A stretch of DNA of 64,000 nt from Bacteroidales bacterium (GTDB lineage Bacteria > Bacteroidota > Bacteroidia > Bacteroidales > UBA932). The stretch covers positions 248,001 through 312,000 of the forward strand of contig JAFRRA010000002.1 in assembly GCA_017428325.1 (NCBI GenBank). Direction: 5' to 3'. The notes beneath the pieces were generated by a model. It was not told the DNA's origin. It saw only the letters and a program-made list of their open reading frames with translations, and made no database searches. Every line of letters starts with the position of its first letter. The first letter of the stretch is position 1. The position numbers were made by a program, and so were the translations under genes. Positions 1 to 64,000 of this stretch are shown here, piece by piece.

Positions 1-1995
1 CCAGGAAACATTCCAGCCACGGCAACTATAGACAAGACCATCCCTGCGGCAGGTGATTTCTCTTCAAATCCTGCCTATATGTTCGAAAGGCCGATCCCTA
101 CCGAAGACGCTACCTTCCTTCTGGTTTACGGACGTTACAAGGATGGCCACAACTACTATTACAGGATAGAGCTTCAGGATGCAGACGGCTATTATGCCAT
201 CTACAGGAACTTCCAGTATACTGTAAAGATCAAGGGTATTCTAAGAGCGGGTTCTGACACTCCTACTGATGCTGCCAACTCAGCCGGTTCCGGTGACGTT
301 TCAACCGACCAGAAGGCAGAGAACCTGACCGACGTTTCCGATGGTGTGGCCCGTATCTTCGTTGAATACACAGAAAAGACACTTGTAGGTCAGGGAACTG
401 TAAGCCTCAAGTTCAAGTTCCTGCCTGACGCCTCTACAGATACTCCTGCCAACAATCAGGTTACAGTAACTGTAGGTGAACCGGGTGCTTCCGGAGCTGT
501 AATTGACGGTGCAATCACCATTGCTTCTGCCGATGACGCTCAGGGTTGGAGGGAACTCACATTCACTTCAACTACTCCGAGTGAAGTTACCAAGACCCAG
601 ACAATAAGGGTAACCGGAACTTATGGAAGCAATTCAAAGCTCTTCAGAAATGTAACCTACAAGCTGATGAGCATTCAGGATATGCAAGTTGTATGCGACC
701 CTCATGATCTGCTTAAGGGCAAGGGAGAGAAGGTGGATGTCCTTATCAAGATACCTAAGGACCTTCCTCGTTCTATCTTCCCGCTCCAGCTCCAGATAGA
801 GTCAAGTGCGCTCAGCATCACTCCTGACAACGATAACCTTCCTGTTCAACCAGGTAAGTCAATTATAAACGGTACCACAAGTTCTTACCAGTTTATTAAG
901 ACCCTGGATTATAATGATTATCTCGCCCTTCAGGATGCATCAACAGATGAGTGGGTGACAGTCCGTACTCATTTCAAGACAACCAAGGAGTCCAGCGACT
1001 GTGATGTATATGTTGCAAATGAGTATTTCCACACAGCTCACGATAACTTCATTACTTACACTATGAAGTACTTCGACAATCTGCAGTTCGACAATTATAC
1101 CCAGAATGCCGCAGATATGCCAGTTGAATTCTCGTTCCAGATGGATGCTACGGATGTTCCTGAGAAAGTTACTCTCAAGCTGGTAGGTCTGAAGCCTGCT
1201 GCAGGCAGCACTCTCGTTCAGGTTGCAACCAACACTTACGAGTACACGACTACTGGTTCAACTGCTTCTGTCGATCTGCTCACATCAACAGATGACGGAT
1301 ACTACAGAGTCGATATCAGTGCGCCACATTACTATGACGCTAATTTGGATAATCTGCTAGAGTACATTAACCCAAGGCTTACTGGAACGACTGTTCCATT
1401 TGGAATAGGACAGAATGTTCCGTTTGCATTCAGCTATGTTTACGGTGCAGTAGAACCAGTGACATTCACATTGAGCAACCTTACCCCGCCAACAGGTGAT
1501 ACACGTTTCACTTCACTTGGCGGTAACAGATGGCTGTTCACTCCAAACAACAGCAATCAGGCTCAGTCATTTAACTTTGTAACAACAAGCTTTGCTGCAA
1601 ATGTTTCAGTTACTTCAATGGAAGGTGATCATTATAATTCAGCCGGTCCATTTAATCTGTCACCAGCTTTCACTTCAGTAACTGTTGTAGCTCAAGGTCT
1701 GAACTTTACAGGCACTAACAGACCAGGTAATAACCAGACAGTGACCTTATACACTTCTTCTGGACAGGTTGTCGGTACTTGTACAGTATCTCAGTATGGT
1801 AATATGTTGAACAGATCTTATAGGAATAATGCTGCTATAACCATTGATATGTCTAAGTTCACGACAGATGAGGAAGTTTACTTCGGTTATGGTAACTACT
1901 ACTCAACATCTTCATATACATTGACTCAGTTACGTAACGCTACCACAGGCAATAGGCTGAATATTAACAATTTCGGCACCACCAGGCCTTGGTAA
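1..1995 (+). CDS. Fimbrillin-like surface protein, 5' end outside window
   Basis: The reading frame is open from base 1 and ends at a TAA at 1993-1995, so the N-terminus (signal peptide or lipobox) is missing and 664 residues are visible. The segment YYYRIELQDADGYYAIYRN near the start resembles the conserved part of Bacteroidales FimA/Mfa-type fimbrillins, where the chain runs into an RN-x-x-Y turn. Two tandem Ig-like units follow near the C-terminus: the stretches starting VEFSFQMDATD and VPFAFSYVYGA each continue through a turn rich in leucine and proline to an aromatic beta strand. The protein is probably exported and attached to the cell surface. The DUF3575 and DUF3868 genes downstream are typical fimbrial-locus partners. 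It could equally be a large adhesin or tip protein rather than the main pilin. Confidence 0.6.
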   Translation, partial: PGNIPATATIDKTIPAAGDFSSNPAYMFERPIPTEDATFLLVYGRYKDGHNYYYRIELQDADGYYAIYRNFQYTVKIKGILRAGSDTPTDAANSAGSGDVSTDQKAENLTDVSDGVARIFVEYTEKTLVGQGTVSLKFKFLPDASTDTPANNQVTVTVGEPGASGAVIDGAITIASADDAQGWRELTFTSTTPSEVTKTQTIRVTGTYGSNSKLFRNVTYKLMSIQDMQVVCDPHDLLKGKGEKVDVLIKIPKDLPRSIFPLQLQIESSALSITPDNDNLPVQPGKSIINGTTSSYQFIKTLDYNDYLALQDASTDEWVTVRTHFKTTKESSDCDVYVANEYFHTAHDNFITYTMKYFDNLQFDNYTQNAADMPVEFSFQMDATDVPEKVTLKLVGLKPAAGSTLVQVATNTYEYTTTGSTASVDLLTSTDDGYYRVDISAPHYYDANLDNLLEYINPRLTGTTVPFGIGQNVPFAFSYVYGAVEPVTFTLSNLTPPTGDTRFTSLGGNRWLFTPNNSNQAQSFNFVTTSFAANVSVTSMEGDHYNSAGPFNLSPAFTSVTVVAQGLNFTGTNRPGNNQTVTLYTSSGQVVGTCTVSQYGNMLNRSYRNNAAITIDMSKFTTDEEVYFGYGNYYSTSSYTLTQLRNATTGNRLNINNFGTTRPW

Positions 1996-2038
1996 TCGCT
2001 GAGAACAGAGATTTGTAAGACAATAGCATAAATTCAAG

Positions 2039-2073
2039 GAAGCTCCGAAATGTTTCGGGGCTTCTTTGTTTTT
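2039..2073 (+). terminator. Rho-independent terminator after fimbrillin-like gene
   Basis: A 10-12 bp stem (2039-2050 with 2053-2064, one G-T pair) is followed by a T-rich tract TTTGTTTTTT. It ends the upstream transcript before the thioredoxin-like gene. Confidence 0.75.
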
Positions 2074-2094
2074 TGGAGATTCGTGATGCGAGTG

Positions 2095-2125
2095 TTGCGT
2101 GTTTTACGTGTTTCCCTTAATTTTG
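2095..2125 (+). promoter_or_regulatory. Bacteroidetes-type promoter for thioredoxin-like gene
   Basis: TAATTTTG at 2118-2125 matches the -7 consensus TAnnTTTG. A TTG at 2095-2097 lies 20 bases upstream, the usual spacing for the -33 element. The start codon is at 2148. Confidence 0.5.
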
Positions 2126-2147
2126 CGCTGATAGTATTTGTGCTGAT

Positions 2148-3152
2148 ATGTATAGGGGTGTAAAGATAATTGTGGTTTTGCTTGTGGGGCTTCTGATGTG
2201 GAGTTCTGCTGCGGTGTGGGGGCAGAAAGACTGGAAGTTTGCAAAGCCGGGAGTAAAGAGCTCCGCGATAGAATCGGGACAGATAACGCAGGATCAGGTG
2301 GATAGATATGCTCTGCATTTTTGGGATGGGGAGAATATGGAACTTTTGGGGACGAAGCTTGTGTCTTCGGATGCAGAAGTGGCTCTTGAGGCGGAAACAC
2401 AGTTGGCAAATTTTTTCTCTGTGCTGCTGGTGGCAACTCCAGATACTTCCCGTAAGGCTGTGAACAATCTTATGGATAGGGCGGGGAACTCTTACCAGTG
2501 CATAATGGACATCGCGGAGAAGTATTTCTATAATGTACTGTCTCCGTATTACAATGAGGATAAGTTTCTGTTGTTCCTGGAGCACAAGATTGCCCGTTTT
2601 GACATCCCTGAGATAGAAAAGAGCCGGGAGAGGTTCCTGGCATTTATGATCAATCGCAATCCTGTCGGATATGTCGCTGAGGATTTTGAATATTCTACCT
2701 TAAAGGGGGAAACCTGTAATCTGGGGGATTTGTTCAACAATTACAGTATCAGTCTTACCAAACCTGTCTGTAACGGAAATGGAGAAGGGGTTGTAGAGTA
2801 TAAGTCTGAGAAGTTTTTGAGGAGCAGTCCCGTGATGGTGGTGTTCTTTACAGCCGATTGCCGGGATTGCCGGGAAGGAATAAAGTTTCTGTCATATTCG
2901 GCGATTGTAAGGAATCTCGTGCGGGAAAAGAAATTGAGGGTGCTGGCCATATGCACAGAGGGTAACTTGTCCTCAGCGTCTTCTATAATTCCTAAGGATT
3001 GGATTGCCGGCAGTGATGGAGGATATATCACAAGGCACCGTCTGTACAGCATTAAGCATACTCCAAGCGTCTATTTTATGGACGGAGAGGGAAAAGTGTT
3101 GCTAAGGGACGCAAGCGTTTCCTCGGCGATACAGTTCCTGTTAGAGCAATAG
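2148..3152 (+). CDS. Exported thioredoxin-fold protein (DUF5106-like plus thioredoxin-like domain)
   Basis: The 334-residue protein begins with a signal peptide (hydrophobic stretch about residues 5-22, then a cleavage-like AAVWGQ). The middle part resembles the helical DUF5106 region found in Bacteroidetes ahead of thioredoxin-like domains. The C-terminal part carries VVFFTADCRDCREG, a C-x-x-C redox motif on a thioredoxin-like strand and helix. Near the end, HTPSVYFMDGEGKVL is the usual cis-proline region. It is probably a periplasmic thiol-disulfide oxidoreductase; the substrate is unknown. It has its own promoter and is followed 84 bases later by the DUF3575 gene. Confidence 0.7.
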   Translation: MYRGVKIIVVLLVGLLMWSSAAVWGQKDWKFAKPGVKSSAIESGQITQDQVDRYALHFWDGENMELLGTKLVSSDAEVALEAETQLANFFSVLLVATPDTSRKAVNNLMDRAGNSYQCIMDIAEKYFYNVLSPYYNEDKFLLFLEHKIARFDIPEIEKSRERFLAFMINRNPVGYVAEDFEYSTLKGETCNLGDLFNNYSISLTKPVCNGNGEGVVEYKSEKFLRSSPVMVVFFTADCRDCREGIKFLSYSAIVRNLVREKKLRVLAICTEGNLSSASSIIPKDWIAGSDGGYITRHRLYSIKHTPSVYFMDGEGKVLLRDASVSSAIQFLLEQ

Positions 3153-3184
3153 TGTTGTTTTGTGATGTTGTGACGCTTTTTTAG

Positions 3185-3192
3185 TATATTTG
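3185..3192 (+). promoter_or_regulatory. -7 promoter box for DUF3575 gene
   Basis: TATATTTG matches TAnnTTTG, 44 bases before the ATG at 3237. A TTTTG about 22 bases upstream could act as the -33 element. Confidence 0.45.
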
Positions 3193-3236
3193 TAAGCTAA
3201 CGTTTTTGAATATTTATTGTTAACAATATTGTCAAA

Positions 3237-3830
3237 ATGAAAATCAAGACTGTATTTGCCGCAGCTCTTCTGATGATTGTCTGCTTTGCGAACCAGGCGA
3301 AGGGACAGAAGGCGGCATTCAAGACAAATCTGCTCTACGATGCAACCACCACTATCAATCTGGGCGTTGAGTTCGGGGTGAGTGACAGGTGGACAATGGA
3401 CCTTTCCGGAAACTTCAATCCTTTCCGTCTGCCGGAAGGAAGACGCTGGAAGCATTGGCTGTTCCAGCCGGAACTCAGGTATTGGACCTGCGACCGTTTT
3501 GCAGGCAGTTTCTTTGCTTTCCATGCTTTGGGAGGAATGTATGATGTAGGAAATGTGGACTTTTTGAAGTTCAAGATTTTTAACGCAGACCTCAGGAAAA
3601 TGGAGAATAAACGCTTTGAAGGATGGTTTGTTGGAGCCGGCGTTGGCTGGGGCCATGACTGGATCCTGTCCAAGCATCTGAATCTTGAGTTTGAGGTAGC
3701 TGCCGGTTATATGTACACAAGGCAAGACAAGTTCTTCCCGGTTAACGCGCACACTGCGTATGCTAAAGACGTTGAGCGCCATGTATGGGGACCTACAAAG
3801 CTTGCCCTGAGTTTGGTTTATGTATTTTAA
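3237..3830 (+). CDS. DUF3575 outer-membrane protein
   Basis: The protein has 197 residues and an N-terminal signal peptide (MKIKTVFAAALLMIVCFANQ, cleavage after AKGQ). The hallmark start of DUF3575 is present: AAFKTNLLYDATTTINLGVE, then a repeated pattern of amphipathic strands ending in an aromatic residue, which fits a small outer-membrane beta-barrel. In Bacteroidales such genes head fimbrial loci next to a DUF3868 gene, as here, and are thought to help pilus assembly or anchoring. The role here is inferred from that pairing. Confidence 0.8.
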   Translation: MKIKTVFAAALLMIVCFANQAKGQKAAFKTNLLYDATTTINLGVEFGVSDRWTMDLSGNFNPFRLPEGRRWKHWLFQPELRYWTCDRFAGSFFAFHALGGMYDVGNVDFLKFKIFNADLRKMENKRFEGWFVGAGVGWGHDWILSKHLNLEFEVAAGYMYTRQDKFFPVNAHTAYAKDVERHVWGPTKLALSLVYVF

Positions 3831-3850
3831 TCGCGACAAAAATGACCATT

Positions 3851-5299
3851 ATGAGAAAATATATATTGACTTTGGCGGCAGCCCTGTTTGTTGTGGCTGC
3901 AAACGCCCAGAATCCGGTCAACCGCTCTGCTGATGTATTCACCAACGGTGTAAGGACAAGCAATGTGACTCTGGCTCCTTCATCCACGATGATGAATGTT
4001 GCGATGGATATAGATTATTCCACTGTTGATATTGCAAGGAAAGAGGCTCTGGATATCGTTCCGGTTCTTACGGACGGAACTCATACCAAGGAACTTCCTG
4101 CAATAGGCGTATATGGCGGAAGACGCTACTGGAATTATCTCCGTAACGGAGGAAAGACCGGCAAGAACTTCACTCTCTACAAAGCCGGAAAGGCTCCTGC
4201 AACAGAGCATTACACAGCCAACGTCCCTTACGAGGGATGGATGGACAATTGCCAGCTCATCCTTCGTCAAAGCACCCGCGGATGCTGCAACAGCACTCTC
4301 CAGCAGGGAGCAAGCACTCTTGCTGCAATAGCCAAGGAGTTCAAGTTTGAGCCTAATTTCCTGTATGTTCAGCCTGATGCCGAGAATGTAAAGCTCAGGG
4401 CCGAGAAGGGCGAGGCTTATCTGGAATTCCCTGTAGGTCAGGCTAAGGTTGACAAGAACTTCAAGAACAACGCTGACGAGATCCAGAAGATTGTGGACAT
4501 GGTGAATACCCTGGCCGCCAACACGCAGGAGTACAAGGTTAACGGTATAGCCCTCAAGGGTTATGCTTCTCCTGACGGAAGCTACAAGACCAACGAGAGA
4601 CTTGCAATGGACCGTACAGGTTCCTTGAAGATCGTGGTAAAGAACGCTCTCAAGAACCTCAACATCCCAATCTCCACCAATTACGAGGCAGAGGACTGGG
4701 ACGGAGTAAAGAGCTTTGTAGAGGCTTCATCCCTGGACAAGAAGGACGAGATCCTGGCTGTTATCAACGGCAACCTTACTCCTGACCAGAAGGAGCAGAA
4801 ACTCAAGTCTTCATTCCCTCAGCAGTACAACATTCTCAAGAACGAGTGCTTCCCTGCTTTGAGAAGATCCAGCTACACAGTTAACTACGAGGTGGCATCC
4901 TTCATAGATGCAGCCCAGATCAAGAACAAGATCAACACTAATCCTAAGGATCTTAGCCTGAACGAGTTCTTTATCGCGGCAAATTCCTGCGCAGCCGGAA
5001 GCCCAGAGTTCAACTCCATTATGGAGAAGGCTCTGCAGCAGTATCCGAACAACGAAATTGCCAAGCTGAATGCAGCAAACGCAGCAATGAGTTCCGGTAA
5101 CCTCCAGCGTGCAGGTGAACTCCTGTCCCAAATCAAGGAAGGAGGTCTGAGCAAGCAGGCATCTTATGTCACTTACGCAAAGGCCATTTACGAGGCTATG
5201 TGCGGACACTATGCAAAGGCATCAAAGATGTTCACTACCGTAAAGGACAAGATTCCTGAGGCAGCGGCAGCTCTGAGGCAGCTTGCAGACGCCAAGTAA
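3851..5299 (+). CDS. DUF3868 family protein with OmpA-like C-terminal region
   Basis: The frame is open further upstream, but the signal peptide MRKYILTLAAALFVVAANAQ starts at the ATG at 3851; an ATG at 3842 is the alternative. The mature protein of about 460 residues has an N-terminal part like DUF3868, followed by a stretch (VNGIALKGYASPDGSYKTNERLA broken here by the register of helices) that resembles the peptidoglycan-associated OmpA fold, where the segment GYASPDG and the nearby N-x-x-L-x-x-x-R are typical. The C-terminus is helical and TPR-like. Together with the DUF3575 gene 12-20 bases upstream it forms a two-gene unit normally found with fimbrillins. Confidence 0.75.
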   Translation: MRKYILTLAAALFVVAANAQNPVNRSADVFTNGVRTSNVTLAPSSTMMNVAMDIDYSTVDIARKEALDIVPVLTDGTHTKELPAIGVYGGRRYWNYLRNGGKTGKNFTLYKAGKAPATEHYTANVPYEGWMDNCQLILRQSTRGCCNSTLQQGASTLAAIAKEFKFEPNFLYVQPDAENVKLRAEKGEAYLEFPVGQAKVDKNFKNNADEIQKIVDMVNTLAANTQEYKVNGIALKGYASPDGSYKTNERLAMDRTGSLKIVVKNALKNLNIPISTNYEAEDWDGVKSFVEASSLDKKDEILAVINGNLTPDQKEQKLKSSFPQQYNILKNECFPALRRSSYTVNYEVASFIDAAQIKNKINTNPKDLSLNEFFIAANSCAAGSPEFNSIMEKALQQYPNNEIAKLNAANAAMSSGNLQRAGELLSQIKEGGLSKQASYVTYAKAIYEAMCGHYAKASKMFTTVKDKIPEAAAALRQLADAK

Positions 5300-5322
5300 G
5301 AGAAACGTTTAGCAGTAATGAC

Positions 5323-5358
5323 AAATCCCAAGGTTTGGAAGCAAATCTTGGGATTTTT
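5323..5358 (+). terminator. Rho-independent terminator after DUF3868 gene
   Basis: A perfect 10-bp stem, 5323-5332 (AAATCCCAAG) with 5347-5356, has a 14-base loop and ends in a T-run. Confidence 0.8.
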
Positions 5359-5369
5359 ATCCTGATACT

Positions 5370-7073
5370 ATGACAAGGCACAAAGGCAGGAAACACAGTT
5401 GCCGCCTGGGGCGTCTGGCTCTGATATTCGGAGCCGTATGGGCTGTGTGCTCCTGCGTTATGTGCCTTACTTACAGGGAATACGGGCGGAGTGCCGTCTA
5501 TGCGGCAGATGGAGGCAGGGACTCCGTTGCTTCAGCCTTGTGCCACTATCTCAGAAGCCCGTTCATAGCTAAGGGCGGGGCGCTGAGCGCAATGGATGGA
5601 GATTATTCTCGCCTTCTGGTACAGAGCCTTGCTCCAGGGAAGGTGAGCGACGAGTTACGGTCCTTCGATCCTGAAACCAGCACCCTGGCAATGCGGAAAT
5701 TGTGCGTCTGGAGCAGGAAGGGGAAGATACATCTGAGTTATTTCTCCACAGATTCAGTTGCAACTGCCAGCACGTTCACATATTTTGAAAACAAGTTGCT
5801 GGACGCTGCGGAAAACGGGGTTTCTCTGCGAAAACTTGAGGAGGGGACCTGTCCTCTTACTCTCCCTTGGAGAAGTGCCGCCGCTTTGGCTGCTGTCCTT
5901 CTTGCTATCTGGCTGTTGGTGTTTATCATTTCCCGCATTTTCTTTCCAGGGAGGAAAGCCGGATACAGGAGCATTGAAGATTTTTCCTCAGCGATTGGAG
6001 GAATCGAGGATGTTCCGCCGAGGATGGGAAAATATACCAATGTGCTGAGGTGGAAGTCTCAGACTGAGGCGATTGCAGATGCCATGAAGGCTGAAGTCAA
6101 AGGCAAGGAATCTCCTCTGGTCAACATTATCGGGATGACAGCCTCTGACATTTACAAGTTCAAGAGAGCCGGCGGTCTGGCGGCTCTGGTAAGTGGAAAA
6201 GCGGTTCATGTCATGGAGAACGGACGGGACCTGGACGCTTCTTCCACGGCTTACAGATATCCCGATATCTCAAGGCTGATTGAGGACAATTCCTCAAATA
6301 TGCTTCTGATGGTTCATCCTCCGCTTTCCGAGAGCAGGGTACCTGAGGCATATACTGAGAATGCGGCCCTGAATGTCCTTGTATGTGACGCTTCTTCCGG
6401 CTGGACAGATGCGCATCGCGCCTTGCTGGACAGCATTCCAGACTGCAGGGTGGTTCTGGTTGGAATGGAAACCGGAACTGTCGCGATAAAAGAAGAATAC
6501 TCAAAGCAGATAAAGAAAGAGGGGAGGCTGAAGGCTTATCTTCCTTCTGAAAAGAGGTGGCGGTTTATCGTGCTATTGTCCGAGTGTGCGGATGATGCCC
6601 GCAGAGATTTGACTTGCCGCAGCCTGTACGATTCCGTTTGCGGAGATTCTTCCACAGACCCTGAAAACCTTATGGAGGTTTCTGCACTCAGGGTTGACTA
6701 TAAGGTGATTGCATTCAGACGGACCAGCAGCAGGATTCTGGATAATCTGGATTTCTCTTCTTCTGATGCGGATGCCGTAATCATCTTGAAGGCCGGATGC
6801 ACCGTAAGCAAAGATTTCTTCAGCGATATTTCCGCTGCGCTTTCCGCAGGGCAGGAATGTGTGCAGTGCCGGGTCAGGGACAAGGCTTATACCATCAGGC
6901 CTAGCCACAGGTCGATGCTAAGGTCAATGCGCCGGGGAAAACGGTGTCCGTTGCTTAAATACGGCTTTGCGCTCACGCGTTACGGACTGGATAGAGTCAA
7001 GGAATCGGGGACCGGAAAAGAATCTGAACATTTATCCGATTATCTGAGCAATACAATCGTCAACTTTTCGTAA
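5370..7073 (+). CDS. Unrecognised two-TM protein with degenerate glycosyltransferase-2-like C-terminus
   Basis: I cannot name this 567-residue protein. It has a membrane segment at about residues 14-34, a roughly 130-residue outer domain, a second membrane segment at about 168-190 and a long cytoplasmic part. This topology is that of Wzz/BY-kinase co-polymerases. The cytoplasmic part has Rossmann-like strands (LNVLVCDASSGWTDAHRALL, then VVLVGMETGTV) without a Walker A motif. The last 130 residues (DADAVIILKAGCTVSKDFF, then ALSAGQECVQCRV) resemble the nucleotide-sugar-binding and acceptor region of family-2 glycosyltransferases, but the metal-binding D-x-D is not evident. It lies 12 bases before the DUF4290 gene and may share its transcript. 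A polysaccharide-linked scaffold is a guess. Confidence 0.5.
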   Translation: MTRHKGRKHSCRLGRLALIFGAVWAVCSCVMCLTYREYGRSAVYAADGGRDSVASALCHYLRSPFIAKGGALSAMDGDYSRLLVQSLAPGKVSDELRSFDPETSTLAMRKLCVWSRKGKIHLSYFSTDSVATASTFTYFENKLLDAAENGVSLRKLEEGTCPLTLPWRSAAALAAVLLAIWLLVFIISRIFFPGRKAGYRSIEDFSSAIGGIEDVPPRMGKYTNVLRWKSQTEAIADAMKAEVKGKESPLVNIIGMTASDIYKFKRAGGLAALVSGKAVHVMENGRDLDASSTAYRYPDISRLIEDNSSNMLLMVHPPLSESRVPEAYTENAALNVLVCDASSGWTDAHRALLDSIPDCRVVLVGMETGTVAIKEEYSKQIKKEGRLKAYLPSEKRWRFIVLLSECADDARRDLTCRSLYDSVCGDSSTDPENLMEVSALRVDYKVIAFRRTSSRILDNLDFSSSDADAVIILKAGCTVSKDFFSDISAALSAGQECVQCRVRDKAYTIRPSHRSMLRSMRRGKRCPLLKYGFALTRYGLDRVKESGTGKESEHLSDYLSNTIVNFS

Positions 7074-7085
7074 ATTCGCCTTTGT

Positions 7086-7745
7086 ATGGAAAACAAAGAC
7101 TACAATACAACAAGGGCTAAGCTTCTTATGCCCGAATACGGCAGGCACGTGCAGGATATGATAGAGTATGTGGTTAACATTCCTGACCGTAAGAAACGCA
7201 ACGAGCAGATTCAGGCTGTGGTTACAGTGATGGGGACCCTGAATCCCCAGCTGAGGGATGTGGTGGATTTCCGCCACAAGCTGTGGGATCATGTGCAGAT
7301 TATTTCCGACTTCAAGATTGACATAGATTCTCCTTATCCTCTTCCTTCCAGGGAGAGCGTGAATGTCAAGCCGGATCCTATTCCGCTGAAGCAGGACAAG
7401 ATCAGGGCGGCCTGCTATGGACGCAACATCCAGAACATGATAGACCTGATTGCTGACAGGGAGGATGACGAAGTCAAGAAGCACATGATCAAGGTCATCG
7501 CCACCTACATGAAGCAGCAGTATCTGATTTGGAACAAGGATTCCGTATCTGAGGAGACTATCTTCGAGGATATAAAGACATTGTCCGGAGGCCGTCTGAC
7601 CGTTCCGGAGGATGTGCATATTGGCGGCGGAATGGCAGACGCTTCCACACGCAAGCCTCATATTCCTGGCAACCAGCCACAGAGACAGCAGAACCATAAT
7701 GGCGGCGGCAAGAAGCAGAAACAAAAGAAGTGGAAGAAGAACTAG
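7086..7745 (+). CDS. DUF4290 family protein
   Basis: The 219-residue cytoplasmic protein matches the Bacteroidetes-specific DUF4290 family. It shows the N-terminal pattern MPEYGRHVQDMIEYVVNI, then RDVVDFRHKLWDH and a second YGRNIQNMIDLI repeat of the first element, so the domain looks like an internal helical duplication. The last 40 residues are low-complexity, basic and glutamine/lysine-rich, as in other family members. The function is unknown. The ftsK start codon follows directly after the stop, suggesting co-transcription. Confidence 0.8.
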   Translation: MENKDYNTTRAKLLMPEYGRHVQDMIEYVVNIPDRKKRNEQIQAVVTVMGTLNPQLRDVVDFRHKLWDHVQIISDFKIDIDSPYPLPSRESVNVKPDPIPLKQDKIRAACYGRNIQNMIDLIADREDDEVKKHMIKVIATYMKQQYLIWNKDSVSEETIFEDIKTLSGGRLTVPEDVHIGGGMADASTRKPHIPGNQPQRQQNHNGGGKKQKQKKWKKN

Positions 7746-7746
7746 T

Positions 7747-10326
7747 ATGGCAAAGAGCAAGAAAAAACAGAGAGAAGAAGACGAACTTATCGCCGAGCAG
7801 GAAATGGCTGCTCCCAAGAGAAAGGAGGGGCTGTATCTGATTTGCGGACTGGTGTTCCTGGCACTGGCGATCTATACGCTGATTGCGTTGCTTTCATATG
7901 TTTTCACCTGGGCCCAGGATCAGAGTTCCTTTATGGGGACGGATATCTTCAGTTCACTCTCCACGGTGGAAAACGGCGGGGGAAAGATCGGCCTATGGTG
8001 GGCGAACCTTCTGGTCAGCAAACTTTTCGGTCTGGGCGCGTTCATCATCCCGTTCTTCTTCTTCGGGGTGGCGCTGTTCTGTCTTAAGATCAAGAAGGTT
8101 AAGCTTCTAAGACTGTTCTTCATAACGGTTTTCGGATGTATTCTGCTGAGCGTGTTCTTCTCCTTCGTCTTCTCTTTCACCGGAGTTGACCGCCTGTTTG
8201 GAACAAGTGCCGGCGGGTCCTACGGCTTTGCTGTGAACAAATGGCTGAAGGCCATGCTGGGAATACCGGGTACAGCGGCAATCCTCATACTCGCGATAAT
8301 AGGCTGGTGCATAATCATCAACAAGAGCCTTATCAAGAAAATCAGCGGCGGCTTCGAGAAAGTGGGGCAGAAACTTGAGCATACCGCCGTAAACGGTTCC
8401 GAGACCGGAGACCTTGAAGGAGATGATATAGATGAAGAGAATCCGGAAGACTATCCGGATGATGTTGAATCCGTTGAAGAAGGAACGGAAAAAGATACAC
8501 AGGAAGATATTCCTGAAGACAATCCTGAACTGACTGAGGAAGAGATCCTGGAACGCCGCAGGAAGGAGATGGAGATCCGTGTGGTCGGTACAGATGAAGG
8601 AAACGCCGCTCCTGCCACTCCGGTAGCAACGGTCGCTTCCGCGGCTGCCGGAACCGATGTGGTTCTGGAAGTCAAGGACAATGAGGGTGCGGAAGGCAAC
8701 GAGCTCCTCGGCGAATATACTGAGGAAGAACTCCAGAAGACGTTCGACCCTCGTCTGGAGCTTTCTCATTATGAGGCCCCTACGCTGGATCTGCTGGACA
8801 GCTACAAAGACAAGTGGTACGAGGTGTCCAGAGACGAGCTGGAGCGCAACAAGAACAGGATTGTAAGTACGCTTGCCAACTATAATGTAGGCGTGGCCAA
8901 GGTCTCTGCGACCAAGGGGCCTACAGTAACCCTATATGAAGTTGTTCCGGCTCCGGGAATCAGGGTTTCCCAGATAAAGAGACTGGAGGAGGATATCCAG
9001 CTGTCCCTTGCCGCAAGGGGTGTGAGGGTGGTTACCCTTCCTGGCACTAACGCCGTGGGAATCGAGGTTGCAAACGAGAAGCCGAGCGTTGTTTCCCTTA
9101 TGTCCTGTATCGAGTATCTGCAGACAAAGATGAAGGAGGCGGGCAGCAAGGAAAGCGGCTACGCCCTTCCGGTGGCAATGGGAAAGACCATATCCGGAGA
9201 GGTGTTCACGTTCGACCTGGCAAAGGCTCCGCATCTTCTGATGGCCGGCGCTACAGGACAGGGCAAGTCCGTGGGTCTGAATGCGCTGATTACATCCCTG
9301 CTCTATACCAAGCATCCTTCAGAGATAAAGTTTGTCCTTGTGGACCCGAAGAGGGTGGAACTTTCCCTGTATTCTTCCCTTGCAAACCACTTCCTGGCTT
9401 ACCTCCCGGATACCGAGGACAAGGAGACTCCGGTCATCACGGATACCCAGAAGGTTGTACGCACGCTCCGTTCACTCTGCAAGGAGATGGACGACCGCTA
9501 CAAGCTTCTCGAGGCCGCAAGGGTAAAGAACATAAAGGAATACAACGAGAAATTCCTGGACCGCAAGCTCAATCCTGGCAAGGGCCACAGGTTCCTGCCG
9601 TATATCGTCCTGATCATCGACGAGTATGCTGACCTTATCATAACAGCCGGCAAGGATGTGGAGATTCCGCTTACGCGTCTGGCGCAGCTGGCCCGCGCTA
9701 TCGGAATCCATCTGGTGATCGCTACCCAGAGACCTACCGCAAGCATCATTACCGGAAATATTAAGGCCAACTTCCCTGTAAGGATAGCCTTCTACGTGCG
9801 TTCAAGCATAGATTCCCGTACAATCCTGGACGAGAGCGGCGCAAACCAGCTTATCGGCCGCGGAGACATGCTCTATGCTACAGGAAGCGAACTTACCCGT
9901 TTGCAGTGCGCTTTGATTGAAACAAAGGAGATTAACCGTGTCGTCAACTTCATTTCCGACCAGGTGGGTTATTCTACGGCACTGTATTTGCCTGAACCTC
10001 CAGATGAGGAGGATGGCTCAGGAGGATACGGCGGCAATGGAGGAGGGGAGACCAGTGTTCCTATCGGCGAGACAAATCTCAGGATGAGGGATAAGATGTT
10101 TGATGATGCCGCACGTCTGATAGTATCTGCAGGTGGCGGTTCGGCTTCTTTCCTTCAGAGGAAGATGGACGTTGGATACAACAGGGCCTCCAAACTCATA
10201 GACCAGCTTGAGAAAGCGGGAATAGTGGGGCCTCAGGATGGAGCAAAACCTCGCCCAAGTCTTATTCCTGATCTTCTCAGTCTGGACGAAAAACTGGAAG
10301 AGATCAGAAATGAGTACGGACGATAG
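7747..10326 (+). CDS. ftsK: DNA translocase FtsK
   Basis: The start is placed at the ATG at 7747, one base after the DUF4290 stop; the frame is open upstream but that overlaps DUF4290. The 859-residue protein has an N-terminal membrane domain with about four transmembrane segments (roughly residues 25-210), an acidic linker (about 220-300), then the RecA-type motor with Walker A GATGQGKS near residue 500 and Walker B IIDEYADLI. The C-terminus holds the winged-helix gamma domain (LIVSAGGGSASFLQRKM), which in this family reads polar DNA motifs. It pumps DNA at the division septum to help resolve chromosome dimers. The lolA-like gene starts at the next base after its stop. Confidence 0.95.
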   Translation: MAKSKKKQREEDELIAEQEMAAPKRKEGLYLICGLVFLALAIYTLIALLSYVFTWAQDQSSFMGTDIFSSLSTVENGGGKIGLWWANLLVSKLFGLGAFIIPFFFFGVALFCLKIKKVKLLRLFFITVFGCILLSVFFSFVFSFTGVDRLFGTSAGGSYGFAVNKWLKAMLGIPGTAAILILAIIGWCIIINKSLIKKISGGFEKVGQKLEHTAVNGSETGDLEGDDIDEENPEDYPDDVESVEEGTEKDTQEDIPEDNPELTEEEILERRRKEMEIRVVGTDEGNAAPATPVATVASAAAGTDVVLEVKDNEGAEGNELLGEYTEEELQKTFDPRLELSHYEAPTLDLLDSYKDKWYEVSRDELERNKNRIVSTLANYNVGVAKVSATKGPTVTLYEVVPAPGIRVSQIKRLEEDIQLSLAARGVRVVTLPGTNAVGIEVANEKPSVVSLMSCIEYLQTKMKEAGSKESGYALPVAMGKTISGEVFTFDLAKAPHLLMAGATGQGKSVGLNALITSLLYTKHPSEIKFVLVDPKRVELSLYSSLANHFLAYLPDTEDKETPVITDTQKVVRTLRSLCKEMDDRYKLLEAARVKNIKEYNEKFLDRKLNPGKGHRFLPYIVLIIDEYADLIITAGKDVEIPLTRLAQLARAIGIHLVIATQRPTASIITGNIKANFPVRIAFYVRSSIDSRTILDESGANQLIGRGDMLYATGSELTRLQCALIETKEINRVVNFISDQVGYSTALYLPEPPDEEDGSGGYGGNGGGETSVPIGETNLRMRDKMFDDAARLIVSAGGGSASFLQRKMDVGYNRASKLIDQLEKAGIVGPQDGAKPRPSLIPDLLSLDEKLEEIRNEYGR

Positions 10327-10971
10327 ATGAAAAGATTATCTGCATATTTGATTGCTTTTCTGCTGACCGCAGGTTCCCTGTGGGGGCAGGGCGAGGGCGA
10401 GAAATTATTCCGCTCGGCTTCCGATTATGTGTTTTCCGGCCGTAAGCTTTCCATTGTCATAACCAATATGGACAAGAAGGGGAACGCGTACCATAACCGC
10501 GGTTTCTTCGTGGCAGTTCCGGACAGGGGCTATATGAAACTGGACGGGGTTAGCGAGTTCCAGTATACGCCAACTCTGGTTTCCTCTTACTCGGAGCAGA
10601 GCAACGAATATGTTATCCAGCCCAGAAAGAGCACTTCGTCTTCCATCGCGGACAATCCTTTCTCCATACTTTCCAGGGGCGGCAAAGGCGTGAAGGTTTC
10701 TGAACCAGAGCCTGGAAAGGTAAAGGATGTAAACTGCACCAAGTTCAGCGTGACTCCAGAAGGCAAAGCCTACTATCAGAGAGCAGACGTGTATGTGACC
10801 GGTAGCGGGGAATCGTTCAAGGTGCTGAGGATCACTATCCTCCTAAAGAAAGACCAGGCGTTCGTGGTGGACGTTACCGGTGCCGGAAAGGCTGAGCCGG
10901 AAAAGATTTCCGATTATCAGATCATCCTTTCGGAACATCCGGGTTGCGAGGTGGTGGATCTCAGGGACTGA
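10327..10971 (+). CDS. LolA-like outer-membrane lipoprotein carrier protein
   Basis: The 214-residue protein has a signal peptide (cleavage after SLWGQ). The mature part has the long curved beta-sheet pattern of the LolA/LolB fold, with GRKLSIVITNMDKKGNAYHNRGFFV and the later GYMKLDGVSEFQYTP. LolA ferries lipoproteins across the periplasm from the inner to the outer membrane. Bacteroidetes commonly place a LolA gene after ftsK, as here (zero-base gap). A second, distinct LolA-type gene lies at 48763. The family call rests on fold pattern and position. Confidence 0.7.
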   Translation: MKRLSAYLIAFLLTAGSLWGQGEGEKLFRSASDYVFSGRKLSIVITNMDKKGNAYHNRGFFVAVPDRGYMKLDGVSEFQYTPTLVSSYSEQSNEYVIQPRKSTSSSIADNPFSILSRGGKGVKVSEPEPGKVKDVNCTKFSVTPEGKAYYQRADVYVTGSGESFKVLRITILLKKDQAFVVDVTGAGKAEPEKISDYQIILSEHPGCEVVDLRD

Positions 10972-11592
10972 TTACTTTTTCAGGGCAGCTTCGAACACAT
11001 CCTGAATGGACGGGTAGGTGTTGGCCAGACGGTAGTCCAGGTCATCCGGAGTTACCCATTCGCATTTCTCAATGCCTTCTTCTGTCTGCGGATGGGTGGA
11101 GGCTTTTTCATCGGCGACCATCCTGTACCACCAGATGCTCTTTACCGTGAGAGGGCCGTAAATCCTGTAGGCGTGGTGGGTTACCCTTATGAGTTCCAGA
11201 GGCCTGGCTTTAACTCCGCATTCTTCCTCCACTTCCCGGATTGCTGTAAGGGAGATGTCCTCACCGTCTTCCTGCATTCCCTTTGGAAGGTCCCAGGTAC
11301 CGTTGCGGTATATCATAAGGCAATTGCCACAGGCATCGTAGACAAGACCTCCGCCGGCGTTGATCCTGACGACCTTGGAAAGGAGCCTGTCCGTGAATTC
11401 CTTCTCGTCCTCGTCTTCCGGAATCTCCACGATCAGATTCTGGAAAGAAAGGTTATTTTCCATAAGGAAAGGGATCTGGGAAATGTCGTAGTCTTTGTCC
11501 GGACACAGCAGGAATCTTTCGTCTGCATTGACGGGAACTTCCTGCTTTGTGCAGATGGAAAGAATGCGTCTTTTGAAATATATGTTGAGCAT
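10972..11592 (-). CDS. Nudix hydrolase
   Basis: The start is set at the ATG at 11592 (MLNIYFKRR); an in-frame upstream codon at 11622 would add 10 residues. The 206-residue protein carries a full Nudix box, G-x5-E-x7-REVEEECGV, in which the glutamates bind the metal and catalyse hydrolysis of a nucleoside diphosphate linked to another group. The N-terminal 70 residues are an extra domain typical of the Bacteroidetes members. The substrate cannot be told from sequence. The gene is convergent with, and abuts, the lolA-like gene, and is divergent from pyrE. Confidence 0.85.
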   Translation of the reverse strand: MLNIYFKRRILSICTKQEVPVNADERFLLCPDKDYDISQIPFLMENNLSFQNLIVEIPEDEDEKEFTDRLLSKVVRINAGGGLVYDACGNCLMIYRNGTWDLPKGMQEDGEDISLTAIREVEEECGVKARPLELIRVTHHAYRIYGPLTVKSIWWYRMVADEKASTHPQTEEGIEKCEWVTPDDLDYRLANTYPSIQDVFEAALKK

Positions 11593-11677
11593 CGGTCTGA
11601 CTCTTCGGTTAAACGGGGACAAATATAAATAATATTCTGAAAAATAGTCTGATATATGATATTTGCGGAAAATTCCG

Positions 11678-11685
11678 TATATTTG
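11678..11685 (+). promoter_or_regulatory. -7 promoter box for pyrE
   Basis: TATATTTG matches TAnnTTTG, 54 bases before the pyrE ATG in the divergent Nudix-pyrE gap. Confidence 0.45.
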
Positions 11686-11739
11686 CTTTTTGGCAGATAA
11701 ACGTATTATCTGGGCAAGAATTTAAAGATTGAGGAGTTT

Positions 11740-12387
11740 ATGGAAAACATTGAAAAGACAGTAGCCCAACAGCTGCTTAGGATCAAGGCTGTAAAGCTTA
11801 ATGCCGAGAATCCTTTTACCTGGGCTTCAGGCTGGAAATCGCCGATATATTGCGACAATCGCAAACTGCTTACCTATCCTTCCGAGAGAAAGGCGATTAC
11901 AGAGGCGCTTGTGTCTGTAATCAGCGATTCTTTCAAGGACGTGGATCTTATTGCCGGTGTGGCAACGGGAGCCATCGCATGGGGAATTATGGTGGCAGAG
12001 GCACTTGGCAAACCGTTTGTGTACGTGCGTCCTAAACCAAAGGATCACGGCACCCAGTCTCAGGTCGAGGGTCAGATAGAGCCTAACCAGAGGATAGTTG
12101 TGGTTGAGGATCTGGTTTCCACAGGAGCCAGCAGCCTTTCCGCCTGCGATGCCCTTCGCAAGGCCGGCGGAATCGTTCTCGGAATGGTGGCGATTTTCTC
12201 CTACAACTTCCCGCTTTCCCGCAGGGAGTTCGAGTACAAGGATGTGGAGCTTCATACGCTTTGCCAGTACGATTCTCTCCTGGAGGAGGCTGTGGCTGAG
12301 AATTACATAGATGCTCAGTACGTGGAGGTACTCAAGGAATGGAGAATCAACCCATCCAACTGGACCGGCATCACCAAAGAAGAATAA
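11740..12387 (+). CDS. pyrE: Orotate phosphoribosyltransferase
   Basis: The enzyme joins orotate and PRPP to form OMP in pyrimidine synthesis. The 215-residue length is normal. The PRPP-binding loop VVVEDLVSTGASS lies near residues 119-131, and the flexible-loop segment YVRPKPKDHG with the family's lysines is present. LIAGVATGAIAWG is the usual nucleotide-binding strand. It leads a three-gene run with the SRPBCC protein (13-base gap) and the rRNA methyltransferase. Confidence 0.95.
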   Translation: MENIEKTVAQQLLRIKAVKLNAENPFTWASGWKSPIYCDNRKLLTYPSERKAITEALVSVISDSFKDVDLIAGVATGAIAWGIMVAEALGKPFVYVRPKPKDHGTQSQVEGQIEPNQRIVVVEDLVSTGASSLSACDALRKAGGIVLGMVAIFSYNFPLSRREFEYKDVELHTLCQYDSLLEEAVAENYIDAQYVEVLKEWRINPSNWTGITKEE

Positions 12388-12400
12388 AAACACCCGTGTT

Positions 12401-12808
12401 ATGGCATTGGAAACTTTTGAAGGCAAGGAGGTCGAGATAAAGTCTCCTTCTTATGCCGTATTCGCTTCCTTTTCTGACCTTACCCTTATGAAGGACAGGA
12501 TACCGGACGAGTACAGGGACAAGGTTACCGTCACTCCCGATACCGTGGAGGGAGACTACAATGGAATGCATCTTGGACTTAAAGTGGCCGAGAGGATTCC
12601 TAACTCCCGCATCGTCATGAAGCCTATGGAGGGCTTCCCTCTGGATTTCTCCCTTATCTTCAAGATCGAGGACAAGGATGCATATGCCAGCAAGATAAAG
12701 GTGTGCGTGGAGGCCCAGATGAATTTCATCGTCAAGGCTATGATGGGCAAGAAGATCCAGAGCCTTCTGGACCAGATGACCGAGAAAATTGCAAGCCAGA
12801 GTCTATGA
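12401..12808 (+). CDS. SRPBCC-like (START/polyketide-cyclase fold) small protein
   Basis: The 135-residue protein starts at the ATG at 12401; the frame is open upstream only by overlapping pyrE. It begins with VEIKSPSYAVFASFSDL, the first strand and helix pattern of the SRPBCC/START fold, and ends with a long amphipathic helix. This fold binds hydrophobic ligands. No catalytic residues or ligand can be assigned. It sits between pyrE and the methyltransferase gene and overlaps the latter by four bases (ATGA), so translation is probably coupled. Confidence 0.6.
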   Translation: MALETFEGKEVEIKSPSYAVFASFSDLTLMKDRIPDEYRDKVTVTPDTVEGDYNGMHLGLKVAERIPNSRIVMKPMEGFPLDFSLIFKIEDKDAYASKIKVCVEAQMNFIVKAMMGKKIQSLLDQMTEKIASQSL

Positions 12809-14202
12809 CAGACCATCGCCCCTTTGAAGCCTTGATGCGGGAGTCTCTGCCAGAATCAGCGGCAGAAGTCCTTTTGGACACTCTTGGGGGCGGTTCTTCC
12901 TCAGCGACGGTTTCCGTCCGCCTGAATCCCTTTAAGGTTTCCGGTCCGGGTTTCCTGAAAGACAGTTTTGGAGAGGATATACGTCCCGTGCCATGGTGCA
13001 CAGACGCATTTTTTCTTTCCGGAAGGCCGAATTTCACGCTTGACCCGGCTTTCCACGCCGGTGCATATTACGTGCAGGATTCCTCCAGCATGTTCCCTGC
13101 GCTGGTATCCGGCTTGATCGCTGAGGCTGTAAAGGATAATCCTGATGGCGGTGCAGTCCTCGACCTGTGCGCGAGTCCCGGCGGCAAGTCCACTCACCTT
13201 ATATCAATCCTTAAGGATTTTTCTCCGGTCATTGTTTGCAATGAAGCCGTTGGCAAGAGGGTTCCGCCGCTTACGGACAATATTGCCAAGTGGGGCGCTC
13301 CCAATGTGATCGTGACCGGAACTTCCGCTGCAAACCTTGGCCGTGCGGAAGGGTTCTTTGACGTTATCCTGGCTGATGTGCCTTGTTCAGGAGAGGGTAT
13401 GTGGCGCAAGAGTGAAGATGCCGTAGAGCAATGGAGCCTGAAGACCGTGCAGGACTGCGCCACGCTTCAGAGGTCAATAATAAAGGACATATGGCCTGCC
13501 CTCAGGGAAGGGGGATTGCTGATTTATTCCACATGCACTTACAATCATTTTGAGAACCAGGATAATGTCAGATATATCGCTGAGGAGCTGGGAGCGGATT
13601 ATGTTCCTTTGAAGGAAGATGTTCTTTCTATGGTCAACGGGCTGGTTCGGCTTCCTTGGGGCTATCAGTTTGTGGCGGGCCTGGTTCCTGGAGAGGGGCA
13701 GTTCTTCGCCGTACTGAGGAAAATATCCGCCTCCCGGCCGGTGAACCTGAAAAGACGCTCAAAGGATGCGTTCACCATCGATCCGGTCAAGGGAAGCCAG
13801 GGGCTTTTCCTGAACAAGAAGAGCGAAGAGCTTTATCTGCTTGAGCCTTACTCCGGAGCAAGGATGGCGGATCTGTGCGTCTTCCTTTCAGAGAAATCCC
13901 CGTCCTGCATAAAGATGGCGGGCTGCAAGGTTGGGCAGATTAAGGCCGGGAAGGTTGTCCCCGATGCGGACCTTGCCCTTTCTGCAGCTAAAGTGTCTGC
14001 ACCTGAGTTTTTCTGCGCGGAAATTGACAGGGAAACGGCAGTGAAGTTCCTGTCCAGGGAAAACATAACCCCGCAGCCTGACTGGCCACGGGGCTACATC
14101 CTTCTCAGATATCAATCGCTGGGTCTGGGTTTTGTCAACAATCTTGGCAACCGGACCAACAATCTCCATCCGCTTATGCGCCGCATCTTAAAGGTGCGTT
14201 GA
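12805..14202 (+). CDS. rRNA cytosine-C5-methyltransferase (NOL1/NOP2/Sun family, RsmF-like)
   Basis: The start is the ATG at 12805, overlapping the previous stop as ATGA. The 465-residue enzyme has an N-terminal RNA-binding segment, the SAM site DLCASPGGKSTHL, and the two family cysteines in DVPCSGEG (near residue 193) and YSTCTY (near residue 243) that release and attack the cytosine. The C-terminal 170 residues form a PUA-like domain as in RsmF, and LGFVNNLGNRTNNLHP is its usual end. It methylates C5 of a cytosine in ribosomal RNA. Which rRNA position is modified cannot be told. Confidence 0.88.
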   Translation: MTDHRPFEALMRESLPESAAEVLLDTLGGGSSSATVSVRLNPFKVSGPGFLKDSFGEDIRPVPWCTDAFFLSGRPNFTLDPAFHAGAYYVQDSSSMFPALVSGLIAEAVKDNPDGGAVLDLCASPGGKSTHLISILKDFSPVIVCNEAVGKRVPPLTDNIAKWGAPNVIVTGTSAANLGRAEGFFDVILADVPCSGEGMWRKSEDAVEQWSLKTVQDCATLQRSIIKDIWPALREGGLLIYSTCTYNHFENQDNVRYIAEELGADYVPLKEDVLSMVNGLVRLPWGYQFVAGLVPGEGQFFAVLRKISASRPVNLKRRSKDAFTIDPVKGSQGLFLNKKSEELYLLEPYSGARMADLCVFLSEKSPSCIKMAGCKVGQIKAGKVVPDADLALSAAKVSAPEFFCAEIDRETAVKFLSRENITPQPDWPRGYILLRYQSLGLGFVNNLGNRTNNLHPLMRRILKVR

Positions 14203-14208
14203 TGTTCC

Positions 14209-15621
14209 CTAGAACATATAATCCCAGGCCGGGAGCATCACAGGCTTCTGGTCGAGAGCCTTGATGGTCTTCTTGTCCAGATACTTGCGGTTAATCACGA
14301 TGCGGAACATATATTCATCGAACCACTTGTCGGTGAATATGAGATATCCGCCCTTTCCGGCCTGAGGTCCCCAGCTGTTCTCGAACTTCCACTTCAAAGG
14401 ATTGTCGTTCTCGTCGGTGTCCACAGCCACGATAAGCATAGCGTGTGAAGATCCGCTCTGGCGGGTGAGGATCCTGGCCTTCTTGTCCATATCCAGATTG
14501 ATTCCGAAGAGCTGTCCGTAGTCGTAGATTCCCGGGTCCATATAGCCGACTCCGCCTGCAGTGTTGCTCTGCTTGCCCACGTCGCAGGAAGCGTACATAG
14601 GCTCACCGGCCTTGATGGAAGCGACCGCTGCCTTCTTGATGACATCGTTAGGGAGATTGAGGTAGGTCCAGTTGATTCCCTCGATGGTGTTGCGGTAGTT
14701 GTCTATCTCGTAGATCTTGTAGTACTCGCGGGTAGGGTCGTTCATTATCATCACATAGTCCTTGGCGTTGTAGTCTGCCGGAACTATGCTTTTGTAGAAC
14801 TCCTGTGGAGTGGTCTTTACGGTCTGGATCTTGCCGTCATTGTCGCGGTACTTCCAGACAAACTCGGTCGGAGGTTCTCCAAGGCAGATGGCAAGCACAC
14901 GGTAGACATCCTTGAGGGTTTCCATCTTCACCTTCTCGGCATTGGTGTGAGGGTCGCCGGCCAGGCCGCTGCTCATGACCTTAATGGCATTCTCGTAAAC
15001 CTGACGGATTTCATAGCCTCCCTTGCGGAGCCTCTCGTTGACTATTCCCAGGAACTGGCCGGTGGAATTGCTCTGCTCGGTTTCAGGCATAACGTCTGCC
15101 GGAACAACGCCGTACTTCTCGCCGATGTTGAAGAACAGGTTCCATACGCCTCCGTCTCCAACAGGAGAGTGGAAGAGATTGTCCACAGCCCTGTCGCCGA
15201 AAGGCAGGTTGGAAGTGGCGATCACGTTCTCCAGGAAGAGGTTAGCCTTCTCCAGAATGTCCCAGAAATAGCTGTAGTTGTGGGAGAAATCAAAGTTCTT
15301 GACATTGTATTTCTTCATCACGATAGGCCTGAGCTGGTTCATTGAGGTGAACATCCAGCATCTGCCGCTGCTCTTCTGGTCTGTAATGCCGCTGACTTCA
15401 ACATTGTACTTGAAGAAATCGTCTGTTCCCACTACTGAAGAAGGGTTATAGGCCAGAGCCTTGATGCCCTTGTTGGTGGAGATGATGTTGTGGATGCTCT
15501 TGGCATAGCCGTCGTTGTTGAAGCTGGCCTTAAGCTCCGCCAGTTCGTTCTGTCCGAGCTGCTGGGCCATCAGGCTGCCGCCGGCAAGGATCGCGATGAG
15601 TAAAAATAAGGTCTTTTTCAT
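14209..15621 (-). CDS. Exported C1-family cysteine peptidase (aminopeptidase C / bleomycin hydrolase type)
   Basis: The start is placed at the ATG at 15621 because a signal peptide follows (MKKTLFLLIAILAGGSLMAQ); an upstream in-frame start would extend into the glutamine synthetase gene. The 470-residue enzyme has the papain-type residues: Gln82 and Cys88 in DQKSSGRCWM, the histidine in SGSSHAMLIVAV and the asparagine in FENSWGPQ. Overall it matches PepC/bleomycin hydrolase, which is cytoplasmic in many bacteria, whereas this one appears to be sent to the periplasm or beyond. It ends in a short aromatic tail (WDYMF) that could sit in the active-site cleft as in PepC. It lies 13 bases behind the glutamine synthetase gene. 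Confidence 0.88.
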   Translation of the reverse strand: MKKTLFLLIAILAGGSLMAQQLGQNELAELKASFNNDGYAKSIHNIISTNKGIKALAYNPSSVVGTDDFFKYNVEVSGITDQKSSGRCWMFTSMNQLRPIVMKKYNVKNFDFSHNYSYFWDILEKANLFLENVIATSNLPFGDRAVDNLFHSPVGDGGVWNLFFNIGEKYGVVPADVMPETEQSNSTGQFLGIVNERLRKGGYEIRQVYENAIKVMSSGLAGDPHTNAEKVKMETLKDVYRVLAICLGEPPTEFVWKYRDNDGKIQTVKTTPQEFYKSIVPADYNAKDYVMIMNDPTREYYKIYEIDNYRNTIEGINWTYLNLPNDVIKKAAVASIKAGEPMYASCDVGKQSNTAGGVGYMDPGIYDYGQLFGINLDMDKKARILTRQSGSSHAMLIVAVDTDENDNPLKWKFENSWGPQAGKGGYLIFTDKWFDEYMFRIVINRKYLDKKTIKALDQKPVMLPAWDYMF

Positions 15622-15634
15622 ATTGCTTTGTTTA

Positions 15635-17137
15635 TTATCCGCAGTGGAAGTATTTCTTAACCATATGAAGCATCTCCTGAGGCCTGTTCTCAATCTCCTT
15701 CCTCAGCGATCCGTCTCTGTAAGACTCAAGCTGCGAGATGATTCCGTCTATCATGTTCGGGGAAAACACGCCTTCCCTCTCGTAGAATTCCCTCTGCTTC
15801 TGCAGGCACTTGGCGCTTGCCTGGCAGCTGTCCGGAAGCTGCTCCAGATGGTTCAGCTTGTCTGCGTACTGTGCATCGTGGATGTTCACGTTCACATACT
15901 TGTCCTCTGCAACCTGAAGCGCGTCCGGCATCTCGATGCCGATACGGCAGGCTACGCAGAGTGCCGCTATGAGCTGGTAAATGTCTGCGCTTCCGTCTGG
16001 AGAACGCATCTCCACGGTCTGCTTCTGGGTGGTGTCTATTCCGGAAGGCTTCTCCAGAGGGTTGGCAACGCAGCTCATGTCTCCGCCGGCAGTCCATCCC
16101 AGTGGAACCCTTACCAGCACGCTGCGGTTACGGTCTCCCCAGCAGACGTTTGTCGGAGCCTCCTGGTGAGGAACCAGTCGGAAGTAGGATGTTGGAACCT
16201 TGTTGCCGAACGCTGTGATTGAAGGGGCGAGCACCATCATTCCTGCTATGGCCTTGCGTGCCGTAGCGGAAAGGGCTCCGTCCTCAATCATCTGGCTGCG
16301 TCCGTCCTTGGTTATCTTCATATGTATATGAAGTCCGCTTCCGGCCTTTCCTGAAGTGATCTTAGGGGCGAAGGTTACGTCGAATCCCTGCTGGTAACCC
16401 AGGTTGCGGATTATCCACTTTGCCAGGGTGAGCTGGTCTGCAGCGTCCTCTGCTGCAGTAGGAAGGAACTCTATCTCGTTCTGCTCGTAGATCTTGCCGC
16501 CGAGAGTGAAGTTTCCGACCTCGGAGTGCCCGTACTTGATCTGTCCGCCGGCCTGCGCTATGTAGTGCATGCACTGGGTGCGGAACTGGTTGAACTTGGC
16601 AAACGGGCCGCTCTCGTGATAACCTCTCTGGTCCGTTGCCGGGAAGAGGTTGTCGTCTTCTGCAATCACGTAGTACTCAAGTTCTCCCATTGCCTGGAAC
16701 TCGCATCCGGTCTTCTCCTTGAATATCTGGCAGGCCTTCTTGAGAGTATGCTCCGGAGCGCTTTCCAGCGGCTGACCGTCCTTGTTGAAGAAGGAGCAGA
16801 GCATCGTAACCGTCGGAATCTCGGCAAAAGGATCCAGGAAAGCCGTCCTGAACCGAGGCAGTACATAGAGGTCCGAGCTGGAAGCCTCTATGAACTTGAA
16901 CAGGCTGCTTCCGTCAACCCTTTCTCCGCAGGAGAGGATGGTGTTGAGATAATTCTCGTCGCTGATGACAAAATTCAGCGTCTTGAGCCTTCCGTCTCCT
17001 GCAGGATACATAAAGTTGACCATCTGGATACCGTTGGCCTTGATGTACTTTATGATATCTTCCTTTGTAAAGTCGGAAGGTTTCTTCTGAAGGAACGCAA
17101 CGAGAGCGTTCGGATTCATACTTATTACGTTATTCAT
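15635..17137 (-). CDS. glnA: Glutamine synthetase family protein (GlnA-like, about 500 residues)
   Basis: The 500-residue protein matches the GlnA-type catalytic fold: beta-grasp N-terminus, the metal-binding segment GELEYYVI, the signature GSGLHIHMKI and the ATP/ammonia-region NRSVLVRVP. It would make glutamine from glutamate, ammonia and ATP. Compared with standard GSI there are extra insertions, for example around SEVGNFTLGGKIYEQNEIEF, so it belongs to the divergent GlnA-like group found in Bacteroidetes beside GSIII. It is not the 700-residue GlnN type. The start is the ATG at 17137; an ATG at 17119 is also possible. Confidence 0.85.
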   Translation of the reverse strand: MNNVISMNPNALVAFLQKKPSDFTKEDIIKYIKANGIQMVNFMYPAGDGRLKTLNFVISDENYLNTILSCGERVDGSSLFKFIEASSSDLYVLPRFRTAFLDPFAEIPTVTMLCSFFNKDGQPLESAPEHTLKKACQIFKEKTGCEFQAMGELEYYVIAEDDNLFPATDQRGYHESGPFAKFNQFRTQCMHYIAQAGGQIKYGHSEVGNFTLGGKIYEQNEIEFLPTAAEDAADQLTLAKWIIRNLGYQQGFDVTFAPKITSGKAGSGLHIHMKITKDGRSQMIEDGALSATARKAIAGMMVLAPSITAFGNKVPTSYFRLVPHQEAPTNVCWGDRNRSVLVRVPLGWTAGGDMSCVANPLEKPSGIDTTQKQTVEMRSPDGSADIYQLIAALCVACRIGIEMPDALQVAEDKYVNVNIHDAQYADKLNHLEQLPDSCQASAKCLQKQREFYEREGVFSPNMIDGIISQLESYRDGSLRKEIENRPQEMLHMVKKYFHCG

Positions 17138-17285
17138 AAATATGGTGTCTCTATTAAAAATTCAAATAAAAAATTCAATTATCCGTTTCTATCAACGGCG
17201 ATATGAGCCATTAAGTTTTCAAAGATAACCTTTTCTTCACGATTTCCCAAAAACTCCTGAACTCTGGTTTCTGAATAATATTTTG

Positions 17286-17293
17286 TAAATTTG
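17286..17293 (+). promoter_or_regulatory. -7 promoter box for peptide/lipoprotein unit
   Basis: TAAATTTG matches TAnnTTTG. The transcript would begin near 17297-17300, which excludes the in-frame ATG at 17298 and favours the ATG at 17349 for the small peptide. Confidence 0.5.
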
Positions 17294-17348
17294 AAAAATG
17301 AACACGTTAAGGGATGATTCAATTAATTTACAACCTAAATACAGCAAC

Positions 17349-17468
17349 ATGAAACAAAAATTATCGTACGTCGCACCCAGGTGCGATGAGCTCGAGCTTA
17401 GACTCGAAGGATTTATCGCGGCAAGTCCTAATTTCAACACTCCTTTCAATGAGGAAGAAGATTTTTAG
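17349..17468 (+). CDS. 39-residue peptide upstream of fimbrillin-like lipoprotein
   Basis: The reading frame ATG 17349 to TAG 17468 encodes 39 residues. It begins MKQKLSYVAPRCDELELRLE, continues GFIAAS and ends in the acidic tail NEEEDF. There is no signal peptide. Short genes with the pattern P-x(2-4)-E-x-L-x(4)-EG-x-I-x-x-S occur in Bacteroidales just ahead of exported proteins; their function is unknown to me. It lies directly downstream of a good promoter box and 25 bases before the lipoprotein gene. An in-frame ATG at 17298 would add 17 residues but probably lies at or before the transcript start. It could be a leader peptide or an independent small protein. Confidence 0.6.
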   Translation: MKQKLSYVAPRCDELELRLEGFIAASPNFNTPFNEEEDF

Positions 17469-17493
17469 TCATTAACTTTTAATAGAATTTGTT

Positions 17494-18336
17494 ATGAAAA
17501 AGATATTGATAGCACTTGCAGCAGCAATATTTGTATTTGCATCTTGTTCAAAGACTGAAAATCCTCAGCCTAAGACCTTGAAAGTTAATCTCACTGTCAA
17601 CCATGAGGGTTTCACCAAGGCAGTAAAGACTGGCTGGGAATCAGGTGACAAAGTTTATGTTTTCTTTGGTAAACCGGAAGAGCGTCCTACACCGGCATAT
17701 CTTTGCCTTACATATAATGGTTCCGATTGGAATAATTATTGGTCACCGGCGGAGCTTGAAACACAGATTCTTGGAACTACATCGGGAACAATGACCGCTG
17801 TTTTTGTTCCAGGTGGTATTGGAAGTTTTTATTATGACTCCAGTAATAAATGGTATAGTTTCTCATCTGTGAAATATAGCTATTATATGAATTGCGATAA
17901 TGCTGAATATACGGTTTCTGGAGGTGTCCTGAATGGAACTCTTAATATGAAATTGGGTTATACCACTAGTATGGTATACTTCTATTTGGATGGAGTGGGA
18001 ACCAATGCTTCCAATTTAACTCTTTCTTGCCCTGATGTATTACCAATCAAAGTCTATGGCATTGGTTCAACAGGAAAGATTTTTGGATCTTCAGCTGGTT
18101 TTGGTGATCCTATTCAGGGATTCCCGTATAAGGAAGGTGCTTTTTTCAGCGGTCTACTTAGATCAGGAAAAAGCGGGGTTGCATCCGATTATACAATCAC
18201 AATAGTTGATAATAAAGGAACATCAGATACTTCGGATGACAAGACCTATACTCTAACAAAGAACAGAGTCCTTGTTGATCGCGGAGCCTACAGACTGCCG
18301 GCTCTCTCTTCCACTGACTGGACAGTTACTCCATAG
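17494..18336 (+). CDS. Fimbrillin-like lipoprotein
   Basis: The 280-residue protein has a lipoprotein signal peptide ending FVFASCSK, with the lipidated cysteine at residue 19. The mature N-terminus (VNLTVNHEGFTKAVKTGWESGD) matches the fimbrillin-like pattern F-x-K-A-x(4)-W-x-x-GD-x-V-x-V-F seen in many Bacteroidales surface lipoproteins. The rest is beta-rich with many Y, S and T residues. A surface or outer-membrane location is expected. Base use is more A/T-rich than neighbouring housekeeping genes. A terminator follows. Confidence 0.65.
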   Translation: MKKILIALAAAIFVFASCSKTENPQPKTLKVNLTVNHEGFTKAVKTGWESGDKVYVFFGKPEERPTPAYLCLTYNGSDWNNYWSPAELETQILGTTSGTMTAVFVPGGIGSFYYDSSNKWYSFSSVKYSYYMNCDNAEYTVSGGVLNGTLNMKLGYTTSMVYFYLDGVGTNASNLTLSCPDVLPIKVYGIGSTGKIFGSSAGFGDPIQGFPYKEGAFFSGLLRSGKSGVASDYTITIVDNKGTSDTSDDKTYTLTKNRVLVDRGAYRLPALSSTDWTVTP

Positions 18337-18367
18337 AATACATTTTGATTGATATTCAGAACAGATA

Positions 18368-18398
18368 AGAGGCCGACCCAATGTGTCGGTCTCTTTTT
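18368..18398 (+). terminator. Rho-independent terminator after fimbrillin-like lipoprotein
   Basis: A 10-bp stem (18368-18377 with 18385-18394, one G-T pair) has a 7-base loop and runs into CTCTTTTTC. Confidence 0.8.
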
Positions 18399-18517
18399 CT
18401 TTAGTGGCCCGATTATTGTAAAATTTGAAAGTGTTGATTGATTGTCCAATAGAACAGCCGGTGGTTATCGGGTTATAGTCAGATCTGGAGTCGGGGCTGT
18501 TCATAAGAAATACAGCA

Positions 18518-20389
18518 ATGAAAAAGTTAGTTTATTTAGTTTGGGCGGCAGTGATCGTTTCACTGGCTGTTGCCTGCTCGTCTGAAAGCGGCAGCGGTGT
18601 GCTTGACGATCCCGACAACGCTTCCGGAATTGTACCGGGAGGAAGCGGTTCATCTACCAGCTCGTTCAAGAGCGGCGGTTCTTCTTCTCCAGCAACTGTG
18701 GTTGCAAGCAATACGACTCTTACAACATTTGATGTGGCGCTGAATACAGCATCGCTGAGCGAAACGGAATCCCCAATTCCTTCAGATGACGAGGATTATG
18801 TTGAGAATTCAGAGTTTACAAGCGTTATAGAGATTGTCTATTCCGGCTCTTCAGCTGCAGTTACAGGTTCCGTTTCCGGAGTTGACATTACTGTCTCAGG
18901 AGCGGATGTGCTTGTGAACTCAACAGCCAAGAAGGTGGAGTACAAGCTGAGCGGGACAAGTTCTGACGGAAGGTTCAAGCTTTACAGCGAGAAGAAGTTC
19001 AAGCTCAGTCTTAACTCTCTGAATCTGACCAATAACGATGGAGCGCCAATCAATATCCAGAGTGGAAAGCGTGCGTTTGTGGTACTTAGCGGAACCAATA
19101 CTCTCAAGGACGGCTCTTCATACAATACTACCGACGGAGAGGATGAGAAGGGATGCCTTTTCAGCGAAGGGGAACTTTTATTCAGTGGAAATGGAACTCT
19201 TAATGTTACTGGAAACTACAAGCATGGTATTGTGTCTGATGATTATATCCTTCTCAGGCCTGGCAACATTATAAATGTTACCACTTCAAAAGGCCATGGA
19301 CTCAAGGCAAACGATGCAGTAACCATTGCAGGTGGCGTACTAAACGTATCTGTTTCGGGTACAGCCAAGAAGGGTATATCCTGCGACTCCATAGTAGTCG
19401 TAAAAGGTGGCAGGACTACTATTCTTACTTCCGGTGGCGGAGAATGGGATGATGAGGACAATGATGTTACCGCATGTTCAGGTATCAAGGCAGACGACAA
19501 CTTTATTATGAGTGGCGGCGAGCTGTATATCAAGAGTACCGGAGCCGGTGGAAAGGGAATCAGCTCAGATCTTGACATAGAGATTTCTGGAGGAACCCTC
19601 AAGGTTATAACTACCGGAGCTCAATACAAGTATGGAAACTATGATGCCAAGGCAAAGGGCATCAAGGCGGACGGCAACCTTACGATCAGTGGCGGAGTTG
19701 TGTGGGTAAGGGCGACCGGAGGAGAAGGCAGCGAGGGTATCGAGAGCAAGAAGATTATGACTATATCTGGCGGAAATGTCCTGGTCTATACCTACGACGA
19801 TGCTCTCAATGCTAAGAGTGCGTTGAACATAACCGGCGTTAACCTGTACGCATATGCAACCAACAACGATGCAATAGATTCCAACGGAACCCTTACGGTT
19901 TCAGGCGGCAATGTAATCGCCAGCGGAACTTTTGCTCCAGAAGACGGGTTTGACTGCGACCAGAATACCTTCAACATCACTGGCGGCGTTTTGATCGGTA
20001 TGGGTGGCGGAACATCCACTCCTTCCAATACTTCAACTCAAGCCTCCCTGATTATCGGACAGGCTACAATAACCCAGAATACTTATATCGCGATAACAAA
20101 TGCCAGCGGAAATAACCTTCTGAGCGTGAAAGTTCCCCGTTCCTATACCAATGGAACATTGCTGATTTCCGCTCCGGGAATGGCCAAGGGAAGCAGCGTG
20201 ACAGTAAAGAGCGGCGTAACCGTTAAGGGTGGAAGTGATTTCTGCGGCCTGAATTCCGACGGAACGGTAAGCGATGGCTCTGACGTTGCAACAATATCGC
20301 TGAGCAGCATGGTTACCAGCCATAACTACAGTGGCGGAATGGGAGGCGGTCCGGGTGTTCCAGGTGGCGGAGGTCCTGGCAGACCATAA
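18518..20389 (+). CDS. Carbohydrate-binding beta-helix lipoprotein (Cthe_2159-like, DUF4353)
   Basis: The 623-residue protein has a lipoprotein signal ending LAVACSS (Cys20), a serine/glycine-rich linker (about residues 22-70), then a long parallel beta-helix made of repeated rungs such as ISGGVLNVSVSGTAKKG and MSGGELYIKSTGAGGKG. This repeat is the signature of the Cthe_2159-type family (pectate-lyase-like fold, reported to bind cellulose and polygalacturonate). No lyase active site is evident. The C-terminus is a glycine/proline-rich tail (GGMGGGPGVPGGGGPG). It probably binds plant or mucin polysaccharide at the cell surface. The CotH kinase often found with this family is absent here. Confidence 0.78.
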   Translation: MKKLVYLVWAAVIVSLAVACSSESGSGVLDDPDNASGIVPGGSGSSTSSFKSGGSSSPATVVASNTTLTTFDVALNTASLSETESPIPSDDEDYVENSEFTSVIEIVYSGSSAAVTGSVSGVDITVSGADVLVNSTAKKVEYKLSGTSSDGRFKLYSEKKFKLSLNSLNLTNNDGAPINIQSGKRAFVVLSGTNTLKDGSSYNTTDGEDEKGCLFSEGELLFSGNGTLNVTGNYKHGIVSDDYILLRPGNIINVTTSKGHGLKANDAVTIAGGVLNVSVSGTAKKGISCDSIVVVKGGRTTILTSGGGEWDDEDNDVTACSGIKADDNFIMSGGELYIKSTGAGGKGISSDLDIEISGGTLKVITTGAQYKYGNYDAKAKGIKADGNLTISGGVVWVRATGGEGSEGIESKKIMTISGGNVLVYTYDDALNAKSALNITGVNLYAYATNNDAIDSNGTLTVSGGNVIASGTFAPEDGFDCDQNTFNITGGVLIGMGGGTSTPSNTSTQASLIIGQATITQNTYIAITNASGNNLLSVKVPRSYTNGTLLISAPGMAKGSSVTVKSGVTVKGGSDFCGLNSDGTVSDGSDVATISLSSMVTSHNYSGGMGGGPGVPGGGGPGRP

Positions 20390-20431
20390 GCGGTCAAGTG
20401 ACAAACGAGTGACAAAATGCATATAAATATT

Positions 20432-20469
20432 AACGGGCGGTATGTTCTTATCATATCGCCCGTTTTTTT
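20432..20469 (+). terminator. Strong rho-independent terminator after beta-helix lipoprotein
   Basis: A 13-bp stem (20432-20444 with 20452-20464) is followed by a run of T up to 20470. Confidence 0.85.
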
Positions 20470-20470
20470 T

Positions 20471-20496
20471 AAAACTATCAGGTTTTCAGCCTGATA
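20471..20496 (-). terminator. Possible terminator for nqr operon
   Basis: A 7-bp stem, TATCAGG (20476-20482) with CCTGATA (20490-20496), lies after the nqrF stop. On the minus strand it is followed by GTTTTA. It is weaker than its plus-strand neighbour. Confidence 0.4.
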
Positions 20497-20508
20497 CAAC
20501 GGCTGCTC

Positions 20509-21750
20509 TTATGCGCCGAAGTTATCGTACATAATGTTGTCCGGCTGGACGCCCAGGTTGTCGAGCATGTTGACAGCCGCATTGGTCATCATAGGAGGAC
20601 CGCAGAGGTAGTACTCGATATCCTCAGGAGCCGGATGGTTCTTCAGGTAGTTGTCAAAGAGAACCTGGTGGATGAAACCGGTTGGGCCTGTCCAGTTGTC
20701 CTCAGGGAGGGCGTCGGAGAGAGCAACGTTGTAGGAGAAGTTAGGATTCTCCCTAGCAATCTCCGCAAAGTCCTCGTCGTAGAACATTTCTCTCCTTGAA
20801 CGTGCGCCATACCAGAAGCTGACCTTCCTCTTGGTGTGCAATGTCTTGAACAGGTGGAAGATGTGGCTTCTCATAGGAGCCATTCCGGCACCGCCGCCGA
20901 TGAATACGATCTCGTTGTCGGTATCCTTGATGAAGAACTCGCCGTAAGGGCCGCTGATGGTGATCTTGTCTCCTGGTTTCAGGGAGTAGATGTAGGAAGA
21001 GCAGATACCCGGATTCACCGGAACCCACTGCTTCTTCGCCCTGTCGAACGGAGGAGTTGCGATACGCACGTTCAGCATGATGATGTTGCCCTCTGCAGGG
21101 TGGTTGGCCATGGAGTAAGCCCTGAAGGTCGGAGTAGGGTTGACCATCTTGAGGTCGAAGATTCCCATCTTCTCCCAGTCTCCGCGATATTCAGGCTCTA
21201 CCTCGATGTTCTTGTAATCCACCTCGCAGGCAGGAACGTCTATCTGTATATAACCGCCGCTTCGGAAGTTTACGTTCTCTCCCTCAGGCAGCTTGACAAC
21301 GAACTCCTTGATGAAGGTAGCCACGTTGTGGTTGCTTACTACGGTGCACTCCCACTTCTTGACTCCGAGAACTTCCGGAGGAAGAAGGATGCCCAGGTTT
21401 TCCTTGACCTTTACCTGGCAGCCGAGTCTCCAGTTGGAGAGCTGCTCCTTGCGAGAGAAGAAACCGACCTCGGTAGGGAGGATGGTTCCGCCACCGCTGA
21501 CTACCTGGCACTTGCACATACCGCAGTTTCCCTTTCCGCCGCAAGCGGATGGAAGGAAAATCTTGTTGTCTGCAAGCGTGGAAAGCAGGGTTCCGCCGGT
21601 TGCGACTTCCAGCTGTTTCTCGCCGTTGTTGATGTCTATGGTAACATTTCCTGAAGGCAGGAGCTTGGCCTTTGCAAAAAGCAGGAGGGCAACAAGCAGA
21701 AGGGTGATGATCAGGAATACGATTATGGAAACGATAATTACTGTACTCAT
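20509..21750 (-). CDS. nqrF: Na+-translocating NADH:quinone reductase subunit F
   Basis: NqrF is the entry point of electrons: it oxidises NADH on FAD and passes electrons to a 2Fe-2S centre. The start is the ATG at 21750 (MSTVII); the codon at 21756 is TTG. The 413-residue protein has one N-terminal membrane helix, a ferredoxin domain with [10 protein letters not shown] near residues 70-80, the FAD motif RAYSMANH and the NADH-binding [12 protein letters not shown]. It is the last gene of the operon, 11 bases after nqrE. Confidence 0.97.
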
Positions 21751-21761
21751 ACTCAATCCTC

Positions 21762-22376
21762 CTAAATGTTAATTCCCATAAAGCCCATGAAGGCTATAGC
21801 CATAAGGCCGGCGATTATGAACGTGATGCCCAGGCCCTGAAGAGGTTTAGGCACGTTGGAATATGTAATCTTCTCCCTTATTGCCGCAATGGAAACGATG
21901 GCCAGGAACCAGCCCACGCCGCTTCCGAGTCCGTAGCAGGTTGCGATTCCGAGGCTCGGGAAAGCCCTCTGCTGCATGAACAGGGACGCACCCAGGATGG
22001 CGCAGTTCACTGCAATCAGCGGAAGGAAGATTCCCAGAGAGGAATAAAGGGTAGGAGAATACTTCTCGACTACCATCTCCACCAGCTGCACGAACGAAGC
22101 GATAACGGCTATGAAGATGATGAAGCTCAAGAAACTCAGGTCTACCTCTGCCAGCGACGGGGAGATCCAGGTAAGGCTTCCCGGGCTGAGCAGGTATTTG
22201 TTCAGCAGATAGTTGATAGGGAGAGTGACTCCGAGCACGAAGATAACTGCAACTCCCAGTCCTATCGCTGTCTTGACATTCTTTGATACTGCCAGGAATG
22301 AACACATGCCCAGGAAGTATGCAAAGATCATATTGTCTACGAAAATGCTCTTGACGAAAATGTTCAGTGCTTCCAT
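21762..22376 (-). CDS. nqrE: Na+-translocating NADH:quinone reductase subunit E
   Basis: The 204-residue inner-membrane subunit has about six transmembrane helices and the family pattern [21 protein letters not shown] at its start, where the conserved cysteine helps bind the membrane iron centre shared with Nqr[18 protein letters not shown] carries the second conserved cysteine. With NqrD it forms an inverted pair lining the sodium path. It lies 12 bases after nqrD. Confidence 0.96.
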
Positions 22377-22388
22377 AATGGTGTGTGT

Positions 22389-23003
22389 TTATTTCTTTTC
22401 TTCTTTCTGGAAGCTTCTCTGTATCCAGATCAGACATCCGATAAGTATCAATGCCATAGGCGGCATTATGAACAGTCCGTTGTTCATGTAGCCGGCATCG
22501 TAGAAACTCTGAGGGATAACCTGAAGCCCGAAGATGGTGCCGCTTCCGATAAGTTCCCTGAAGAATGCCACTATCACCAGTATCAGGCCGTAGCCAAGTC
22601 CGTTGGCCAGACCGTCCACGAGTGAAGGCAGAGGTTTTTCGGTGAGTCCGAAGGCCTCGATCCTACCCATGATGATACAGTTGGTGATGATGAGGCCCAC
22701 ATATACGGAGAGCTGTTTGCTCACGTCGTAAACATAAGCCTTCAGGAATTCCGAAATCAGGATAACGAACATTGCAACTACAACCAGCTGCACGATGATT
22801 CTGATTCGGTTAGGAATGGTCTTTCTTATCAGTGAGATAAGGAAACTTGAAAGTCCTGTCACAAGGGTAACGGAGATTCCCATCACGATTGCCGGTTCCA
22901 GCTTGACAGTTACCGCAAGGGCAGAACAGATACCAAGCACCAGCACCGTGATAGGGTTGGACTTGATAATAGGTGTTGTGAATATTTTCTTGTCCATTGC
23001 CAT
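22389..23003 (-). CDS. nqrD: Na+-translocating NADH:quinone reductase subunit D
   Basis: The 204-residue membrane subunit is homologous to NqrE. It has about six helices and the two half-repeats with conserved cysteines in LVLGICSALAVT and IITNCIIMGRIEAFG, which ligate the intramembrane iron centre. The start MAMDKK allows ATG at 23003 or 22997. It is the fourth gene of the operon, two bases after nqrC. Confidence 0.96.
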   Translation of the reverse strand: MAMDKKIFTTPIIKSNPITVLVLGICSALAVTVKLEPAIVMGISVTLVTGLSSFLISLIRKTIPNRIRIIVQLVVVAMFVILISEFLKAYVYDVSKQLSVYVGLIITNCIIMGRIEAFGLTEKPLPSLVDGLANGLGYGLILVIVAFFRELIGSGTIFGLQVIPQSFYDAGYMNNGLFIMPPMALILIGCLIWIQRSFQKEEKK

Positions 23004-23005
23004 AA

Positions 23006-23851
23006 CTATTCTGTTTTAATTGTTTCTTCCGTCTCAGCGACAGCTTCAGTCTGAGCTGGAGCAGAACCGCTCACAATCTTCTGCAGATAAGGCTTGTAGA
23101 GATCCATCCAGTTGGAAATCATCTTCTGGACAGCCGTTGAAGTGATGGTCGCGCCGCTGATAGCGTTGATTTCGTTGTTCTCAGCGTTGGCAGCACCGCC
23201 CTTCACAACGGTTATCGGGACAATCTCTCCGCCCTCGAGAATCACCTTGTCCGTAAACTGGGAGCGGAACTTGTCCGTAACGATTTCCCCGCCAAGGCCA
23301 GGAGTCTCGCTGGCGTGGTCGAAGAGAGCGCCTGCGATCTTTCCGTCTTCCTTGACTGCGATGTAGGTCCAGATAGGGCCCCAGAGGCCTGCTCCGTAGC
23401 CTGACAGAATGTAGTTCTTTTCTCCTTCAGGGGTCTGGCATACGAATACAGGGAGCTGGATCTGCTTTGCAAGCTTTTCCTTTTCAGCCTCGTCCTGAAC
23501 GCCATCCATCTTCCTTATGATGTCGAACTGGTCTGCGGTGGATACCTTGAAGGCATCGCTCACATCCAGATTCTCCGTCTCGGACTTGAGGATTTCCCCG
23601 TCTGAATTGACTACCAGAGCCTCGGTGATGTACTTCTTGAACTCGTCCTGGACATAGGTGTTCCTGTCCTTGACAGTCTTGGCGTCCTTAGCCAGGCCCG
23701 CGCATCCCAGGATGTTCATCTGCTTCTCAACCTTGATGTTGGTCTGCTGCTTGTCCTTGAGACCCATAGACACCAGGGCGAGTATAGTAGCCACGATAGC
23801 TACCATAACTATCGTGTAAATTACCGTGTATGTATTTTTATTGGTATCCAT
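23006..23851 (-). CDS. nqrC: Na+-translocating NADH:quinone reductase subunit C
   Basis: The 281-residue subunit has a single N-terminal membrane helix and a periplasmic FMN-binding domain. The covalent flavin attachment motif SGAT lies near residue 235 in NAISGATITSTAV; the threonine is linked to FMN by the ApbE flavin transferase, whose gene is not in this window. GAGLWGPIWTYIA is the other family signature. The last 20 residues are a low-complexity acidic tail (PAQTEAVAETEE) beyond the usual end. Confidence 0.96.
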   Translation of the reverse strand: MDTNKNTYTVIYTIVMVAIVATILALVSMGLKDKQQTNIKVEKQMNILGCAGLAKDAKTVKDRNTYVQDEFKKYITEALVVNSDGEILKSETENLDVSDAFKVSTADQFDIIRKMDGVQDEAEKEKLAKQIQLPVFVCQTPEGEKNYILSGYGAGLWGPIWTYIAVKEDGKIAGALFDHASETPGLGGEIVTDKFRSQFTDKVILEGGEIVPITVVKGGAANAENNEINAISGATITSTAVQKMISNWMDLYKPYLQKIVSGSAPAQTEAVAETEETIKTE

Positions 23852-23858
23852 ATCGCGA

Positions 23859-24995
23859 TTATTTTGCGGCTACAGCCCTCTTCTCTCTCCTGCGGATGTT
23901 CTTTCTCACCACGCACCAGTCAATCAGCGGTGCCATAGTGTTCATCAGCAGGATAGCGAGCATCATACCTTCTCTGTATCCAGGGTTGAACAATCTCAGA
24001 ATAATGCACATGGCTCCAATCAGGAATCCGTAGATCCATTTGCCTGTCTCAGTCTGAGCTGATGAAACAGGGTCGGTAGCCATGAACACGGCGCCGAACG
24101 CGAAGCCGCCCATCACAAGATGGTTGACGGAAGCGTCGAAGCCGATGGCAAGCGTTCCTACGGCAAGGGCGCCTGCAACGCAGCTAACCATAATCTTCCA
24201 GCTGGCTACGCCGGTCCAGATCAGAAGGACGGCTCCCAGCAGGATGGCGATAGTGGAGGTTTCTCCGAACGATCCAGGGATGTTACCTATGAACATCTGC
24301 AGGAAGTCTGGAGAAGTTCCAGTATCTGCGAGCTGTGCCAGAGGGGTTGCTCCGGAGAATCCGTCAACAACCTTGTCAGCGTGCTTGCCAAGTCCTCCGA
24401 TCCATACGGTATCTCCCGTAATCGTTGAAGGATAGGCGAAGAACACAAAGGCTCTTGCAAGCAGGGCAGGGTTCCAGATGTTCATTCCGGTTCCGCCGAA
24501 GATTTCCTTACCGAAGATTACTGCAAAAGCAACTGCCAGTGCGAGCACCCACAGAGGGATGTCGATTGGCATAATTAGAGGAATGAGGAATCCTGTTACC
24601 AGATATCCTTCATTGACCTCGTGACCCCTTACCTGAGCTACAGCGAACTCGATACCGAGGCCTACAATGTAGGAAACCAGGATCAGAGGCAGGATGCGGT
24701 AGAAGCCGTACCAGACCTTCATCCAGAATCCCCACTGGAGTCCGAAAGCCATTGAGTGCTGGTCTCCCGTGTTCCACATTCCGAAGCAGAATGCAGGGAA
24801 CAATGCGAAGATAACCACGCTCATGACTCTCTTGATGTCCACACAGTCCTTTATCTGAACCTTTCCTGTAGTGGTTGTTGCAGGAACGGCAGCAAAGCTC
24901 TCGAAGGCGTCAAAGGTCGAGTGGAGCCAGCCGAGCTTTCCTCCCTTGGAGAATGTCGGCCTCATCTTGTCCATTGTCTTGAGAATCCAATTCAT
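23859..24995 (-). CDS. nqrB: Na+-translocating NADH:quinone reductase subunit B
   Basis: NqrB is the main membrane subunit, about ten helices in 378 residues, and carries both riboflavin and a covalent FMN. The FMN-threonine motif is visible as GFSGATPLAQ in the central periplasmic loop. GTGMNIWNPALLARAFVFFA is the conserved membrane stretch. Na+ release is coupled to electron flow through this subunit. The gene is four bases from the nqrA stop. Confidence 0.97.
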   Translation of the reverse strand: MNWILKTMDKMRPTFSKGGKLGWLHSTFDAFESFAAVPATTTTGKVQIKDCVDIKRVMSVVIFALFPAFCFGMWNTGDQHSMAFGLQWGFWMKVWYGFYRILPLILVSYIVGLGIEFAVAQVRGHEVNEGYLVTGFLIPLIMPIDIPLWVLALAVAFAVIFGKEIFGGTGMNIWNPALLARAFVFFAYPSTITGDTVWIGGLGKHADKVVDGFSGATPLAQLADTGTSPDFLQMFIGNIPGSFGETSTIAILLGAVLLIWTGVASWKIMVSCVAGALAVGTLAIGFDASVNHLVMGGFAFGAVFMATDPVSSAQTETGKWIYGFLIGAMCIILRLFNPGYREGMMLAILLMNTMAPLIDWCVVRKNIRRREKRAVAAK

Positions 24996-24999
24996 AACC

Positions 25000-26379
25000 T
25001 TATGCCATTTCTTTGAGCATCAGATCTATACCCTGGTCTACGATCTTCTGGATCTCTATCTTTGAAGGATCCACATATTCGCAGAGGGCAAAATCTTCTC
25101 CGATTACTTCATAAATACCGAACTGTTCCATCTTCTCGATGTCCTGAGCAAGGATGGCCTTGAGCAGATAGACAGGATAGATGTCCATAGGAAGAACTTT
25201 CTCATATACTCCGGTTACGATGAAAGCCCTCTCACCTCCGTTGACATTGGTGTCAGCTTCATACTTTTTCTTTGGAGCAAGCCATGAGAAATAGCTCTTA
25301 GATGTACTGAACTTCTTCATTCTGAATGGTTTTGCCCATCCGAAGAGTTCTCTGTAGTTGCCTTCGGTAAGGAATGTTACGGTGTCGTCGTAGAAGCCGA
25401 GGCATCCGTTCTCCCCGACGTTCTCTCCGCAGAGAGGGTTGCCGCTGACATATCTTACGCCAACAGGCTGTCCGTAGAGTTTCTCGTCTTCCTGCACTCC
25501 GGCGGCTTTCCTGAAGAAACTCATTGGAGTTCCCGGAACGCACTTTACATAACCTGGATCAAGGGCCCTAGGGCCTGTTACCGCAACGGTTCTGGAAACA
25601 TCGTAAATGCCCTTGGACAGCAGCTTTCCGATGGCTGCAAGTGCCTGAGGCTGGACGGTCCAGATGATTTCTCCCTTTCCGATAGGGCAGAGGTGGTTGA
25701 TCTGCACTCCCACGTTTCCGGCAGGGTGAGGTCCCTTGAAGCGTGTCAGTTCCACGTTCCTGAGCATGCTAAGAGGGGAAGCTCCGTCTTCTTTTGCATC
25801 GATGTTCACGTAAACCTTTCCGCTGGTGAATTTGGCAAGGGCGTCTACTGCAATCTGGATAGCGTCAACATCGTTCTTGAGGGCGAAGCTGACATCGCAA
25901 GCCAGTGGAGCAGAATTGAAGCCAGAAACAACAACGGCTTTAGGCGTGTCTTCGGGATTGGCTATAATCCCGTACGGGCGCTGGATGATGGCGGCCCATA
26001 AACCGCTCTCGAGCAATACCTTCTGTATGTCCTCGCGGCTGGCTGAAGACACCCTTACCGGCTCGAACTGAGCATAGCGGATGTCTTTGTCGGCCTCAAT
26101 CTCCACAGCCAGAAGCTTTCTCTTTTCGCCTCTGACGATGGCTTTGACCTTGCCGCTTACAGGAGATGAGAAGCCGATCTGGGGCCTTTTCTTGTCCGAG
26201 AACAGGAACTGGCCTGCCAATACCGTGTCACCTTCCTGAACAAGGAGTTTCGGAACCATACTCCTGTAATCGGAAGGCTTCACAGACACGACTTCCGGCG
26301 CGAGAGCCTGCAAGACTTTCTTCTGGGCCTCTCCCTTCAGGTGGAGGTCCAGTCCTTTGTGAAGTCTTATAGTCTCCAT
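25000..26379 (-). CDS. nqrA: Na+-translocating NADH:quinone reductase subunit A
   Basis: The 459-residue peripheral cytoplasmic subunit shows an N-terminal biotinyl-lipoyl-like domain (LLVQEGDTVLAGQFLF) and a central Rossmann-like part with HPAGNVGVQINHLCPIG. NqrA contributes to the quinone-reduction side of the complex. It is the first gene of a six-gene minus-strand operon in the canonical A-F order. A -7 promoter box lies about 55 bases upstream. Confidence 0.97.
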   Translation of the reverse strand: METIRLHKGLDLHLKGEAQKKVLQALAPEVVSVKPSDYRSMVPKLLVQEGDTVLAGQFLFSDKKRPQIGFSSPVSGKVKAIVRGEKRKLLAVEIEADKDIRYAQFEPVRVSSASREDIQKVLLESGLWAAIIQRPYGIIANPEDTPKAVVVSGFNSAPLACDVSFALKNDVDAIQIAVDALAKFTSGKVYVNIDAKEDGASPLSMLRNVELTRFKGPHPAGNVGVQINHLCPIGKGEIIWTVQPQALAAIGKLLSKGIYDVSRTVAVTGPRALDPGYVKCVPGTPMSFFRKAAGVQEDEKLYGQPVGVRYVSGNPLCGENVGENGCLGFYDDTVTFLTEGNYRELFGWAKPFRMKKFSTSKSYFSWLAPKKKYEADTNVNGGERAFIVTGVYEKVLPMDIYPVYLLKAILAQDIEKMEQFGIYEVIGEDFALCEYVDPSKIEIQKIVDQGIDLMLKEMA

Positions 26380-26433
26380 ATCTGTATAATTGATTATTGT
26401 TTTAATTGTAAATGTCTATAATTCTACAATCCA

Positions 26434-26441
26434 CAAATATA
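26434..26441 (-). promoter_or_regulatory. -7 promoter box for nqr operon
   Basis: Read on the minus strand the site is TATATTTG (TAnnTTTG), giving a leader of about 50 bases before the nqrA ATG. Confidence 0.5.
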
Positions 26442-26521
26442 CTCATTTTATGGCACAAATCCACCAATTATAAACTACTTGCAAAGATTTTGTTTTTGGC
26501 TGCATTTAGATTGAATTGCAT

Positions 26522-26529
26522 TATATTTG
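26522..26529 (+). promoter_or_regulatory. -7 promoter box close to helicase start
   Basis: TATATTTG matches TAnnTTTG and ends 8 bases before the ATG at 26538, predicting a nearly leaderless mRNA. Confidence 0.45.
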
Positions 26530-26537
26530 TCTTTGCT

Positions 26538-28967
26538 ATGGAAAATGAAGGGAACAAAATTCTGGAAGGGTTGAACGAGGCTCAGAAAGAGGCGGTTATG
26601 TGCCTGACGGGGCCAAGTCTGATAGTTGCGGGGGCCGGCAGCGGCAAAACAAGGGTTCTTACCTGCAAGATTGCAAATATACTTTCTCACGGATATCGTC
26701 CTTACAGCGTGCTTGCGCTCACATTCACGAACAAGGCGGCAAGGGAGATGAAGCAGAGGATAGCTGATATGGTGGGGGAACGTGCGGCAAGGATGATCTA
26801 TATGGGGACATTTCACTCTATCTTTCTAAGATTCCTCAGGCAGTATGCCGCTTTGCTGGACTTTCCTCCGGGATTCACCATCTATGACAAGGACGACAGC
26901 AAGGCTTTGGTAAAGAGATGCATAAAGGAACTTCAGCTGGATGACAAGGTGTACAAGCCAAGCGAGGTAGCCGGCCGGATATCCGAGTGCAAGAACAATT
27001 TCATCACTCCTGTGGAGTATCTGTCCCATCCGGAGCTCATCGAGTCGGACAAGCGTACCCGCCGCCCTCACATCCAGGCTGTCTACGAGATGTACCAGAA
27101 GAAATGCAAGGAGCAGGGGGTAATGGACTTTGACGATATCCTTCTGAACACCTACCGCCTGCTGGCGCATTTCCCTGAGGCTTTCGCCCAGATAAAGGCC
27201 AGGTTCCAGTTCATACTCATCGATGAGTATCAGGATACCAACTTCCTGCAGTATGTGATTCTCAGGGCGTTGGCTCAGGATCACCAGAACATTACGGTTG
27301 TGGGTGACGATGCCCAGAGCATCTATGCCTTTCGCGGAGCCAGGATAGAAAACATACTGAATTTCAAGAAAGACTATCCGGATGCCAAGGTGTTCCGCCT
27401 TGAGCGCAACTACCGTTCTACCCAGACCATTGTCAACGCCGCCAACTCTGTCATCAGCAAGAACAAGGGGCGTATCACCAAGGAATGCTACTCCAAGAGG
27501 GATGTCGGTCAGAAGATAGAACTCCTTCAGGCATACACTGAGCAGGAGGAGGCTCTGCTTGTGGCATCGTCGATAATGAGCCAGATGCATCAGTCCAAGG
27601 CCCGCTACAGGGACTTTGCCGTGCTTTACCGCACAAACGCCCAGAGCCGCAGCATAGAGGAGGCTCTCAGGAAGAAGAACATTCCGTATAAGATATATGC
27701 CGGCCATTCGTTCTATGAAAGGGCGGAAATCAAGCGTATGGTTGCATATCTGCGCCTGATATCCAACCCTCAGGACGACGAGGCTTTCAAGCGTGTGATC
27801 AACTATCCGGCAAGAGGCATCGGAGCCACCTCTATGGAAAGAATCATATCCGTGGCTACTGAACACGGCCTCTGCCTTACGGATGCGGTCAAGAGTTTCA
27901 ATGCAGAACAGTTCCAGATCAGGCAGGGAATGCTGGACAAGATCAGGGATTTTGTCCTGAAGATGGAAGTCCTGCGCTCCAAGGCCCAGACAACTGATGC
28001 CTACCAGCTTGCAATGGAAATGGACAGTATGTATGGTATAACGGCCGTCCTCAAGACAGACACTTCGCTTGACGGACAGACAGTACTGGAGAACGTGCTG
28101 GAGTTCCTGGACAGCATCAAGGAATTTGTGGATGAAGGCGTTGAGGAGTTCAGGCAATATGGCGAAGACGGAGAGTATGGCCCTGAGATCGTGACGGTTG
28201 ACCTGTTCCTCCAGAATATTGCCCTTGTCGCCGATTCGGATTCCGCACAGGACAGTTCAGAGACATCACATCCTGCTGCAAAGGAAGACCCTAAGGAGGA
28301 TGACCGGGTATCGCTTATGACGGTACATTCTTCCAAGGGACTGGAATTCCCATATGTATATATCACAGGTCTTGAGGAGAATCTCTTCCCAAGCGGAGGC
28401 CTTGCCGGCAATGCGGAAAAGGAAATAGAAGAGGAGAGGAGGCTTTTCTACGTTGCTGTAACAAGGGCCGAGAATGCCGTCAGACTGTCTTTCTCAAGAT
28501 CCAGGTTCCGTTGGGGAAGCTACGAAAACAACCTTCCGAGCCGTTTCATCAGGGAGATAGACCGCAAATACATTCTCAATCCGCTGGACGAGGATATTCC
28601 TTCCCATACCTCCACCGGCATCGGTGGCCTTGGCTGGGTCGGATTCCCACGTGGCGAGCGCCGTACTGTCCAGGATTCTACCCCAATAAATCGCTCCAGT
28701 ATTTCCAAAACTTCATCTCCTTATCAGGCCCCACAGCGCCCTCAGTTCACTCCATCTGCATCGCTGAGGCCTAAGAATGAGAACTTTGTCGCTGACGCTC
28801 CTACAAGAATGAAAGCTGGAATGACGGTAGAGCACGAAAGGTTCGGAATGGGCAGGATTATCTCAATGAGCGGCAATGCAGGAGATCTGAAAGCCGTTGT
28901 GGAATTTGAAGATTTCGGGCGTAAAACCCTTCTTTTGAAGTTTGCCAAGATGAGAATTGCAGAATAA
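26538..28967 (+). CDS. UvrD/PcrA-type superfamily 1 DNA helicase
   Basis: The start is the ATG at 26538; the longer open frame begins before the promoter box. The 809-residue protein has the SF1A motifs in order: Q-motif LNEAQKEAV, Walker A AGAGSGKT (residues 31-38), motif Ia ALTFTNKAAREM, Walker B DEYQDTN, motif III VGDDAQSIYAFRGA, motif IV ERNYRST, motif V VSLMTVHSSKGLEFP and motif VI FYVAVTRA. It is an ATP-driven 3'-5' helicase for repair and replication restart. The C-terminal 60 residues (VEHERFGMGRIISM) form the small Tudor-like domain that binds RNA polymerase in PcrA/UvrD. The gene is divergent from nqrA. Confidence 0.93.
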   Translation: MENEGNKILEGLNEAQKEAVMCLTGPSLIVAGAGSGKTRVLTCKIANILSHGYRPYSVLALTFTNKAAREMKQRIADMVGERAARMIYMGTFHSIFLRFLRQYAALLDFPPGFTIYDKDDSKALVKRCIKELQLDDKVYKPSEVAGRISECKNNFITPVEYLSHPELIESDKRTRRPHIQAVYEMYQKKCKEQGVMDFDDILLNTYRLLAHFPEAFAQIKARFQFILIDEYQDTNFLQYVILRALAQDHQNITVVGDDAQSIYAFRGARIENILNFKKDYPDAKVFRLERNYRSTQTIVNAANSVISKNKGRITKECYSKRDVGQKIELLQAYTEQEEALLVASSIMSQMHQSKARYRDFAVLYRTNAQSRSIEEALRKKNIPYKIYAGHSFYERAEIKRMVAYLRLISNPQDDEAFKRVINYPARGIGATSMERIISVATEHGLCLTDAVKSFNAEQFQIRQGMLDKIRDFVLKMEVLRSKAQTTDAYQLAMEMDSMYGITAVLKTDTSLDGQTVLENVLEFLDSIKEFVDEGVEEFRQYGEDGEYGPEIVTVDLFLQNIALVADSDSAQDSSETSHPAAKEDPKEDDRVSLMTVHSSKGLEFPYVYITGLEENLFPSGGLAGNAEKEIEEERRLFYVAVTRAENAVRLSFSRSRFRWGSYENNLPSRFIREIDRKYILNPLDEDIPSHTSTGIGGLGWVGFPRGERRTVQDSTPINRSSISKTSSPYQAPQRPQFTPSASLRPKNENFVADAPTRMKAGMTVEHERFGMGRIISMSGNAGDLKAVVEFEDFGRKTLLLKFAKMRIAE

Positions 28968-29056
28968 TTCAAAAATTTGTTTCCCGAAATTTGCAATGGG
29001 AACAATTTTTGCTATAATTGTACTGTTTTTCATAGTTTAAGTTTAGGTTAAGTCAG

Positions 29057-29128
29057 GGCTTCGGCCTTGCGAGGGAAGCCAGCGGATCCGCTGGCTTCTT
29101 CTTTTTCAGCCATCTGAAAAAGAAGAAG
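29057..29128 (+). terminator. Overlapping hairpin array after helicase gene
   Basis: Three stems share arms: GGCTTC (29057-29062) with GAAGCC (29075-29080); a perfect 24-base palindrome at 29075-29098; and a perfect 15-bp stem with a CCAT loop, 29095-29109 with 29114-29128. The palindrome is followed by TTCTTTTTC and could terminate the helicase transcript. No open reading frame of note lies in 28968-29243. Confidence 0.6.
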
Positions 29129-29183
29129 TGTCACCCGCCTGCCAATAAAAGTAGGGGCGGACAGAGTCAATTTTACCGTTTGG

Positions 29184-29214
29184 TTTGCAAACGCCCAACT
29201 CCCGGATTATCTTG
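29184..29214 (+). promoter_or_regulatory. Promoter for DUF4493/DUF6359-like lipoprotein
   Basis: TTTG at 29184-29187 is followed after 20 bases by TATCTTG at 29208-29214, a near match to TAnnTTTG. The ATG at 29244 would have a leader of about 25 bases. Confidence 0.45.
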
Positions 29215-29243
29215 CACTTGTCAATCTTTAAAGTGTATTAGAT

Positions 29244-30476
29244 ATGAAGGGAATTTTCACAAACAGATCAGATGCGGCTTCTGGTTCAAAGAATGAGGCA
29301 AGGGGATGCCTGCCGCAGCTGCAGAGGGCTTTTATGATGCTGGTGTTGTGCTGTATGTTTTATGGAGTGGCATCCTGTATCAAACAGCTGGATTCATCAA
29401 AGAAGGATGACTTAAAACAGAAGGACTCCACTTCAGGCCTGGCAGCCCTTTCCTTTTACCTGGACCGTGCTTCGTATGACAGCTGCCTGGTAATCAGAGA
29501 TGAAATTGACGGGATTTCTGAAGCGCCAACCAATCCGCTGGATTCCAACAATTATATCCTGACGATTTCAAATTCTTCAGGAGTGGCGGTTTATGACAGT
29601 TCTTATGTCGGAAGACCCGAGGTCTTTTATATCAAAGCCGGAACATATAAGGTGAGGGTTGTGTCTCACGAGTTTACTGAACCGTCAATTTATCCGCTGT
29701 TCGGCCAGGAACTGTCTGTCAAGGCAAAGAAAGACAGTACGCTGAGAGTGTCGCTTATTTCCCGTCAGCTTACCGGAGGGATCAGATTCTCTTTTACGTC
29801 TGGTTTTATCAGTTGGTTCAAGGGGACAGGAATATACCTGAAAAGAGATACTGTCTGTGTCAAGTATGGTTACGGGACAAGACATTACCTGTATTTCTAC
29901 CCGGGAGAAATCTCCGTGATATACAAGAACAAGGACGGTTATCCGACCTATACTCCGCCAGACAAGCCCGGCTATGCCGACACTCTTCTTTTCAAGCGCA
30001 AACTCAAGGCGGCGGAACTTGTTACCATTACACTTGATTACGACCTGACTAAGGTTACACATAACGGTTTTTCATTGTCTGTGGATACTCTACGCACTAG
30101 GAGACAGGAATATTTCAACCTCGGGGGGATAGCGCCCTATGGATGCGTTTCTGTCACCTGGGCCCAGAGCCACATCGGAGATACCATCAATCTATTCGGT
30201 TATATAGTTGGCGGGGATGTTTCCAGCACCACTTTCAAGAAAGCCAGTCCTTTTACCTCCAAGACAAACATTGCTGTAGCAGCCAAGGACTGGCAATCGC
30301 TGAGAGAAAAATGTATTGGAGTTGAATTGCCCAACGGGAGAATCCGTTCAGAACTCAATCTGGTGGATCATCCTGAACATCTGAAGAAACCGATTGTTGT
30401 CAGTGGGGTGGTCGTGGATTCCTACTTCGGCTATCCAGGCCTTAAAAATGTCTCCTCCTACCAGCTTCTGAAATAA
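29244..30476 (+). CDS. Surface lipoprotein with DUF4493-like and DUF6359-like domains
   Basis: The 410-residue protein has a lipobox YGVASC at Cys45, unusually far from the ATG at 29244; an internal ATG at 29334 or 29337 would leave a short 14-15 residue signal, so the longer start is kept. The first domain (YILTISNSSGVAVYDSSY, then IKAGTYKVRVVSHE) matches the DUF4493 pattern. The C-terminal domain (INLFGYIVGGDVSST, later VELPNGRIRSELNL and VVSGVVVDSYFG) matches DUF6359, an OB-like fold common in Bacteroidales surface proteins. It is probably outer-membrane attached; no enzymatic residues are evident. Confidence 0.6.
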   Translation: MKGIFTNRSDAASGSKNEARGCLPQLQRAFMMLVLCCMFYGVASCIKQLDSSKKDDLKQKDSTSGLAALSFYLDRASYDSCLVIRDEIDGISEAPTNPLDSNNYILTISNSSGVAVYDSSYVGRPEVFYIKAGTYKVRVVSHEFTEPSIYPLFGQELSVKAKKDSTLRVSLISRQLTGGIRFSFTSGFISWFKGTGIYLKRDTVCVKYGYGTRHYLYFYPGEISVIYKNKDGYPTYTPPDKPGYADTLLFKRKLKAAELVTITLDYDLTKVTHNGFSLSVDTLRTRRQEYFNLGGIAPYGCVSVTWAQSHIGDTINLFGYIVGGDVSSTTFKKASPFTSKTNIAVAAKDWQSLREKCIGVELPNGRIRSELNLVDHPEHLKKPIVVSGVVVDSYFGYPGLKNVSSYQLLK

Positions 30477-30499
30477 AAAATGGTGTCTATTGTCAGGAA

Positions 30500-30748
30500 T
30501 TACCACCTGCGGTAGAAGAGCCTCGAGACGAATGAAAGGGCGGTGCTGATCAGAGTGCTGAACAGCATCGTTTTCATCATGCTTTTCTGCTGTGACTTCT
30601 GCTGTGCTGCAACCTGTTGCTGGTAATTCATCTGCTGCTGTTGTGCAGGTGCCACAGAAGCAGCCTTGACAGGGGCGCCGCAATGAGGACAGCTGGCTGC
30701 CTGGTCGGAAATTTCCTTTCCGCATTCTTTACATGTGATGAGTGCCAT
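30500..30748 (-). CDS. Zinc-ribbon protein with C-terminal membrane segment
   Basis: The 82-residue protein starts with a zinc ribbon of two C-x-x-C knuckles, CKECG and CPHCG (residues 6-9 and 20-23). A glutamine-rich linker and a C-terminal hydrophobic stretch (MLFSTLISTALSFVSRLFY) follow, fitting a tail-anchored small protein. Such zinc-ribbon membrane proteins are common and mostly uncharacterised. Its start codon directly follows the 9-mer CTCAGCGAT (minus strand). The gene is convergent with the lipoprotein gene. Confidence 0.75.
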   Translation of the reverse strand: MALITCKECGKEISDQAASCPHCGAPVKAASVAPAQQQQMNYQQQVAAQQKSQQKSMMKTMLFSTLISTALSFVSRLFYRRW

Positions 30749-30834
30749 ATCGCTGAGCTTTTTTGATTTCCGAATTCTTTATCCAAGACAAATATAATCA
30801 AATATGAATAAATAAAATATAGCAATTAAATGAT

Positions 30835-30842
30835 TATATTTG
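30835..30842 (+). promoter_or_regulatory. -7 promoter box abutting acetyltransferase start
   Basis: TATATTTG matches TAnnTTTG and ends only 4 bases before the ATG at 30847, so the mRNA is predicted to be leaderless. Confidence 0.45.
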
Positions 30843-30846
30843 TTGT

Positions 30847-31440
30847 ATGGAAGAAAAGTATTTCGCTCACCCTACAGCGGTGATAGATGAAGGCTGCTCA
30901 ATAGGAAACGGTTGCAAGATCTGGCATTTCTCTCACATTATGGAAGGTGCTGTGTTGGGAGATGGTTGCAACATCGGCCAGAACGTGGTGATTTCTCCGG
31001 GCGTTACGCTGGGCAGGAACTGCAAGGTGCAGAACAACGTATCTGTTTATACCGGAGTCATCTGTGCGGATGATGTATTCCTTGGGCCGAGCTGTGTGTT
31101 TACCAATGTGGTGAATCCCCGCAGTGCTGTCAACCGCAAAGACCAGTATGCCAGGACAATGGTGGGCAAAGGCGCTTCCATTGGAGCAAACGCGACAATA
31201 GTGTGCGGACACTCCATCGGCGAATATGCTTTTATAGGAGCAGGTGCGGTGGTTACAAAGGATGTGCTTCCTTATGCTCTGGTTGTGGGAAATCCTGCCA
31301 GGCAGATAGGATGGATGAGCGAAAGGGGATGCCGTCTTCTGTTCAAGAAGGAGAGAAACGGAGACCAGATTGCGGTATGCAGCGAGAGCGGACAGCGCTA
31401 CAAGCTTTATAACAAGATGGTTTACAAGCTAGAGGAGTGA
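30847..31440 (+). CDS. Hexapeptide-repeat acetyltransferase, WbpD/WlbB-like
   Basis: The 197-residue protein is a left-handed beta-helix acyltransferase with many hexapeptide turns ([44 protein letters not shown]). The pattern [14 protein letters not shown] and the insertion [15 protein letters not shown] match the UDP-2-acetamido-3-amino-glucuronate N-acetyltransferases (WbpD/WlbB), which acetylate a sugar amine using acetyl-CoA for O-antigen or other glycans. No other genes of that pathway are adjacent. Its last 12 bases overlap the convergent LysR gene. Confidence 0.82.
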
Positions 31441-32337
31441 TTTCTTCTTGGCCCATCCGCGGGCAAAAGATGCAAAGGTCGGTAACGTGTTTTCCTGGTT
31501 TCTGCAGACGGAATAATGCCGCCTGACAGGAGGTGTGTCTTCCAGTTCCGTAAGTGAAACCGTTTCCAGAATCCCTTTTGTCAAGAGTTCGTTGACCTGG
31601 CTTTTCCAAAGGAAAGAAACCAGAGGCGGAGCCGTGGACGAGGTGCCGCGCCCGTATTCTACGAGGAATTTGATCGCTGAGGCCGGGTCCTTCATTGTTG
31701 CGGCAACTTGCATAGTGTCAGGATTTACCCCGGACGCGGACAGCTTTGCTGTTATCTCTGCGGAAGTTTCAGGGTCTCCTTCATAAAGGAGCAGTCTTGT
31801 CTCGGCGATGTCCAGGTATTTGTTCTCCCTTCCGCTGGAAGGAGATACAGACATCAGGGTATCCGTGAAGAAATAGTCCAGATCCTCTTCTTTCCCTCCG
31901 GCTTTGATGCCAATGCTGACCTCGCTGTTTTGCACGGCCTTTTCTATGTGTTTAAGGTCCAGTGTCTTATGACTTATGCTGCTGTTGGGCGACAGACGGC
32001 ACCAGTCCGCTGCAAAATCGGGGAAGATTCCGTAGTACAGGGCCCTTGGAATGCCGATTGTGAAACTGCCTTCCTTGACGGTGGAAAGAAGGGAACCCTC
32101 CTGAGCCATTTCCTTATAAAGGGTCATTATCTTTTTTGCCTTGTCAAGCAGGATTTCTCCACTGTATGTCAGGCTGTACTTGCTGCCCAGGCGGGAGAAG
32201 AGCTTAACCTTGTATTCATCTTCCAGAGTCTTGATGTGCTTGCTGACGGCAGGCTGGGAAATGCCCAGGGTTTCGGCCGTCCGGCTGAAATTCAAAAGCT
32301 CCGCTGCTGTAACAAATACTTTCAGTCTGAAATCCAT
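31429..32337 (-). CDS. LysR-family transcriptional regulator
   Basis: The 302-residue protein has the N-terminal winged helix-turn-helix of LysR regulators (residues 1-60, with [26 protein letters not shown]) and a C-terminal periplasmic-binding-protein-like sensor domain ([17 protein letters not shown]). The ligand and target genes cannot be told; the nearest divergent gene is the XRE-cupin regulator at 32557. The extreme C-terminus overlaps the acetyltransferase stop by 12 bases. Confidence 0.9.
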
Positions 32338-32390
32338 AGGTGACTTTTTGCTGATTTGGTGTGCTTTTTAAATCAACATCTAAGATATAA

Positions 32391-32398
32391 TATTTTTG
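32391..32398 (+). promoter_or_regulatory. -7 box in LysR / XRE-cupin intergenic region
   Basis: TATTTTTG matches TAnnTTTG, about 160 bases before the ATG at 32557. The 219-base divergent gap is A/T-rich with no other feature that I can support. Confidence 0.35.
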
Positions 32399-32556
32399 AA
32401 TTTGTTGCAATGCTTGCAAATTGTTATTTGTGAAATCAAATATTTTACTTGCTTAATAGTGGGATATATTAGTTTTTAAGCGGTTTTTGGTATGCTGTTT
32501 GTCTATTGTTATGGAAATTTTTACTAAAATTGCTTCGTTTTTTTAAGGAAAGTATA

Positions 32557-33132
32557 ATGAACAGGGTTGACACTAAAATTGGTAACCGAATTAAATCGGC
32601 CCGTGAAGCCAAGAAACTGACGGTTGAAGATATCAAGAAAGAAACAGGATTAAGTAAATCTTATCTGAAAGAGATTGAAAATGATGATGATACACCAAAT
32701 CTTGGTAATGTGTCTAAAATTTCGAAAGTTTTAGGAATCAGAACAGGAACTTTTCTGGATGGAGAGGAAGATTTGTCTCCGGTTGTCTCTTCTCTCAAGT
32801 CAAGGAGAAGGGTAAACGGCATCCGCGGCCGTAGCGCAGGAAGGGACCATATGCACTTCTTTTCTCTTTCATCGCAGAAGAAAAACAGGCAGATGGATGC
32901 TACAGTGGTTGTGCTGGATCCTGCCGGCGGCAAGAAATACTATGCATCTCACGAAGGTGAGGAGTTCCTGCTTGTGCTTGATGGCAAGCTTGAAGTCGGA
33001 TACGGAAAGGAGGTATACGTTCTCAAGCCGGGTCAGAGCATATATTATGATTCCATAGTTCCCCATCACCTTGCTTCTGCCCTCAAGAAGAAACCGTGCA
33101 AGATACTTGCGGTAACTTATTTCCCTGCATAG
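32557..33132 (+). CDS. XRE-cupin transcriptional regulator
   Basis: The start is the ATG at 32557 (MNRVDTKIGNRIKSA); the open frame extends 17 codons upstream without good support. The 191-residue protein has an XRE helix-turn-helix (about residues 5-62, LTVEDIKKETGLSKSYLKEIE) and a C-terminal cupin (about 115-190) with the small-molecule barrel motifs SHEGEEFLLVLDGKLEV and PGQSIYYDSIVPHH. Such proteins often govern the neighbouring gene in response to a small ligand. The acyl-CoA ligase gene follows after 19 bases. Confidence 0.9.
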   Translation: MNRVDTKIGNRIKSAREAKKLTVEDIKKETGLSKSYLKEIENDDDTPNLGNVSKISKVLGIRTGTFLDGEEDLSPVVSSLKSRRRVNGIRGRSAGRDHMHFFSLSSQKKNRQMDATVVVLDPAGGKKYYASHEGEEFLLVLDGKLEVGYGKEVYVLKPGQSIYYDSIVPHHLASALKKKPCKILAVTYFPA

Positions 33133-33151
33133 AACAATTCCGATTTCTGCT

Positions 33152-34900
33152 ATGGTAAAGAGAATCAAGGAGATAAGAAACAAGACTTCACGCAGGGTCT
33201 CCGATATTCTGGCGGATATCCAGAGCCGTCTGAGAAGAAAGAACAGGGAACTGCCGCTATCGGATCTGACAATAGGCCAGTGGCTTGAAAAGTGGGCGGA
33301 AGAAACTCCGGACAAGGAGGCGATTGTATACTCTGACCGCGACCTGCGCTTTACATACAGACAGTTTAACCGCAGGGTGGATATCCTGGCTAAGGGCCTT
33401 ATAGGGATCGGGGTTACACGAGGAACCCACGTGGGCATATGGGCAACCAACGTTCCCGACTGGCTTACAGTTATGTATGCCTGTGCCAAGATAGGGGCTG
33501 TCTGCGTTACGGTCAACACTAACTATCAGCAGAGTGAGCTGGAATATCTGTGCAAAGACGCCGATCTGCATACCCTGTGCGTCATAGACAGGGACAGGGA
33601 TACGGATTACCTGAGTATGGTTTACAAGATGCTGCCGGAGCTCAGGGAATGTCCCCGCGGAGAACTTCATAGCGAGCGTTTTCCGAAGATGCGGAACGTT
33701 GTGTTCATCGGCCAGGAAAAATACCGTGGCCTATACAACACACAGGAACTCCTGATTCTGGGGGAAAACACGGATGATACAGAATTGAACAGGCTGAAGA
33801 GCCTTGCAAACTGTCACGATGTTGTAAATATGCAGTACACATCGGGGACGACAGGCTTCCCGAAAGGTGTGATGCTCAGCCATTACAATATCACAAATAA
33901 CGGTTTCCTCACGGGAGAGCACATGCTCTTCACTTCCGAAGACAAGCTGTGCTGCTGTGTGCCGCTGTTCCATTGCTTCGGCATTGTGCTGGCCACCATG
34001 AACGTGATAACCCACGGCTGTACCCAGATAATGGTGGAGAGGTTCGATCCGCTGGTTGTCCTGGCTTCCATTCACAGGGAGAAATGCACTTCCGTTTACG
34101 GAGTGCCTACAATGTATATCGCGATGCTTACCCATCCTATGTTCAAGATGTTCAATCTCAGGAGCCTGAGGGTTGGCATTATGGCCGGAGCCCTATGCCC
34201 GATAGAGCTTATGAGGGAAGTGGAGGAAAAGATGTATATGAGGGTGACAAGCGTTTACGGCCTTACGGAGGCTTCTCCGGGAATGACTCATACAAGATAT
34301 GAACAGACATTCGAGGAGCGGTGCACTACGGTTGGTTACGAGTTTGAGCATACCGAGGTCAAAATTATCGAGCCAGGAACCGGCCGGTTCTGCAAAGTCG
34401 GGGAAGTGGGAGAGTTCTGCAACCGCGGCTACAACAATATGGTTGGCTATTACAACAATCCTGAAGCTACTGCCGAGACCATAGACAAGGACGGCTGGCT
34501 TCATTCCGGTGACCTTGGAATTCTGGACAAGGACGGAAACTTCAAGGTGACAGGCAGGATCAAGGATATGATCATCAGGGGTGGAGAGAATATCTACCCG
34601 AGGGAGATAGAGGAATTCCTGTACAATCTTCCTGGAGTCCAGGATGTCCAGGTCGCAGGTATTCCTTCCCCAAAATATGGCGAGGCCGTCGCCGCCTACA
34701 TAATCCAGAAGCCTGATGCCCATCTGACGGAAGAAATAGTTAAGGACTTCTGCTTTGGAAAGATTTCCAGATTCAAGATACCGAAATACGTGCTTTTTGT
34801 GGATGAATATCCTCTAACCGGCAGCGGCAAGATCCAGAAGTTCAAACTGAAGGATATCGGGCTCAAGATACTCGCCGAACAGGGTGTCAGGATTGAGTAG
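33152..34900 (+). CDS. AMP-forming acyl-CoA synthetase
   Basis: The 582-residue protein is a member of the ANL superfamily (acyl-CoA ligase). The P-loop YTSGTTGFPKG lies near residue 229, followed by the A5-type motif VYGLTEASPG, the hinge motif HSGDLGILDKDGNF and K-rich C-terminal GRIKDMIIRGGENIYP with the catalytic lysine in LTGSGKIQKF. It activates a medium- or long-chain carboxylic acid to acyl-CoA. A basic N-terminal extension of about 35 residues precedes the domain. The pairing with an XRE-cupin gene is widespread in Bacteroidetes. Confidence 0.9.
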   Translation: MVKRIKEIRNKTSRRVSDILADIQSRLRRKNRELPLSDLTIGQWLEKWAEETPDKEAIVYSDRDLRFTYRQFNRRVDILAKGLIGIGVTRGTHVGIWATNVPDWLTVMYACAKIGAVCVTVNTNYQQSELEYLCKDADLHTLCVIDRDRDTDYLSMVYKMLPELRECPRGELHSERFPKMRNVVFIGQEKYRGLYNTQELLILGENTDDTELNRLKSLANCHDVVNMQYTSGTTGFPKGVMLSHYNITNNGFLTGEHMLFTSEDKLCCCVPLFHCFGIVLATMNVITHGCTQIMVERFDPLVVLASIHREKCTSVYGVPTMYIAMLTHPMFKMFNLRSLRVGIMAGALCPIELMREVEEKMYMRVTSVYGLTEASPGMTHTRYEQTFEERCTTVGYEFEHTEVKIIEPGTGRFCKVGEVGEFCNRGYNNMVGYYNNPEATAETIDKDGWLHSGDLGILDKDGNFKVTGRIKDMIIRGGENIYPREIEEFLYNLPGVQDVQVAGIPSPKYGEAVAAYIIQKPDAHLTEEIVKDFCFGKISRFKIPKYVLFVDEYPLTGSGKIQKFKLKDIGLKILAEQGVRIE

Positions 34901-34908
34901 TTTTTCCT

Positions 34909-34916
34909 TATTTTTG
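34909..34916 (+). promoter_or_regulatory. -7 promoter box for M64 peptidase gene
   Basis: TATTTTTG matches TAnnTTTG, directly after the acyl-CoA ligase stop and 9 bases before the ATG at 34926. Confidence 0.4.
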
Positions 34917-34925
34917 CGGTTTGTT

Positions 34926-36956
34926 ATGAGAATAGTGAGATTGGCGGCAATAGTGCTTGCCGCATTGGTTGTTATCTCCTGCAAAGGAGACAAACCGGAA
35001 TCTGAGATACTTAGCGTGAATCCGGCTACGCTTTCACTGATCCCGAACTCATCGGGGACAATAGATATAATCTCTAATGTTGCGTGGACGGTCACTGCTC
35101 CGGCGGGTTTTACAGCAAGCCCGACATCCGGCAGTAAAAACGGGACTGTTAAGGTTACGGCTGGCCCGTCTCCGATTTCAGGTTTCCTGAAGGTCCAGGG
35201 CAAGACCAAATCCGCAACGGTTTCCCTGTCTGCCGCCGAAGCTGATCTGGCACTTTCAGAAACGGGCGGAACGGTTTCTTACGAGGCAGGCAAGACGGTC
35301 TCTTTCCAGGTTATATGCAACGGAGACTGGAGCATAACCCTTCCGTCTCCGAAACCGGACTGGCTGACAGGCGTATCTCCCTTATCCGGAAGCAAGGACG
35401 CCACTGTAAACGTGACCACGGGACTGAACGGTGGAAAGACAAAACTTCAGACATTCCTGACGGTTAAATGCGGTAAGAAGACGGTCTATTATACAATCTC
35501 CAAGGAGCCTGCGCCGAATTTCGCTCCGACAAAGCCATCTAATCTCAAGCCTGCAGGCAGCAATGTGGAAACCATTACAACTTTCTCCTGGAACGCATCA
35601 ACGGACCAGAACGGAGACAAGATCACTTACACCGTATTGCTCTCCAAAGACAACAGCGACTGGATTTCTGCCGGAACAACGGAAAAGACATCGCTGATGA
35701 ACACAAAGGAGCTGGAAAAGAACACCAAATACTATTATAAGGTTGTCGCCGATGACGGATATGAAGGCGGAATGACGGAGAGCGATGTGATATCCTTCAA
35801 CACAGGCAGCACAAAGAGCGTCTGGGCAGACGGAGAGGTTAAGCAGTACAATGTAAATCCCGACGGCAGCATCACCGAGGTTCCTCTTGGATCGACCCCT
35901 AGACCGGTGAAGCTGATTTACACGGGAGACGGCTATACTCAGGACCTTTTCAATTACGGCGGCCAGTTCGACAAGGAAGTGGATGCCGGAATCAAGGCTT
36001 TGTTCGAGTATGAGCCTTATAAGTCTTACACAGACTACTTTACAATCTACAAGGTTGCCGCATATTCCAATGAGGCCGGAATGAGCACGGAAAATCCGTA
36101 TAAAGAGGTGGACACCAAATTCAAATGCACTTGGGAAGGAGGAAATTCTACCGGGATAGACTGTGATGATGAAGTGGTTATTGAATATGCTTCCAAGTGT
36201 CCTGGTATTAAGGGAAGTACTGAAGATGAGACCTGGGATAATATGACCTGGTGCCCTGTAAGCATCATTATAAATGCTAATGCATATGCCGGTACGAATT
36301 TATGGATGGGAGTCGATGGCGGCATGAAAATCATTTCCATTGCCATGACTCCTGCGCGGGAGCCTGGCGGCGGTTCCGCAAATACTCTCAGGCACGAGTT
36401 CGGCGGCCATGGTTTCGGACTTCTGGACGACGAGTACGTTTATTATTACACTCAGGCTCTGCCTCACGATGAAGAGGAAGATTACCGTTACTGGCAAGCT
36501 GCTGGTGCTCTCTGCAACACTTATGTTCCGGAGTGGAATACCGCTGAAAACACCTGGTATTCCGATCCTGAGCATTGCAACCTTTCCCTTACTCCAAAGG
36601 TGGAGGGCGTAAACTGGAATACGTTTGCTTCAAGAGACGATTACAAGGAAGCCAATATCAAACTCTTCTCCGGAAGCTCATATTACGGAAAGGGAATCTA
36701 CCGTTCCGAGTACACCAGCTGCATGGTGGACAACATTCCACATTACAACACCATCAGCCGCTGGAAGATCTACTGCAGAATCAAGATTACCGCAGGAGAG
36801 ACTCCAAGCCTGGAGGAATTCATGTCCAAGGATATGGACAGGTCCAACACCTATGCTTCAAGTGCTCCTGCAACCAAATCCGGCACAAGGATGAAGTGCA
36901 AGGGTCCGGTCCTGAAGAAATCCAGGCACTCCAAGCCCTACCGTTTAAGGCGTTAA
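34926..36956 (+). CDS. M64 metallopeptidase lipoprotein with BACON and fibronectin-like domains
   Basis: The start is the ATG at 34926, giving a lipoprotein signal MRIVRLAAIVLAALVVISCK with Cys19. Residues about 25-105 and 110-200 are two BACON-like Ig domains, about 205-300 a fibronectin-III-like domain (YKVVADDGYEGG), then the M64 peptidase domain with the zinc motif HEFGGHGFG near residue 489 and LLDDEY. M64 peptidases include an IgA-cleaving enzyme and are common in gut Bacteroidetes. BACON domains usually bind glycans or mucin. The enzyme would sit on the cell surface. The basic C-terminus (KKSRHSKPYRLRR) is unusual. Confidence 0.85.
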   Translation: MRIVRLAAIVLAALVVISCKGDKPESEILSVNPATLSLIPNSSGTIDIISNVAWTVTAPAGFTASPTSGSKNGTVKVTAGPSPISGFLKVQGKTKSATVSLSAAEADLALSETGGTVSYEAGKTVSFQVICNGDWSITLPSPKPDWLTGVSPLSGSKDATVNVTTGLNGGKTKLQTFLTVKCGKKTVYYTISKEPAPNFAPTKPSNLKPAGSNVETITTFSWNASTDQNGDKITYTVLLSKDNSDWISAGTTEKTSLMNTKELEKNTKYYYKVVADDGYEGGMTESDVISFNTGSTKSVWADGEVKQYNVNPDGSITEVPLGSTPRPVKLIYTGDGYTQDLFNYGGQFDKEVDAGIKALFEYEPYKSYTDYFTIYKVAAYSNEAGMSTENPYKEVDTKFKCTWEGGNSTGIDCDDEVVIEYASKCPGIKGSTEDETWDNMTWCPVSIIINANAYAGTNLWMGVDGGMKIISIAMTPAREPGGGSANTLRHEFGGHGFGLLDDEYVYYYTQALPHDEEEDYRYWQAAGALCNTYVPEWNTAENTWYSDPEHCNLSLTPKVEGVNWNTFASRDDYKEANIKLFSGSSYYGKGIYRSEYTSCMVDNIPHYNTISRWKIYCRIKITAGETPSLEEFMSKDMDRSNTYASSAPATKSGTRMKCKGPVLKKSRHSKPYRLRR

Positions 36957-36960
36957 ACAA

Positions 36961-36991
36961 AAAACGGATGGCCGAATGACCATCCGTTTTT
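36961..36991. terminator. Bidirectional terminator between M64 gene and tRNA-Asp
   Basis: An 11-bp perfect stem (36961-36971 with 36980-36990) has an 8-base loop. It has A-runs on the left and T-runs on the right, so it can end both the plus-strand gene and the minus-strand tRNA. Confidence 0.85.
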
Positions 36992-36992
36992 G

Positions 36993-37067
36993 CGGTGCGT
37001 ACGAGGCTCGAACTCGTGACCTCCTGCGTGACAGGCAGGCATTCTAACCAAACTGAACTAACGCACC
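36993..37067 (-). tRNA. tRNA-Asp (anticodon GTC)
   Basis: The 75-nt cloverleaf on the minus strand has the acceptor GGTGCGT/ACGCACC, a D-arm with AGTTTGGTTA, an anticodon loop CTGTCAC with GTC, and a T-arm with GAGTTCGAGCCTC. The discriminator is G. CCA is not encoded and must be added after transcription. Confidence 0.95.
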
Positions 37068-37120
37068 ATTCCGTTTTGGGAGTGCAAATATAGATATCTT
37101 TTTGGAATGTGCAAACGGTT

Positions 37121-37657
37121 TTAGGAAAAAAATGAAAAATGCACGTTCCCGTAATGCCGCTCCTTTTTGAAATGAGGATGGGCGGAAAAATCATAGTCTG
37201 CCCCGTGCTCCAGGATGAAATATCCCTGGCCGCTGAGGATAGGGGTTTCCCGGTTGAAAACCTTGTCCGGAAGGATATCGATACCCTCAAGTTTATATGG
37301 AGGATCGGCGAAGATGAAATCAAACTCGCGGTTGCAGATTTCAAGGAAGTCGAAGACGTTGCTGTGGACAGTGCGGATTTCTTTCAGTCCCAGGCTTTTG
37401 TGTGTCTTGCTTATGAAAGAGGCGTTTTTGCGGTTCATCTCCACGCAGATGGCTTCTTTCCCTCCTCTGGAGATAAACTCCGCGCTGATGCTGCCGGTTC
37501 CTCCGAAGAGGTCCAGGAGCGTGAACCCGTCCAGTTCATATTCACTTTCCAGGATGTTGAACAGTCCTTCCTTGGCAAAATCCGTGGTCGGCCTGGCGGG
37601 ATATCCTGCCGGCGGATTGATGGTCTTGCCTTTGAGTTTTCCTCCGATGATTCTCAT
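37121..37657 (-). CDS. rsmD: 16S rRNA (guanine966-N2)-methyltransferase
   Basis: The 178-residue enzyme begins MRIIGGKLKGK, the family start. It has the SAM-binding LLDLFGGTGSISAEF and the catalytic FIFADPPY motif for N2-guanine methylation, applied to 16S rRNA during small-subunit assembly. The length is normal. It follows the DUF3822-like gene by 28 bases on the minus strand, a common Bacteroidetes pairing. Confidence 0.92.
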   Translation of the reverse strand: MRIIGGKLKGKTINPPAGYPARPTTDFAKEGLFNILESEYELDGFTLLDLFGGTGSISAEFISRGGKEAICVEMNRKNASFISKTHKSLGLKEIRTVHSNVFDFLEICNREFDFIFADPPYKLEGIDILPDKVFNRETPILSGQGYFILEHGADYDFSAHPHFKKERHYGNVHFSFFS

Positions 37658-37685
37658 AGATGCGGAATTCTACAGACAGGCTCGC

Positions 37686-38192
37686 CTACATGCAGATTTT
37701 AATATCCTTTATATAGGAGCGAAGCATCTGGAGCTGTGAGTCGTCTGTCCTGCCTATCAGGTTCACTGTTGTCTGCTGCGGATTGATCTGGCTTTTGTTC
37801 AGGAGTTCCAGCATATAGTAAACGGCTGTGGGGAAATCTACCGTATGATAGCTGTTGGCGGTAATCAGCCTGTCTCCCTCTGCAAGCAGGATGCAGGTTT
37901 TCTTTCTGTCTATGTCAAAATCCAGGATAAGCTTATTGTGGTCTTTGATGGCGGCAAGGTCCTTAAGGTGCCTGAATACAGTAGGCAACACTCCCGATGA
38001 AGGGCTTATGGACCTGCCTGAGCCCTCCCAACTGTAAACCAGCACTGCAGAATACTGTGGAACGGCAACAGAAAAAACTTCTGCATCTTTTTCCGCAGGG
38101 AAAAGGGTGCAGAAGATATTTTCCTGGTTTTTCCTGTCAGCAAAGCCTTCAGGTACCAGCGTGAACAATGATGTCGGGGAATAGTCAGCCAT
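37686..38192 (-). CDS. DUF3822-like conserved protein (short form)
   Basis: The 168-residue protein is next to rsmD, where Bacteroidetes usually carry a DUF3822 gene of about 270 residues with an actin/ASKHA-like fold. Seen here are the later parts: VPQYSAVLVYSWEG, LILDFDIDRKKTCILLAEGDRL, and TVNLIGRTDDSQL. The N-terminal third of the family seems missing or strongly changed, so this may be a shortened form. Its ATG overlaps the stop of the upstream gene by one base. Function unknown. Confidence 0.55.
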   Translation of the reverse strand: MADYSPTSLFTLVPEGFADRKNQENIFCTLFPAEKDAEVFSVAVPQYSAVLVYSWEGSGRSISPSSGVLPTVFRHLKDLAAIKDHNKLILDFDIDRKKTCILLAEGDRLITANSYHTVDFPTAVYYMLELLNKSQINPQQTTVNLIGRTDDSQLQMLRSYIKDIKICM

Positions 38193-38878
38193 TATTCCCA
38201 GTTACCGGCGTTGTTGTTAGGAGCGTCGATGCTTCCAACCTTCAGGCCTGGGAACTTGTTCATCTTGTCTTTCTCGCAGTTGAGGTTAACAAGAAGCTGG
38301 TGATCCATACCCTTAAGCAGATCGTTGAACGGGATAGTTGCCTCAAACAGAGGGACATCCACGCCGGAAACCTGCTTTACTATACTCTTGAGACCAATCT
38401 TGGCACCATCAGAGAAAGGAATGTCTGCAAGATGGTCTATATTGAAATCTTCTCTCTTGAGAAGTGTGTCCTTTACAGGTATTTCGCTCTTGATGGAGAA
38501 TACAAGATTCTTGTCCCCTTTCTTGTAGAGCTCGTAAAGATCCTTGTCAGTGAGCTTGTTCCTCTTGTTGGCGTTCCTTACTGCTTCAGTATGGGCTACC
38601 ATTGCAGAGTCGTTGACTGAACCAATCTGCATGTTGATTATCATCTTGTCATTCTTGTAGAAATCTGCCAGAGAATCCAGTGTGGAAGCGAATTTGCCGT
38701 ACTTGTTCTTGTAGGCAACCTGAAGATCGCGGATGTCTTTCAGTTTCTGAATTCCAACCTGCTCTCTTGCAGCTCTTTCTTCGTTGAATTTGATAGGTTT
38801 CATTACGCCCTTTACAATCAGGTATCCGAGGAGGATAATGATGATAGGGAGAATAACAATAGTAAATAGCTTTTTCAT
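38192..38878 (-). CDS. Conserved single-TM protein of unknown function
   Basis: The start is the ATG at 38878 (MKKLFTIVILPIIIILLGYL); the frame extends upstream into an A/T-rich stretch. The 228-residue protein has one N-terminal membrane helix (residues 4-27), then a helix EERAAREQVGIQKLKDIRDLQ and LQVAYKNKYGKFASTL, which recalls the pilin/pseudopilin N-terminal arrangement of a helix followed by Y-x-x-K-x-G-x-F. The rest is a soluble periplasmic domain. It is first in a three-gene minus-strand set with the DUF3822-like gene and rsmD. I do not recognise a function. Confidence 0.6.
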   Translation of the reverse strand: MKKLFTIVILPIIIILLGYLIVKGVMKPIKFNEERAAREQVGIQKLKDIRDLQVAYKNKYGKFASTLDSLADFYKNDKMIINMQIGSVNDSAMVAHTEAVRNANKRNKLTDKDLYELYKKGDKNLVFSIKSEIPVKDTLLKREDFNIDHLADIPFSDGAKIGLKSIVKQVSGVDVPLFEATIPFNDLLKGMDHQLLVNLNCEKDKMNKFPGLKVGSIDAPNNNAGNWE

Positions 38879-38955
38879 ATTTGTGTTTCTTATTATCCGT
38901 ATAAGTTTAACAAGGACAAAAATAAAAAAAATCTTCTCATCAAGCAATATATTTT

Positions 38956-38963
38956 TAATTTTG
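38956..38963 (+). promoter_or_regulatory. -7 promoter box for DHH phosphoesterase gene
   Basis: TAATTTTG matches TAnnTTTG and ends 15 bases before the ATG at 38979. Confidence 0.45.
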
Positions 38964-38978
38964 TCTTTCGTTTGAATT

Positions 38979-40019
38979 ATGACTATAGATCCGAAAATAG
39001 CCGGGAGATTCTGCGAAATGCTCCTTCCGGCAAAGAAAATAGCAATAGTTGGCCATCATAATCCGGATGGAGACTGCATAGGCTGCATAACCGGCATGAA
39101 GGCCTGGCTGGAAAGCTTCTACAAGGATAGGGGACAGGTTTCCGTTTCTGCTGTTGTTCCCAACCATATTCCATATTATCTGATGTTTATGGGAGGAGCT
39201 GATTCAGTGATTCTGTATTCGGATAGTCCGGACCGGGCCAAGGCGGCCTTGGAGGAGGCTGATGTCGTAATTTGCATGGACCTGAACTCCTTATCCAGGA
39301 CAGAGGAGCTGGCGGATATGATCAGGAATGGCCGGTGCACAAAGATAATGATAGACCATCACCCGTTCCCTGAGCAGTTTGCGGATCTGACAATATCGGA
39401 TACCGAGGTTTCCAGTGCCGCGGAACTTACCTGGTGGCTTCTTTCCGAGGCTTCCCGCCAAAGCGGGACGGAGATTACGGAAACCTGCAGGGAATCTCTG
39501 TACACGGGAATGATGACAGATACGAATAATTTCTGCAATTCCCTCTTCCCGTCAACTTTCCTTATGGCTGCCCAGATATCAGAGGCTGGAATAGATATAG
39601 ACAAGATCCAGATGGAGATTATGAACAGCTATTCCGAGGACAGGATGAGGCTTATGGGGCTTATGCTGCAGGAAAAGATGAGGCTTTTCCCTGACTTGAA
39701 AGCCGCTGTAATGGTTTTGGACCAGCAGACCAAGGACAAATACAACTATAGGGAGGGAGATTCCGAAGGTTTCGTGAATTTGCCCCTTAAGGTAAAGGAA
39801 GTGGAAATTTCTGCCCTGTTCACGCAGGGGAATGGATTTATTAAAGTATCTTTGCGGAGCAAGGGAGCCGTTTCCGTGAACCGGCTCTGCCGTTTGTTCT
39901 TCAATGGTGGCGGTCACGAGAGGGCTGCCGGCGGCCGTCTCTATGACGTGGCTGTGGAGGACGTTGAGAATTACTTCGAGAGGTCTCTGAGGCTGTTCCT
40001 GGGAGGTTTCTCGGCATAA
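38979..40019 (+). CDS. DHH-family phosphoesterase (NrnA-like nanoRNase / pAp phosphatase)
   Basis: The 346-residue protein has the DHH motifs in order: HHNPDGDCIG (residues about 24-33), VICMDLNSLSR, the name-giving DHH in MIDHHPFPEQF and MMTDTNNF, then the DHHA1 domain ending GGGHERAAGG. The family hydrolyses very short RNAs, pAp or cyclic dinucleotide breakdown products with Mn2+. NrnA from other bacteria is the nearest match by length and motifs. Which substrate dominates cannot be told. Confidence 0.88.
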   Translation: MTIDPKIAGRFCEMLLPAKKIAIVGHHNPDGDCIGCITGMKAWLESFYKDRGQVSVSAVVPNHIPYYLMFMGGADSVILYSDSPDRAKAALEEADVVICMDLNSLSRTEELADMIRNGRCTKIMIDHHPFPEQFADLTISDTEVSSAAELTWWLLSEASRQSGTEITETCRESLYTGMMTDTNNFCNSLFPSTFLMAAQISEAGIDIDKIQMEIMNSYSEDRMRLMGLMLQEKMRLFPDLKAAVMVLDQQTKDKYNYREGDSEGFVNLPLKVKEVEISALFTQGNGFIKVSLRSKGAVSVNRLCRLFFNGGGHERAAGGRLYDVAVEDVENYFERSLRLFLGGFSA

Positions 40020-40042
40020 GTTTTGATTACTGGACTGTAGGT

Positions 40043-40561
40043 ATGGGTAAGAGATTTCTGATATTGTGCGTTGCGGCTCTTCTGGCTGTCTGCTGTGACA
40101 AGGAGGACCGCAAGAATACTTATGCCAATCAGGAAGCTCTGATAGACAGCTATATATCATCGCTGAGCTCAGACTATGAGGTTGTTTATAATGGCGGCGT
40201 GGTGAGAGTGATACTGGAAGAGGGCTCTTCTTCCGAGACGGCAAAAAGCGGGGATTCCCTGTATTTCCATTACAGCGGATATGTTTTTTCCAGGGGTAAG
40301 GGCTCCCTTTTTGCTACAAATGACAAAGAAGTTGCCGAGGATGCCGGCTTTGTCACCGATGGAAAGGCTTTTGGCGTTAGGCTGGGCCATTCAGCGATGG
40401 TGGAGGGCCTGAAGAAAGGCCTGGAAGGAGTGAAGACAGGTGAGCACTGCTATATAATCTTTTCTGCCAGATATGGTTATGGCAATCAGATCATGAACAC
40501 GCTTCCTAAGCTTACGCCACTTCTGTTTGAGATGAAGATAGACAGGATTGTAAAGAATTGA
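40043..40561 (+). CDS. FKBP-type peptidyl-prolyl isomerase, probable lipoprotein
   Basis: The 172-residue protein has a short signal ending LLAVCCDK, with Cys17 or Cys18 as the lipidation site. The FKBP fold is visible in SGDSLYFHYSGYVF, the loop AFGVRLGHSAMVEGLKKGL and ARYGYGNQ. It would speed proline isomerisation in periplasmic or surface protein folding. It is followed after 19 bases by a second, longer FKBP-like lipoprotein. Its start is 23 bases behind the DHH gene, so they may share a transcript. Confidence 0.8.
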   Translation: MGKRFLILCVAALLAVCCDKEDRKNTYANQEALIDSYISSLSSDYEVVYNGGVVRVILEEGSSSETAKSGDSLYFHYSGYVFSRGKGSLFATNDKEVAEDAGFVTDGKAFGVRLGHSAMVEGLKKGLEGVKTGEHCYIIFSARYGYGNQIMNTLPKLTPLLFEMKIDRIVKN

Positions 40562-40580
40562 CAAATAGTATAGTTTAAAT

Positions 40581-41672
40581 ATGAGTATCAAGCTGAGATT
40601 TTCTCTTCTGACGGTTGCGTTCCTTGCTATTGTAGGCTGCGCCAAAGAGAAAGATATTACAGACAGGGAGGTTCAGGAGAAGATTCTGGATGCCTATATC
40701 CAGGTAAATTGCCCTTCCGCACAGAAATTGTCATCCGGACTTACCATTATTAGCCTGAATCCCGGCACAGGACCGATTGCTCCAGGAACCAACGACGGAA
40801 TTTATATCCATTACAACACATATAATCTTGACGGCATTTGCCAGAGTACTACAGATTCTGTTAAAGCCAGGATGCTGGGGACATATGATCCGGCAGTCTA
40901 CTACGGACCATCTCTTTTTATCCTCAATACATCCATCACTACCGGAATGAAGGAACTTCTCGGAAAACTTCACGAGGGTGGCAGTGCTACCGCTATAATT
41001 CCGCCTTGGCTCACGACCAACGGCTTGTCTACATCCGGCTATTCCAATGCCGGACAGCAGTCAGCGGTAAATATGCTCTATGAGATTAAAGCCGGCATTG
41101 TAATTGACGATGTGGAGAAATTCCAGAAAGATTCTCTGGAGAGCTATTCAAGACGCTACTTCTCTCCAAAGATAGATTCTACCGTTCTGGGCTGGTATTT
41201 CCGTAACTTTACCCATCCTGACGGAATTCCTGCAGCAGATACGGTTGTTGCAGGGGACGATGTTGGAATATGGTATGTCGGCCGTCTTCTTGACGGTTAC
41301 GTGTTTGACACTAATATCAGGGATACTGCAAAAAAATACAGGATTTTTGACGCTTCAAACGACTATGAGCCGCTAAGTGTTACTATGAGGGAGACATTCC
41401 AGTCTATGACAACTTACGGGTCAAGCGCCACGAGTTCAGACAACACTATTTCTACAGGCGGAACAGAGTCCCTGATTCTTGGTTTCGTAAGGGCTGTCAA
41501 GAGCATGACATATGCTGACAGGGCAACTACATTCTTCATGTCAGGTCTCGGATATGGCGCGGATGGAAACATGAGTTCCGGTAAGGGTGTTCCTGAGTAT
41601 GCAATGCTTAGGTTTGATATGTGGCTCGCGCATCCAGACGACACCAAGTTCCCTCCAACGAAAACGAAATAG
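40581..41672 (+). CDS. FKBP-like lipoprotein with two isomerase-like domains
   Basis: The 363-residue protein has a lipoprotein signal ending IVGCAK (Cys20). Two FKBP-like modules are visible. The first (about residues 50-175) has GIYIHYNTYNLDG, TGMKELLGKLHEGGSA and a degenerate flap. The second (about 195-350) has DDVGIWYVGRLLDGYVFDTN and SLILGFVRAVKSM. Several aromatic residues of the FKBP active site are changed, so catalysis may be weak and a chaperone role is possible. It is the second gene of an FKBP pair. Confidence 0.72.
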   Translation: MSIKLRFSLLTVAFLAIVGCAKEKDITDREVQEKILDAYIQVNCPSAQKLSSGLTIISLNPGTGPIAPGTNDGIYIHYNTYNLDGICQSTTDSVKARMLGTYDPAVYYGPSLFILNTSITTGMKELLGKLHEGGSATAIIPPWLTTNGLSTSGYSNAGQQSAVNMLYEIKAGIVIDDVEKFQKDSLESYSRRYFSPKIDSTVLGWYFRNFTHPDGIPAADTVVAGDDVGIWYVGRLLDGYVFDTNIRDTAKKYRIFDASNDYEPLSVTMRETFQSMTTYGSSATSSDNTISTGGTESLILGFVRAVKSMTYADRATTFFMSGLGYGADGNMSSGKGVPEYAMLRFDMWLAHPDDTKFPPTKTK

Positions 41673-41690
41673 AATATACCTCTCAGCGAT

Positions 41691-42488
41691 ATGGAAACAA
41701 AGAGAGAAAGGGAGCTGGCGGCCTTTGAAAGGCTGCTGGACGTTATGGATACGGTCCGCGAGAAATGCCCTTGGGACCACAAGCAGACTCTGGAAACACT
41801 CCGTCCCCAGACAATAGAGGAAACCTACGAACTTTCTGACGCTATCATGAAGAAGGATATGTTCAATATCTGCAAGGAGCTTGGAGACCTTCTGCTTCAC
41901 GTGGTCTTCTATGCCAAGATAGGAAAGGAACAGGGAGAGTTTGACATTGCGGATGTTTGCAACAAACTGTGCGACAAGTTGATATACCGTCATCCGCACA
42001 TTTACGGAAATGTTCAGGTAAAGAATGCGGAAGAGGTTGTGGGCAACTGGGAACAGTTAAAGACCAGGGAAAAGGACGGGAACAAGAGCGTCCTGAGCGG
42101 AGTTCCGGAATCTCTTCCTAGCGTCATCAAGGCGTACCGCATCCAGGAGAAGGCACGCGCCGTGGGATTCGACTGGGAGAAGAAAGAGGATGTGTGGAAC
42201 AAGGTCGCCGAAGAGTTTTCTGAATTCAAGGAGGCTCTTGGAAAGGGCGGAAAGGAGGCTCAGGAGGAGCTCGGCGATTTCCTTTTCTCCGTAATCAATG
42301 CCGCAAGGCTCTACGACATAGATCCTGACACTGCCCTGGAGGATACCTGCTCAAAGTTCCGCCGTCGTTTCGGATATCTGGAGGAGAATACCATAAAGCA
42401 GGGTAAATCCCTTAAGGATATGACACTGGCCCAGATGGACAAGTACTGGGACAAGGCCAAGGAACTCGAAAGGAAAGGCGAACTCTAA
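41691..42488 (+). CDS. mazG: Nucleoside triphosphate pyrophosphohydrolase
   Basis: The 265-residue protein has two MazG repeats, each with the E-E-x-x-E...E-x-x-D metal motif: ETYELSDAIMKKD with CKELGDLLLHV, and VAEEFSEFKEAL with QEELGDFLFSV. The family degrades non-canonical or excess NTPs to NMP and pyrophosphate. The start ATG at 41691 is immediately preceded by the 9-mer CTCAGCGAT. Its stop overlaps the tcdA start (TAATG). Confidence 0.93.
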   Translation: METKRERELAAFERLLDVMDTVREKCPWDHKQTLETLRPQTIEETYELSDAIMKKDMFNICKELGDLLLHVVFYAKIGKEQGEFDIADVCNKLCDKLIYRHPHIYGNVQVKNAEEVVGNWEQLKTREKDGNKSVLSGVPESLPSVIKAYRIQEKARAVGFDWEKKEDVWNKVAEEFSEFKEALGKGGKEAQEELGDFLFSVINAARLYDIDPDTALEDTCSKFRRRFGYLEENTIKQGKSLKDMTLAQMDKYWDKAKELERKGEL

Positions 42489-43228
42489 TGGAAGATTTCA
42501 GGGAAAGGACGATTCTCCAGGTTGGAGAAGAGGGGATGGCTCTCCTGTCCTCTTCCCGGGTGGCTGTCATCGGCCTGGGCGGAGTGGGGGCGATGGCTGC
42601 GGAGATGGTTGCCAGGGCCGGGGTCGGAAAGATAATTGTCGCCGATGCAGATGTCTATTCCATAACCAACAAGAACAGGCAGATAGCCGCCTTTGACTCT
42701 ACACTCGGAAAAAAGAAGGCGGAGGTCATCCGCCAGAGACTTCTTGACATTAATCCTGACCTGGATATAATAGCCGTTGACGAGTATCTTACTGAGGAGA
42801 ACATTTCTTCCGCGCTGCCTCTTCTGGACAGAGGCGGAGCCCCTTTCGTGGATTATGTCATTGATGCCATAGATACGATGGCTCCGAAGATTGCGCTGAT
42901 CAAATTCTGCGTTGACCACAAGATTCCGCTTGTCAGTTCGATGGGAGCGGGTGCAAAGTGGGATGCCACCAAGGTTCGCCTGGCGGATATCAGCAAGTCC
43001 TTCAACTGTCCTCTGGCCTATATGCTGAGAAAGCGTCTCAGGAAAGTCGGCATCTCAAAAGGCTTCCAGGCTGTCTTCTCGGAGGAATTGCCGATAAAGG
43101 AAGCTATAGTCCCTTTCGAGGAGAGAAATCACAAGAGCCGTGCGGGTACGGTTTCCTATCTCCCGGCCGTCTTCGGGTGTGTCTGCGCCCAGGCTGCAAT
43201 CAAATCGATTTTGAAGCTTGAGGTATAA
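42488..43228 (+). CDS. tcdA: tRNA threonylcarbamoyladenosine dehydratase (TcdA, E1/ThiF-like)
   Basis: The 246-residue protein has an E1-like fold: the nucleotide motif VIGLGGVGAMAAEM, ADADVYSITNKNRQ, and RLLDINPD. This order is typical of TcdA (CsdL), which uses ATP to convert t6A37 of tRNA to its cyclic form. YVIDAIDTMAPKIALI is also characteristic. No partner CsdA/CsdE genes are nearby. It overlaps mazG by one base. Confidence 0.85.
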   Translation: MEDFRERTILQVGEEGMALLSSSRVAVIGLGGVGAMAAEMVARAGVGKIIVADADVYSITNKNRQIAAFDSTLGKKKAEVIRQRLLDINPDLDIIAVDEYLTEENISSALPLLDRGGAPFVDYVIDAIDTMAPKIALIKFCVDHKIPLVSSMGAGAKWDATKVRLADISKSFNCPLAYMLRKRLRKVGISKGFQAVFSEELPIKEAIVPFEERNHKSRAGTVSYLPAVFGCVCAQAAIKSILKLEV

Positions 43229-43232
43229 TTGC

Positions 43233-43256
43233 TAAATTTGCAGACTTTGCAAATTT
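43233..43256 (+). promoter_or_regulatory. -7 box overlapped by an inverted repeat, upstream of GNAT-like gene
   Basis: TAAATTTG (43233-43240) matches TAnnTTTG. AAATTTGCA (43234-43242) and TGCAAATTT (43248-43256) form a 9-bp dyad with a 5-base spacer over the box and the expected start of transcription. It could be an operator. The ATG is at 43265. Confidence 0.4.
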
Positions 43257-43264
43257 GGACAATT

Positions 43265-44398
43265 ATGCCTATTACAATCAAGGAAGTAACCACAGGGAAG
43301 CAGTTCCGGCAGTTCTACAAGTTCCAGAACCGCCTGTACCGCAAGTGCAGGTACTATGTCCCTACGCTGGACATGGACCAGAAGCATTCGCTAAAGGATG
43401 ACCCTGCACTGAAGTATTGCAAGAGGAAGCTGTTCCTGGCTTATGACGATGACGGCAAGGTAGTGGGAAGGGTCCAGGGCATAATCAATCCGCGCTACAA
43501 CGAGTATTACGGCCTTACCAGGGTAAGGTTCGGATGGTTCGACTTCAAGGAGGATCCCGCTATCGCCGAGGCATTGATAGATGCGGTTGAGAAGTGGGGA
43601 AAGGCAGAAGGGATGACAGAGATCCACGGTCCTCTGGCATACAACACGTTAGGCAGGCAGGGAATGCTGGTGGAGGGTTTTGACAAGGAGCCACAGGTCA
43701 ATTGCCTGTACAATCATCCTTACTACGTGGATTATATGCAGAAGATGGGATTTGAGAAGGAATGTGACTGGATCCAGTATGAAATGGATCCGGGCCAGGG
43801 CCTCCCGGAAAAACTGGGCAGAATCTCCAAACTTCTGATAGAAAGATACGGTCTCCAGGTGCTGAAAATCAGGCAGGTGAAGAAAGACAAAGCCCTGAAG
43901 GAGAAATTGCTGACACAGTTCTTCAAGATTTACAACGAGTCTTTCAAGGCCGTGCACAATTTCATTCCTCTAACAAAGGAAGAGGAGAAGGAGATGGGAG
44001 ACCACTACTTCTCCTACCTTAAGGAAGGTCTTACGTGCATGGTTCTGGACAAGGACGGCAACCTGGCGGCATTCGGGGTGAGCATACCTTCTCTTTCACG
44101 GGCGTTCAAGAGGGCCAGGGGAAAACTGTTCCCGATAGGGTGGCTGTTCATCCTTCTGGCTTTCTGGCGTTACAAGAAAGTGGACCTGTTGCTTCTGGGC
44201 TCTGCTCCGGAGTGGCATTCAAAGGGGCTTTCCGCCATTTTCCACACCAAGATGGAGACCAATTACTACAAGATGAAACTGAAGAGCGCCATTTCCAATC
44301 CGCAGATAGACACAAACATTGCGGCTATTAAGGTTTGGGACAGCTACAAGAAGGAGTTCTATATGAGAAGAAGATGCTGGATACGCAGCATAAAATGA
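43265..44398 (+). CDS. GNAT-like acyltransferase fold protein, conserved in Bacteroidetes
   Basis: The start is the ATG at 43265 (MPITIKEVTTGKQF). The 377-residue protein has an N-terminal GNAT-like domain: FLAYDDDGKVVGRVQGIINPRYNE gives the beta-strand pair of the acetyl-CoA site, and FGWFDFKEDPAIAEALIDAVEKW follows. The C-terminal half has AFGVSIPSLSRAFK and KSAISNPQIDTNIAAIKVW, a second GNAT-like half with the final N-x-x-A-x-x-x-W. A 20-residue hydrophobic patch (LFPIGWLFILLAFW) is present. It could act on a lipid or amino-acyl substrate; no specific reaction can be named. Confidence 0.6.
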   Translation: MPITIKEVTTGKQFRQFYKFQNRLYRKCRYYVPTLDMDQKHSLKDDPALKYCKRKLFLAYDDDGKVVGRVQGIINPRYNEYYGLTRVRFGWFDFKEDPAIAEALIDAVEKWGKAEGMTEIHGPLAYNTLGRQGMLVEGFDKEPQVNCLYNHPYYVDYMQKMGFEKECDWIQYEMDPGQGLPEKLGRISKLLIERYGLQVLKIRQVKKDKALKEKLLTQFFKIYNESFKAVHNFIPLTKEEEKEMGDHYFSYLKEGLTCMVLDKDGNLAAFGVSIPSLSRAFKRARGKLFPIGWLFILLAFWRYKKVDLLLLGSAPEWHSKGLSAIFHTKMETNYYKMKLKSAISNPQIDTNIAAIKVWDSYKKEFYMRRRCWIRSIK

Positions 44399-44406
44399 TG
44401 AATATT

Positions 44407-45492
44407 ATGAGCGACAACAATACATTGCTGGAAAAAGTGGAAGGTCTGAAAGTTAGGCTGGCAGAAATCCAGAAGCAGCTTTCCGACCCTGAATCGATGG
44501 CTGACATGAAGAAATATGTCCAGCTCAACAAAGACTACAAGGAACTGGAACCGATAGTCAAGGCGGGAGAGAAATACAAGAAGATGCTGGAAGACTATGA
44601 TTCGGCCAAAGACCTCATTGTCAACGAGAAGGACGAGGAACTCAAGGAGATGGCGCGTGAGGAGATGGCTTCCCTCGAGGAGTCTCTTCCAAAGATGGAG
44701 GAGGAAATTAAGCTCCTTCTGATTCCGGCCGATCCTGAAGACGGAAAGAACGCCATCATGGAGATTCGCGGAGGTACCGGAGGAGACGAGGCGGCCATAT
44801 TTGCCGGAGACCTTTTCAGAATGTACTCCAAGTACATTGAGAGGAAGGGTTGGAAACTGGAGGTTACAAGCCAGACGCCGGGAACCGCAGGAGGATACAA
44901 GGAGATTATCTGCACCGTTTCAGGGGAAGGGGTTTACGGTCTTCTCAAATATGAATCCGGCGTGCACCGCGTGCAGCGTGTACCTCAGACCGAGACACAG
45001 GGAAGGCTCCACACTTCCGCAGCTTCCGTGGTTGTCCTTCCGGAGGCCGGAGAGTTTGACGTGGAAATAAACGAGAAGGATATCCGCAAGGATATTTTCT
45101 GCGCATCCGGACCAGGAGGACAGGGTGTGAACACAACATATTCAGCCATCAGGCTTACCCATATCCCTACCGGAATCGTTGTCCAGTGCCAGGACGAGAG
45201 AAACCAGCTGAAGAATCTGGAAAAAGCGATGAACGAGCTGCGTACCAGACTCTACAACATGGAGTACCAGAAGTATCTGGACAATCTTTCCTCCAAGAGG
45301 AAGACTATGGTTTCCACCGGAGACCGCTCGGCCAAGATCCGTACATACAATTATCCTCAGAGCAGGGTTACGGACCACAGGATAAACTGGTCCACCCACA
45401 ATCTCCCTGTTTTCATGGACGGAGAGATCCAGGAGGTAATTGACCAGCTGCAGATCGCCGAGAATGCAGAGAGGCTGAAGGAAGCCCAATAA
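44407..45492 (+). CDS. prfA: Peptide chain release factor 1
   Basis: The start is the ATG at 44407 (MSDNNTLLEKVEGLK); ATG at 44395, inside an ATGATGA overlap with the upstream stop, is the alternative. The 361-residue factor has the long N-terminal helix bundle, the tripeptide anticodon loop region, and the GGQ motif in SGPGGQGVNTT near residue 237 that triggers peptide release at UAA and UAG. The length matches RF1. Confidence 0.95.
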   Translation: MSDNNTLLEKVEGLKVRLAEIQKQLSDPESMADMKKYVQLNKDYKELEPIVKAGEKYKKMLEDYDSAKDLIVNEKDEELKEMAREEMASLEESLPKMEEEIKLLLIPADPEDGKNAIMEIRGGTGGDEAAIFAGDLFRMYSKYIERKGWKLEVTSQTPGTAGGYKEIICTVSGEGVYGLLKYESGVHRVQRVPQTETQGRLHTSAASVVVLPEAGEFDVEINEKDIRKDIFCASGPGGQGVNTTYSAIRLTHIPTGIVVQCQDERNQLKNLEKAMNELRTRLYNMEYQKYLDNLSSKRKTMVSTGDRSAKIRTYNYPQSRVTDHRINWSTHNLPVFMDGEIQEVIDQLQIAENAERLKEAQ

Positions 45493-45508
45493 ATCCCCGA
45501 CATATCAT

Positions 45509-48280
45509 ATGGCAGACCAGGAGTATATCACGATAACTGGCGCACGGGTCAACAACCTGAAGAATATCTCGTTGAAGATTCCGCGCGGCAAATTGTGCGT
45601 GATAACCGGTGTCAGCGGCAGCGGCAAGAGTTCCCTGGCGTTCGATACCCTCTATGCGGAAGGGCAGAGAAGGTTCGCTGAGAGCCTTTCGTCTTTCGCC
45701 CGCCAGTTCCTGGGGAGGATGAGCAAGCCGGATGTGGACAAGATAGAGGGAATTCCGCCGGCAATCGCCATACAGCAGCGGACCAACACCCGCAACCCGC
45801 GCTCCACCGTTGCCACCAGCACGGAAATCTATGACTATCTCAGGATTCTCTACTCCAAGATAGGAATAACATATTCACCGATAAGCGGCAGTGTGGTCAA
45901 GAAAGAAACCGTGGAGGATGTCCTCTCCTTCATCGATACTCTTGAGAAAGGAACCGCGGTTTATGTCCTGTCAAAGATAGACGCTGGGGAGAAGATGCTC
46001 ATAGAGCGTCTGGTGGACCTAAAGCAGCAGGGTTTCACCCGTCTTTTCAGCGACGGCAGGATGGTCAAGCTGGACCAGTACCTGAAGGACGGGGCCAAAG
46101 CCGTGAAAAACCTCTACACGGTGGTTTCCCGGTTCCTTCACGACGGTAACGAAGACATTTCGGAGACAAGAAGTTCTGCCGAGAAGGCGTTCTCTATGGG
46201 CGGCGGAAGGCTTACCATAGGCTATTCTGAAGGAGAGGGTTACGGGTACAGGGAGTTCTCCAGCCTGTTCGAGGCGGACGGGATGGTCTTCGAGGAGCCT
46301 AACGAGCAGATGTTCTCCTTCAACAGCCCGCTGGGCGCCTGCCCGGATTGCGGCGGATTCGGTATTGTGGAGGGCATCGACGAGAAACTTGTCATCCCGA
46401 ACACGACTCTGAGCGTTTATGAGGACGCGGTGGCTCCCTGGAGGGGAAAACTGATGAGCTGGTACAGGGACAGGCTCCTGGAAAATGCCTGGAAATTTGA
46501 TTTCCCTATACATCGTCCATATGCTCAACTGACTCAGAAAGAGAAAGATCTGCTATGGAACGGCAACCAGTACTTTACGGGGATCAACGATTTCTTCTCC
46601 TGGGTGGAGACAAAGAAATACAAGATACAGTTCCGCTACATGCTTTCCAGGTATTCGGGAAAGTCTGTCTGCCGTTCCTGCGGAGGGACACGGCTGAAAA
46701 AGGAGGTCTCTTACGTGAAGATAGGCGGCAAGAGTATCGGTGAGCTTATGGAAATGGACGTGAGTTCACTGCTGTTTTTTTTCAGGAACCTTAAGCTTTC
46801 GGAATATCAGAAAGAGATAGGGGAAAGGGCGCTCAAGGAAATAACCCAGCGTCTGGAATACATCGAGAACGTGGGGCTCGGATACCTTACCCTGAGCCGC
46901 CGCTCTAACACCCTCAGTGGCGGAGAGAGCCAGAGAATCAATCTGGTAAGTTCTCTGGGAAGCAGCCTGGTCGGCTCGCTTTACATTCTGGACGAGCCGA
47001 GCATCGGCCTTCACCCAAGAGATACCCAGCGTCTCATTGATGTCATGAAGAAGCTCCGCGACCTTGGCAACACCATTGTTGTGGTGGAGCACGACCGGGA
47101 CATCATCAGCGCTGCTGACCATCTTATAGACATAGGACCGATGGCCGGAAGTTTCGGCGGTGAGGTGATTTTTGAAGGCACGGCAGACAAGGGGCGGGAT
47201 TTCCGCGGTTCCCTCACGCTGGATTATCTGTTCAACCGGCGCACGGTTTATTCAAAGACAACTCCTAGGAGGTGGTCCAGAAAGATTACCGTCGAGGGTG
47301 CTATGGAGCACAATCTCAAGGATATAACGGTTGACTTCCCGCTGAATGCCTTCACTGTCGTGTCCGGAGTGTCCGGCAGCGGCAAATCTTCACTGGTCGG
47401 GGATGTCCTGTATCCGGCATTGTGCCGCCATTTCCAGATCGGCTGCCAGCAGCCTGCCGGGGCTTTCCGCAAGCTTTCCGGAGACCTGGACAAGATTTCA
47501 GGCGTGGAATATGTGGACCAGAATCCTATGGGTAAATCCGGACGCTCCAATCCTGTCACTTATCTGAAGATCTACGACGATATACGCAAACTGTTTTCCG
47601 ACCAGCCTTATGCCAAGATGAACGGCTACACCAATTCCTTCTTCTCTTTCAACATAGACGGGGGAAGATGCCCGGTTTGTCAGGGAGACGGATATATCGT
47701 TGTCCCTATGCAGTTTATGGCGGATGTGAAGATGGTCTGCGAGGAATGTCACGGGCATCGCTTCAAGCAGGATATCCTTGAAGTCAAATATCACGGAAAG
47801 AACATTGACCAGGTCCTGGATCTCAGCGTGGATGCCGCCGTTGAGTTCTTCGCCGGTCAGAAAGAGCCTGCAGCAAAGAAAATCGCCGAGAATCTGGGCG
47901 TGCTTCAGAGAGTGGGACTGGGATATGTCAAGCTGGGTCAGAGCTGCTCTACACTCAGCGGTGGAGAGAGCCAGAGAATCATGCTTGCCCAGTTCCTTTC
48001 CAACGATCTCAGGAACAGGGGAAAGGGCAAGCTCTTCATATTCGACGAGCCGACAACCGGCCTTCATTTCCACGATGTAAGGAAGCTTCTGGACGCTTTC
48101 AGGGACCTGGTGGATGCAGGAAACTCTATAATTGTCGTGGAGCACAATACGGATGTAATAAAAGCTGCCGACTGGGTGATTGACCTTGGTCCGGACAGCG
48201 GAGACAAAGGCGGGGAAGTTGTATTTACTGGCACTCCCGCCTTGCTTTCCCAGGACCCTCGCTGGATGCCTTATCTGTAG
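45509..48280 (+). CDS. uvrA: UvrA-type excinuclease ATPase (possibly the UvrA2 paralogue)
   Basis: The 923-residue protein has two ABC ATPase halves with Walker A GVSGSGKSS at about residues 34-42 and 621-629, two LSGGESQR signatures, and two zinc modules (CPDCGG / CRSCGG and CPVCQG / CEECHG). It recognises damaged DNA and loads UvrB in nucleotide excision repair. Compared with classical UvrA, the segment NGYTNSFFSFNIDGGRC replaces the usual GRFSFNV context, and the pattern MQFMADVKMVC suggests the Bacteroidetes UvrA2-like branch. uvrB is far away at 59053. Confidence 0.85.
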   Translation: MADQEYITITGARVNNLKNISLKIPRGKLCVITGVSGSGKSSLAFDTLYAEGQRRFAESLSSFARQFLGRMSKPDVDKIEGIPPAIAIQQRTNTRNPRSTVATSTEIYDYLRILYSKIGITYSPISGSVVKKETVEDVLSFIDTLEKGTAVYVLSKIDAGEKMLIERLVDLKQQGFTRLFSDGRMVKLDQYLKDGAKAVKNLYTVVSRFLHDGNEDISETRSSAEKAFSMGGGRLTIGYSEGEGYGYREFSSLFEADGMVFEEPNEQMFSFNSPLGACPDCGGFGIVEGIDEKLVIPNTTLSVYEDAVAPWRGKLMSWYRDRLLENAWKFDFPIHRPYAQLTQKEKDLLWNGNQYFTGINDFFSWVETKKYKIQFRYMLSRYSGKSVCRSCGGTRLKKEVSYVKIGGKSIGELMEMDVSSLLFFFRNLKLSEYQKEIGERALKEITQRLEYIENVGLGYLTLSRRSNTLSGGESQRINLVSSLGSSLVGSLYILDEPSIGLHPRDTQRLIDVMKKLRDLGNTIVVVEHDRDIISAADHLIDIGPMAGSFGGEVIFEGTADKGRDFRGSLTLDYLFNRRTVYSKTTPRRWSRKITVEGAMEHNLKDITVDFPLNAFTVVSGVSGSGKSSLVGDVLYPALCRHFQIGCQQPAGAFRKLSGDLDKISGVEYVDQNPMGKSGRSNPVTYLKIYDDIRKLFSDQPYAKMNGYTNSFFSFNIDGGRCPVCQGDGYIVVPMQFMADVKMVCEECHGHRFKQDILEVKYHGKNIDQVLDLSVDAAVEFFAGQKEPAAKKIAENLGVLQRVGLGYVKLGQSCSTLSGGESQRIMLAQFLSNDLRNRGKGKLFIFDEPTTGLHFHDVRKLLDAFRDLVDAGNSIIVVEHNTDVIKAADWVIDLGPDSGDKGGEVVFTGTPALLSQDPRWMPYL

Positions 48281-48284
48281 GCCG

Positions 48285-48336
48285 TTTTGCGAAATCCGCA
48301 AAAATGTCGTATTTTTCCGTTTTGATTACATCAAAA
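48285..48336 (+). promoter_or_regulatory. Two TTTTG-type dyads around a weak promoter box before the dar operon
   Basis: Dyad 1 is TTTTGCG (48285-48291) with CGCAAAA (48297-48303). Dyad 2 is TTTTGAT (48320-48326) with ATCAAAA (48330-48336). Between them TATTTTTC at 48310-48317 is one base off the TAnnTTTG -7 consensus. The two dyads share the outer TTTTG...CAAAA. This could be the operator-promoter of the eight-gene cluster. Confidence 0.4.
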
Positions 48337-48343
48337 TGGAAAG

Positions 48344-48766
48344 ATGGTGAACTATCAGGAAATACCCGTTACTGAACTCATACCCCAACGCCCGCCGTTA
48401 GTGCTGGTGGATAAGGTATTGCACAGCAGCGAGGAAGACACGGAGACTATTCTGGAAATCCGGGAGGACAATATTTTCATGGAGGAAGGCCATCTTTCAA
48501 TGGCCGGTCTTCTGGAGAATATGGCCCAGTCCTGCGCCTGCAGGATGGGTTGCAGATGCATCGTTTCCGGAAGTCCGGTAAGGATAGGGGTTGTGGGAGC
48601 AATCAAGAACTGCACTCTGGACAGGCTTCCGCGCCTTGGAGAGACAATTCACACCCACGTGTGCATTATGGAGGAAGTGCTCAACCTGACTTTGGCAGGA
48701 GTGGTCGTGAAGGTGGGCGACGAGACTATAGCAACTACACTTATCAAGATGGCGATGACAGAATGA
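48344..48766 (+). CDS. Hot-dog fold 3-hydroxyacyl-ACP dehydratase (FabZ/ApeI-like)
   Basis: The 140-residue protein has the FabZ/ApeI-type opening LIPQRPPLVLVDKVL, in which the family histidine of PHR is replaced by Q, and GHLSMAGLLENMAQSCAC on the central helix, with the shared G-H and the glutamate at the usual position. The hot-dog fold dehydrates 3-hydroxyacyl chains on an ACP to trans-2-enoyl chains. As the first gene of the dar-type cluster it would help build the aliphatic or polyene arm of the product. Its stop overlaps the next start as ATGA. Confidence 0.78.
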   Translation: MVNYQEIPVTELIPQRPPLVLVDKVLHSSEEDTETILEIREDNIFMEEGHLSMAGLLENMAQSCACRMGCRCIVSGSPVRIGVVGAIKNCTLDRLPRLGETIHTHVCIMEEVLNLTLAGVVVKVGDETIATTLIKMAMTE

Positions 48767-49395
48767 AAAGGCTTCTTACGATATTGCTTTGCATTATGCT
48801 TCCTATTGGCCTTACAGCCCAGGCGCGGCTTTCCGCACAGGAGCAGGAAAAGATTCTGGACAGGATAGAATCATCAGCCTCGGCCACAGCCTCTATGCAG
48901 TGCGAATTTACCCAGACCAAGACAATGAAGATGCTCAAGGGTGATATGAAGTCCAGCGGGGTTATGTATTTCCGCAAGCCTGACAAACTGCGCTGGCAGT
49001 ACAATTCTCCCTACAAGTACATTTTCATCCTTAACGGCGGCAAGGTGAAGATGGAATCCACTTCATCATCGCAGAGTATAGACGTGAAGCAGAACAAGAT
49101 GTTCCGTCAGATTGCAGACATTATGCTCGGAAGCATTACCGGTGGCGGCCTGAAGAATTCTTCAGATTTTACGGTTGAGATTTTCAGGGAAGGAGACTCC
49201 CATTATGCCAGGCTTCTTCCTAAAAAGAAAGAGATAAAGCAGATTTACGAAGCCATAGAAATATGCTTCAATCCCTCTCTGACAATGGTCAGCAGCGTAA
49301 GGATGAAGGAGAAAACCGGGGATGAAACCATTGTTAAACTATTGAATGTTAGGAGCAATGGCTCTTTTGACGATAAGTTTTTTGATACTGACTAA
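48763..49395 (+). CDS. LolA-like periplasmic lipid/lipoprotein carrier of the dar cluster
   Basis: The start is the ATG at 48763, overlapping the dehydratase stop. The 210-residue protein has a signal peptide (cleavage after GLTAQ) and the LolA pattern ASMQCEFTQTKTMKMLKG, then MYFRKPDKLRWQYNSPY. LolA proteins appear in aryl polyene and related clusters, where they probably move the lipid product or a lipoprotein across the periplasm. It is distinct from the LolA-like protein encoded after ftsK. The next small gene starts inside its 3' end. Confidence 0.85.
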   Translation: MKRLLTILLCIMLPIGLTAQARLSAQEQEKILDRIESSASATASMQCEFTQTKTMKMLKGDMKSSGVMYFRKPDKLRWQYNSPYKYIFILNGGKVKMESTSSSQSIDVKQNKMFRQIADIMLGSITGGGLKNSSDFTVEIFREGDSHYARLLPKKKEIKQIYEAIEICFNPSLTMVSSVRMKEKTGDETIVKLLNVRSNGSFDDKFFDTD

Positions 49396-49753
49396 CCTTT
49401 TCCAGAGTGTGGATGCCGTTCCCGCTTCCGACACCCTTGTCCGCTCGGAGTACAATGTGATGATTAAGGCTCGGGGCATGGACTTTAACGGTATTTGCGT
49501 TATGGAATGCAATGACGAAGGTCTGATTACCGGCACGATAATCAGCCAAATGGGGCCGAAGATCTTCGACTTTACAATGTCTGGCAGAAAGGTGCGGGTT
49601 TTCAACGTTATAGAGCCCCTGAACAGGTGGTTTATCAGGAGACGGATCAGAAGAGACCTGTCAGACATACTGTCTGATCCAGAATTCTCCAACAACGTCT
49701 ATTCCCTGAATTCGCGTGGCATAGACTATTTTTTCATCCCTTTGAAAAACTGA
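49346..49753 (+). CDS. Small exported protein of unknown function in the dar cluster
   Basis: The 135-residue protein starts inside the lolA gene; ATG 49346 gives MLGAMALL and the internal ATG at 49358 gives MALLTISFLILTNLFQSVDA, a good signal peptide. The overlap with lolA is 38-50 bases. The mature part is about 110 residues: YNVMIKARGMDFNGICVMEC, then GPKIFDFTMSGRKVRVFNV and a basic patch RRRIRRD. Aryl polyene clusters often carry a small lipoprotein after lolA; this protein holds that place but has no lipobox. The darA start follows after two bases. Confidence 0.6.
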   Translation: MLGAMALLTISFLILTNLFQSVDAVPASDTLVRSEYNVMIKARGMDFNGICVMECNDEGLITGTIISQMGPKIFDFTMSGRKVRVFNVIEPLNRWFIRRRIRRDLSDILSDPEFSNNVYSLNSRGIDYFFIPLKN

Positions 49754-49755
49754 TC

Positions 49756-50640
49756 ATGAAGGCGGCGGTGTTCTATTATACGCAGAGCGGACAGGCTCTG
49801 GATGCGGCAAAGAGCATTTGCGGACAGATGGACGCTGTCTATAAGAGGATTATGCCTTGCCAGCCATATCCTTTCCCATGGAGCCGGAAGGAGTTCTTCC
49901 AGGTTTTCCCTGAATGCCGACTGGCCCTTCCGCCTTCCGGAATAGAACCTGTCGACTTTTCTGACGTGATGGATGCAGATGTAGTCCTGGTCGTGGGACA
50001 GTCCTGGTTCCTTTCCCCTTCACTGCCGCTTCAGTCTTTCCTCAGCGATGAAAATGTGAAAAACTACCTGAAAGGCCGCAATGTGGTATTCGTCAATGTG
50101 TGCCGGAATATGTGGCTGAAGACATCGCAGAAGATAAAGGAATATATGGAAGAGGCTCAGGCTAGACTTGTCGGACACATTGTGCTTCAGGATAATGCGG
50201 CAAACCTTGTCAGCGCCGTTACAATAATCCGCTGGCTTATTCACGGAAAGAAAGAGGCCACACGGATCCTTCCGGCCGCCGGTGTCAGCGGGGAGGATAT
50301 CAAGGGAGCTTCCCGCTTTGGAAACGTGATTGAAAACGCCCTCAAGGAAGGGGACCTTTCCGGCCTTCAGTCAGCACTTCTGGCGGAGGGAGCCATAAAA
50401 TACAAGCCTTCCATTCTGGCGATAGAGAAAACGGGCCACCGCATATTCGGCTTCTGGGCAAAATTTGTAAGGAAGAAGGGCGGATTCGGCGACAATCGCC
50501 GTCAGGGGAGGCTGACTCTGTTTTATTATTACCTTCTGTTTGTGCTCTTTGCGCTGAGTCCCCTGGGTCAGCTTTTTTTCTGGGCCACATATCCTCTTCG
50601 CAGAGTAAAGCATAACAGACAAATCGATTGCAACGTGTAA
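49756..50640 (+). CDS. darA: DarA-type dialkylresorcinol condensing enzyme (flavodoxin-like)
   Basis: The 294-residue protein begins with a flavodoxin-like strand and loop, AVFYYTQSGQALDAAKSI. Other DarA hallmarks are visible: PYPFPWSRKEFFQVFPE, SWFLSPSLPLQSFL, VNVCRNMWLKTSQK and the RWLIHGKK region. DarA works with DarB: it forms the aromatic ring of the dialkylresorcinol after DarB joins two beta-keto acyl chains. The last 50 residues hold a hydrophobic stretch (YYYLLFVLFALSPLGQLFFW) that may anchor it to the membrane. The darB start is six bases downstream. Confidence 0.85.
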   Translation: MKAAVFYYTQSGQALDAAKSICGQMDAVYKRIMPCQPYPFPWSRKEFFQVFPECRLALPPSGIEPVDFSDVMDADVVLVVGQSWFLSPSLPLQSFLSDENVKNYLKGRNVVFVNVCRNMWLKTSQKIKEYMEEAQARLVGHIVLQDNAANLVSAVTIIRWLIHGKKEATRILPAAGVSGEDIKGASRFGNVIENALKEGDLSGLQSALLAEGAIKYKPSILAIEKTGHRIFGFWAKFVRKKGGFGDNRRQGRLTLFYYYLLFVLFALSPLGQLFFWATYPLRRVKHNRQIDCNV

Positions 50641-50646
50641 GATCAT

Positions 50647-51783
50647 ATGGAAGTATTCATTACAAAAGCATCCGGGTTCTTCCCGAACTCTCCGGTTTCC
50701 AACGACGAGATGGAAAGTTATCTCGGCATGGTAGGCGGAAAGCCTTCCAAGGCAAGGAGGATTATCCTGTCCCGCAACGGAATCAAGTGCAGGTACTATG
50801 CCTTGGACAAGGATGGAAAACCTACCCACACCAACGCCCAGATGGCTGCGAACGCTGTCAAAGGACTCCTGGGAGAGGATTTGACCATTGACGACATAGA
50901 TCTCCTTTCCTGCGGCACCGCTTCTCCTGAGCAGCTGATCCCTTCTCACGGAGTAATGGTGCATGGACTCCTTGGGGGCAACAGGAACATGGAGGTGGTT
51001 TCCTTTGCCGGAAGCTGCTGTACCGGAGTCGACGCCCTCAAATATGCCTATATGGCGGTCAAGCTCGGCGATTCCCGCAATGCCGTTGTTTCCGCTTCCG
51101 AGAGGCTTAGCGCCTGGATGCGTTCAGAATATTTCCGGAAAGAAAGCGAATACCTTTCCCAGCTGGAGAGCCAGCCGCTGCTTGCTTTTCAGAAGGAGTT
51201 CCTGAGATGGATGCTCTCAGACGGGGCCTTTGCCCTTCTGCTTGAAAACAAGCCGAATAGAAATGGCTTGTCTTTGAAGATAGACTGGATAGACATCACT
51301 TCCTTTGCAAATACCAGGGAGACTTGCATGTACGCTGGAGCGGAGAAGGAAGCTGACGGAAGCCTGAAGGGCTGGGCGGACTTCCCGGAACAGGAATGGC
51401 TGTCAAAGTCTGTGTTTGCCCTCAAGCAGGACACCCGTATGCTGGAAGAGCATATTGTAAAGCTTGGGATTGACTATCTCATACAGTTAGGGGAGAAGCA
51501 TTCCTTCTCGCCGGAAGACGTGGACTGGTTCCTGCCTCATCTTTCCTCCATGTTCTTCAAGGACAAGATACTGGAAGAATCCAGGAAAAGAGGGTTCTTC
51601 ATTCCGGAGAGCAAATGGTTTGTAAATCTCCCAAGCGTTGGGAACATAGCTTCAGCTTCCGCCTTTGCGATGCTGGAAGAGCTCCTCAAAAGCGGGAAAC
51701 TTAAAAAAGGGCAGAAGATTCTGCTTATGATACCGGAGAGCGCCAGGTTCTCCTACTGCTATTGTATGCTTACCGTTTGCTGA
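50647..51783 (+). CDS. darB: DarB-type beta-ketoacyl synthase (KAS III-like)
   Basis: The 378-residue protein is a thiolase-fold ketosynthase of the FabH/DarB group. The likely Cys-His-Asn triad is in FAGSCCTGVDAL (near residue 120), WFLPHLSSM (near residue 300) and PSVGNIASASAF (near residue 330). The N-terminus with ITKASGFFPNSPVSNDEM matches DarB. It would condense two acyl chains in the key step of dialkylresorcinol formation. No acyl carrier protein gene is next to it, though the reaction normally uses ACP-bound substrates. Confidence 0.87.
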   Translation: MEVFITKASGFFPNSPVSNDEMESYLGMVGGKPSKARRIILSRNGIKCRYYALDKDGKPTHTNAQMAANAVKGLLGEDLTIDDIDLLSCGTASPEQLIPSHGVMVHGLLGGNRNMEVVSFAGSCCTGVDALKYAYMAVKLGDSRNAVVSASERLSAWMRSEYFRKESEYLSQLESQPLLAFQKEFLRWMLSDGAFALLLENKPNRNGLSLKIDWIDITSFANTRETCMYAGAEKEADGSLKGWADFPEQEWLSKSVFALKQDTRMLEEHIVKLGIDYLIQLGEKHSFSPEDVDWFLPHLSSMFFKDKILEESRKRGFFIPESKWFVNLPSVGNIASASAFAMLEELLKSGKLKKGQKILLMIPESARFSYCYCMLTVC

Positions 51784-51796
51784 AAATTAACAAATT

Positions 51797-52198
51797 ATGA
51801 AAGTAGACGAGGTTCCTCAGGACTTGAAATACTACAAGGGTTCCGTTGTCCGCGACGTCAATTACGCGGTGGATGAAAACGGCCAGTACAAGGCTGTGAT
51901 CAGCGACGGCTGGACTCCAAAGAACGATGCCCTGGATATGGCTTTGGATGAAGTCAGCCAGCAGTGCTGTCAGATAGCAGAACGGGTAAGGAAAGGAGAG
52001 AGCAGCCCTCTGGAATACCATGCCGCAAAGAATCTTATGAATGTAAGGCTTCTTTCAGACTATACGGGTATTCCGAAGCGCAAGATCCGCAGGCATTTCA
52101 GGCCGGAGAACTTCGCTGCCCTTGATGATGGGACTCTGGCAAAATATGCCGAGGCCTTGAGAATAACCGTCGCAGAACTGAAATGCTTACCGGAGTGA
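51797..52198 (+). CDS. Uncharacterised protein with C-terminal helix-turn-helix-like segment
   Basis: The 133-residue protein lies between darB and the BtrH gene. I do not recognise the family. The first half (VVRDVNYAVDENGQYKAVISDGWTPKNDALDMALDE, quoted here only for its DVNYAVD and SDGW anchors) is compact and acidic. The second half, LLSDYTGIPKRKIRRHFRP then LDDGTLAKYAEALRITVAEL, has the spacing and polarity of an XRE-type helix-turn-helix ending. It has no signal peptide and no phosphopantetheine serine motif, so it is not an ACP. It could be a cluster-specific regulator or a protein-protein adaptor. Confidence 0.5.
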   Translation: MKVDEVPQDLKYYKGSVVRDVNYAVDENGQYKAVISDGWTPKNDALDMALDEVSQQCCQIAERVRKGESSPLEYHAAKNLMNVRLLSDYTGIPKRKIRRHFRPENFAALDDGTLAKYAEALRITVAELKCLPE

Positions 52199-52199
52199 T

Positions 52200-53246
52200 A
52201 TGGAACTGAATATCGGGCACAGGCCAAGTGCGCATTGCGAGAACGGAGCCATATCGGCTCTTTTGAGATTTCACGGGATAGACCTTTCCGAGCCGATGAT
52301 TTTCGGCCTTGCCAGCGGACTGTTTTTCAGCCACGTGCCGTTTGTTGATGTGGGCGGAATGCCGCTTACTTCTTTCAGGACCGTTCCCGGCTTCCTTTTC
52401 AAGCGCATAACAAAGCTGCTTGGCATCAAGACTGAGACCGCAAGATATTTCAACCGGGAAAAGGGTATGAGACGGCTGGATGACCTCCTTCTCAGGGAGA
52501 AAAAGCCGGTGGCCCTTGTTGTCGGGATGTATTATCTGCCTTACATCCCAAAGGAGTACCGCTTCCATTTCAACGGACATAACATCTGCATCATAGGCAA
52601 GGATGAGGAAACGGGGGAATATATCGTGCTTGATTCCAATGCTACCCAGAAGGTTACGATAAGCCGCAACGACCTGATAAAAGTCAGATATGCAAAGGGC
52701 GGAACCTATTCCCTGTTTGGAAGGATGTACTGGATAAAGTCCGTACCTGAGCAAATGCCGGATTTGAAGCCTTTGATCCTCAAGGCTATCGCAAAGAACT
52801 GCAGGATAATGACCAGTGCATACAGGGGAGTCAGGTACGTGGGCGTAAGAGGTATGCGTTTCCTCTCTGAGAGAATCCGCACATGGGAGAAAAAAATGGG
52901 GCCTCAGAAGGCACTTATAAACGTTGCCCAGGTTGTCAGGATGCTGGAGGAGATAGGTACTGGCGGGGCCGGTTTCCGCTTCATCTACGGGGCTTTCCTT
53001 CAGGAAGCCGCCCAGAGGACCGGAATCGCGGAGCTGAATGACTATTCCACCAGGATTACGGAGATAGGTGATTTGTGGAGGACATTTGCAGTTAGGGCTT
53101 CCAGGATGTTCAAACGGCGCAAGTCCGAAACATGCACTTACGATGATCTTGGGGATATGCTTCTAAATCTTGCCAGTAAGGAGGAGGCTTTCTACAAGGA
53201 TCTGGAAAAAGCCGTTGAAAAGTATATGGACCAGGCTGGCCTATGA
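52200..53246 (+). CDS. BtrH-type acyltransferase (BtrH N-terminal domain plus DUF4872-like region)
   Basis: The 348-residue protein starts right after the previous stop (TGATATGG). Its N-terminal half matches the BtrH_N domain, a papain-like fold with Cys in AHCENGAISALLRFHG, His in FHFNGHNICIIG and Asp in IVLDSNATQ. In butirosin synthesis BtrH moves an acyl group from an ACP to the acceptor amine. The C-terminal half is helical. Here it may release the resorcinol or fatty product from the ACP and join it to an acceptor, or make an amide or ester. It overlaps the MMPL gene by four bases (ATGA). Confidence 0.82.
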   Translation: MELNIGHRPSAHCENGAISALLRFHGIDLSEPMIFGLASGLFFSHVPFVDVGGMPLTSFRTVPGFLFKRITKLLGIKTETARYFNREKGMRRLDDLLLREKKPVALVVGMYYLPYIPKEYRFHFNGHNICIIGKDEETGEYIVLDSNATQKVTISRNDLIKVRYAKGGTYSLFGRMYWIKSVPEQMPDLKPLILKAIAKNCRIMTSAYRGVRYVGVRGMRFLSERIRTWEKKMGPQKALINVAQVVRMLEEIGTGGAGFRFIYGAFLQEAAQRTGIAELNDYSTRITEIGDLWRTFAVRASRMFKRRKSETCTYDDLGDMLLNLASKEEAFYKDLEKAVEKYMDQAGL

Positions 53247-56101
53247 CGGATTTCTTCCTTCATATCTATGACTTTCTGAAGAAACGGAGGGGCTTCTGTT
53301 TTGTCCTTCTGGCCGCCGTGATGGCCGCTCTTGTCCTTATGACTCTGTCTTTGAAGTACAACGAGAACATCTGGGATTTCCTTCCAGCTGGGGATAATAG
53401 GCAGAAAGCCATAACTTTATATCAGGATATATCAGGAGGACAGAGAGTTGTGGCGATGTTCCGCCTGAAGGATCCAACCTCGTCTGAGAGCAGTCTTACG
53501 GATGCTGTTGACACCTTTTCCCGTAGGGTAATGGAGGGTTCCGGAAGAAAGCACATAACTTCAGTAGAATCCCAGATAGACTTTGACCGGTATGCCGGTA
53601 TAACGGACTTTGTCTACAGGAACATTCCGCTGATGCTCAGCGATTCCGACTATGTCAGGATGGAGAACCTCCTTTCCAGTCCTTTATATGTGGACGAACA
53701 GCTGGAAGCGGACGTGGGGATGATAATGATGCCGGCAACAGGATTCTTCACATCCAGCATCGGAAGTGATCCGCTCTCCCTTTTTTCTCCTGTTATCAGG
53801 CGTTTGCAGGAAAGCCAGCTGGCGCTTCCTTACGAGTTCGACGACGGCTATATCTATACACCCGGAAAAGGCTACGCCATTGCCCTGGTGTCCTCTCCAT
53901 ACGGGGCTATGGAGTCTGCCAACAACAATCAGCTTGTTAGTTACCTGGACAGTGTAGCCCGCCAGACGATGGAAGCCTCGCCGGATGTGGACCTGGCATT
54001 TACCGGTGCACCGGTGATTTCCGTGGACAATGCCCGCAGGATCAAAAGTGACAGCAAGAAAGCCATATCCATTGCCGTAACCCTGATCCTGATACTCCTG
54101 ATCCTTGCTTTCAGGAGGGTGAAGAGCCTTATGCTGATTGGCCTTGCCATTCTGTTCGGTTGGCTCTTTGCAATGGGATTCATTGCGGCTCTCAGAAACG
54201 ACGTATCCCTTATAGTTCTTGGAATAGGTTCCATTATCATCGGAATAGCGGTCAATTATCCTCTTCATTTCGTGGCCCATACAGACCACGGCGGTTCTGT
54301 GAGGCAGTCTCTGAAAGAAATGGTGGCCCCGCTGCTTATCGGCAACATCACCACGGTGGGCGCTTTTGCCGCCCTGATGCCTCTGGATGCCCCCGCCCTC
54401 AGGGATCTGGGTTTCTTTGCCGCATTCATGCTGATAGGAACGATCATTTTCGTGCTGGTGTTCCTTCCGCATCTTGTAAAAAAAAGAGCCGGGAAGGAGA
54501 AACTTCTTTTCCGTGGCGTTTCTTCATTCTCCCCGGAAAGGAAAAAGTGGCTGCTCTGGGTGGTTTTAGCGCTCACGGTTTTCTTCGGATACTTCAGTTT
54601 CGGGACTTCTTTCGATACGGATATGAACCGTATCAATTACTTGACACCCAAGCAGAAACAACTGCTGGAAGGCCTTGGCGTCCAGGCTGGAGTGAACGAT
54701 ACCTCGAACATCTATCTTGTGGCTGAAGGAAAAACCTGGGACCAGGCTTTGGAACGCAGGATGGCGATGGCTCCGCTTCTTGACAGCCTGAAAAGTAAAG
54801 GAGTGATTGACGGCTTTTCTTCGGCGACTGGTTTTATCGCCCCGAAGGGTGAGCAGAAAAGGAGGATAGACCTTTGGAACGCTTTCTGGAATGAGCACAA
54901 GGAGGAAGTCCTTTCCACACTGGATAGCCGCGCTTCTCGCTACGGCTTCAGTGAAGAAGCTTTCTCGTCTTTCAGGCGGCTGATCGCCGAGGATTATTCG
55001 GCAAAGCCTTTTGAGCATTTTGACACTCTCCGCCAGGCAGTCCTGGGCAATTCTTTCAGTGCTTCGGGCGGCAATTTCTCCGTTGTGGATGTGGTTAAGG
55101 CTCAGGATATTGGCAAAGCCTGCCAAATACTCGGTTCCTCTCTTGGAGACCGGGGCTACGCTTTCGATTTTGCCGGAATGAACAGTTCCATAGCCAGAGG
55201 TCTCTCGGATGACTTCAACTACATTGGCTTTGCCTGCGGTCTGATCGTCTTCATCTTCCTGTGGCTGAGCTTTGGCAGACTTGAACTTACACTCATCGCT
55301 TTCCTTCCTATGGCGATGGGATGGTTCTGGATATTGGGAATAATGAATCTTCTGGGCTTGCAGTTCAACATTGTCAACGTGATTCTTGCCACGTTCATAT
55401 TCGGACAGGGAGACGACTACACCATATTCATAACCGAGGGGCTCATAGACGAGTTCGCGTACGGGAAGAAGGTGCTGGCTTCCTTCAAGAACAGCATAAT
55501 AATATCAGCGCTCATAATGTTCATCGGAATGGGATCCCTGATCGTGGCCAGGCATCCTGCTCTCCACTCCCTGGCCGAGGTTACTATTGTGGGCATGCTT
55601 TCCGTTGTGTTTATGGCCTGGATAGTTCCGCCGGTGCTCTTTTCTTTCCTTGTTTCTCACAAGGGGAAACCACATCTCTATCCCCTTACCTTCGGACAGA
55701 TATTCGCCCGCAAGTCAGAGGGCAACGCCACAAAAGACAGCCATTCATTCCACCGGTTTGTCATATGCAAGTATATCTACAAAGGTTATGCGGTTGAAAG
55801 GGAAACTCGCCGCCTGCTGAAGAGATATGATGACTTCTCTGAATGGGTAGACAGGGACATTCCGCAGTCTAATGTTTCAGTCATTAATGCCGGGAAAGGC
55901 CAGTTCTCCCTTATGATGGCTCTTGTTCATCCGGAAATTGAAGTGCATTCCTACTGTTCCGAGCAGGACGATGCTGCCCTGCTTTCCGCAATCAGTCCCA
56001 AACCGGCAAACCTTCATGTCCATTGCGTGAAAGACGGGCAGGCTGCCATGGAGGCGGCTTCCGGGACACATGTCATCAATCTGTCTGAGATACTGGATTA
56101 A
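53243..56101 (+). CDS. MMPL/RND-family lipid exporter with C-terminal methyltransferase-like remnant
   Basis: The 952-residue protein has an N-terminal membrane helix (about 17-37), a large periplasmic domain, five to six helices (about 265-410), a second periplasmic domain and six helices (about 650-810), the standard RND two-half plan; FLPAGDNRQKA follows the first helix. From about residue 820 there is a cytoplasmic tail: FHRFVICKYIYKGYAVERET, RRLLKRYDDFSEWVD, then VINAGKGQFSLMMALVHPE with Rossmann-like features. Longer relatives in Bacteroidetes are described as trifunctional MMPL transporter / lysophospholipid acyltransferase / SAM methyltransferase; here no acyltransferase H-x4-D block is evident and the methyltransferase part is short. 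It probably exports the resorcinol-like lipid. Confidence 0.8.
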   Translation: MTDFFLHIYDFLKKRRGFCFVLLAAVMAALVLMTLSLKYNENIWDFLPAGDNRQKAITLYQDISGGQRVVAMFRLKDPTSSESSLTDAVDTFSRRVMEGSGRKHITSVESQIDFDRYAGITDFVYRNIPLMLSDSDYVRMENLLSSPLYVDEQLEADVGMIMMPATGFFTSSIGSDPLSLFSPVIRRLQESQLALPYEFDDGYIYTPGKGYAIALVSSPYGAMESANNNQLVSYLDSVARQTMEASPDVDLAFTGAPVISVDNARRIKSDSKKAISIAVTLILILLILAFRRVKSLMLIGLAILFGWLFAMGFIAALRNDVSLIVLGIGSIIIGIAVNYPLHFVAHTDHGGSVRQSLKEMVAPLLIGNITTVGAFAALMPLDAPALRDLGFFAAFMLIGTIIFVLVFLPHLVKKRAGKEKLLFRGVSSFSPERKKWLLWVVLALTVFFGYFSFGTSFDTDMNRINYLTPKQKQLLEGLGVQAGVNDTSNIYLVAEGKTWDQALERRMAMAPLLDSLKSKGVIDGFSSATGFIAPKGEQKRRIDLWNAFWNEHKEEVLSTLDSRASRYGFSEEAFSSFRRLIAEDYSAKPFEHFDTLRQAVLGNSFSASGGNFSVVDVVKAQDIGKACQILGSSLGDRGYAFDFAGMNSSIARGLSDDFNYIGFACGLIVFIFLWLSFGRLELTLIAFLPMAMGWFWILGIMNLLGLQFNIVNVILATFIFGQGDDYTIFITEGLIDEFAYGKKVLASFKNSIIISALIMFIGMGSLIVARHPALHSLAEVTIVGMLSVVFMAWIVPPVLFSFLVSHKGKPHLYPLTFGQIFARKSEGNATKDSHSFHRFVICKYIYKGYAVERETRRLLKRYDDFSEWVDRDIPQSNVSVINAGKGQFSLMMALVHPEIEVHSYCSEQDDAALLSAISPKPANLHVHCVKDGQAAMEAASGTHVINLSEILD

Positions 56102-56105
56102 TTCT

Positions 56106-56113
56106 TATATTTG
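56106..56113 (+). promoter_or_regulatory. -7 promoter box for EEP-domain gene
   Basis: TATATTTG matches TAnnTTTG, starting 4 bases after the exporter stop and ending 15 bases before the ATG at 56129. It separates this gene from the dar operon. Confidence 0.45.
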
Positions 56114-56128
56114 TAAAGATTCAACGAC

Positions 56129-56974
56129 ATGGCTATGAAAAGGATTCTGATTCTTTCTGCCTCATTGCTTCTTTTATGCAATGTCGGCATTTCCCAGAAA
56201 ATGAAAATCCGGAGCGAGAAGCCGGAAGACCACATGGTTTCGATGATGAGTTTCAACATCCGCCACGGTTGCGGAATGGATCGTCAGGTAGATCTTGGAA
56301 GGATAGCGGCAGAAATCGCTCTTGTCGGAGCTGATGTAGTTGCCCTTCAGGAAGTTGACAAGGGTACTAAAAGAATCGGGGGAGTGGATTCTCCTGAAGA
56401 GATAGCAAAGCTTGCCGGCGGTTATGTGGCTTCATTTGCCTCGGCGATTGATTTGGGCGGAGGCAAATACGGCAATGCGATCCTGTCAAAGAAAGCGCCA
56501 ATTTCTGTCGAGAGTGTTCCCCTTCCGGGCAAGGAAGAGCCAAGGGTCATGCTGGTTGCGGAATTTGAGGATTATTATTTCTGCTCACTGCATTTGTCTC
56601 TGGACCGCGATTCGAGAGTGGAAGCCTGCCGCAAGATTGCCAGGTATGCCAGATCCAAGTCTAACGACAAGCCATTTTTCATAGCCGGAGACTTTAACCT
56701 TGTCCCTAACTCTATGGAAATGAGTGTGCTTGCGGAAGATTTCGCAGTCCTGTCCGCATTTGAAGTCAAGACATTCCCGTCCGATAACCCGGACCGAACC
56801 TTGGACTATATAATGGTTTACAGGGGAGGTGCCGGCAAGAAACTTCTCAGGAAACTTGAAAAGGGAAGCATGGGTGTCGCATCCTGGGTTCAGCCGGAGA
56901 AGGTTGCATCCGACCACAGACCAATATTCACCCTGATTTTCAAGGGAGAGAACTGCGTTACCGAGAAGTTCTGA
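56129..56974 (+). CDS. Exported endonuclease/exonuclease/phosphatase (EEP) family enzyme
   Basis: The 281-residue protein has a signal peptide (LSASLLLLCNVGISQ). The EEP motifs appear in order: MSFNIRHGCGMD, VVALQEVDKGTKR (metal-binding glutamate), FCSLHLSLDR, FFIAGDFNLVP, DRTLDYIMV and the final SDHRPIFTLIF. Exported members cleave phosphodiester bonds in sphingomyelin-like lipids, nucleic acids or inositol phosphates. The substrate is unknown. Its last 17 bases overlap the convergent RSH gene. Confidence 0.85.
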   Translation: MAMKRILILSASLLLLCNVGISQKMKIRSEKPEDHMVSMMSFNIRHGCGMDRQVDLGRIAAEIALVGADVVALQEVDKGTKRIGGVDSPEEIAKLAGGYVASFASAIDLGGGKYGNAILSKKAPISVESVPLPGKEEPRVMLVAEFEDYYFCSLHLSLDRDSRVEACRKIARYARSKSNDKPFFIAGDFNLVPNSMEMSVLAEDFAVLSAFEVKTFPSDNPDRTLDYIMVYRGGAGKKLLRKLEKGSMGVASWVQPEKVASDHRPIFTLIFKGENCVTEKF

Positions 56975-59051
56975 TAACGTTTGAGACTTCACGTATCTTT
57001 TTGAGGGCGGAGATTACTTTGTCCAGATGTGCGTTGCCTCCGACTGAAATCTCCATTTCCGCCACGAACTCCAGTTTTGCTTTCTGCCTTTCGGAGATCC
57101 TGAAAGCTCTTATGCTGGCTCCTGCCTTTGCCGCGCATTCCATTATGGCGTTTGACATCGATGCGTCACCGATGCCTATGACTTTCAGGCCGGTCTGGAA
57201 CTGGGACGATGTGGATACCTGTCTCCATCTGACTTTCTGGATACGGTAAGGATACTGGCTGATGAGCCTTGCGGCGTTCGGGCAGGATATCCTGTGGATG
57301 CTCACCCCGCCACTTGCAGTCACAAAACCGAACACGTCATCTCCGAAGATAGGGTTGCAGCACTTGGCCATCTTGAAGCTGATGTTGTCCAGCTTGTCGC
57401 TGATGACAAGATAATCCGAACGGCTCTTTGTGCTTTTCTCCAGGAGTTTTGTGGCCTGCTTCTCTTCCTTGTCCTCCTTTGCCTGGTCTGGTGTTCCGGT
57501 GAGGAAATCCTTGACGTCCTGCAGATTAATCTCCTCTTCGTTTATCGCAATGAGAAAGTCTCCTATAGACTTCATTTTGAAGTGCTTGGCGAGGTTGGAC
57601 AGGACCTCGTCGGTGAGCTCTATCTTCCAGTTCTTCATCCTGCGCTCCAGAGTCTCCCTTCCGATGCGGCTCATCTTTCCCTCCTCTTCCTTCAGGCGGC
57701 TTTTTATGTGGCTTCTGGCCTTTGAAGAGATGACTATGTTCAGCCAGTCCCGGGACGGTTTCTGGTCTTTGCGGCTCATGATCTCCACCACGTCTCCGGT
57801 GTGGAGTTCCTCCCTGATGGACTTGACCTTTCCGTTGACCTTGGCGCCTGAGCAGCTCATTCCAAGGTTAGAATGTATCGCAAAGGCAAAGTCCAGCACG
57901 CACGCGCCTTTCGGAAGTTGCTTGAGGTCTCCGTTGGGGGTGAAGACGAAAATCTCGTTCAGGTCCGTGCGGGCGGTACTGTCAGACAGCAGGCCAGGGG
58001 TTTCGAGGGCTTTCTTTACATCGCTGAGCCAATCGTCCAGTCCCTTGACTGATTTGATGCCTTTGTAGCTCCAGTGTGATGCGTGGCCGTTCTCAGCGAT
58101 CTGGTCCATACGCTCGGTACGGATCTGGACTTCAACCTTGGCCCCGTCCCTGTTCTCCACGGTGGTTTGCAGGCTCTCGTAGCCGTTCTCCTTAGGGTTT
58201 GATATCCAGTCTCTAAGGCGTGAGACATCCGGCTTGTATTCCTGTGTCACGAGAGAATAGACCTTCCAGCAGGCTTCCTTCTCCTTATCCAGAGGGACGT
58301 CCAGAATGAACCTTATGGCAAAGACATCGTGGATTCCCTCGAACGGCACATCCTGCCGCTGCATTTTCTGCCAGATTGACCAGGCGGTCTTTGTCCTGAC
58401 CTTTAGAGTGTAAGGTATGCCGGCGTCCTTGAGTTTCTTTTCCAGAGGCCGTATGAATTCCGCAACCAGGGCTTCGCGGTCCTTCCGGGTTGCCAGCAGC
58501 TTGTTGCTGATCGCCCTGTAGTGTTCCGGATCGGAATACTTGAAGTAGAGGTTCTCCATCTCGCCCTTTATCTTGTAGAGTCCGAGCTGATGGGCTAGGG
58601 GGATATACAGCATCTGGGTCTCGGTGAGCTTGCGCATTATGCTGGATTTCGGGAAGATGCTCAGGTTGCGCATTATCTCCAGACGGTCAGCTATCTTGAT
58701 GAGGGTAACCCTTGGATCCTTGGAGTAGGATACGATCATCTTGCGGTAGTTCTCAGCCTGGAGACGTGTTTCCTTCGGGGTTATCCTGGAAATGCTGTTC
58801 AGCCCTTCCACCATATTCATTATGTCTGCAGGGAATTCCTTGCGCAGCCTCTCCTGCAGGTCCGCGTTTCCTCTCGAAGCCTCGTGGAGATAAACCGCGC
58901 AAACGGCATCATCCCGCAGCCCGATTTCTTCTGATACTATACGGGCCACATTCTCAGGATGTTCAAAGAAGGGATGGTGGTTCTCCCTTTCCATTCCTTC
59001 CAGAGCCTTCCGTGCAATGGCAATGCTTTTTTCCACGAGATTCTTCTCCAT
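56958..59051 (-). CDS. RelA/SpoT homologue (long RSH) with degenerate hydrolase site
   Basis: The 697-residue protein has the long RSH plan: N-terminal HD region (residues about 20-190), ppGpp synthetase (RTKTAWSIWQKM, FEGIHDVFAIR, EVQIRTERMDQIAENGHASHW), TGS domain (IFVFTPNGDLKQLPKGA), a zinc-finger-like KCCNPIFGDDV and a C-terminal ACT. The hydrolase motif H-D-x-x-E-D is HEASRG here, and RLHNMRT is RLEIMRN, so ppGpp hydrolysis is probably lost. In the synthetase the usual SLHTT is SLQTT. It is likely RelA-like: mainly a ppGpp maker. It is the last gene of the M28-uvrB-RSH unit. Confidence 0.88.
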   Translation of the reverse strand: MEKNLVEKSIAIARKALEGMERENHHPFFEHPENVARIVSEEIGLRDDAVCAVYLHEASRGNADLQERLRKEFPADIMNMVEGLNSISRITPKETRLQAENYRKMIVSYSKDPRVTLIKIADRLEIMRNLSIFPKSSIMRKLTETQMLYIPLAHQLGLYKIKGEMENLYFKYSDPEHYRAISNKLLATRKDREALVAEFIRPLEKKLKDAGIPYTLKVRTKTAWSIWQKMQRQDVPFEGIHDVFAIRFILDVPLDKEKEACWKVYSLVTQEYKPDVSRLRDWISNPKENGYESLQTTVENRDGAKVEVQIRTERMDQIAENGHASHWSYKGIKSVKGLDDWLSDVKKALETPGLLSDSTARTDLNEIFVFTPNGDLKQLPKGACVLDFAFAIHSNLGMSCSGAKVNGKVKSIREELHTGDVVEIMSRKDQKPSRDWLNIVISSKARSHIKSRLKEEEGKMSRIGRETLERRMKNWKIELTDEVLSNLAKHFKMKSIGDFLIAINEEEINLQDVKDFLTGTPDQAKEDKEEKQATKLLEKSTKSRSDYLVISDKLDNISFKMAKCCNPIFGDDVFGFVTASGGVSIHRISCPNAARLISQYPYRIQKVRWRQVSTSSQFQTGLKVIGIGDASMSNAIMECAAKAGASIRAFRISERQKAKLEFVAEMEISVGGNAHLDKVISALKKIREVSNVIRTSR

Positions 59052-59052
59052 C

Positions 59053-61071
59053 TCATTTTCCTCTTTTTTCCAGGAGAGCCTTCAGGGCATTCATTTCGTC
59101 TCGGTACCTTGCGGCTGAAATGAAATCCAGCTCCTTGGCTGCAGTCTCCATCTTTATCCTTGAACTTTCAATGCTTTTTGTCAGCGATGCGGTATCCATG
59201 GACGAGATTACCGGATCGTTTGCAACACTCTCCGCATCAGGTACTTCGAATCGGGATGCTATCTCCGCCAGAGTCCTGTCCCTTCCAAGCACATTCCTTT
59301 CTGTCTTTGTTATCTGGGTAGGGGTTATGTTGTTGGCCTTGTTGTATTCCATCTGCTTGCGGCGGCGCCTTTCAGTCTCGTCTATGGTTTCCCTCATGCT
59401 CCGGGTTATGGTGTCTGCATACATTATGACGCATCCGTTCAGGTTTCTTGCGGCCCGGCCAGCCGTCTGGGTAAGGGCTGTGGTGCTCCTGAGGAATCCT
59501 TCCTTGTCGGCATCAAGTATGGCCACAAGGGAAACCTGCGGCAGGTCAAGCCCTTCCCTGAGCAGGTTCACTCCAATGAGCACGTCGAACATTCCTCTCT
59601 GGAAATCCTCTATGATCTGGATCCTTTCCATAGTGTCCACGTCAGAGTGAATGTAGCTGCACCTGACTCCGGCCCTTGAAAGATATTTGTCCAGGTCTTC
59701 CGCCATCCTCTTTGTCAGTGTTGTGACCAGTATCCTCTCGTCCTTTTCCGCACGGACAGCGATTTCCTCCATCAGGTCATCTATCTGGTTCTTTGTAGGA
59801 CGCACTATTATCGGAGGGTCCAGAAGGCCTGTAGGCCTCACTACCTGCTCGGCGATAAGTCCCTGGCTCTCTTCCAGTTCAAAGTCTGCCGGGGTGGCGC
59901 TCACATATACTGTCTGGTTTGTCATGGCCTGGAATTCCTCAAATCTCAGCGGGCGGTTGTCAGCCGCAGCAGGAAGACGGAATCCGTATTCAATCAGAGT
60001 CTGTTTTCTGGAACGGTCGCCTCCGCTCATCGCCCTTATCTGGGGAACTGTCACGTGGCTCTCGTCTATGAAGGTTATGTAGTCCTTCGGGAAGTAGTCC
60101 AGCAGGCAGAACGGTCTTGTCCCTGCTTGTCTTCCGTCAAAGTATCTGGAATAGTTCTCTATGCCCGGACACCATCCAAGTTCCTTGATCATCTCCAGGT
60201 CGTACTCCACTCTCTGCTTAAGCCGGTTTGCCTCGTGGTTCTTCCCGATCTCCATAAAGTAGTCGTACTGCTTTACAAGGTCATCCTGTATCTGCCTGAC
60301 CGCCAGGGCTGTCCTTTCCTTGGTAGTGGAGAATATATTGGCCGGATAAATGGAAATCTCGTCGCGATATTCTATCGTGGCTCCGCTGACCGGGTCAAAG
60401 ATCTCGATTTCCTCCACCTGGTTTCCGAAGAAAACTATCCTTGCCCCTTCCTCTCCATATGCCAGGTAGATGTCCACGCTGTCCCCGTTCACCCTGAATG
60501 TGCCTCTCTTGAATTCCACGTCGCTGCGGGAGTACATGCTGTCCACCAGCTTGTACAGGAATGTGTTTCTGGCTATTGCGTCTCCCTGGTGAACAGTAAT
60601 GGTATTCGCGTGGAAATCAGCAGGATTCCCGATACCATACAGACAGGAGACGGAAGAAATCACCACAATGTCCCTCCTGCCTGAAAGCAGAGACGCGGAT
60701 GCGGCTATCCTGAGCCTGTCTATCTCGTCGTTGATGGAGAGGTCTTTCTCAATGTAAGTGTCGGTTGTGGGAATATAGGCTTCCGGCTGGTAATAGTCAT
60801 AATAAGAGACGAAATATTCCACGGCGTTTTCCGGAAAGAAGGATTTGAACTCTCCGTACAGCTGTGCGGCCAGCGTCTTGTTATGGCTGAGAATAAGCGC
60901 AGGACGTCCCAAACGGGCAATGGCGTTTGCCATGGTGAAAGTCTTGCCGCTGCCCGTCACTCCGAGCAGTGTCACGGCTTTCTCCCCATCCTCTATGGCC
61001 CGCACGATGGCGTCTATGGCTTCAGGCTGGTCTCCCGTAGGCTTGTATCTGGAGTCTATCTTGAATTCCAT
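59053..61071 (-). CDS. uvrB: Excinuclease ABC subunit B
   Basis: The 672-residue protein is the central helicase of nucleotide excision repair. Walker A GVTGSGKT lies at residues about 38-45, the beta-hairpin region YYDYYQPEAYIP follows, and the family segments ALILSHNKTLAAQL, TFIDESHVTVPQI (Walker B), VGVNLLREGLDLPQV and QTAGRAARN are present. A C-terminal UVR motif for UvrC binding ends the protein (AAKELDFISAARYRDEM). The gene is between M28 (6-base gap) and RSH (one-base gap) on the minus strand. Confidence 0.96.
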   Translation of the reverse strand: MEFKIDSRYKPTGDQPEAIDAIVRAIEDGEKAVTLLGVTGSGKTFTMANAIARLGRPALILSHNKTLAAQLYGEFKSFFPENAVEYFVSYYDYYQPEAYIPTTDTYIEKDLSINDEIDRLRIAASASLLSGRRDIVVISSVSCLYGIGNPADFHANTITVHQGDAIARNTFLYKLVDSMYSRSDVEFKRGTFRVNGDSVDIYLAYGEEGARIVFFGNQVEEIEIFDPVSGATIEYRDEISIYPANIFSTTKERTALAVRQIQDDLVKQYDYFMEIGKNHEANRLKQRVEYDLEMIKELGWCPGIENYSRYFDGRQAGTRPFCLLDYFPKDYITFIDESHVTVPQIRAMSGGDRSRKQTLIEYGFRLPAAADNRPLRFEEFQAMTNQTVYVSATPADFELEESQGLIAEQVVRPTGLLDPPIIVRPTKNQIDDLMEEIAVRAEKDERILVTTLTKRMAEDLDKYLSRAGVRCSYIHSDVDTMERIQIIEDFQRGMFDVLIGVNLLREGLDLPQVSLVAILDADKEGFLRSTTALTQTAGRAARNLNGCVIMYADTITRSMRETIDETERRRRKQMEYNKANNITPTQITKTERNVLGRDRTLAEIASRFEVPDAESVANDPVISSMDTASLTKSIESSRIKMETAAKELDFISAARYRDEMNALKALLEKRGK

Positions 61072-61077
61072 CTTTTC

Positions 61078-62046
61078 CTAATTCACTAATGTGCAGATAA
61101 CCTTGAGGAGGAACCTGCATCGCTGAGTCAGGGCATTGAAGTTTATTATATCCGCAGTGTCTGTGGTCTTGTTTGTATGCCTGTGCACTCCACTGGTTAC
61201 CAGGACGGAAGGTATTCCATATGACCTGAAGGATGTCTGGTCTCCCATATTGTTGATCAGGTCGTAAATCCTCTGGTTCCCGTAATATGAGAAGTCCAGC
61301 ACCAGGCTGTCATTTCCTGTGCTGCAGCTTTCAAACAACTTCTGCATATCCTTGTCCGCTCCCAGAACCAGAATGTAATTCTTTGGAAGCAGTCCGCCGG
61401 TTTCCGCTGCCTTCGGCGGTGCCAGGGTGGTTCCGATCTGGTCCAGGTTTATCATCAGCGATATGGATGAAGGGTCAACAATCTGGTCAGACAGGAATCT
61501 CTGGCTGCCGAGGCAGTCCTGTTCCTTTGCGTCAAAGGCCACCAGCAGTATGTTTCGCTTCAGCACAAATCCCGAATTCCTCAGTGAGACTAAAGCTTTC
61601 CCGATTTCCAGCATTGCCGCCACACCGGATGCGTTGTTGTCCGCTCCGGGATATATTCTTCCGCCCAGCACTCCAAGATGGTCGTAGTGGGCTCCAATGA
61701 CTATGGTTTCCGGATTTTCAATGAAAGAATCTGCTGGTATGATTCCTACTATGTTGACTCCCAGAACCCTCTCGTCTCCTTTCCAGTACCAGAAACCGTA
61801 TGAGTGGCTCTCTCCCTTCATGCTGATTCCATAGGCTTCCATCGTGCGGCTGATGTATCTGCGCGCCACTCCAATTTCCTCTGTCCCGCTTTCCCTTCCG
61901 CTGCATTTAGGGTCAGTCAGTGCAACAACGGTATTTTTCAGGCTCTGCTTTGAAATCTGAACCTGGGCAAAAAGCCTGCCGGCCAGAAGAATCATTCCGG
62001 CTAAAACCGCAAACCTGAAAAACGTATTTTTGCCCACTAACCGCAT
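61078..62046 (-). CDS. M28-family metallopeptidase-like protein, exported
   Basis: The start is the ATG at 62046; the longer frame would begin with TTG. The 322-residue protein has a signal peptide (FAVLAGMILLAGRLFAQ). The M28 zinc motifs appear as IGAHYDHLG, PGADNNASGVAAML and LVAFDAKEQDCLGS. In active M28 enzymes the last is usually EE followed by a G-x-x-GS; here the first of the paired glutamates (the general base) reads as lysine. The second Glu, the Asp and the His ligands are present. It may be an inactive or altered aminopeptidase or glutaminyl-cyclase-type protein. It leads the uvrB-RSH operon. Confidence 0.8.
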   Translation of the reverse strand: MRLVGKNTFFRFAVLAGMILLAGRLFAQVQISKQSLKNTVVALTDPKCSGRESGTEEIGVARRYISRTMEAYGISMKGESHSYGFWYWKGDERVLGVNIVGIIPADSFIENPETIVIGAHYDHLGVLGGRIYPGADNNASGVAAMLEIGKALVSLRNSGFVLKRNILLVAFDAKEQDCLGSQRFLSDQIVDPSSISLMINLDQIGTTLAPPKAAETGGLLPKNYILVLGADKDMQKLFESCSTGNDSLVLDFSYYGNQRIYDLINNMGDQTSFRSYGIPSVLVTSGVHRHTNKTTDTADIINFNALTQRCRFLLKVICTLVN

Positions 62047-62052
62047 AATTGA

Positions 62053-62060
62053 CAAAGTTA
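62053..62060 (-). promoter_or_regulatory. -7 promoter box for M28-uvrB-RSH operon
   Basis: Read on the minus strand the site is TAACTTTG (TAnnTTTG), 6 bases before the ATG at 62046. The leader is very short. Confidence 0.45.
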
Positions 62061-62083
62061 TGACTTTTTTCCGCGATTAGCAT

Positions 62084-62091
62084 TATCTTTG
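62084..62091 (+). promoter_or_regulatory. -7 promoter box for TPR protein gene
   Basis: TATCTTTG matches TAnnTTTG and lies 5 bases before ATG 62097 (14-17 before ATG 62106/62109). It is divergent from the M28 promoter. Confidence 0.45.
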
Positions 62092-62096
62092 TATGG

Positions 62097-64000
62097 ATGT
62101 CCCTTATGATGAAAAGAAGTTTTGTGATAGCTCTTGTCCTGTGGGTGCTGGCCTCCCTGGCTCCCGCCAGGAGTTTTGCGCAATATGACATAGACCAGTT
62201 CTTCCTGAGGGGCAGGCAGCTTCTGATTGACGGGAAGTATTCCTCCGCGACAGACAATTTCAACACTCTGATAAGGATAGATTCCACATTATATGACGCT
62301 TATTTCTTCAGAGGCATAGCAAAGTACAATCTGGGAGACTTTATCGGAGCCGAGAGGGACTTTGACAAATCGCTGAGCCTTAACCCTCTGTATACCCCGG
62401 CATACCATTACAGGGCAATCACTCTGAGCCGCACCGGTAAATATGAGGCCGCACTCAAGGACCTGGCGGAGGCGGTGGACCTGAGGCCGAGCTATACCGG
62501 CCTTTATTTCAGCAGGGGAGTGACATATTTCCTGAGCCAGCAGTTCGAAAAGGCGGTGGAGGACTTCAACAAGTTCATCCGAAAGGAAGGAAAGGAGCCG
62601 GATGCCTATCTGAACAGGGGAGCGGCCTACATTTTCCTCGGCGACACGCTTAGGGCCCTTGATGATTACAATACGGCCATTAGCCTGAACCTAAACGATC
62701 CGGAAGGATATATCCGCCGCTCGAGGATTTATTTTCTGCAGGGGAGCGATTCCCTTGCCCTGAAAGATCTTGACCTTGCAATCAGACTGGATACGTCAAA
62801 CACTTTTGCCTATTTCAACCGCGCCATTATTCTCTATGAGAAGAAAGACATCAATGGAGCCCTGGATGACCTGAACAAGGTGCTGCTCTATGAGCCTGGA
62901 AATGCCCTGACTCTCTACAACAGGGCGTTGATACGCTCACAGATAGGGGATTATGACAATGCCCTGGACGATTATGACAGGGTGATAGCGGTTAATCCGC
63001 AGAATGTGCTGGCATACTTCAACCGTGCGGCAGTATTCCTTCAGATGAAGCGCTACAGGGATGCTATGGACGACTATTCCCAGTGCATAAACCTATATCC
63101 GGACTTTGCCAAGGCATATATGAACAGGGCTTACGCCAAGGCTCATCTGGGGCAGTACAACTCAGCCCGCAGGGATGAGGAGATAGCGCAGGAGAAAGTC
63201 AAGGAATACCGCTACAAGACAAGGGATTCTGTAAATGCCCAGATATTCGCGGATACCACAAAGAGGTTTGACCAGATGATTTCCCTGGAGTCCGATTTTG
63301 CCAAGCGCGATTTCTCCAACAACGAGCTTCTTCAGTACAGGGACGTTGATATTCAGCTCAAGCCTCTGTTCAAGTTCAACATTGCGGAAAAGAGGCCTGA
63401 AAAGATGGCCATGGACGGAAGGTTCGAGTCTCTCCGGATGGAAGACTTCATAGAGGAACTTCCTGTGGCATCAGAACTTGCCGCCATAAGGCACTCTTAT
63501 GACACTCCTGAGCTGGATTCCAGACAGAAACGGCAGAGGGATTCCCTGGGCAAGGTGATTTCCTCTATGCAGGGCAGGGAAGAAGCCATAGACGCGCTTG
63601 TATATTTCTCCAGGGCTCTGGTGAACGATTCCCAGAACCGTTACAACGAGGCTCTGGGAGACTACGACAAGGCCTTGAACCTGCAGCCTGAGAATCCGTT
63701 CTTCTACATAAACCGCGGTGCCTTGCAGGCGGAGATGATAGATTTCATTTCTTCGATGGAGCAGAACGTTCAGGTACTGAGCCTGGACAATTCCCGTACG
63801 GCCAGGGCCAGGGTTAACGAGAACCGTTCCAATTACGACTACACTGCCGCCATCCACGATATGAAGAAGGCTGCGGCCCTTATGCCCGAGTTCCCTTATT
63901 CATACTACAACCTCGGGAACCTGTACACCCTGTCTTCGGATCTTCCGGAGGCTATCCTCCAGTATACCAAGGCTATACAGCTCTATCCCTCTCTTCCGGA
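62097..64000 (+). CDS. Exported tetratricopeptide-repeat protein, 3' end outside window
   Basis: The frame from ATG 62097 (alternatives 62106 and 62109) is open to the window edge, 634 codons. A signal peptide is present: KRSFVIALVLWVLASLAPA, then RSFAQ. From about residue 35 there are at least eight TPR units of 34 residues, recognisable as YDAYFFRGIAKYNLGDF, TPAYHYRAITLSRTGKYEAA, AYFNRAIILYEKKDINGAL and similar; a 90-residue non-TPR insert (about 375-465, with FDQMISLESDFAKRDF) precedes further repeats. Such periplasmic TPR arrays act as assembly platforms in Bacteroidetes. The role here is unknown. Confidence 0.85.
   Translation, partial: MSLMMKRSFVIALVLWVLASLAPARSFAQYDIDQFFLRGRQLLIDGKYSSATDNFNTLIRIDSTLYDAYFFRGIAKYNLGDFIGAERDFDKSLSLNPLYTPAYHYRAITLSRTGKYEAALKDLAEAVDLRPSYTGLYFSRGVTYFLSQQFEKAVEDFNKFIRKEGKEPDAYLNRGAAYIFLGDTLRALDDYNTAISLNLNDPEGYIRRSRIYFLQGSDSLALKDLDLAIRLDTSNTFAYFNRAIILYEKKDINGALDDLNKVLLYEPGNALTLYNRALIRSQIGDYDNALDDYDRVIAVNPQNVLAYFNRAAVFLQMKRYRDAMDDYSQCINLYPDFAKAYMNRAYAKAHLGQYNSARRDEEIAQEKVKEYRYKTRDSVNAQIFADTTKRFDQMISLESDFAKRDFSNNELLQYRDVDIQLKPLFKFNIAEKRPEKMAMDGRFESLRMEDFIEELPVASELAAIRHSYDTPELDSRQKRQRDSLGKVISSMQGREEAIDALVYFSRALVNDSQNRYNEALGDYDKALNLQPENPFFYINRGALQAEMIDFISSMEQNVQVLSLDNSRTARARVNENRSNYDYTAAIHDMKKAAALMPEFPYSYYNLGNLYTLSSDLPEAILQYTKAIQLYPSLP

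Follow-up and report, generated by a model that had tools for sequence, protein, structure and literature searches.

Gene content of the operon

The window, a stretch of 64,000 nt from a rumen-type Bacteroidales bacterium, contains at 48344..56101 (+) eight full-length open reading frames on one strand, which are under purifying selection. The operon and its flanks are listed below.

45509..48280, +, uvrA-family gene with UvrA domains (Pfam); left flank of the insertion site, outside the pathway
48320..48336, no strand, inverted repeat TTTTGAT-TAC-ATCAAAA directly 5′ of DH; candidate operator/promoter region
48344..48766, +, DH, FabZ-like dehydratase of the dar type; weak NCBIfam FabZ match (30 bits, cut-off 113)
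48763..49395, +, LolA2, flexirubin-type periplasmic lipid carrier; NF053544 (LolA2_flexi), 198.5 bits, cut-off 125; PF03548
49346..49753, +, LolB2-like exported protein; NF053540, 31 bits, below the cut-off of 60
49756..50640, +, DarA, predicted flavodoxin-like aromatase of the resorcinol ring; PDB profile match, adjoins DarB
50647..51783, +, DarB, StlD/DarB-family ketosynthase/cyclase; NF053539, 571.2 bits, cut-off 550; StlD (5gk0), E value 3e-122
51797..52198, +, DarG, small conserved protein whose C-terminal half is HTH-like; NF053536 (DarG_fam), 133.7 bits, cut-off 70
52200..53246, +, DarH, BtrH-related acyltransferase; NF053550 (DarH_acyl), 378.5 bits, cut-off 300; BtrH_N and DUF4872 domains
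53243..56101, +, MMPL/RND-type lipid exporter; PF03176 above cut-off, TIGR00921 97.9 bits, below cut-off
56129..56974, +, endonuclease/exonuclease/phosphatase-family gene (PF03372, synteny); right flank of the insertion site, outside the pathway

The first-pass annotation had described the eight genes as one unit with ATGA at three junctions. The description as one unit is supported, but ATGA overlaps were found at only two junctions, DH/LolA2 (48763-48766) and DarH/MMPL (53243-53246). The LolA2/LolB2 junction is a 50-nt overlap without ATGA, and the other four are gaps of 1, 2, 6 and 13 nt.

Four of the proteins, LolA2, DarB, DarG and DarH, score above the cut-offs of NCBIfam models named for flexirubin or dialkylresorcinol clusters. 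The earlier designation of DarA and DarB as a ring-forming pair agrees with the model and StlD matches of DarB and with a profile of 35 DarA proteins, for which the PDB match was a flavodoxin-like chain (2mwm, E value 3.5e-5); these matches point to the predicted functions. No curated Pfam or NCBIfam model matched DarA above cut-off. Residues C124, H298 and N333 of DarB, which we take to be the Cys-His-Asn motif of DarB-type ketosynthases and KAS III, lie in columns of 95% identity or more in an alignment of 89 rows from 81 distinct sources; the loss of catalytic residues that would have spoken against the earlier proposal was thus not seen in DarB.

DarH is, as first proposed, a relative of BtrH, and its C13 and H127, presumably equivalent to the catalytic residues of BtrH, are conserved (81 rows). 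A DarH-family gene accompanies DarB in 72 of 80 loci, these being the distinct records among 88 dar loci, eight of which were duplicated; among the 19 family-level loci, L264, L271 and L272 stop before or shortly after DarH. DarG falls below the flexirubin_DarG equivalog cut-off (135 bits against 170) and matches PF13443 weakly (E value 0.042); its comparison covered 60 of the 82 rows.

Two assignments stood in part. DH, first called a dehydratase, is a FabZ relative by a weak match, from which the family takes the name 'dehydratase'; no Pfam family was assigned, and a search of the PDB gave just two matches, both weak and unrelated. The 'small exported protein' resembles LolB2, yet scores below the cut-off of that model and has no evident lipobox.

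Conservation of the operon and its insertion site

Full-length counterparts of all eight genes were found in three relatives (G009, G014 and G022), and in a fourth (G013) the MMPL gene is cut by a contig end. The identical order, from uvrA to the phosphatase-family gene, is present in G014 and G022 and, up to the contig end, in G013; G009 has the same order with one extra gene, at the same site. Such a recurring order between these two flanking genes is more than would be expected by chance. The uvrA-family gene directly adjoins the phosphatase-family gene in nine genomes. The names relA, uvrB, prfA, imidazolonepropionase and kinase-like gene are presumptive, being based on the sequence or on weak matches.

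For seven of the eight genes, dN/dS was 0.05-0.13 between the window genome (G000) and G013, G014 and G022. The LolB2-like gene is the most diverged of the operon, at 48-49% identity to the same three genomes. Values of dS differ from gene to gene, so a single history for the entire operon is untenable. The inverted-repeat block is kept, with at most one spacer difference, in G009, G013, G014 and G022.

ACP-bearing loci elsewhere in the genome

The operon itself contains no ACP, KS, CLF or KR gene, and the ACP matches sit elsewhere in the genome. The reported absence of an ACP, ketoreductase, KAS partner, acyltransferase and glycosyltransferase accordingly holds within the operon coordinates, but not genome-wide. 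A genome search for ACP, ketoreductase and KAS genes, which the first-pass annotation had recommended, located them in an aryl-polyene (APE)-like locus and in a ligase-ACP-KS module on contig C5. The APE-like locus begins 23 kb downstream of the operon, beyond the window, and lies 23-35 kb downstream; it carries KR, an HtrB-like acyltransferase, ACP, KS, CLF, LolA, GT2 and MMPL-PlsC. No DH was found in it; KS, CLF, ACP, KR, GT2/acyltransferase, LolA and an RND exporter, the other genes by which an aryl polyene cluster was judged, are all present. With the operon DH counted, the polyene-forming KS, CLF, ACP, KR and DH are all present genome-wide. The ACP, KR, KS and CLF genes of this locus undercut the proposal of a new stand-alone pathway, which had been drawn from the absence of an ACP, and they largely make the operon what that annotation had named as the outcome against it, a fragment of a wider set.

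The genes at C5:149-157 kb encode PlsC, KS, ACP, MMPL, a CrtI-like oxidoreductase and LolA; the KS and oxidoreductase have homologues within the dar clusters of G031 and several Prevotella-type loci, and this region may contribute to the pathway too. Two further ACP regions have no tie to the operon: two ACPs and a ligase at C1:475-478 kb look like surface-polysaccharide genes, and the ACP at C5:421.5 kb adjoins FabF and is presumably housekeeping. A housekeeping FabZ lies at C1:219032. No dedicated ammonia lyase was found in the window genome (88.9% complete), where the single PF00221 match adjoins a urocanase gene.

Distribution of the dehydratase across the genus

The comparison set comprised 39 genomes of the genus, the window genome included; these are drafts, 73-96% complete, and absences can therefore be gaps. 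All eight dar-less relatives with a readable APE-like locus have a DH inside it. In the nine genomes that have a dar-site DH, the APE locus has none (0 of 9), and the dar DH is the only DH found genome-wide, as is that of the window genome for its family; two of the nine were scored by whole-genome count alone, and in G013 and G021 the APE locus was read in part. The eight were drawn from 16 dar-less genomes with a CLF match. Omitted were G003, whose relict DH places it among the nine; G005, with the locus cut by a contig end and the DH on a separate contig; G002, whose CLF and DH do not share a contig; and G001, G011, G020, G037 and G038, whose CLF matches are only 32-36% identical. In line with the pattern, each of these last five has a DH match on the contig of its CLF match and within 5 kb of it.

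DH is the sole gene left at the dar site of G003, where the conserved upstream block is absent; since DH is the end gene, a simple deletion could have left it there by chance. The second dehydratase, DH2, sits at the GT2 gene of the APE locus in dar-less relatives. In G009, G015, G017, G021, G031 and G035 it occurs in the dar cluster and nowhere else, and it is missing from G000, G003, G013, G014 and G022. The APE-locus LolA is missing in G015 and G017, both of which have the dar LolA2. Relatives keep both KS and CLF in the dar cluster, and the clade of the window genome has neither. The dar cluster of G031, a genome in which no APE-like locus was found apart from it, has two ACPs; those of G000, G009, G014, G017 and G022, all of which have such a locus, contain no ACP. 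The fragmented G035 was excluded from this comparison.

Phylogenetic analysis

The G000 and G017 clades are separate (support 100/77, which is modest, and 99.9/85), so the APE locus lost its DH at least twice. The nine genomes with a dar-site DH form two clades, and the losses fall in these two only. A UvrA-only tree did not order the clades. G009 branches within the G000 clade in the species tree (97.7/98), which requires two losses of DH2 or its spread by recombination; in the APE-locus tree G009 is outermost, and a single loss suffices.

Relocation of genes between the loci was rejected in both directions. The downstream KS is not a moved dar KS, because dar-cluster KS proteins form their own group (97.5/99) and G015, G017 and G021 carry both kinds. 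Nor is the window DH a moved APE DH: it clusters with dar DHs, both those of this genus and those from Prevotella-type loci, and stands apart from the DHs of APE loci. The dar DH of L042 falls between these two groups.

Comparison with known systems

The flexirubin systems of Flavobacterium johnsoniae and Chitinophaga pinensis (dar and flx) share with the operon darA, darB, a LolA gene and a predicted exporter, and in C. pinensis dar lies apart from the polyene cluster, as here (PMC3992019). The F. johnsoniae locus also holds lolA2/lolB2 (PMC11885536). Among the flexirubin accessory genes of the operon, LolA2, DarG_fam and DarH are above cut-off, LolB2 and flexirubin_DarG below. The operon differs in having no ACP, KS, CLF or KR, and in a dehydratase that is seemingly common to two loci; the 88.9% complete genome also gave no match to a dedicated tyrosine ammonia lyase.

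Unlinked dar and polyene loci are on record (PMC3992019, PMC3949708). For arcuflavin, a polyene-dialkylresorcinol hybrid of Azoarcus sp. BH72, the loci are unlinked and both polyene loci are required; the dar cluster includes a BtrH-like gene, as here, but has its own ACP (darC) and ketosynthase (darJ) (PMC3949708). The window operon has neither, and these two are not known to be obligatory in dar clusters. The E. coli aryl polyene cluster (apeA-R) resembles the downstream locus in its KS, CLF, KR, ACP, GT2, acyltransferase, LolA-like protein and RND exporter, but it also includes two dehydratases and an acyl-ACP synthetase, none of which is in the downstream locus (PMC8253772). At the level of models and matches, DarB showed no difference from StlD/DarB ketosynthases.

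A proposed split of a flexirubin-type pathway

In gene content the operon resembles a dar cluster minus KS/CLF and a second dehydratase. It is best read as a reduced form of a familiar type of pathway, one for a pigment-like lipid of the outer membrane, rather than as a new stand-alone cluster. The sequences show the gene identities, the conserved residues of DarB, purifying selection on the genes, the existence of the downstream locus and a complementary pattern of gene presence between the two loci. Together these suggest (probability roughly 0.6) that a flexirubin-type pathway has been split, that the operon represents its dialkylresorcinol half, and that reciprocal gene loss has locked it together with the downstream locus. 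The individual enzymatic steps, the use of one DH by both loci and the nature of the product are inferred. DarB would condense two fatty-acid-type thioesters to a cyclohexanedione, which DarA would oxidise to the resorcinol. The APE-like locus would build the acyl chain, probably polyene or otherwise unsaturated, with the operon DH acting as its dehydratase, and the C5 module may load the starter. DarH, aided by DarG, would link the chain to the resorcinol, and the MMPL protein, LolA2 and the LolB2-like protein would ferry the lipid to the outer membrane. The FabZ at C1:219032 could instead serve the downstream locus, which counts against a shared DH.

A more specific scenario is put forward tentatively, at somewhat less than even odds: a complete dar cluster arrived next to an aryl-polyene-like locus that was already there, and each locus then lost enzymes that the other duplicated. 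Neither locus would now work alone, one dehydratase would serve both, and the product would be a resorcinol-polyene hybrid whose head group is not the tyrosine-derived one.

It is also conceivable, if rather unlikely, that the operon is self-sufficient, with DarA and DarB drawing on ordinary fatty acid synthesis, DarH adding an ordinary acyl chain for export of the lipid, and the APE-like locus making a separate product via FabZ. C. pinensis darA and darB alone are reported to yield dialkylresorcinol in a heterologous host (PMC3992019), a housekeeping FabZ is present, and KS/CLF and DH2 are absent from the operon. This reading fits poorly with the finding that both dar-bearing clades have lost the DH of the APE locus and that G003 retains DH alone, and with the loss of the APE-locus DH2 and, in G015 and G017, of LolA too. 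A decaying, non-producing remnant of a full flexirubin cluster is improbable: sets that shrink from no KS/CLF through no DH2 to DH alone (G003), and the poor conservation of LolB2, would suit it, but the full-length frames, the low dN/dS and the retained DarB residues do not. Least probable is the amine coupling first proposed, by which DarH would attach either the resorcinol or an acyl chain to an amine and so give a new outer-membrane lipid; the kinship to BtrH and the transport genes favour it, but DarH-family genes are usual beside DarB, the enzymes missing from the operon exist nearby, no Pfam or NCBIfam match in the operon indicates an amine, and the bond between chain and resorcinol in known flexirubins is an ester (PMC3992019).

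Predicted resorcinol clusters of gut Bacteroidota have been published (PMC9007364, PMC9100364); the open-licence literature gave no report of resorcinol clusters from the rumen or of dehydratase sharing between loci. Cluster-finding tools score one locus, and by that measure the operon looks incomplete, its likely partner being a second locus. The split pathway of the preferred reading predicts resorcinol lipids in rumen-type Bacteroidales. The congeners with dar, without dar and with DH alone constitute a natural experiment on which dehydratase serves which flexirubin-type chain, and on the trimming of a laterally spread pigment cluster into a resident one. If the scenario of acquisition and pruning is true, the genomes of a single genus would represent successive natural stages, from a complete cluster to a single surviving gene.

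Gene content of the dar operon

In the genome under study (G000; 1.95 Mb, seven contigs, 88.9% complete), the dialkylresorcinol (dar) operon is filled by eight ORFs. The first-pass annotation listed its genes correctly but reported ATGA at three junctions; the actual number is two, alongside one 50-nt overlap and four short gaps. The window corresponds to C1:248001–312000. Features of this genome used below are as follows.

Window 48344–56101, plus strand: dar operon; FabZ-like dehydratase (DH), LolA2, LolB2-like, DarA, DarB, DarG, DarH, MMPL
C1:327372–338691 (start 23 kb past the operon, beyond the window): aryl-polyene-like (APE-like) locus; kinase-like, nucleotidyltransferase, short-chain reductase with KR match, HtrB-like acyltransferase, ACP, KS, CLF, EamA-like, LolA, GT2, MMPL with PlsC-like end
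C5:475.3–478.6 kb: ligase-ACP-KS module
C3:76555: aromatic ammonia lyase
C1:219032: housekeeping FabZ

NCBIfam cut-offs were passed by LolA2, DarB, the DarG family and DarH, and the Pfam cut-off by MMPL; the LolB2-like protein and DH scored under the NCBIfam cut-offs, and DarA passed no family model in the NCBIfam and Pfam searches. In the PDB, a profile of 35 DarA proteins matched a flavodoxin-like chain (E 3.5e-5), and DarB matched StlD (E 3e-122). A passage of PMC11885536 describes the LolB2 of F. johnsoniae as a lipoprotein, whereas no lipobox was seen in the LolB2-like protein of the window (49346–49753); of 17 distinct relatives screened for the motif by a simple check, one (locus L042) had a lipobox.

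The conserved intergenic block preceding the operon contains a perfect 7-bp inverted repeat, TTTTGAT/ATCAAAA (48320–48336), a possible regulator site. This block is present in five genomes and missing in G003.

ACP models matched six places in the G000 genome and ketosynthase models four. No dehydratase was found in the APE-like locus, and its LolA, at 101 bits with the LolA2_flexi model, falls short of the cut-off (125). A single aromatic ammonia lyase was found in the genome; it adjoins urocanase and amidohydrolase genes and is most likely the histidine enzyme.

Conservation and selection

Nei–Gojobori dN/dS values for G000 against G013, G014 and G022 were 0.05–0.13 for seven of the eight operon genes (the G013 MMPL being compared only in part) and 0.40–0.44 for LolB2; against G009 they were 0.05–0.16 and 0.26, respectively. 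Columns for DarB C124, H298 and N333, which we take to be the KAS III triad, reached 95% identity or more across 89 rows, as did those for DarH C13 and H127, presumably including the BtrH-type nucleophile, in 81 rows; eight loci were included twice, so that distinct sources number at most 81 and 73, respectively. Judged from sequence, the operon does not look decayed.

Divergence along the region is mosaic. For DH and LolA2, dS to G013, G014 and G022 is low (0.24–0.65, versus 1.1–1.3 for UvrA), LolB2 is only 48–49% identical to the same genomes, and the phosphatase-family gene (56129–56974) is 82% identical to that of G009, above the 70–71% to G014 and G022. Recent recombination at 48344–49753 and 56129–56974 is a likely source.

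Distribution of dar clusters

Among named records, DarB had its closest relatives (93% identity) in three loci of the 80 retained from 116, all three from Bacteroidales metagenome genomes of buffalo and yak rumen/omasum. DarB proper was found in 10 of 39 genomes of the genus, G000 included: nine above the cut-off, and G031 at 538 of 550 bits. In the family sample, 28 of 299 genomes, including those 10, matched DarB at E <= 1e-100.

Gene orders were assigned by best match, the position of a second dehydratase (DH2) being searched separately. G031 has a large cluster (two ACPs, DH, KS, CLF, LolA2, LolB2, DH2, GT2, oxidoreductase, DarA, DarB, DarG, DarH), with a ligase-like gene and another KS on its upstream side. 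G015, G017 and G021 have DH-KS-CLF-LolA2-LolB2-DH2-DarA-DarB-DarG-DarH-MMPL, the MMPL of G015 running off the contig. The G009 cluster is without KS and CLF, and those of G000, G013, G014 and G022 are also without DH2. At the insertion site, between uvrA and the phosphatase-family gene, G003 has DH alone, and the two flanking genes directly adjoin in nine genomes (G015, G017, G021, G023, G024, G027, G029, G030 and G031). G014 has extra copies of both (L164; second uvrA on C8) resembling the G015/G017 clade, probably through contamination of that assembly.

Other genera of the family contributed 19 dar loci in 18 genomes. In 15 of these loci the dar genes have an ACP as a neighbour; of the remaining four, three are shortened by contig ends, and G083 shows no ACP in 19.5 kb. 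At L037, DarB, DarG, DarH and MMPL are present, and DarA and LolA2 were not recognised within 10 kb upstream, which may reflect an assembly gap.

Complementary gene loss

In dar-less relatives the APE-like locus reads KR-HtrB-DH-(KS9)-ACP-KS-CLF-EamA-LolA-GT2-MMPL, KS9 being an extra ketosynthase. DH is part of it in all eight loci that could be read. In G023, G024, G027, G028, G029 and G032 it lies between HtrB and KS9/ACP, in G030 it adjoins HtrB within an inverted block, and in G036 it precedes KS9 where the contig starts. A further five dar-less genomes, with more distant CLFs, fit by coordinates; two outside the count cannot be judged. The APE-locus DH is absent from all nine genomes that combine an APE-like locus with a DH at the dar site (G000, G003, G009, G014, G015, G017 and G022 by synteny; G013 and G021 by a single whole-genome DH match). 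Among the values listed, the G003 DH has dN/dS of approximately 0.11–0.15 against five relatives.

The distribution of DH2 is similar. In G005, G023, G024, G027, G028, G029, G030 and G032 it is located next to GT2 in the APE locus; G009, G015, G017, G021, G031 and G035 have it in the dar cluster alone; it was not found in G000, G003, G013, G014 and G022. The APE locus of G015 and G017 is without LolA. That of G024 (L201) encodes a histidine/tyrosine ammonia-lyase family member, unmatched in the other APE-like loci compared and possibly an aryl starter gene.

In a four-gene species tree, G000 groups with the dar-less G023, G027, G029 and G030 to the exclusion of the G017 clade (SH-aLRT 100, UFBoot 77); the APE-locus tree gives that clade the same position (99.9/85). 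The CLF tree joins this clade to G023/G029 (96/93); UvrA alone leaves the clade order open. Because the G017 clade is separate from the G000 group in the species and APE-locus trees, two or more losses of the APE-locus DH are probable, all of them in the presence of a dar DH. Losses, rather than moves, of DH and KS are indicated, since the DH of the window and the one left in G003 group with dar DHs and the dar KS is separate from the APE KS.

Compared with seven Prevotella-type genomes, G000 shows 55–57% identity in UvrA and 69–79% in DarB, versus 67% and 69% with G031, which suggests that the dar cluster spread laterally. The in-cluster KS of G017 groups with Prevotella-type KS, not with G031 (88.6/95).

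A proposed two-locus pathway

As set out in passages of PMC3992019, Dar enzymes condense two fatty acid intermediates to a resorcinol, and flexirubin is the ester of that resorcinol with an aryl-polyene acid. Split arrangements of the pathway loci appear in C. pinensis and Azoarcus (parts of PMC3992019 and PMC3949708), and LolA2/LolB2 are thought to serve pigment synthesis or transport (a passage of PMC11885536). In G000, the dar operon and the downstream APE-like locus would together constitute such a pathway, in which the two loci may share the operon's DH, with DarH, on the basis of its family, a candidate for the ester step. Five Prevotella-type loci (L030–L033 and L039) have a DarG-like N-terminal stretch naturally fused to a DarH-like protein, an indication that DarG works jointly with DarH.

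The dar operon is reduced yet probably functional, and probably interlocked with the neighbouring APE-like locus; it is the pattern of loss that is of interest.
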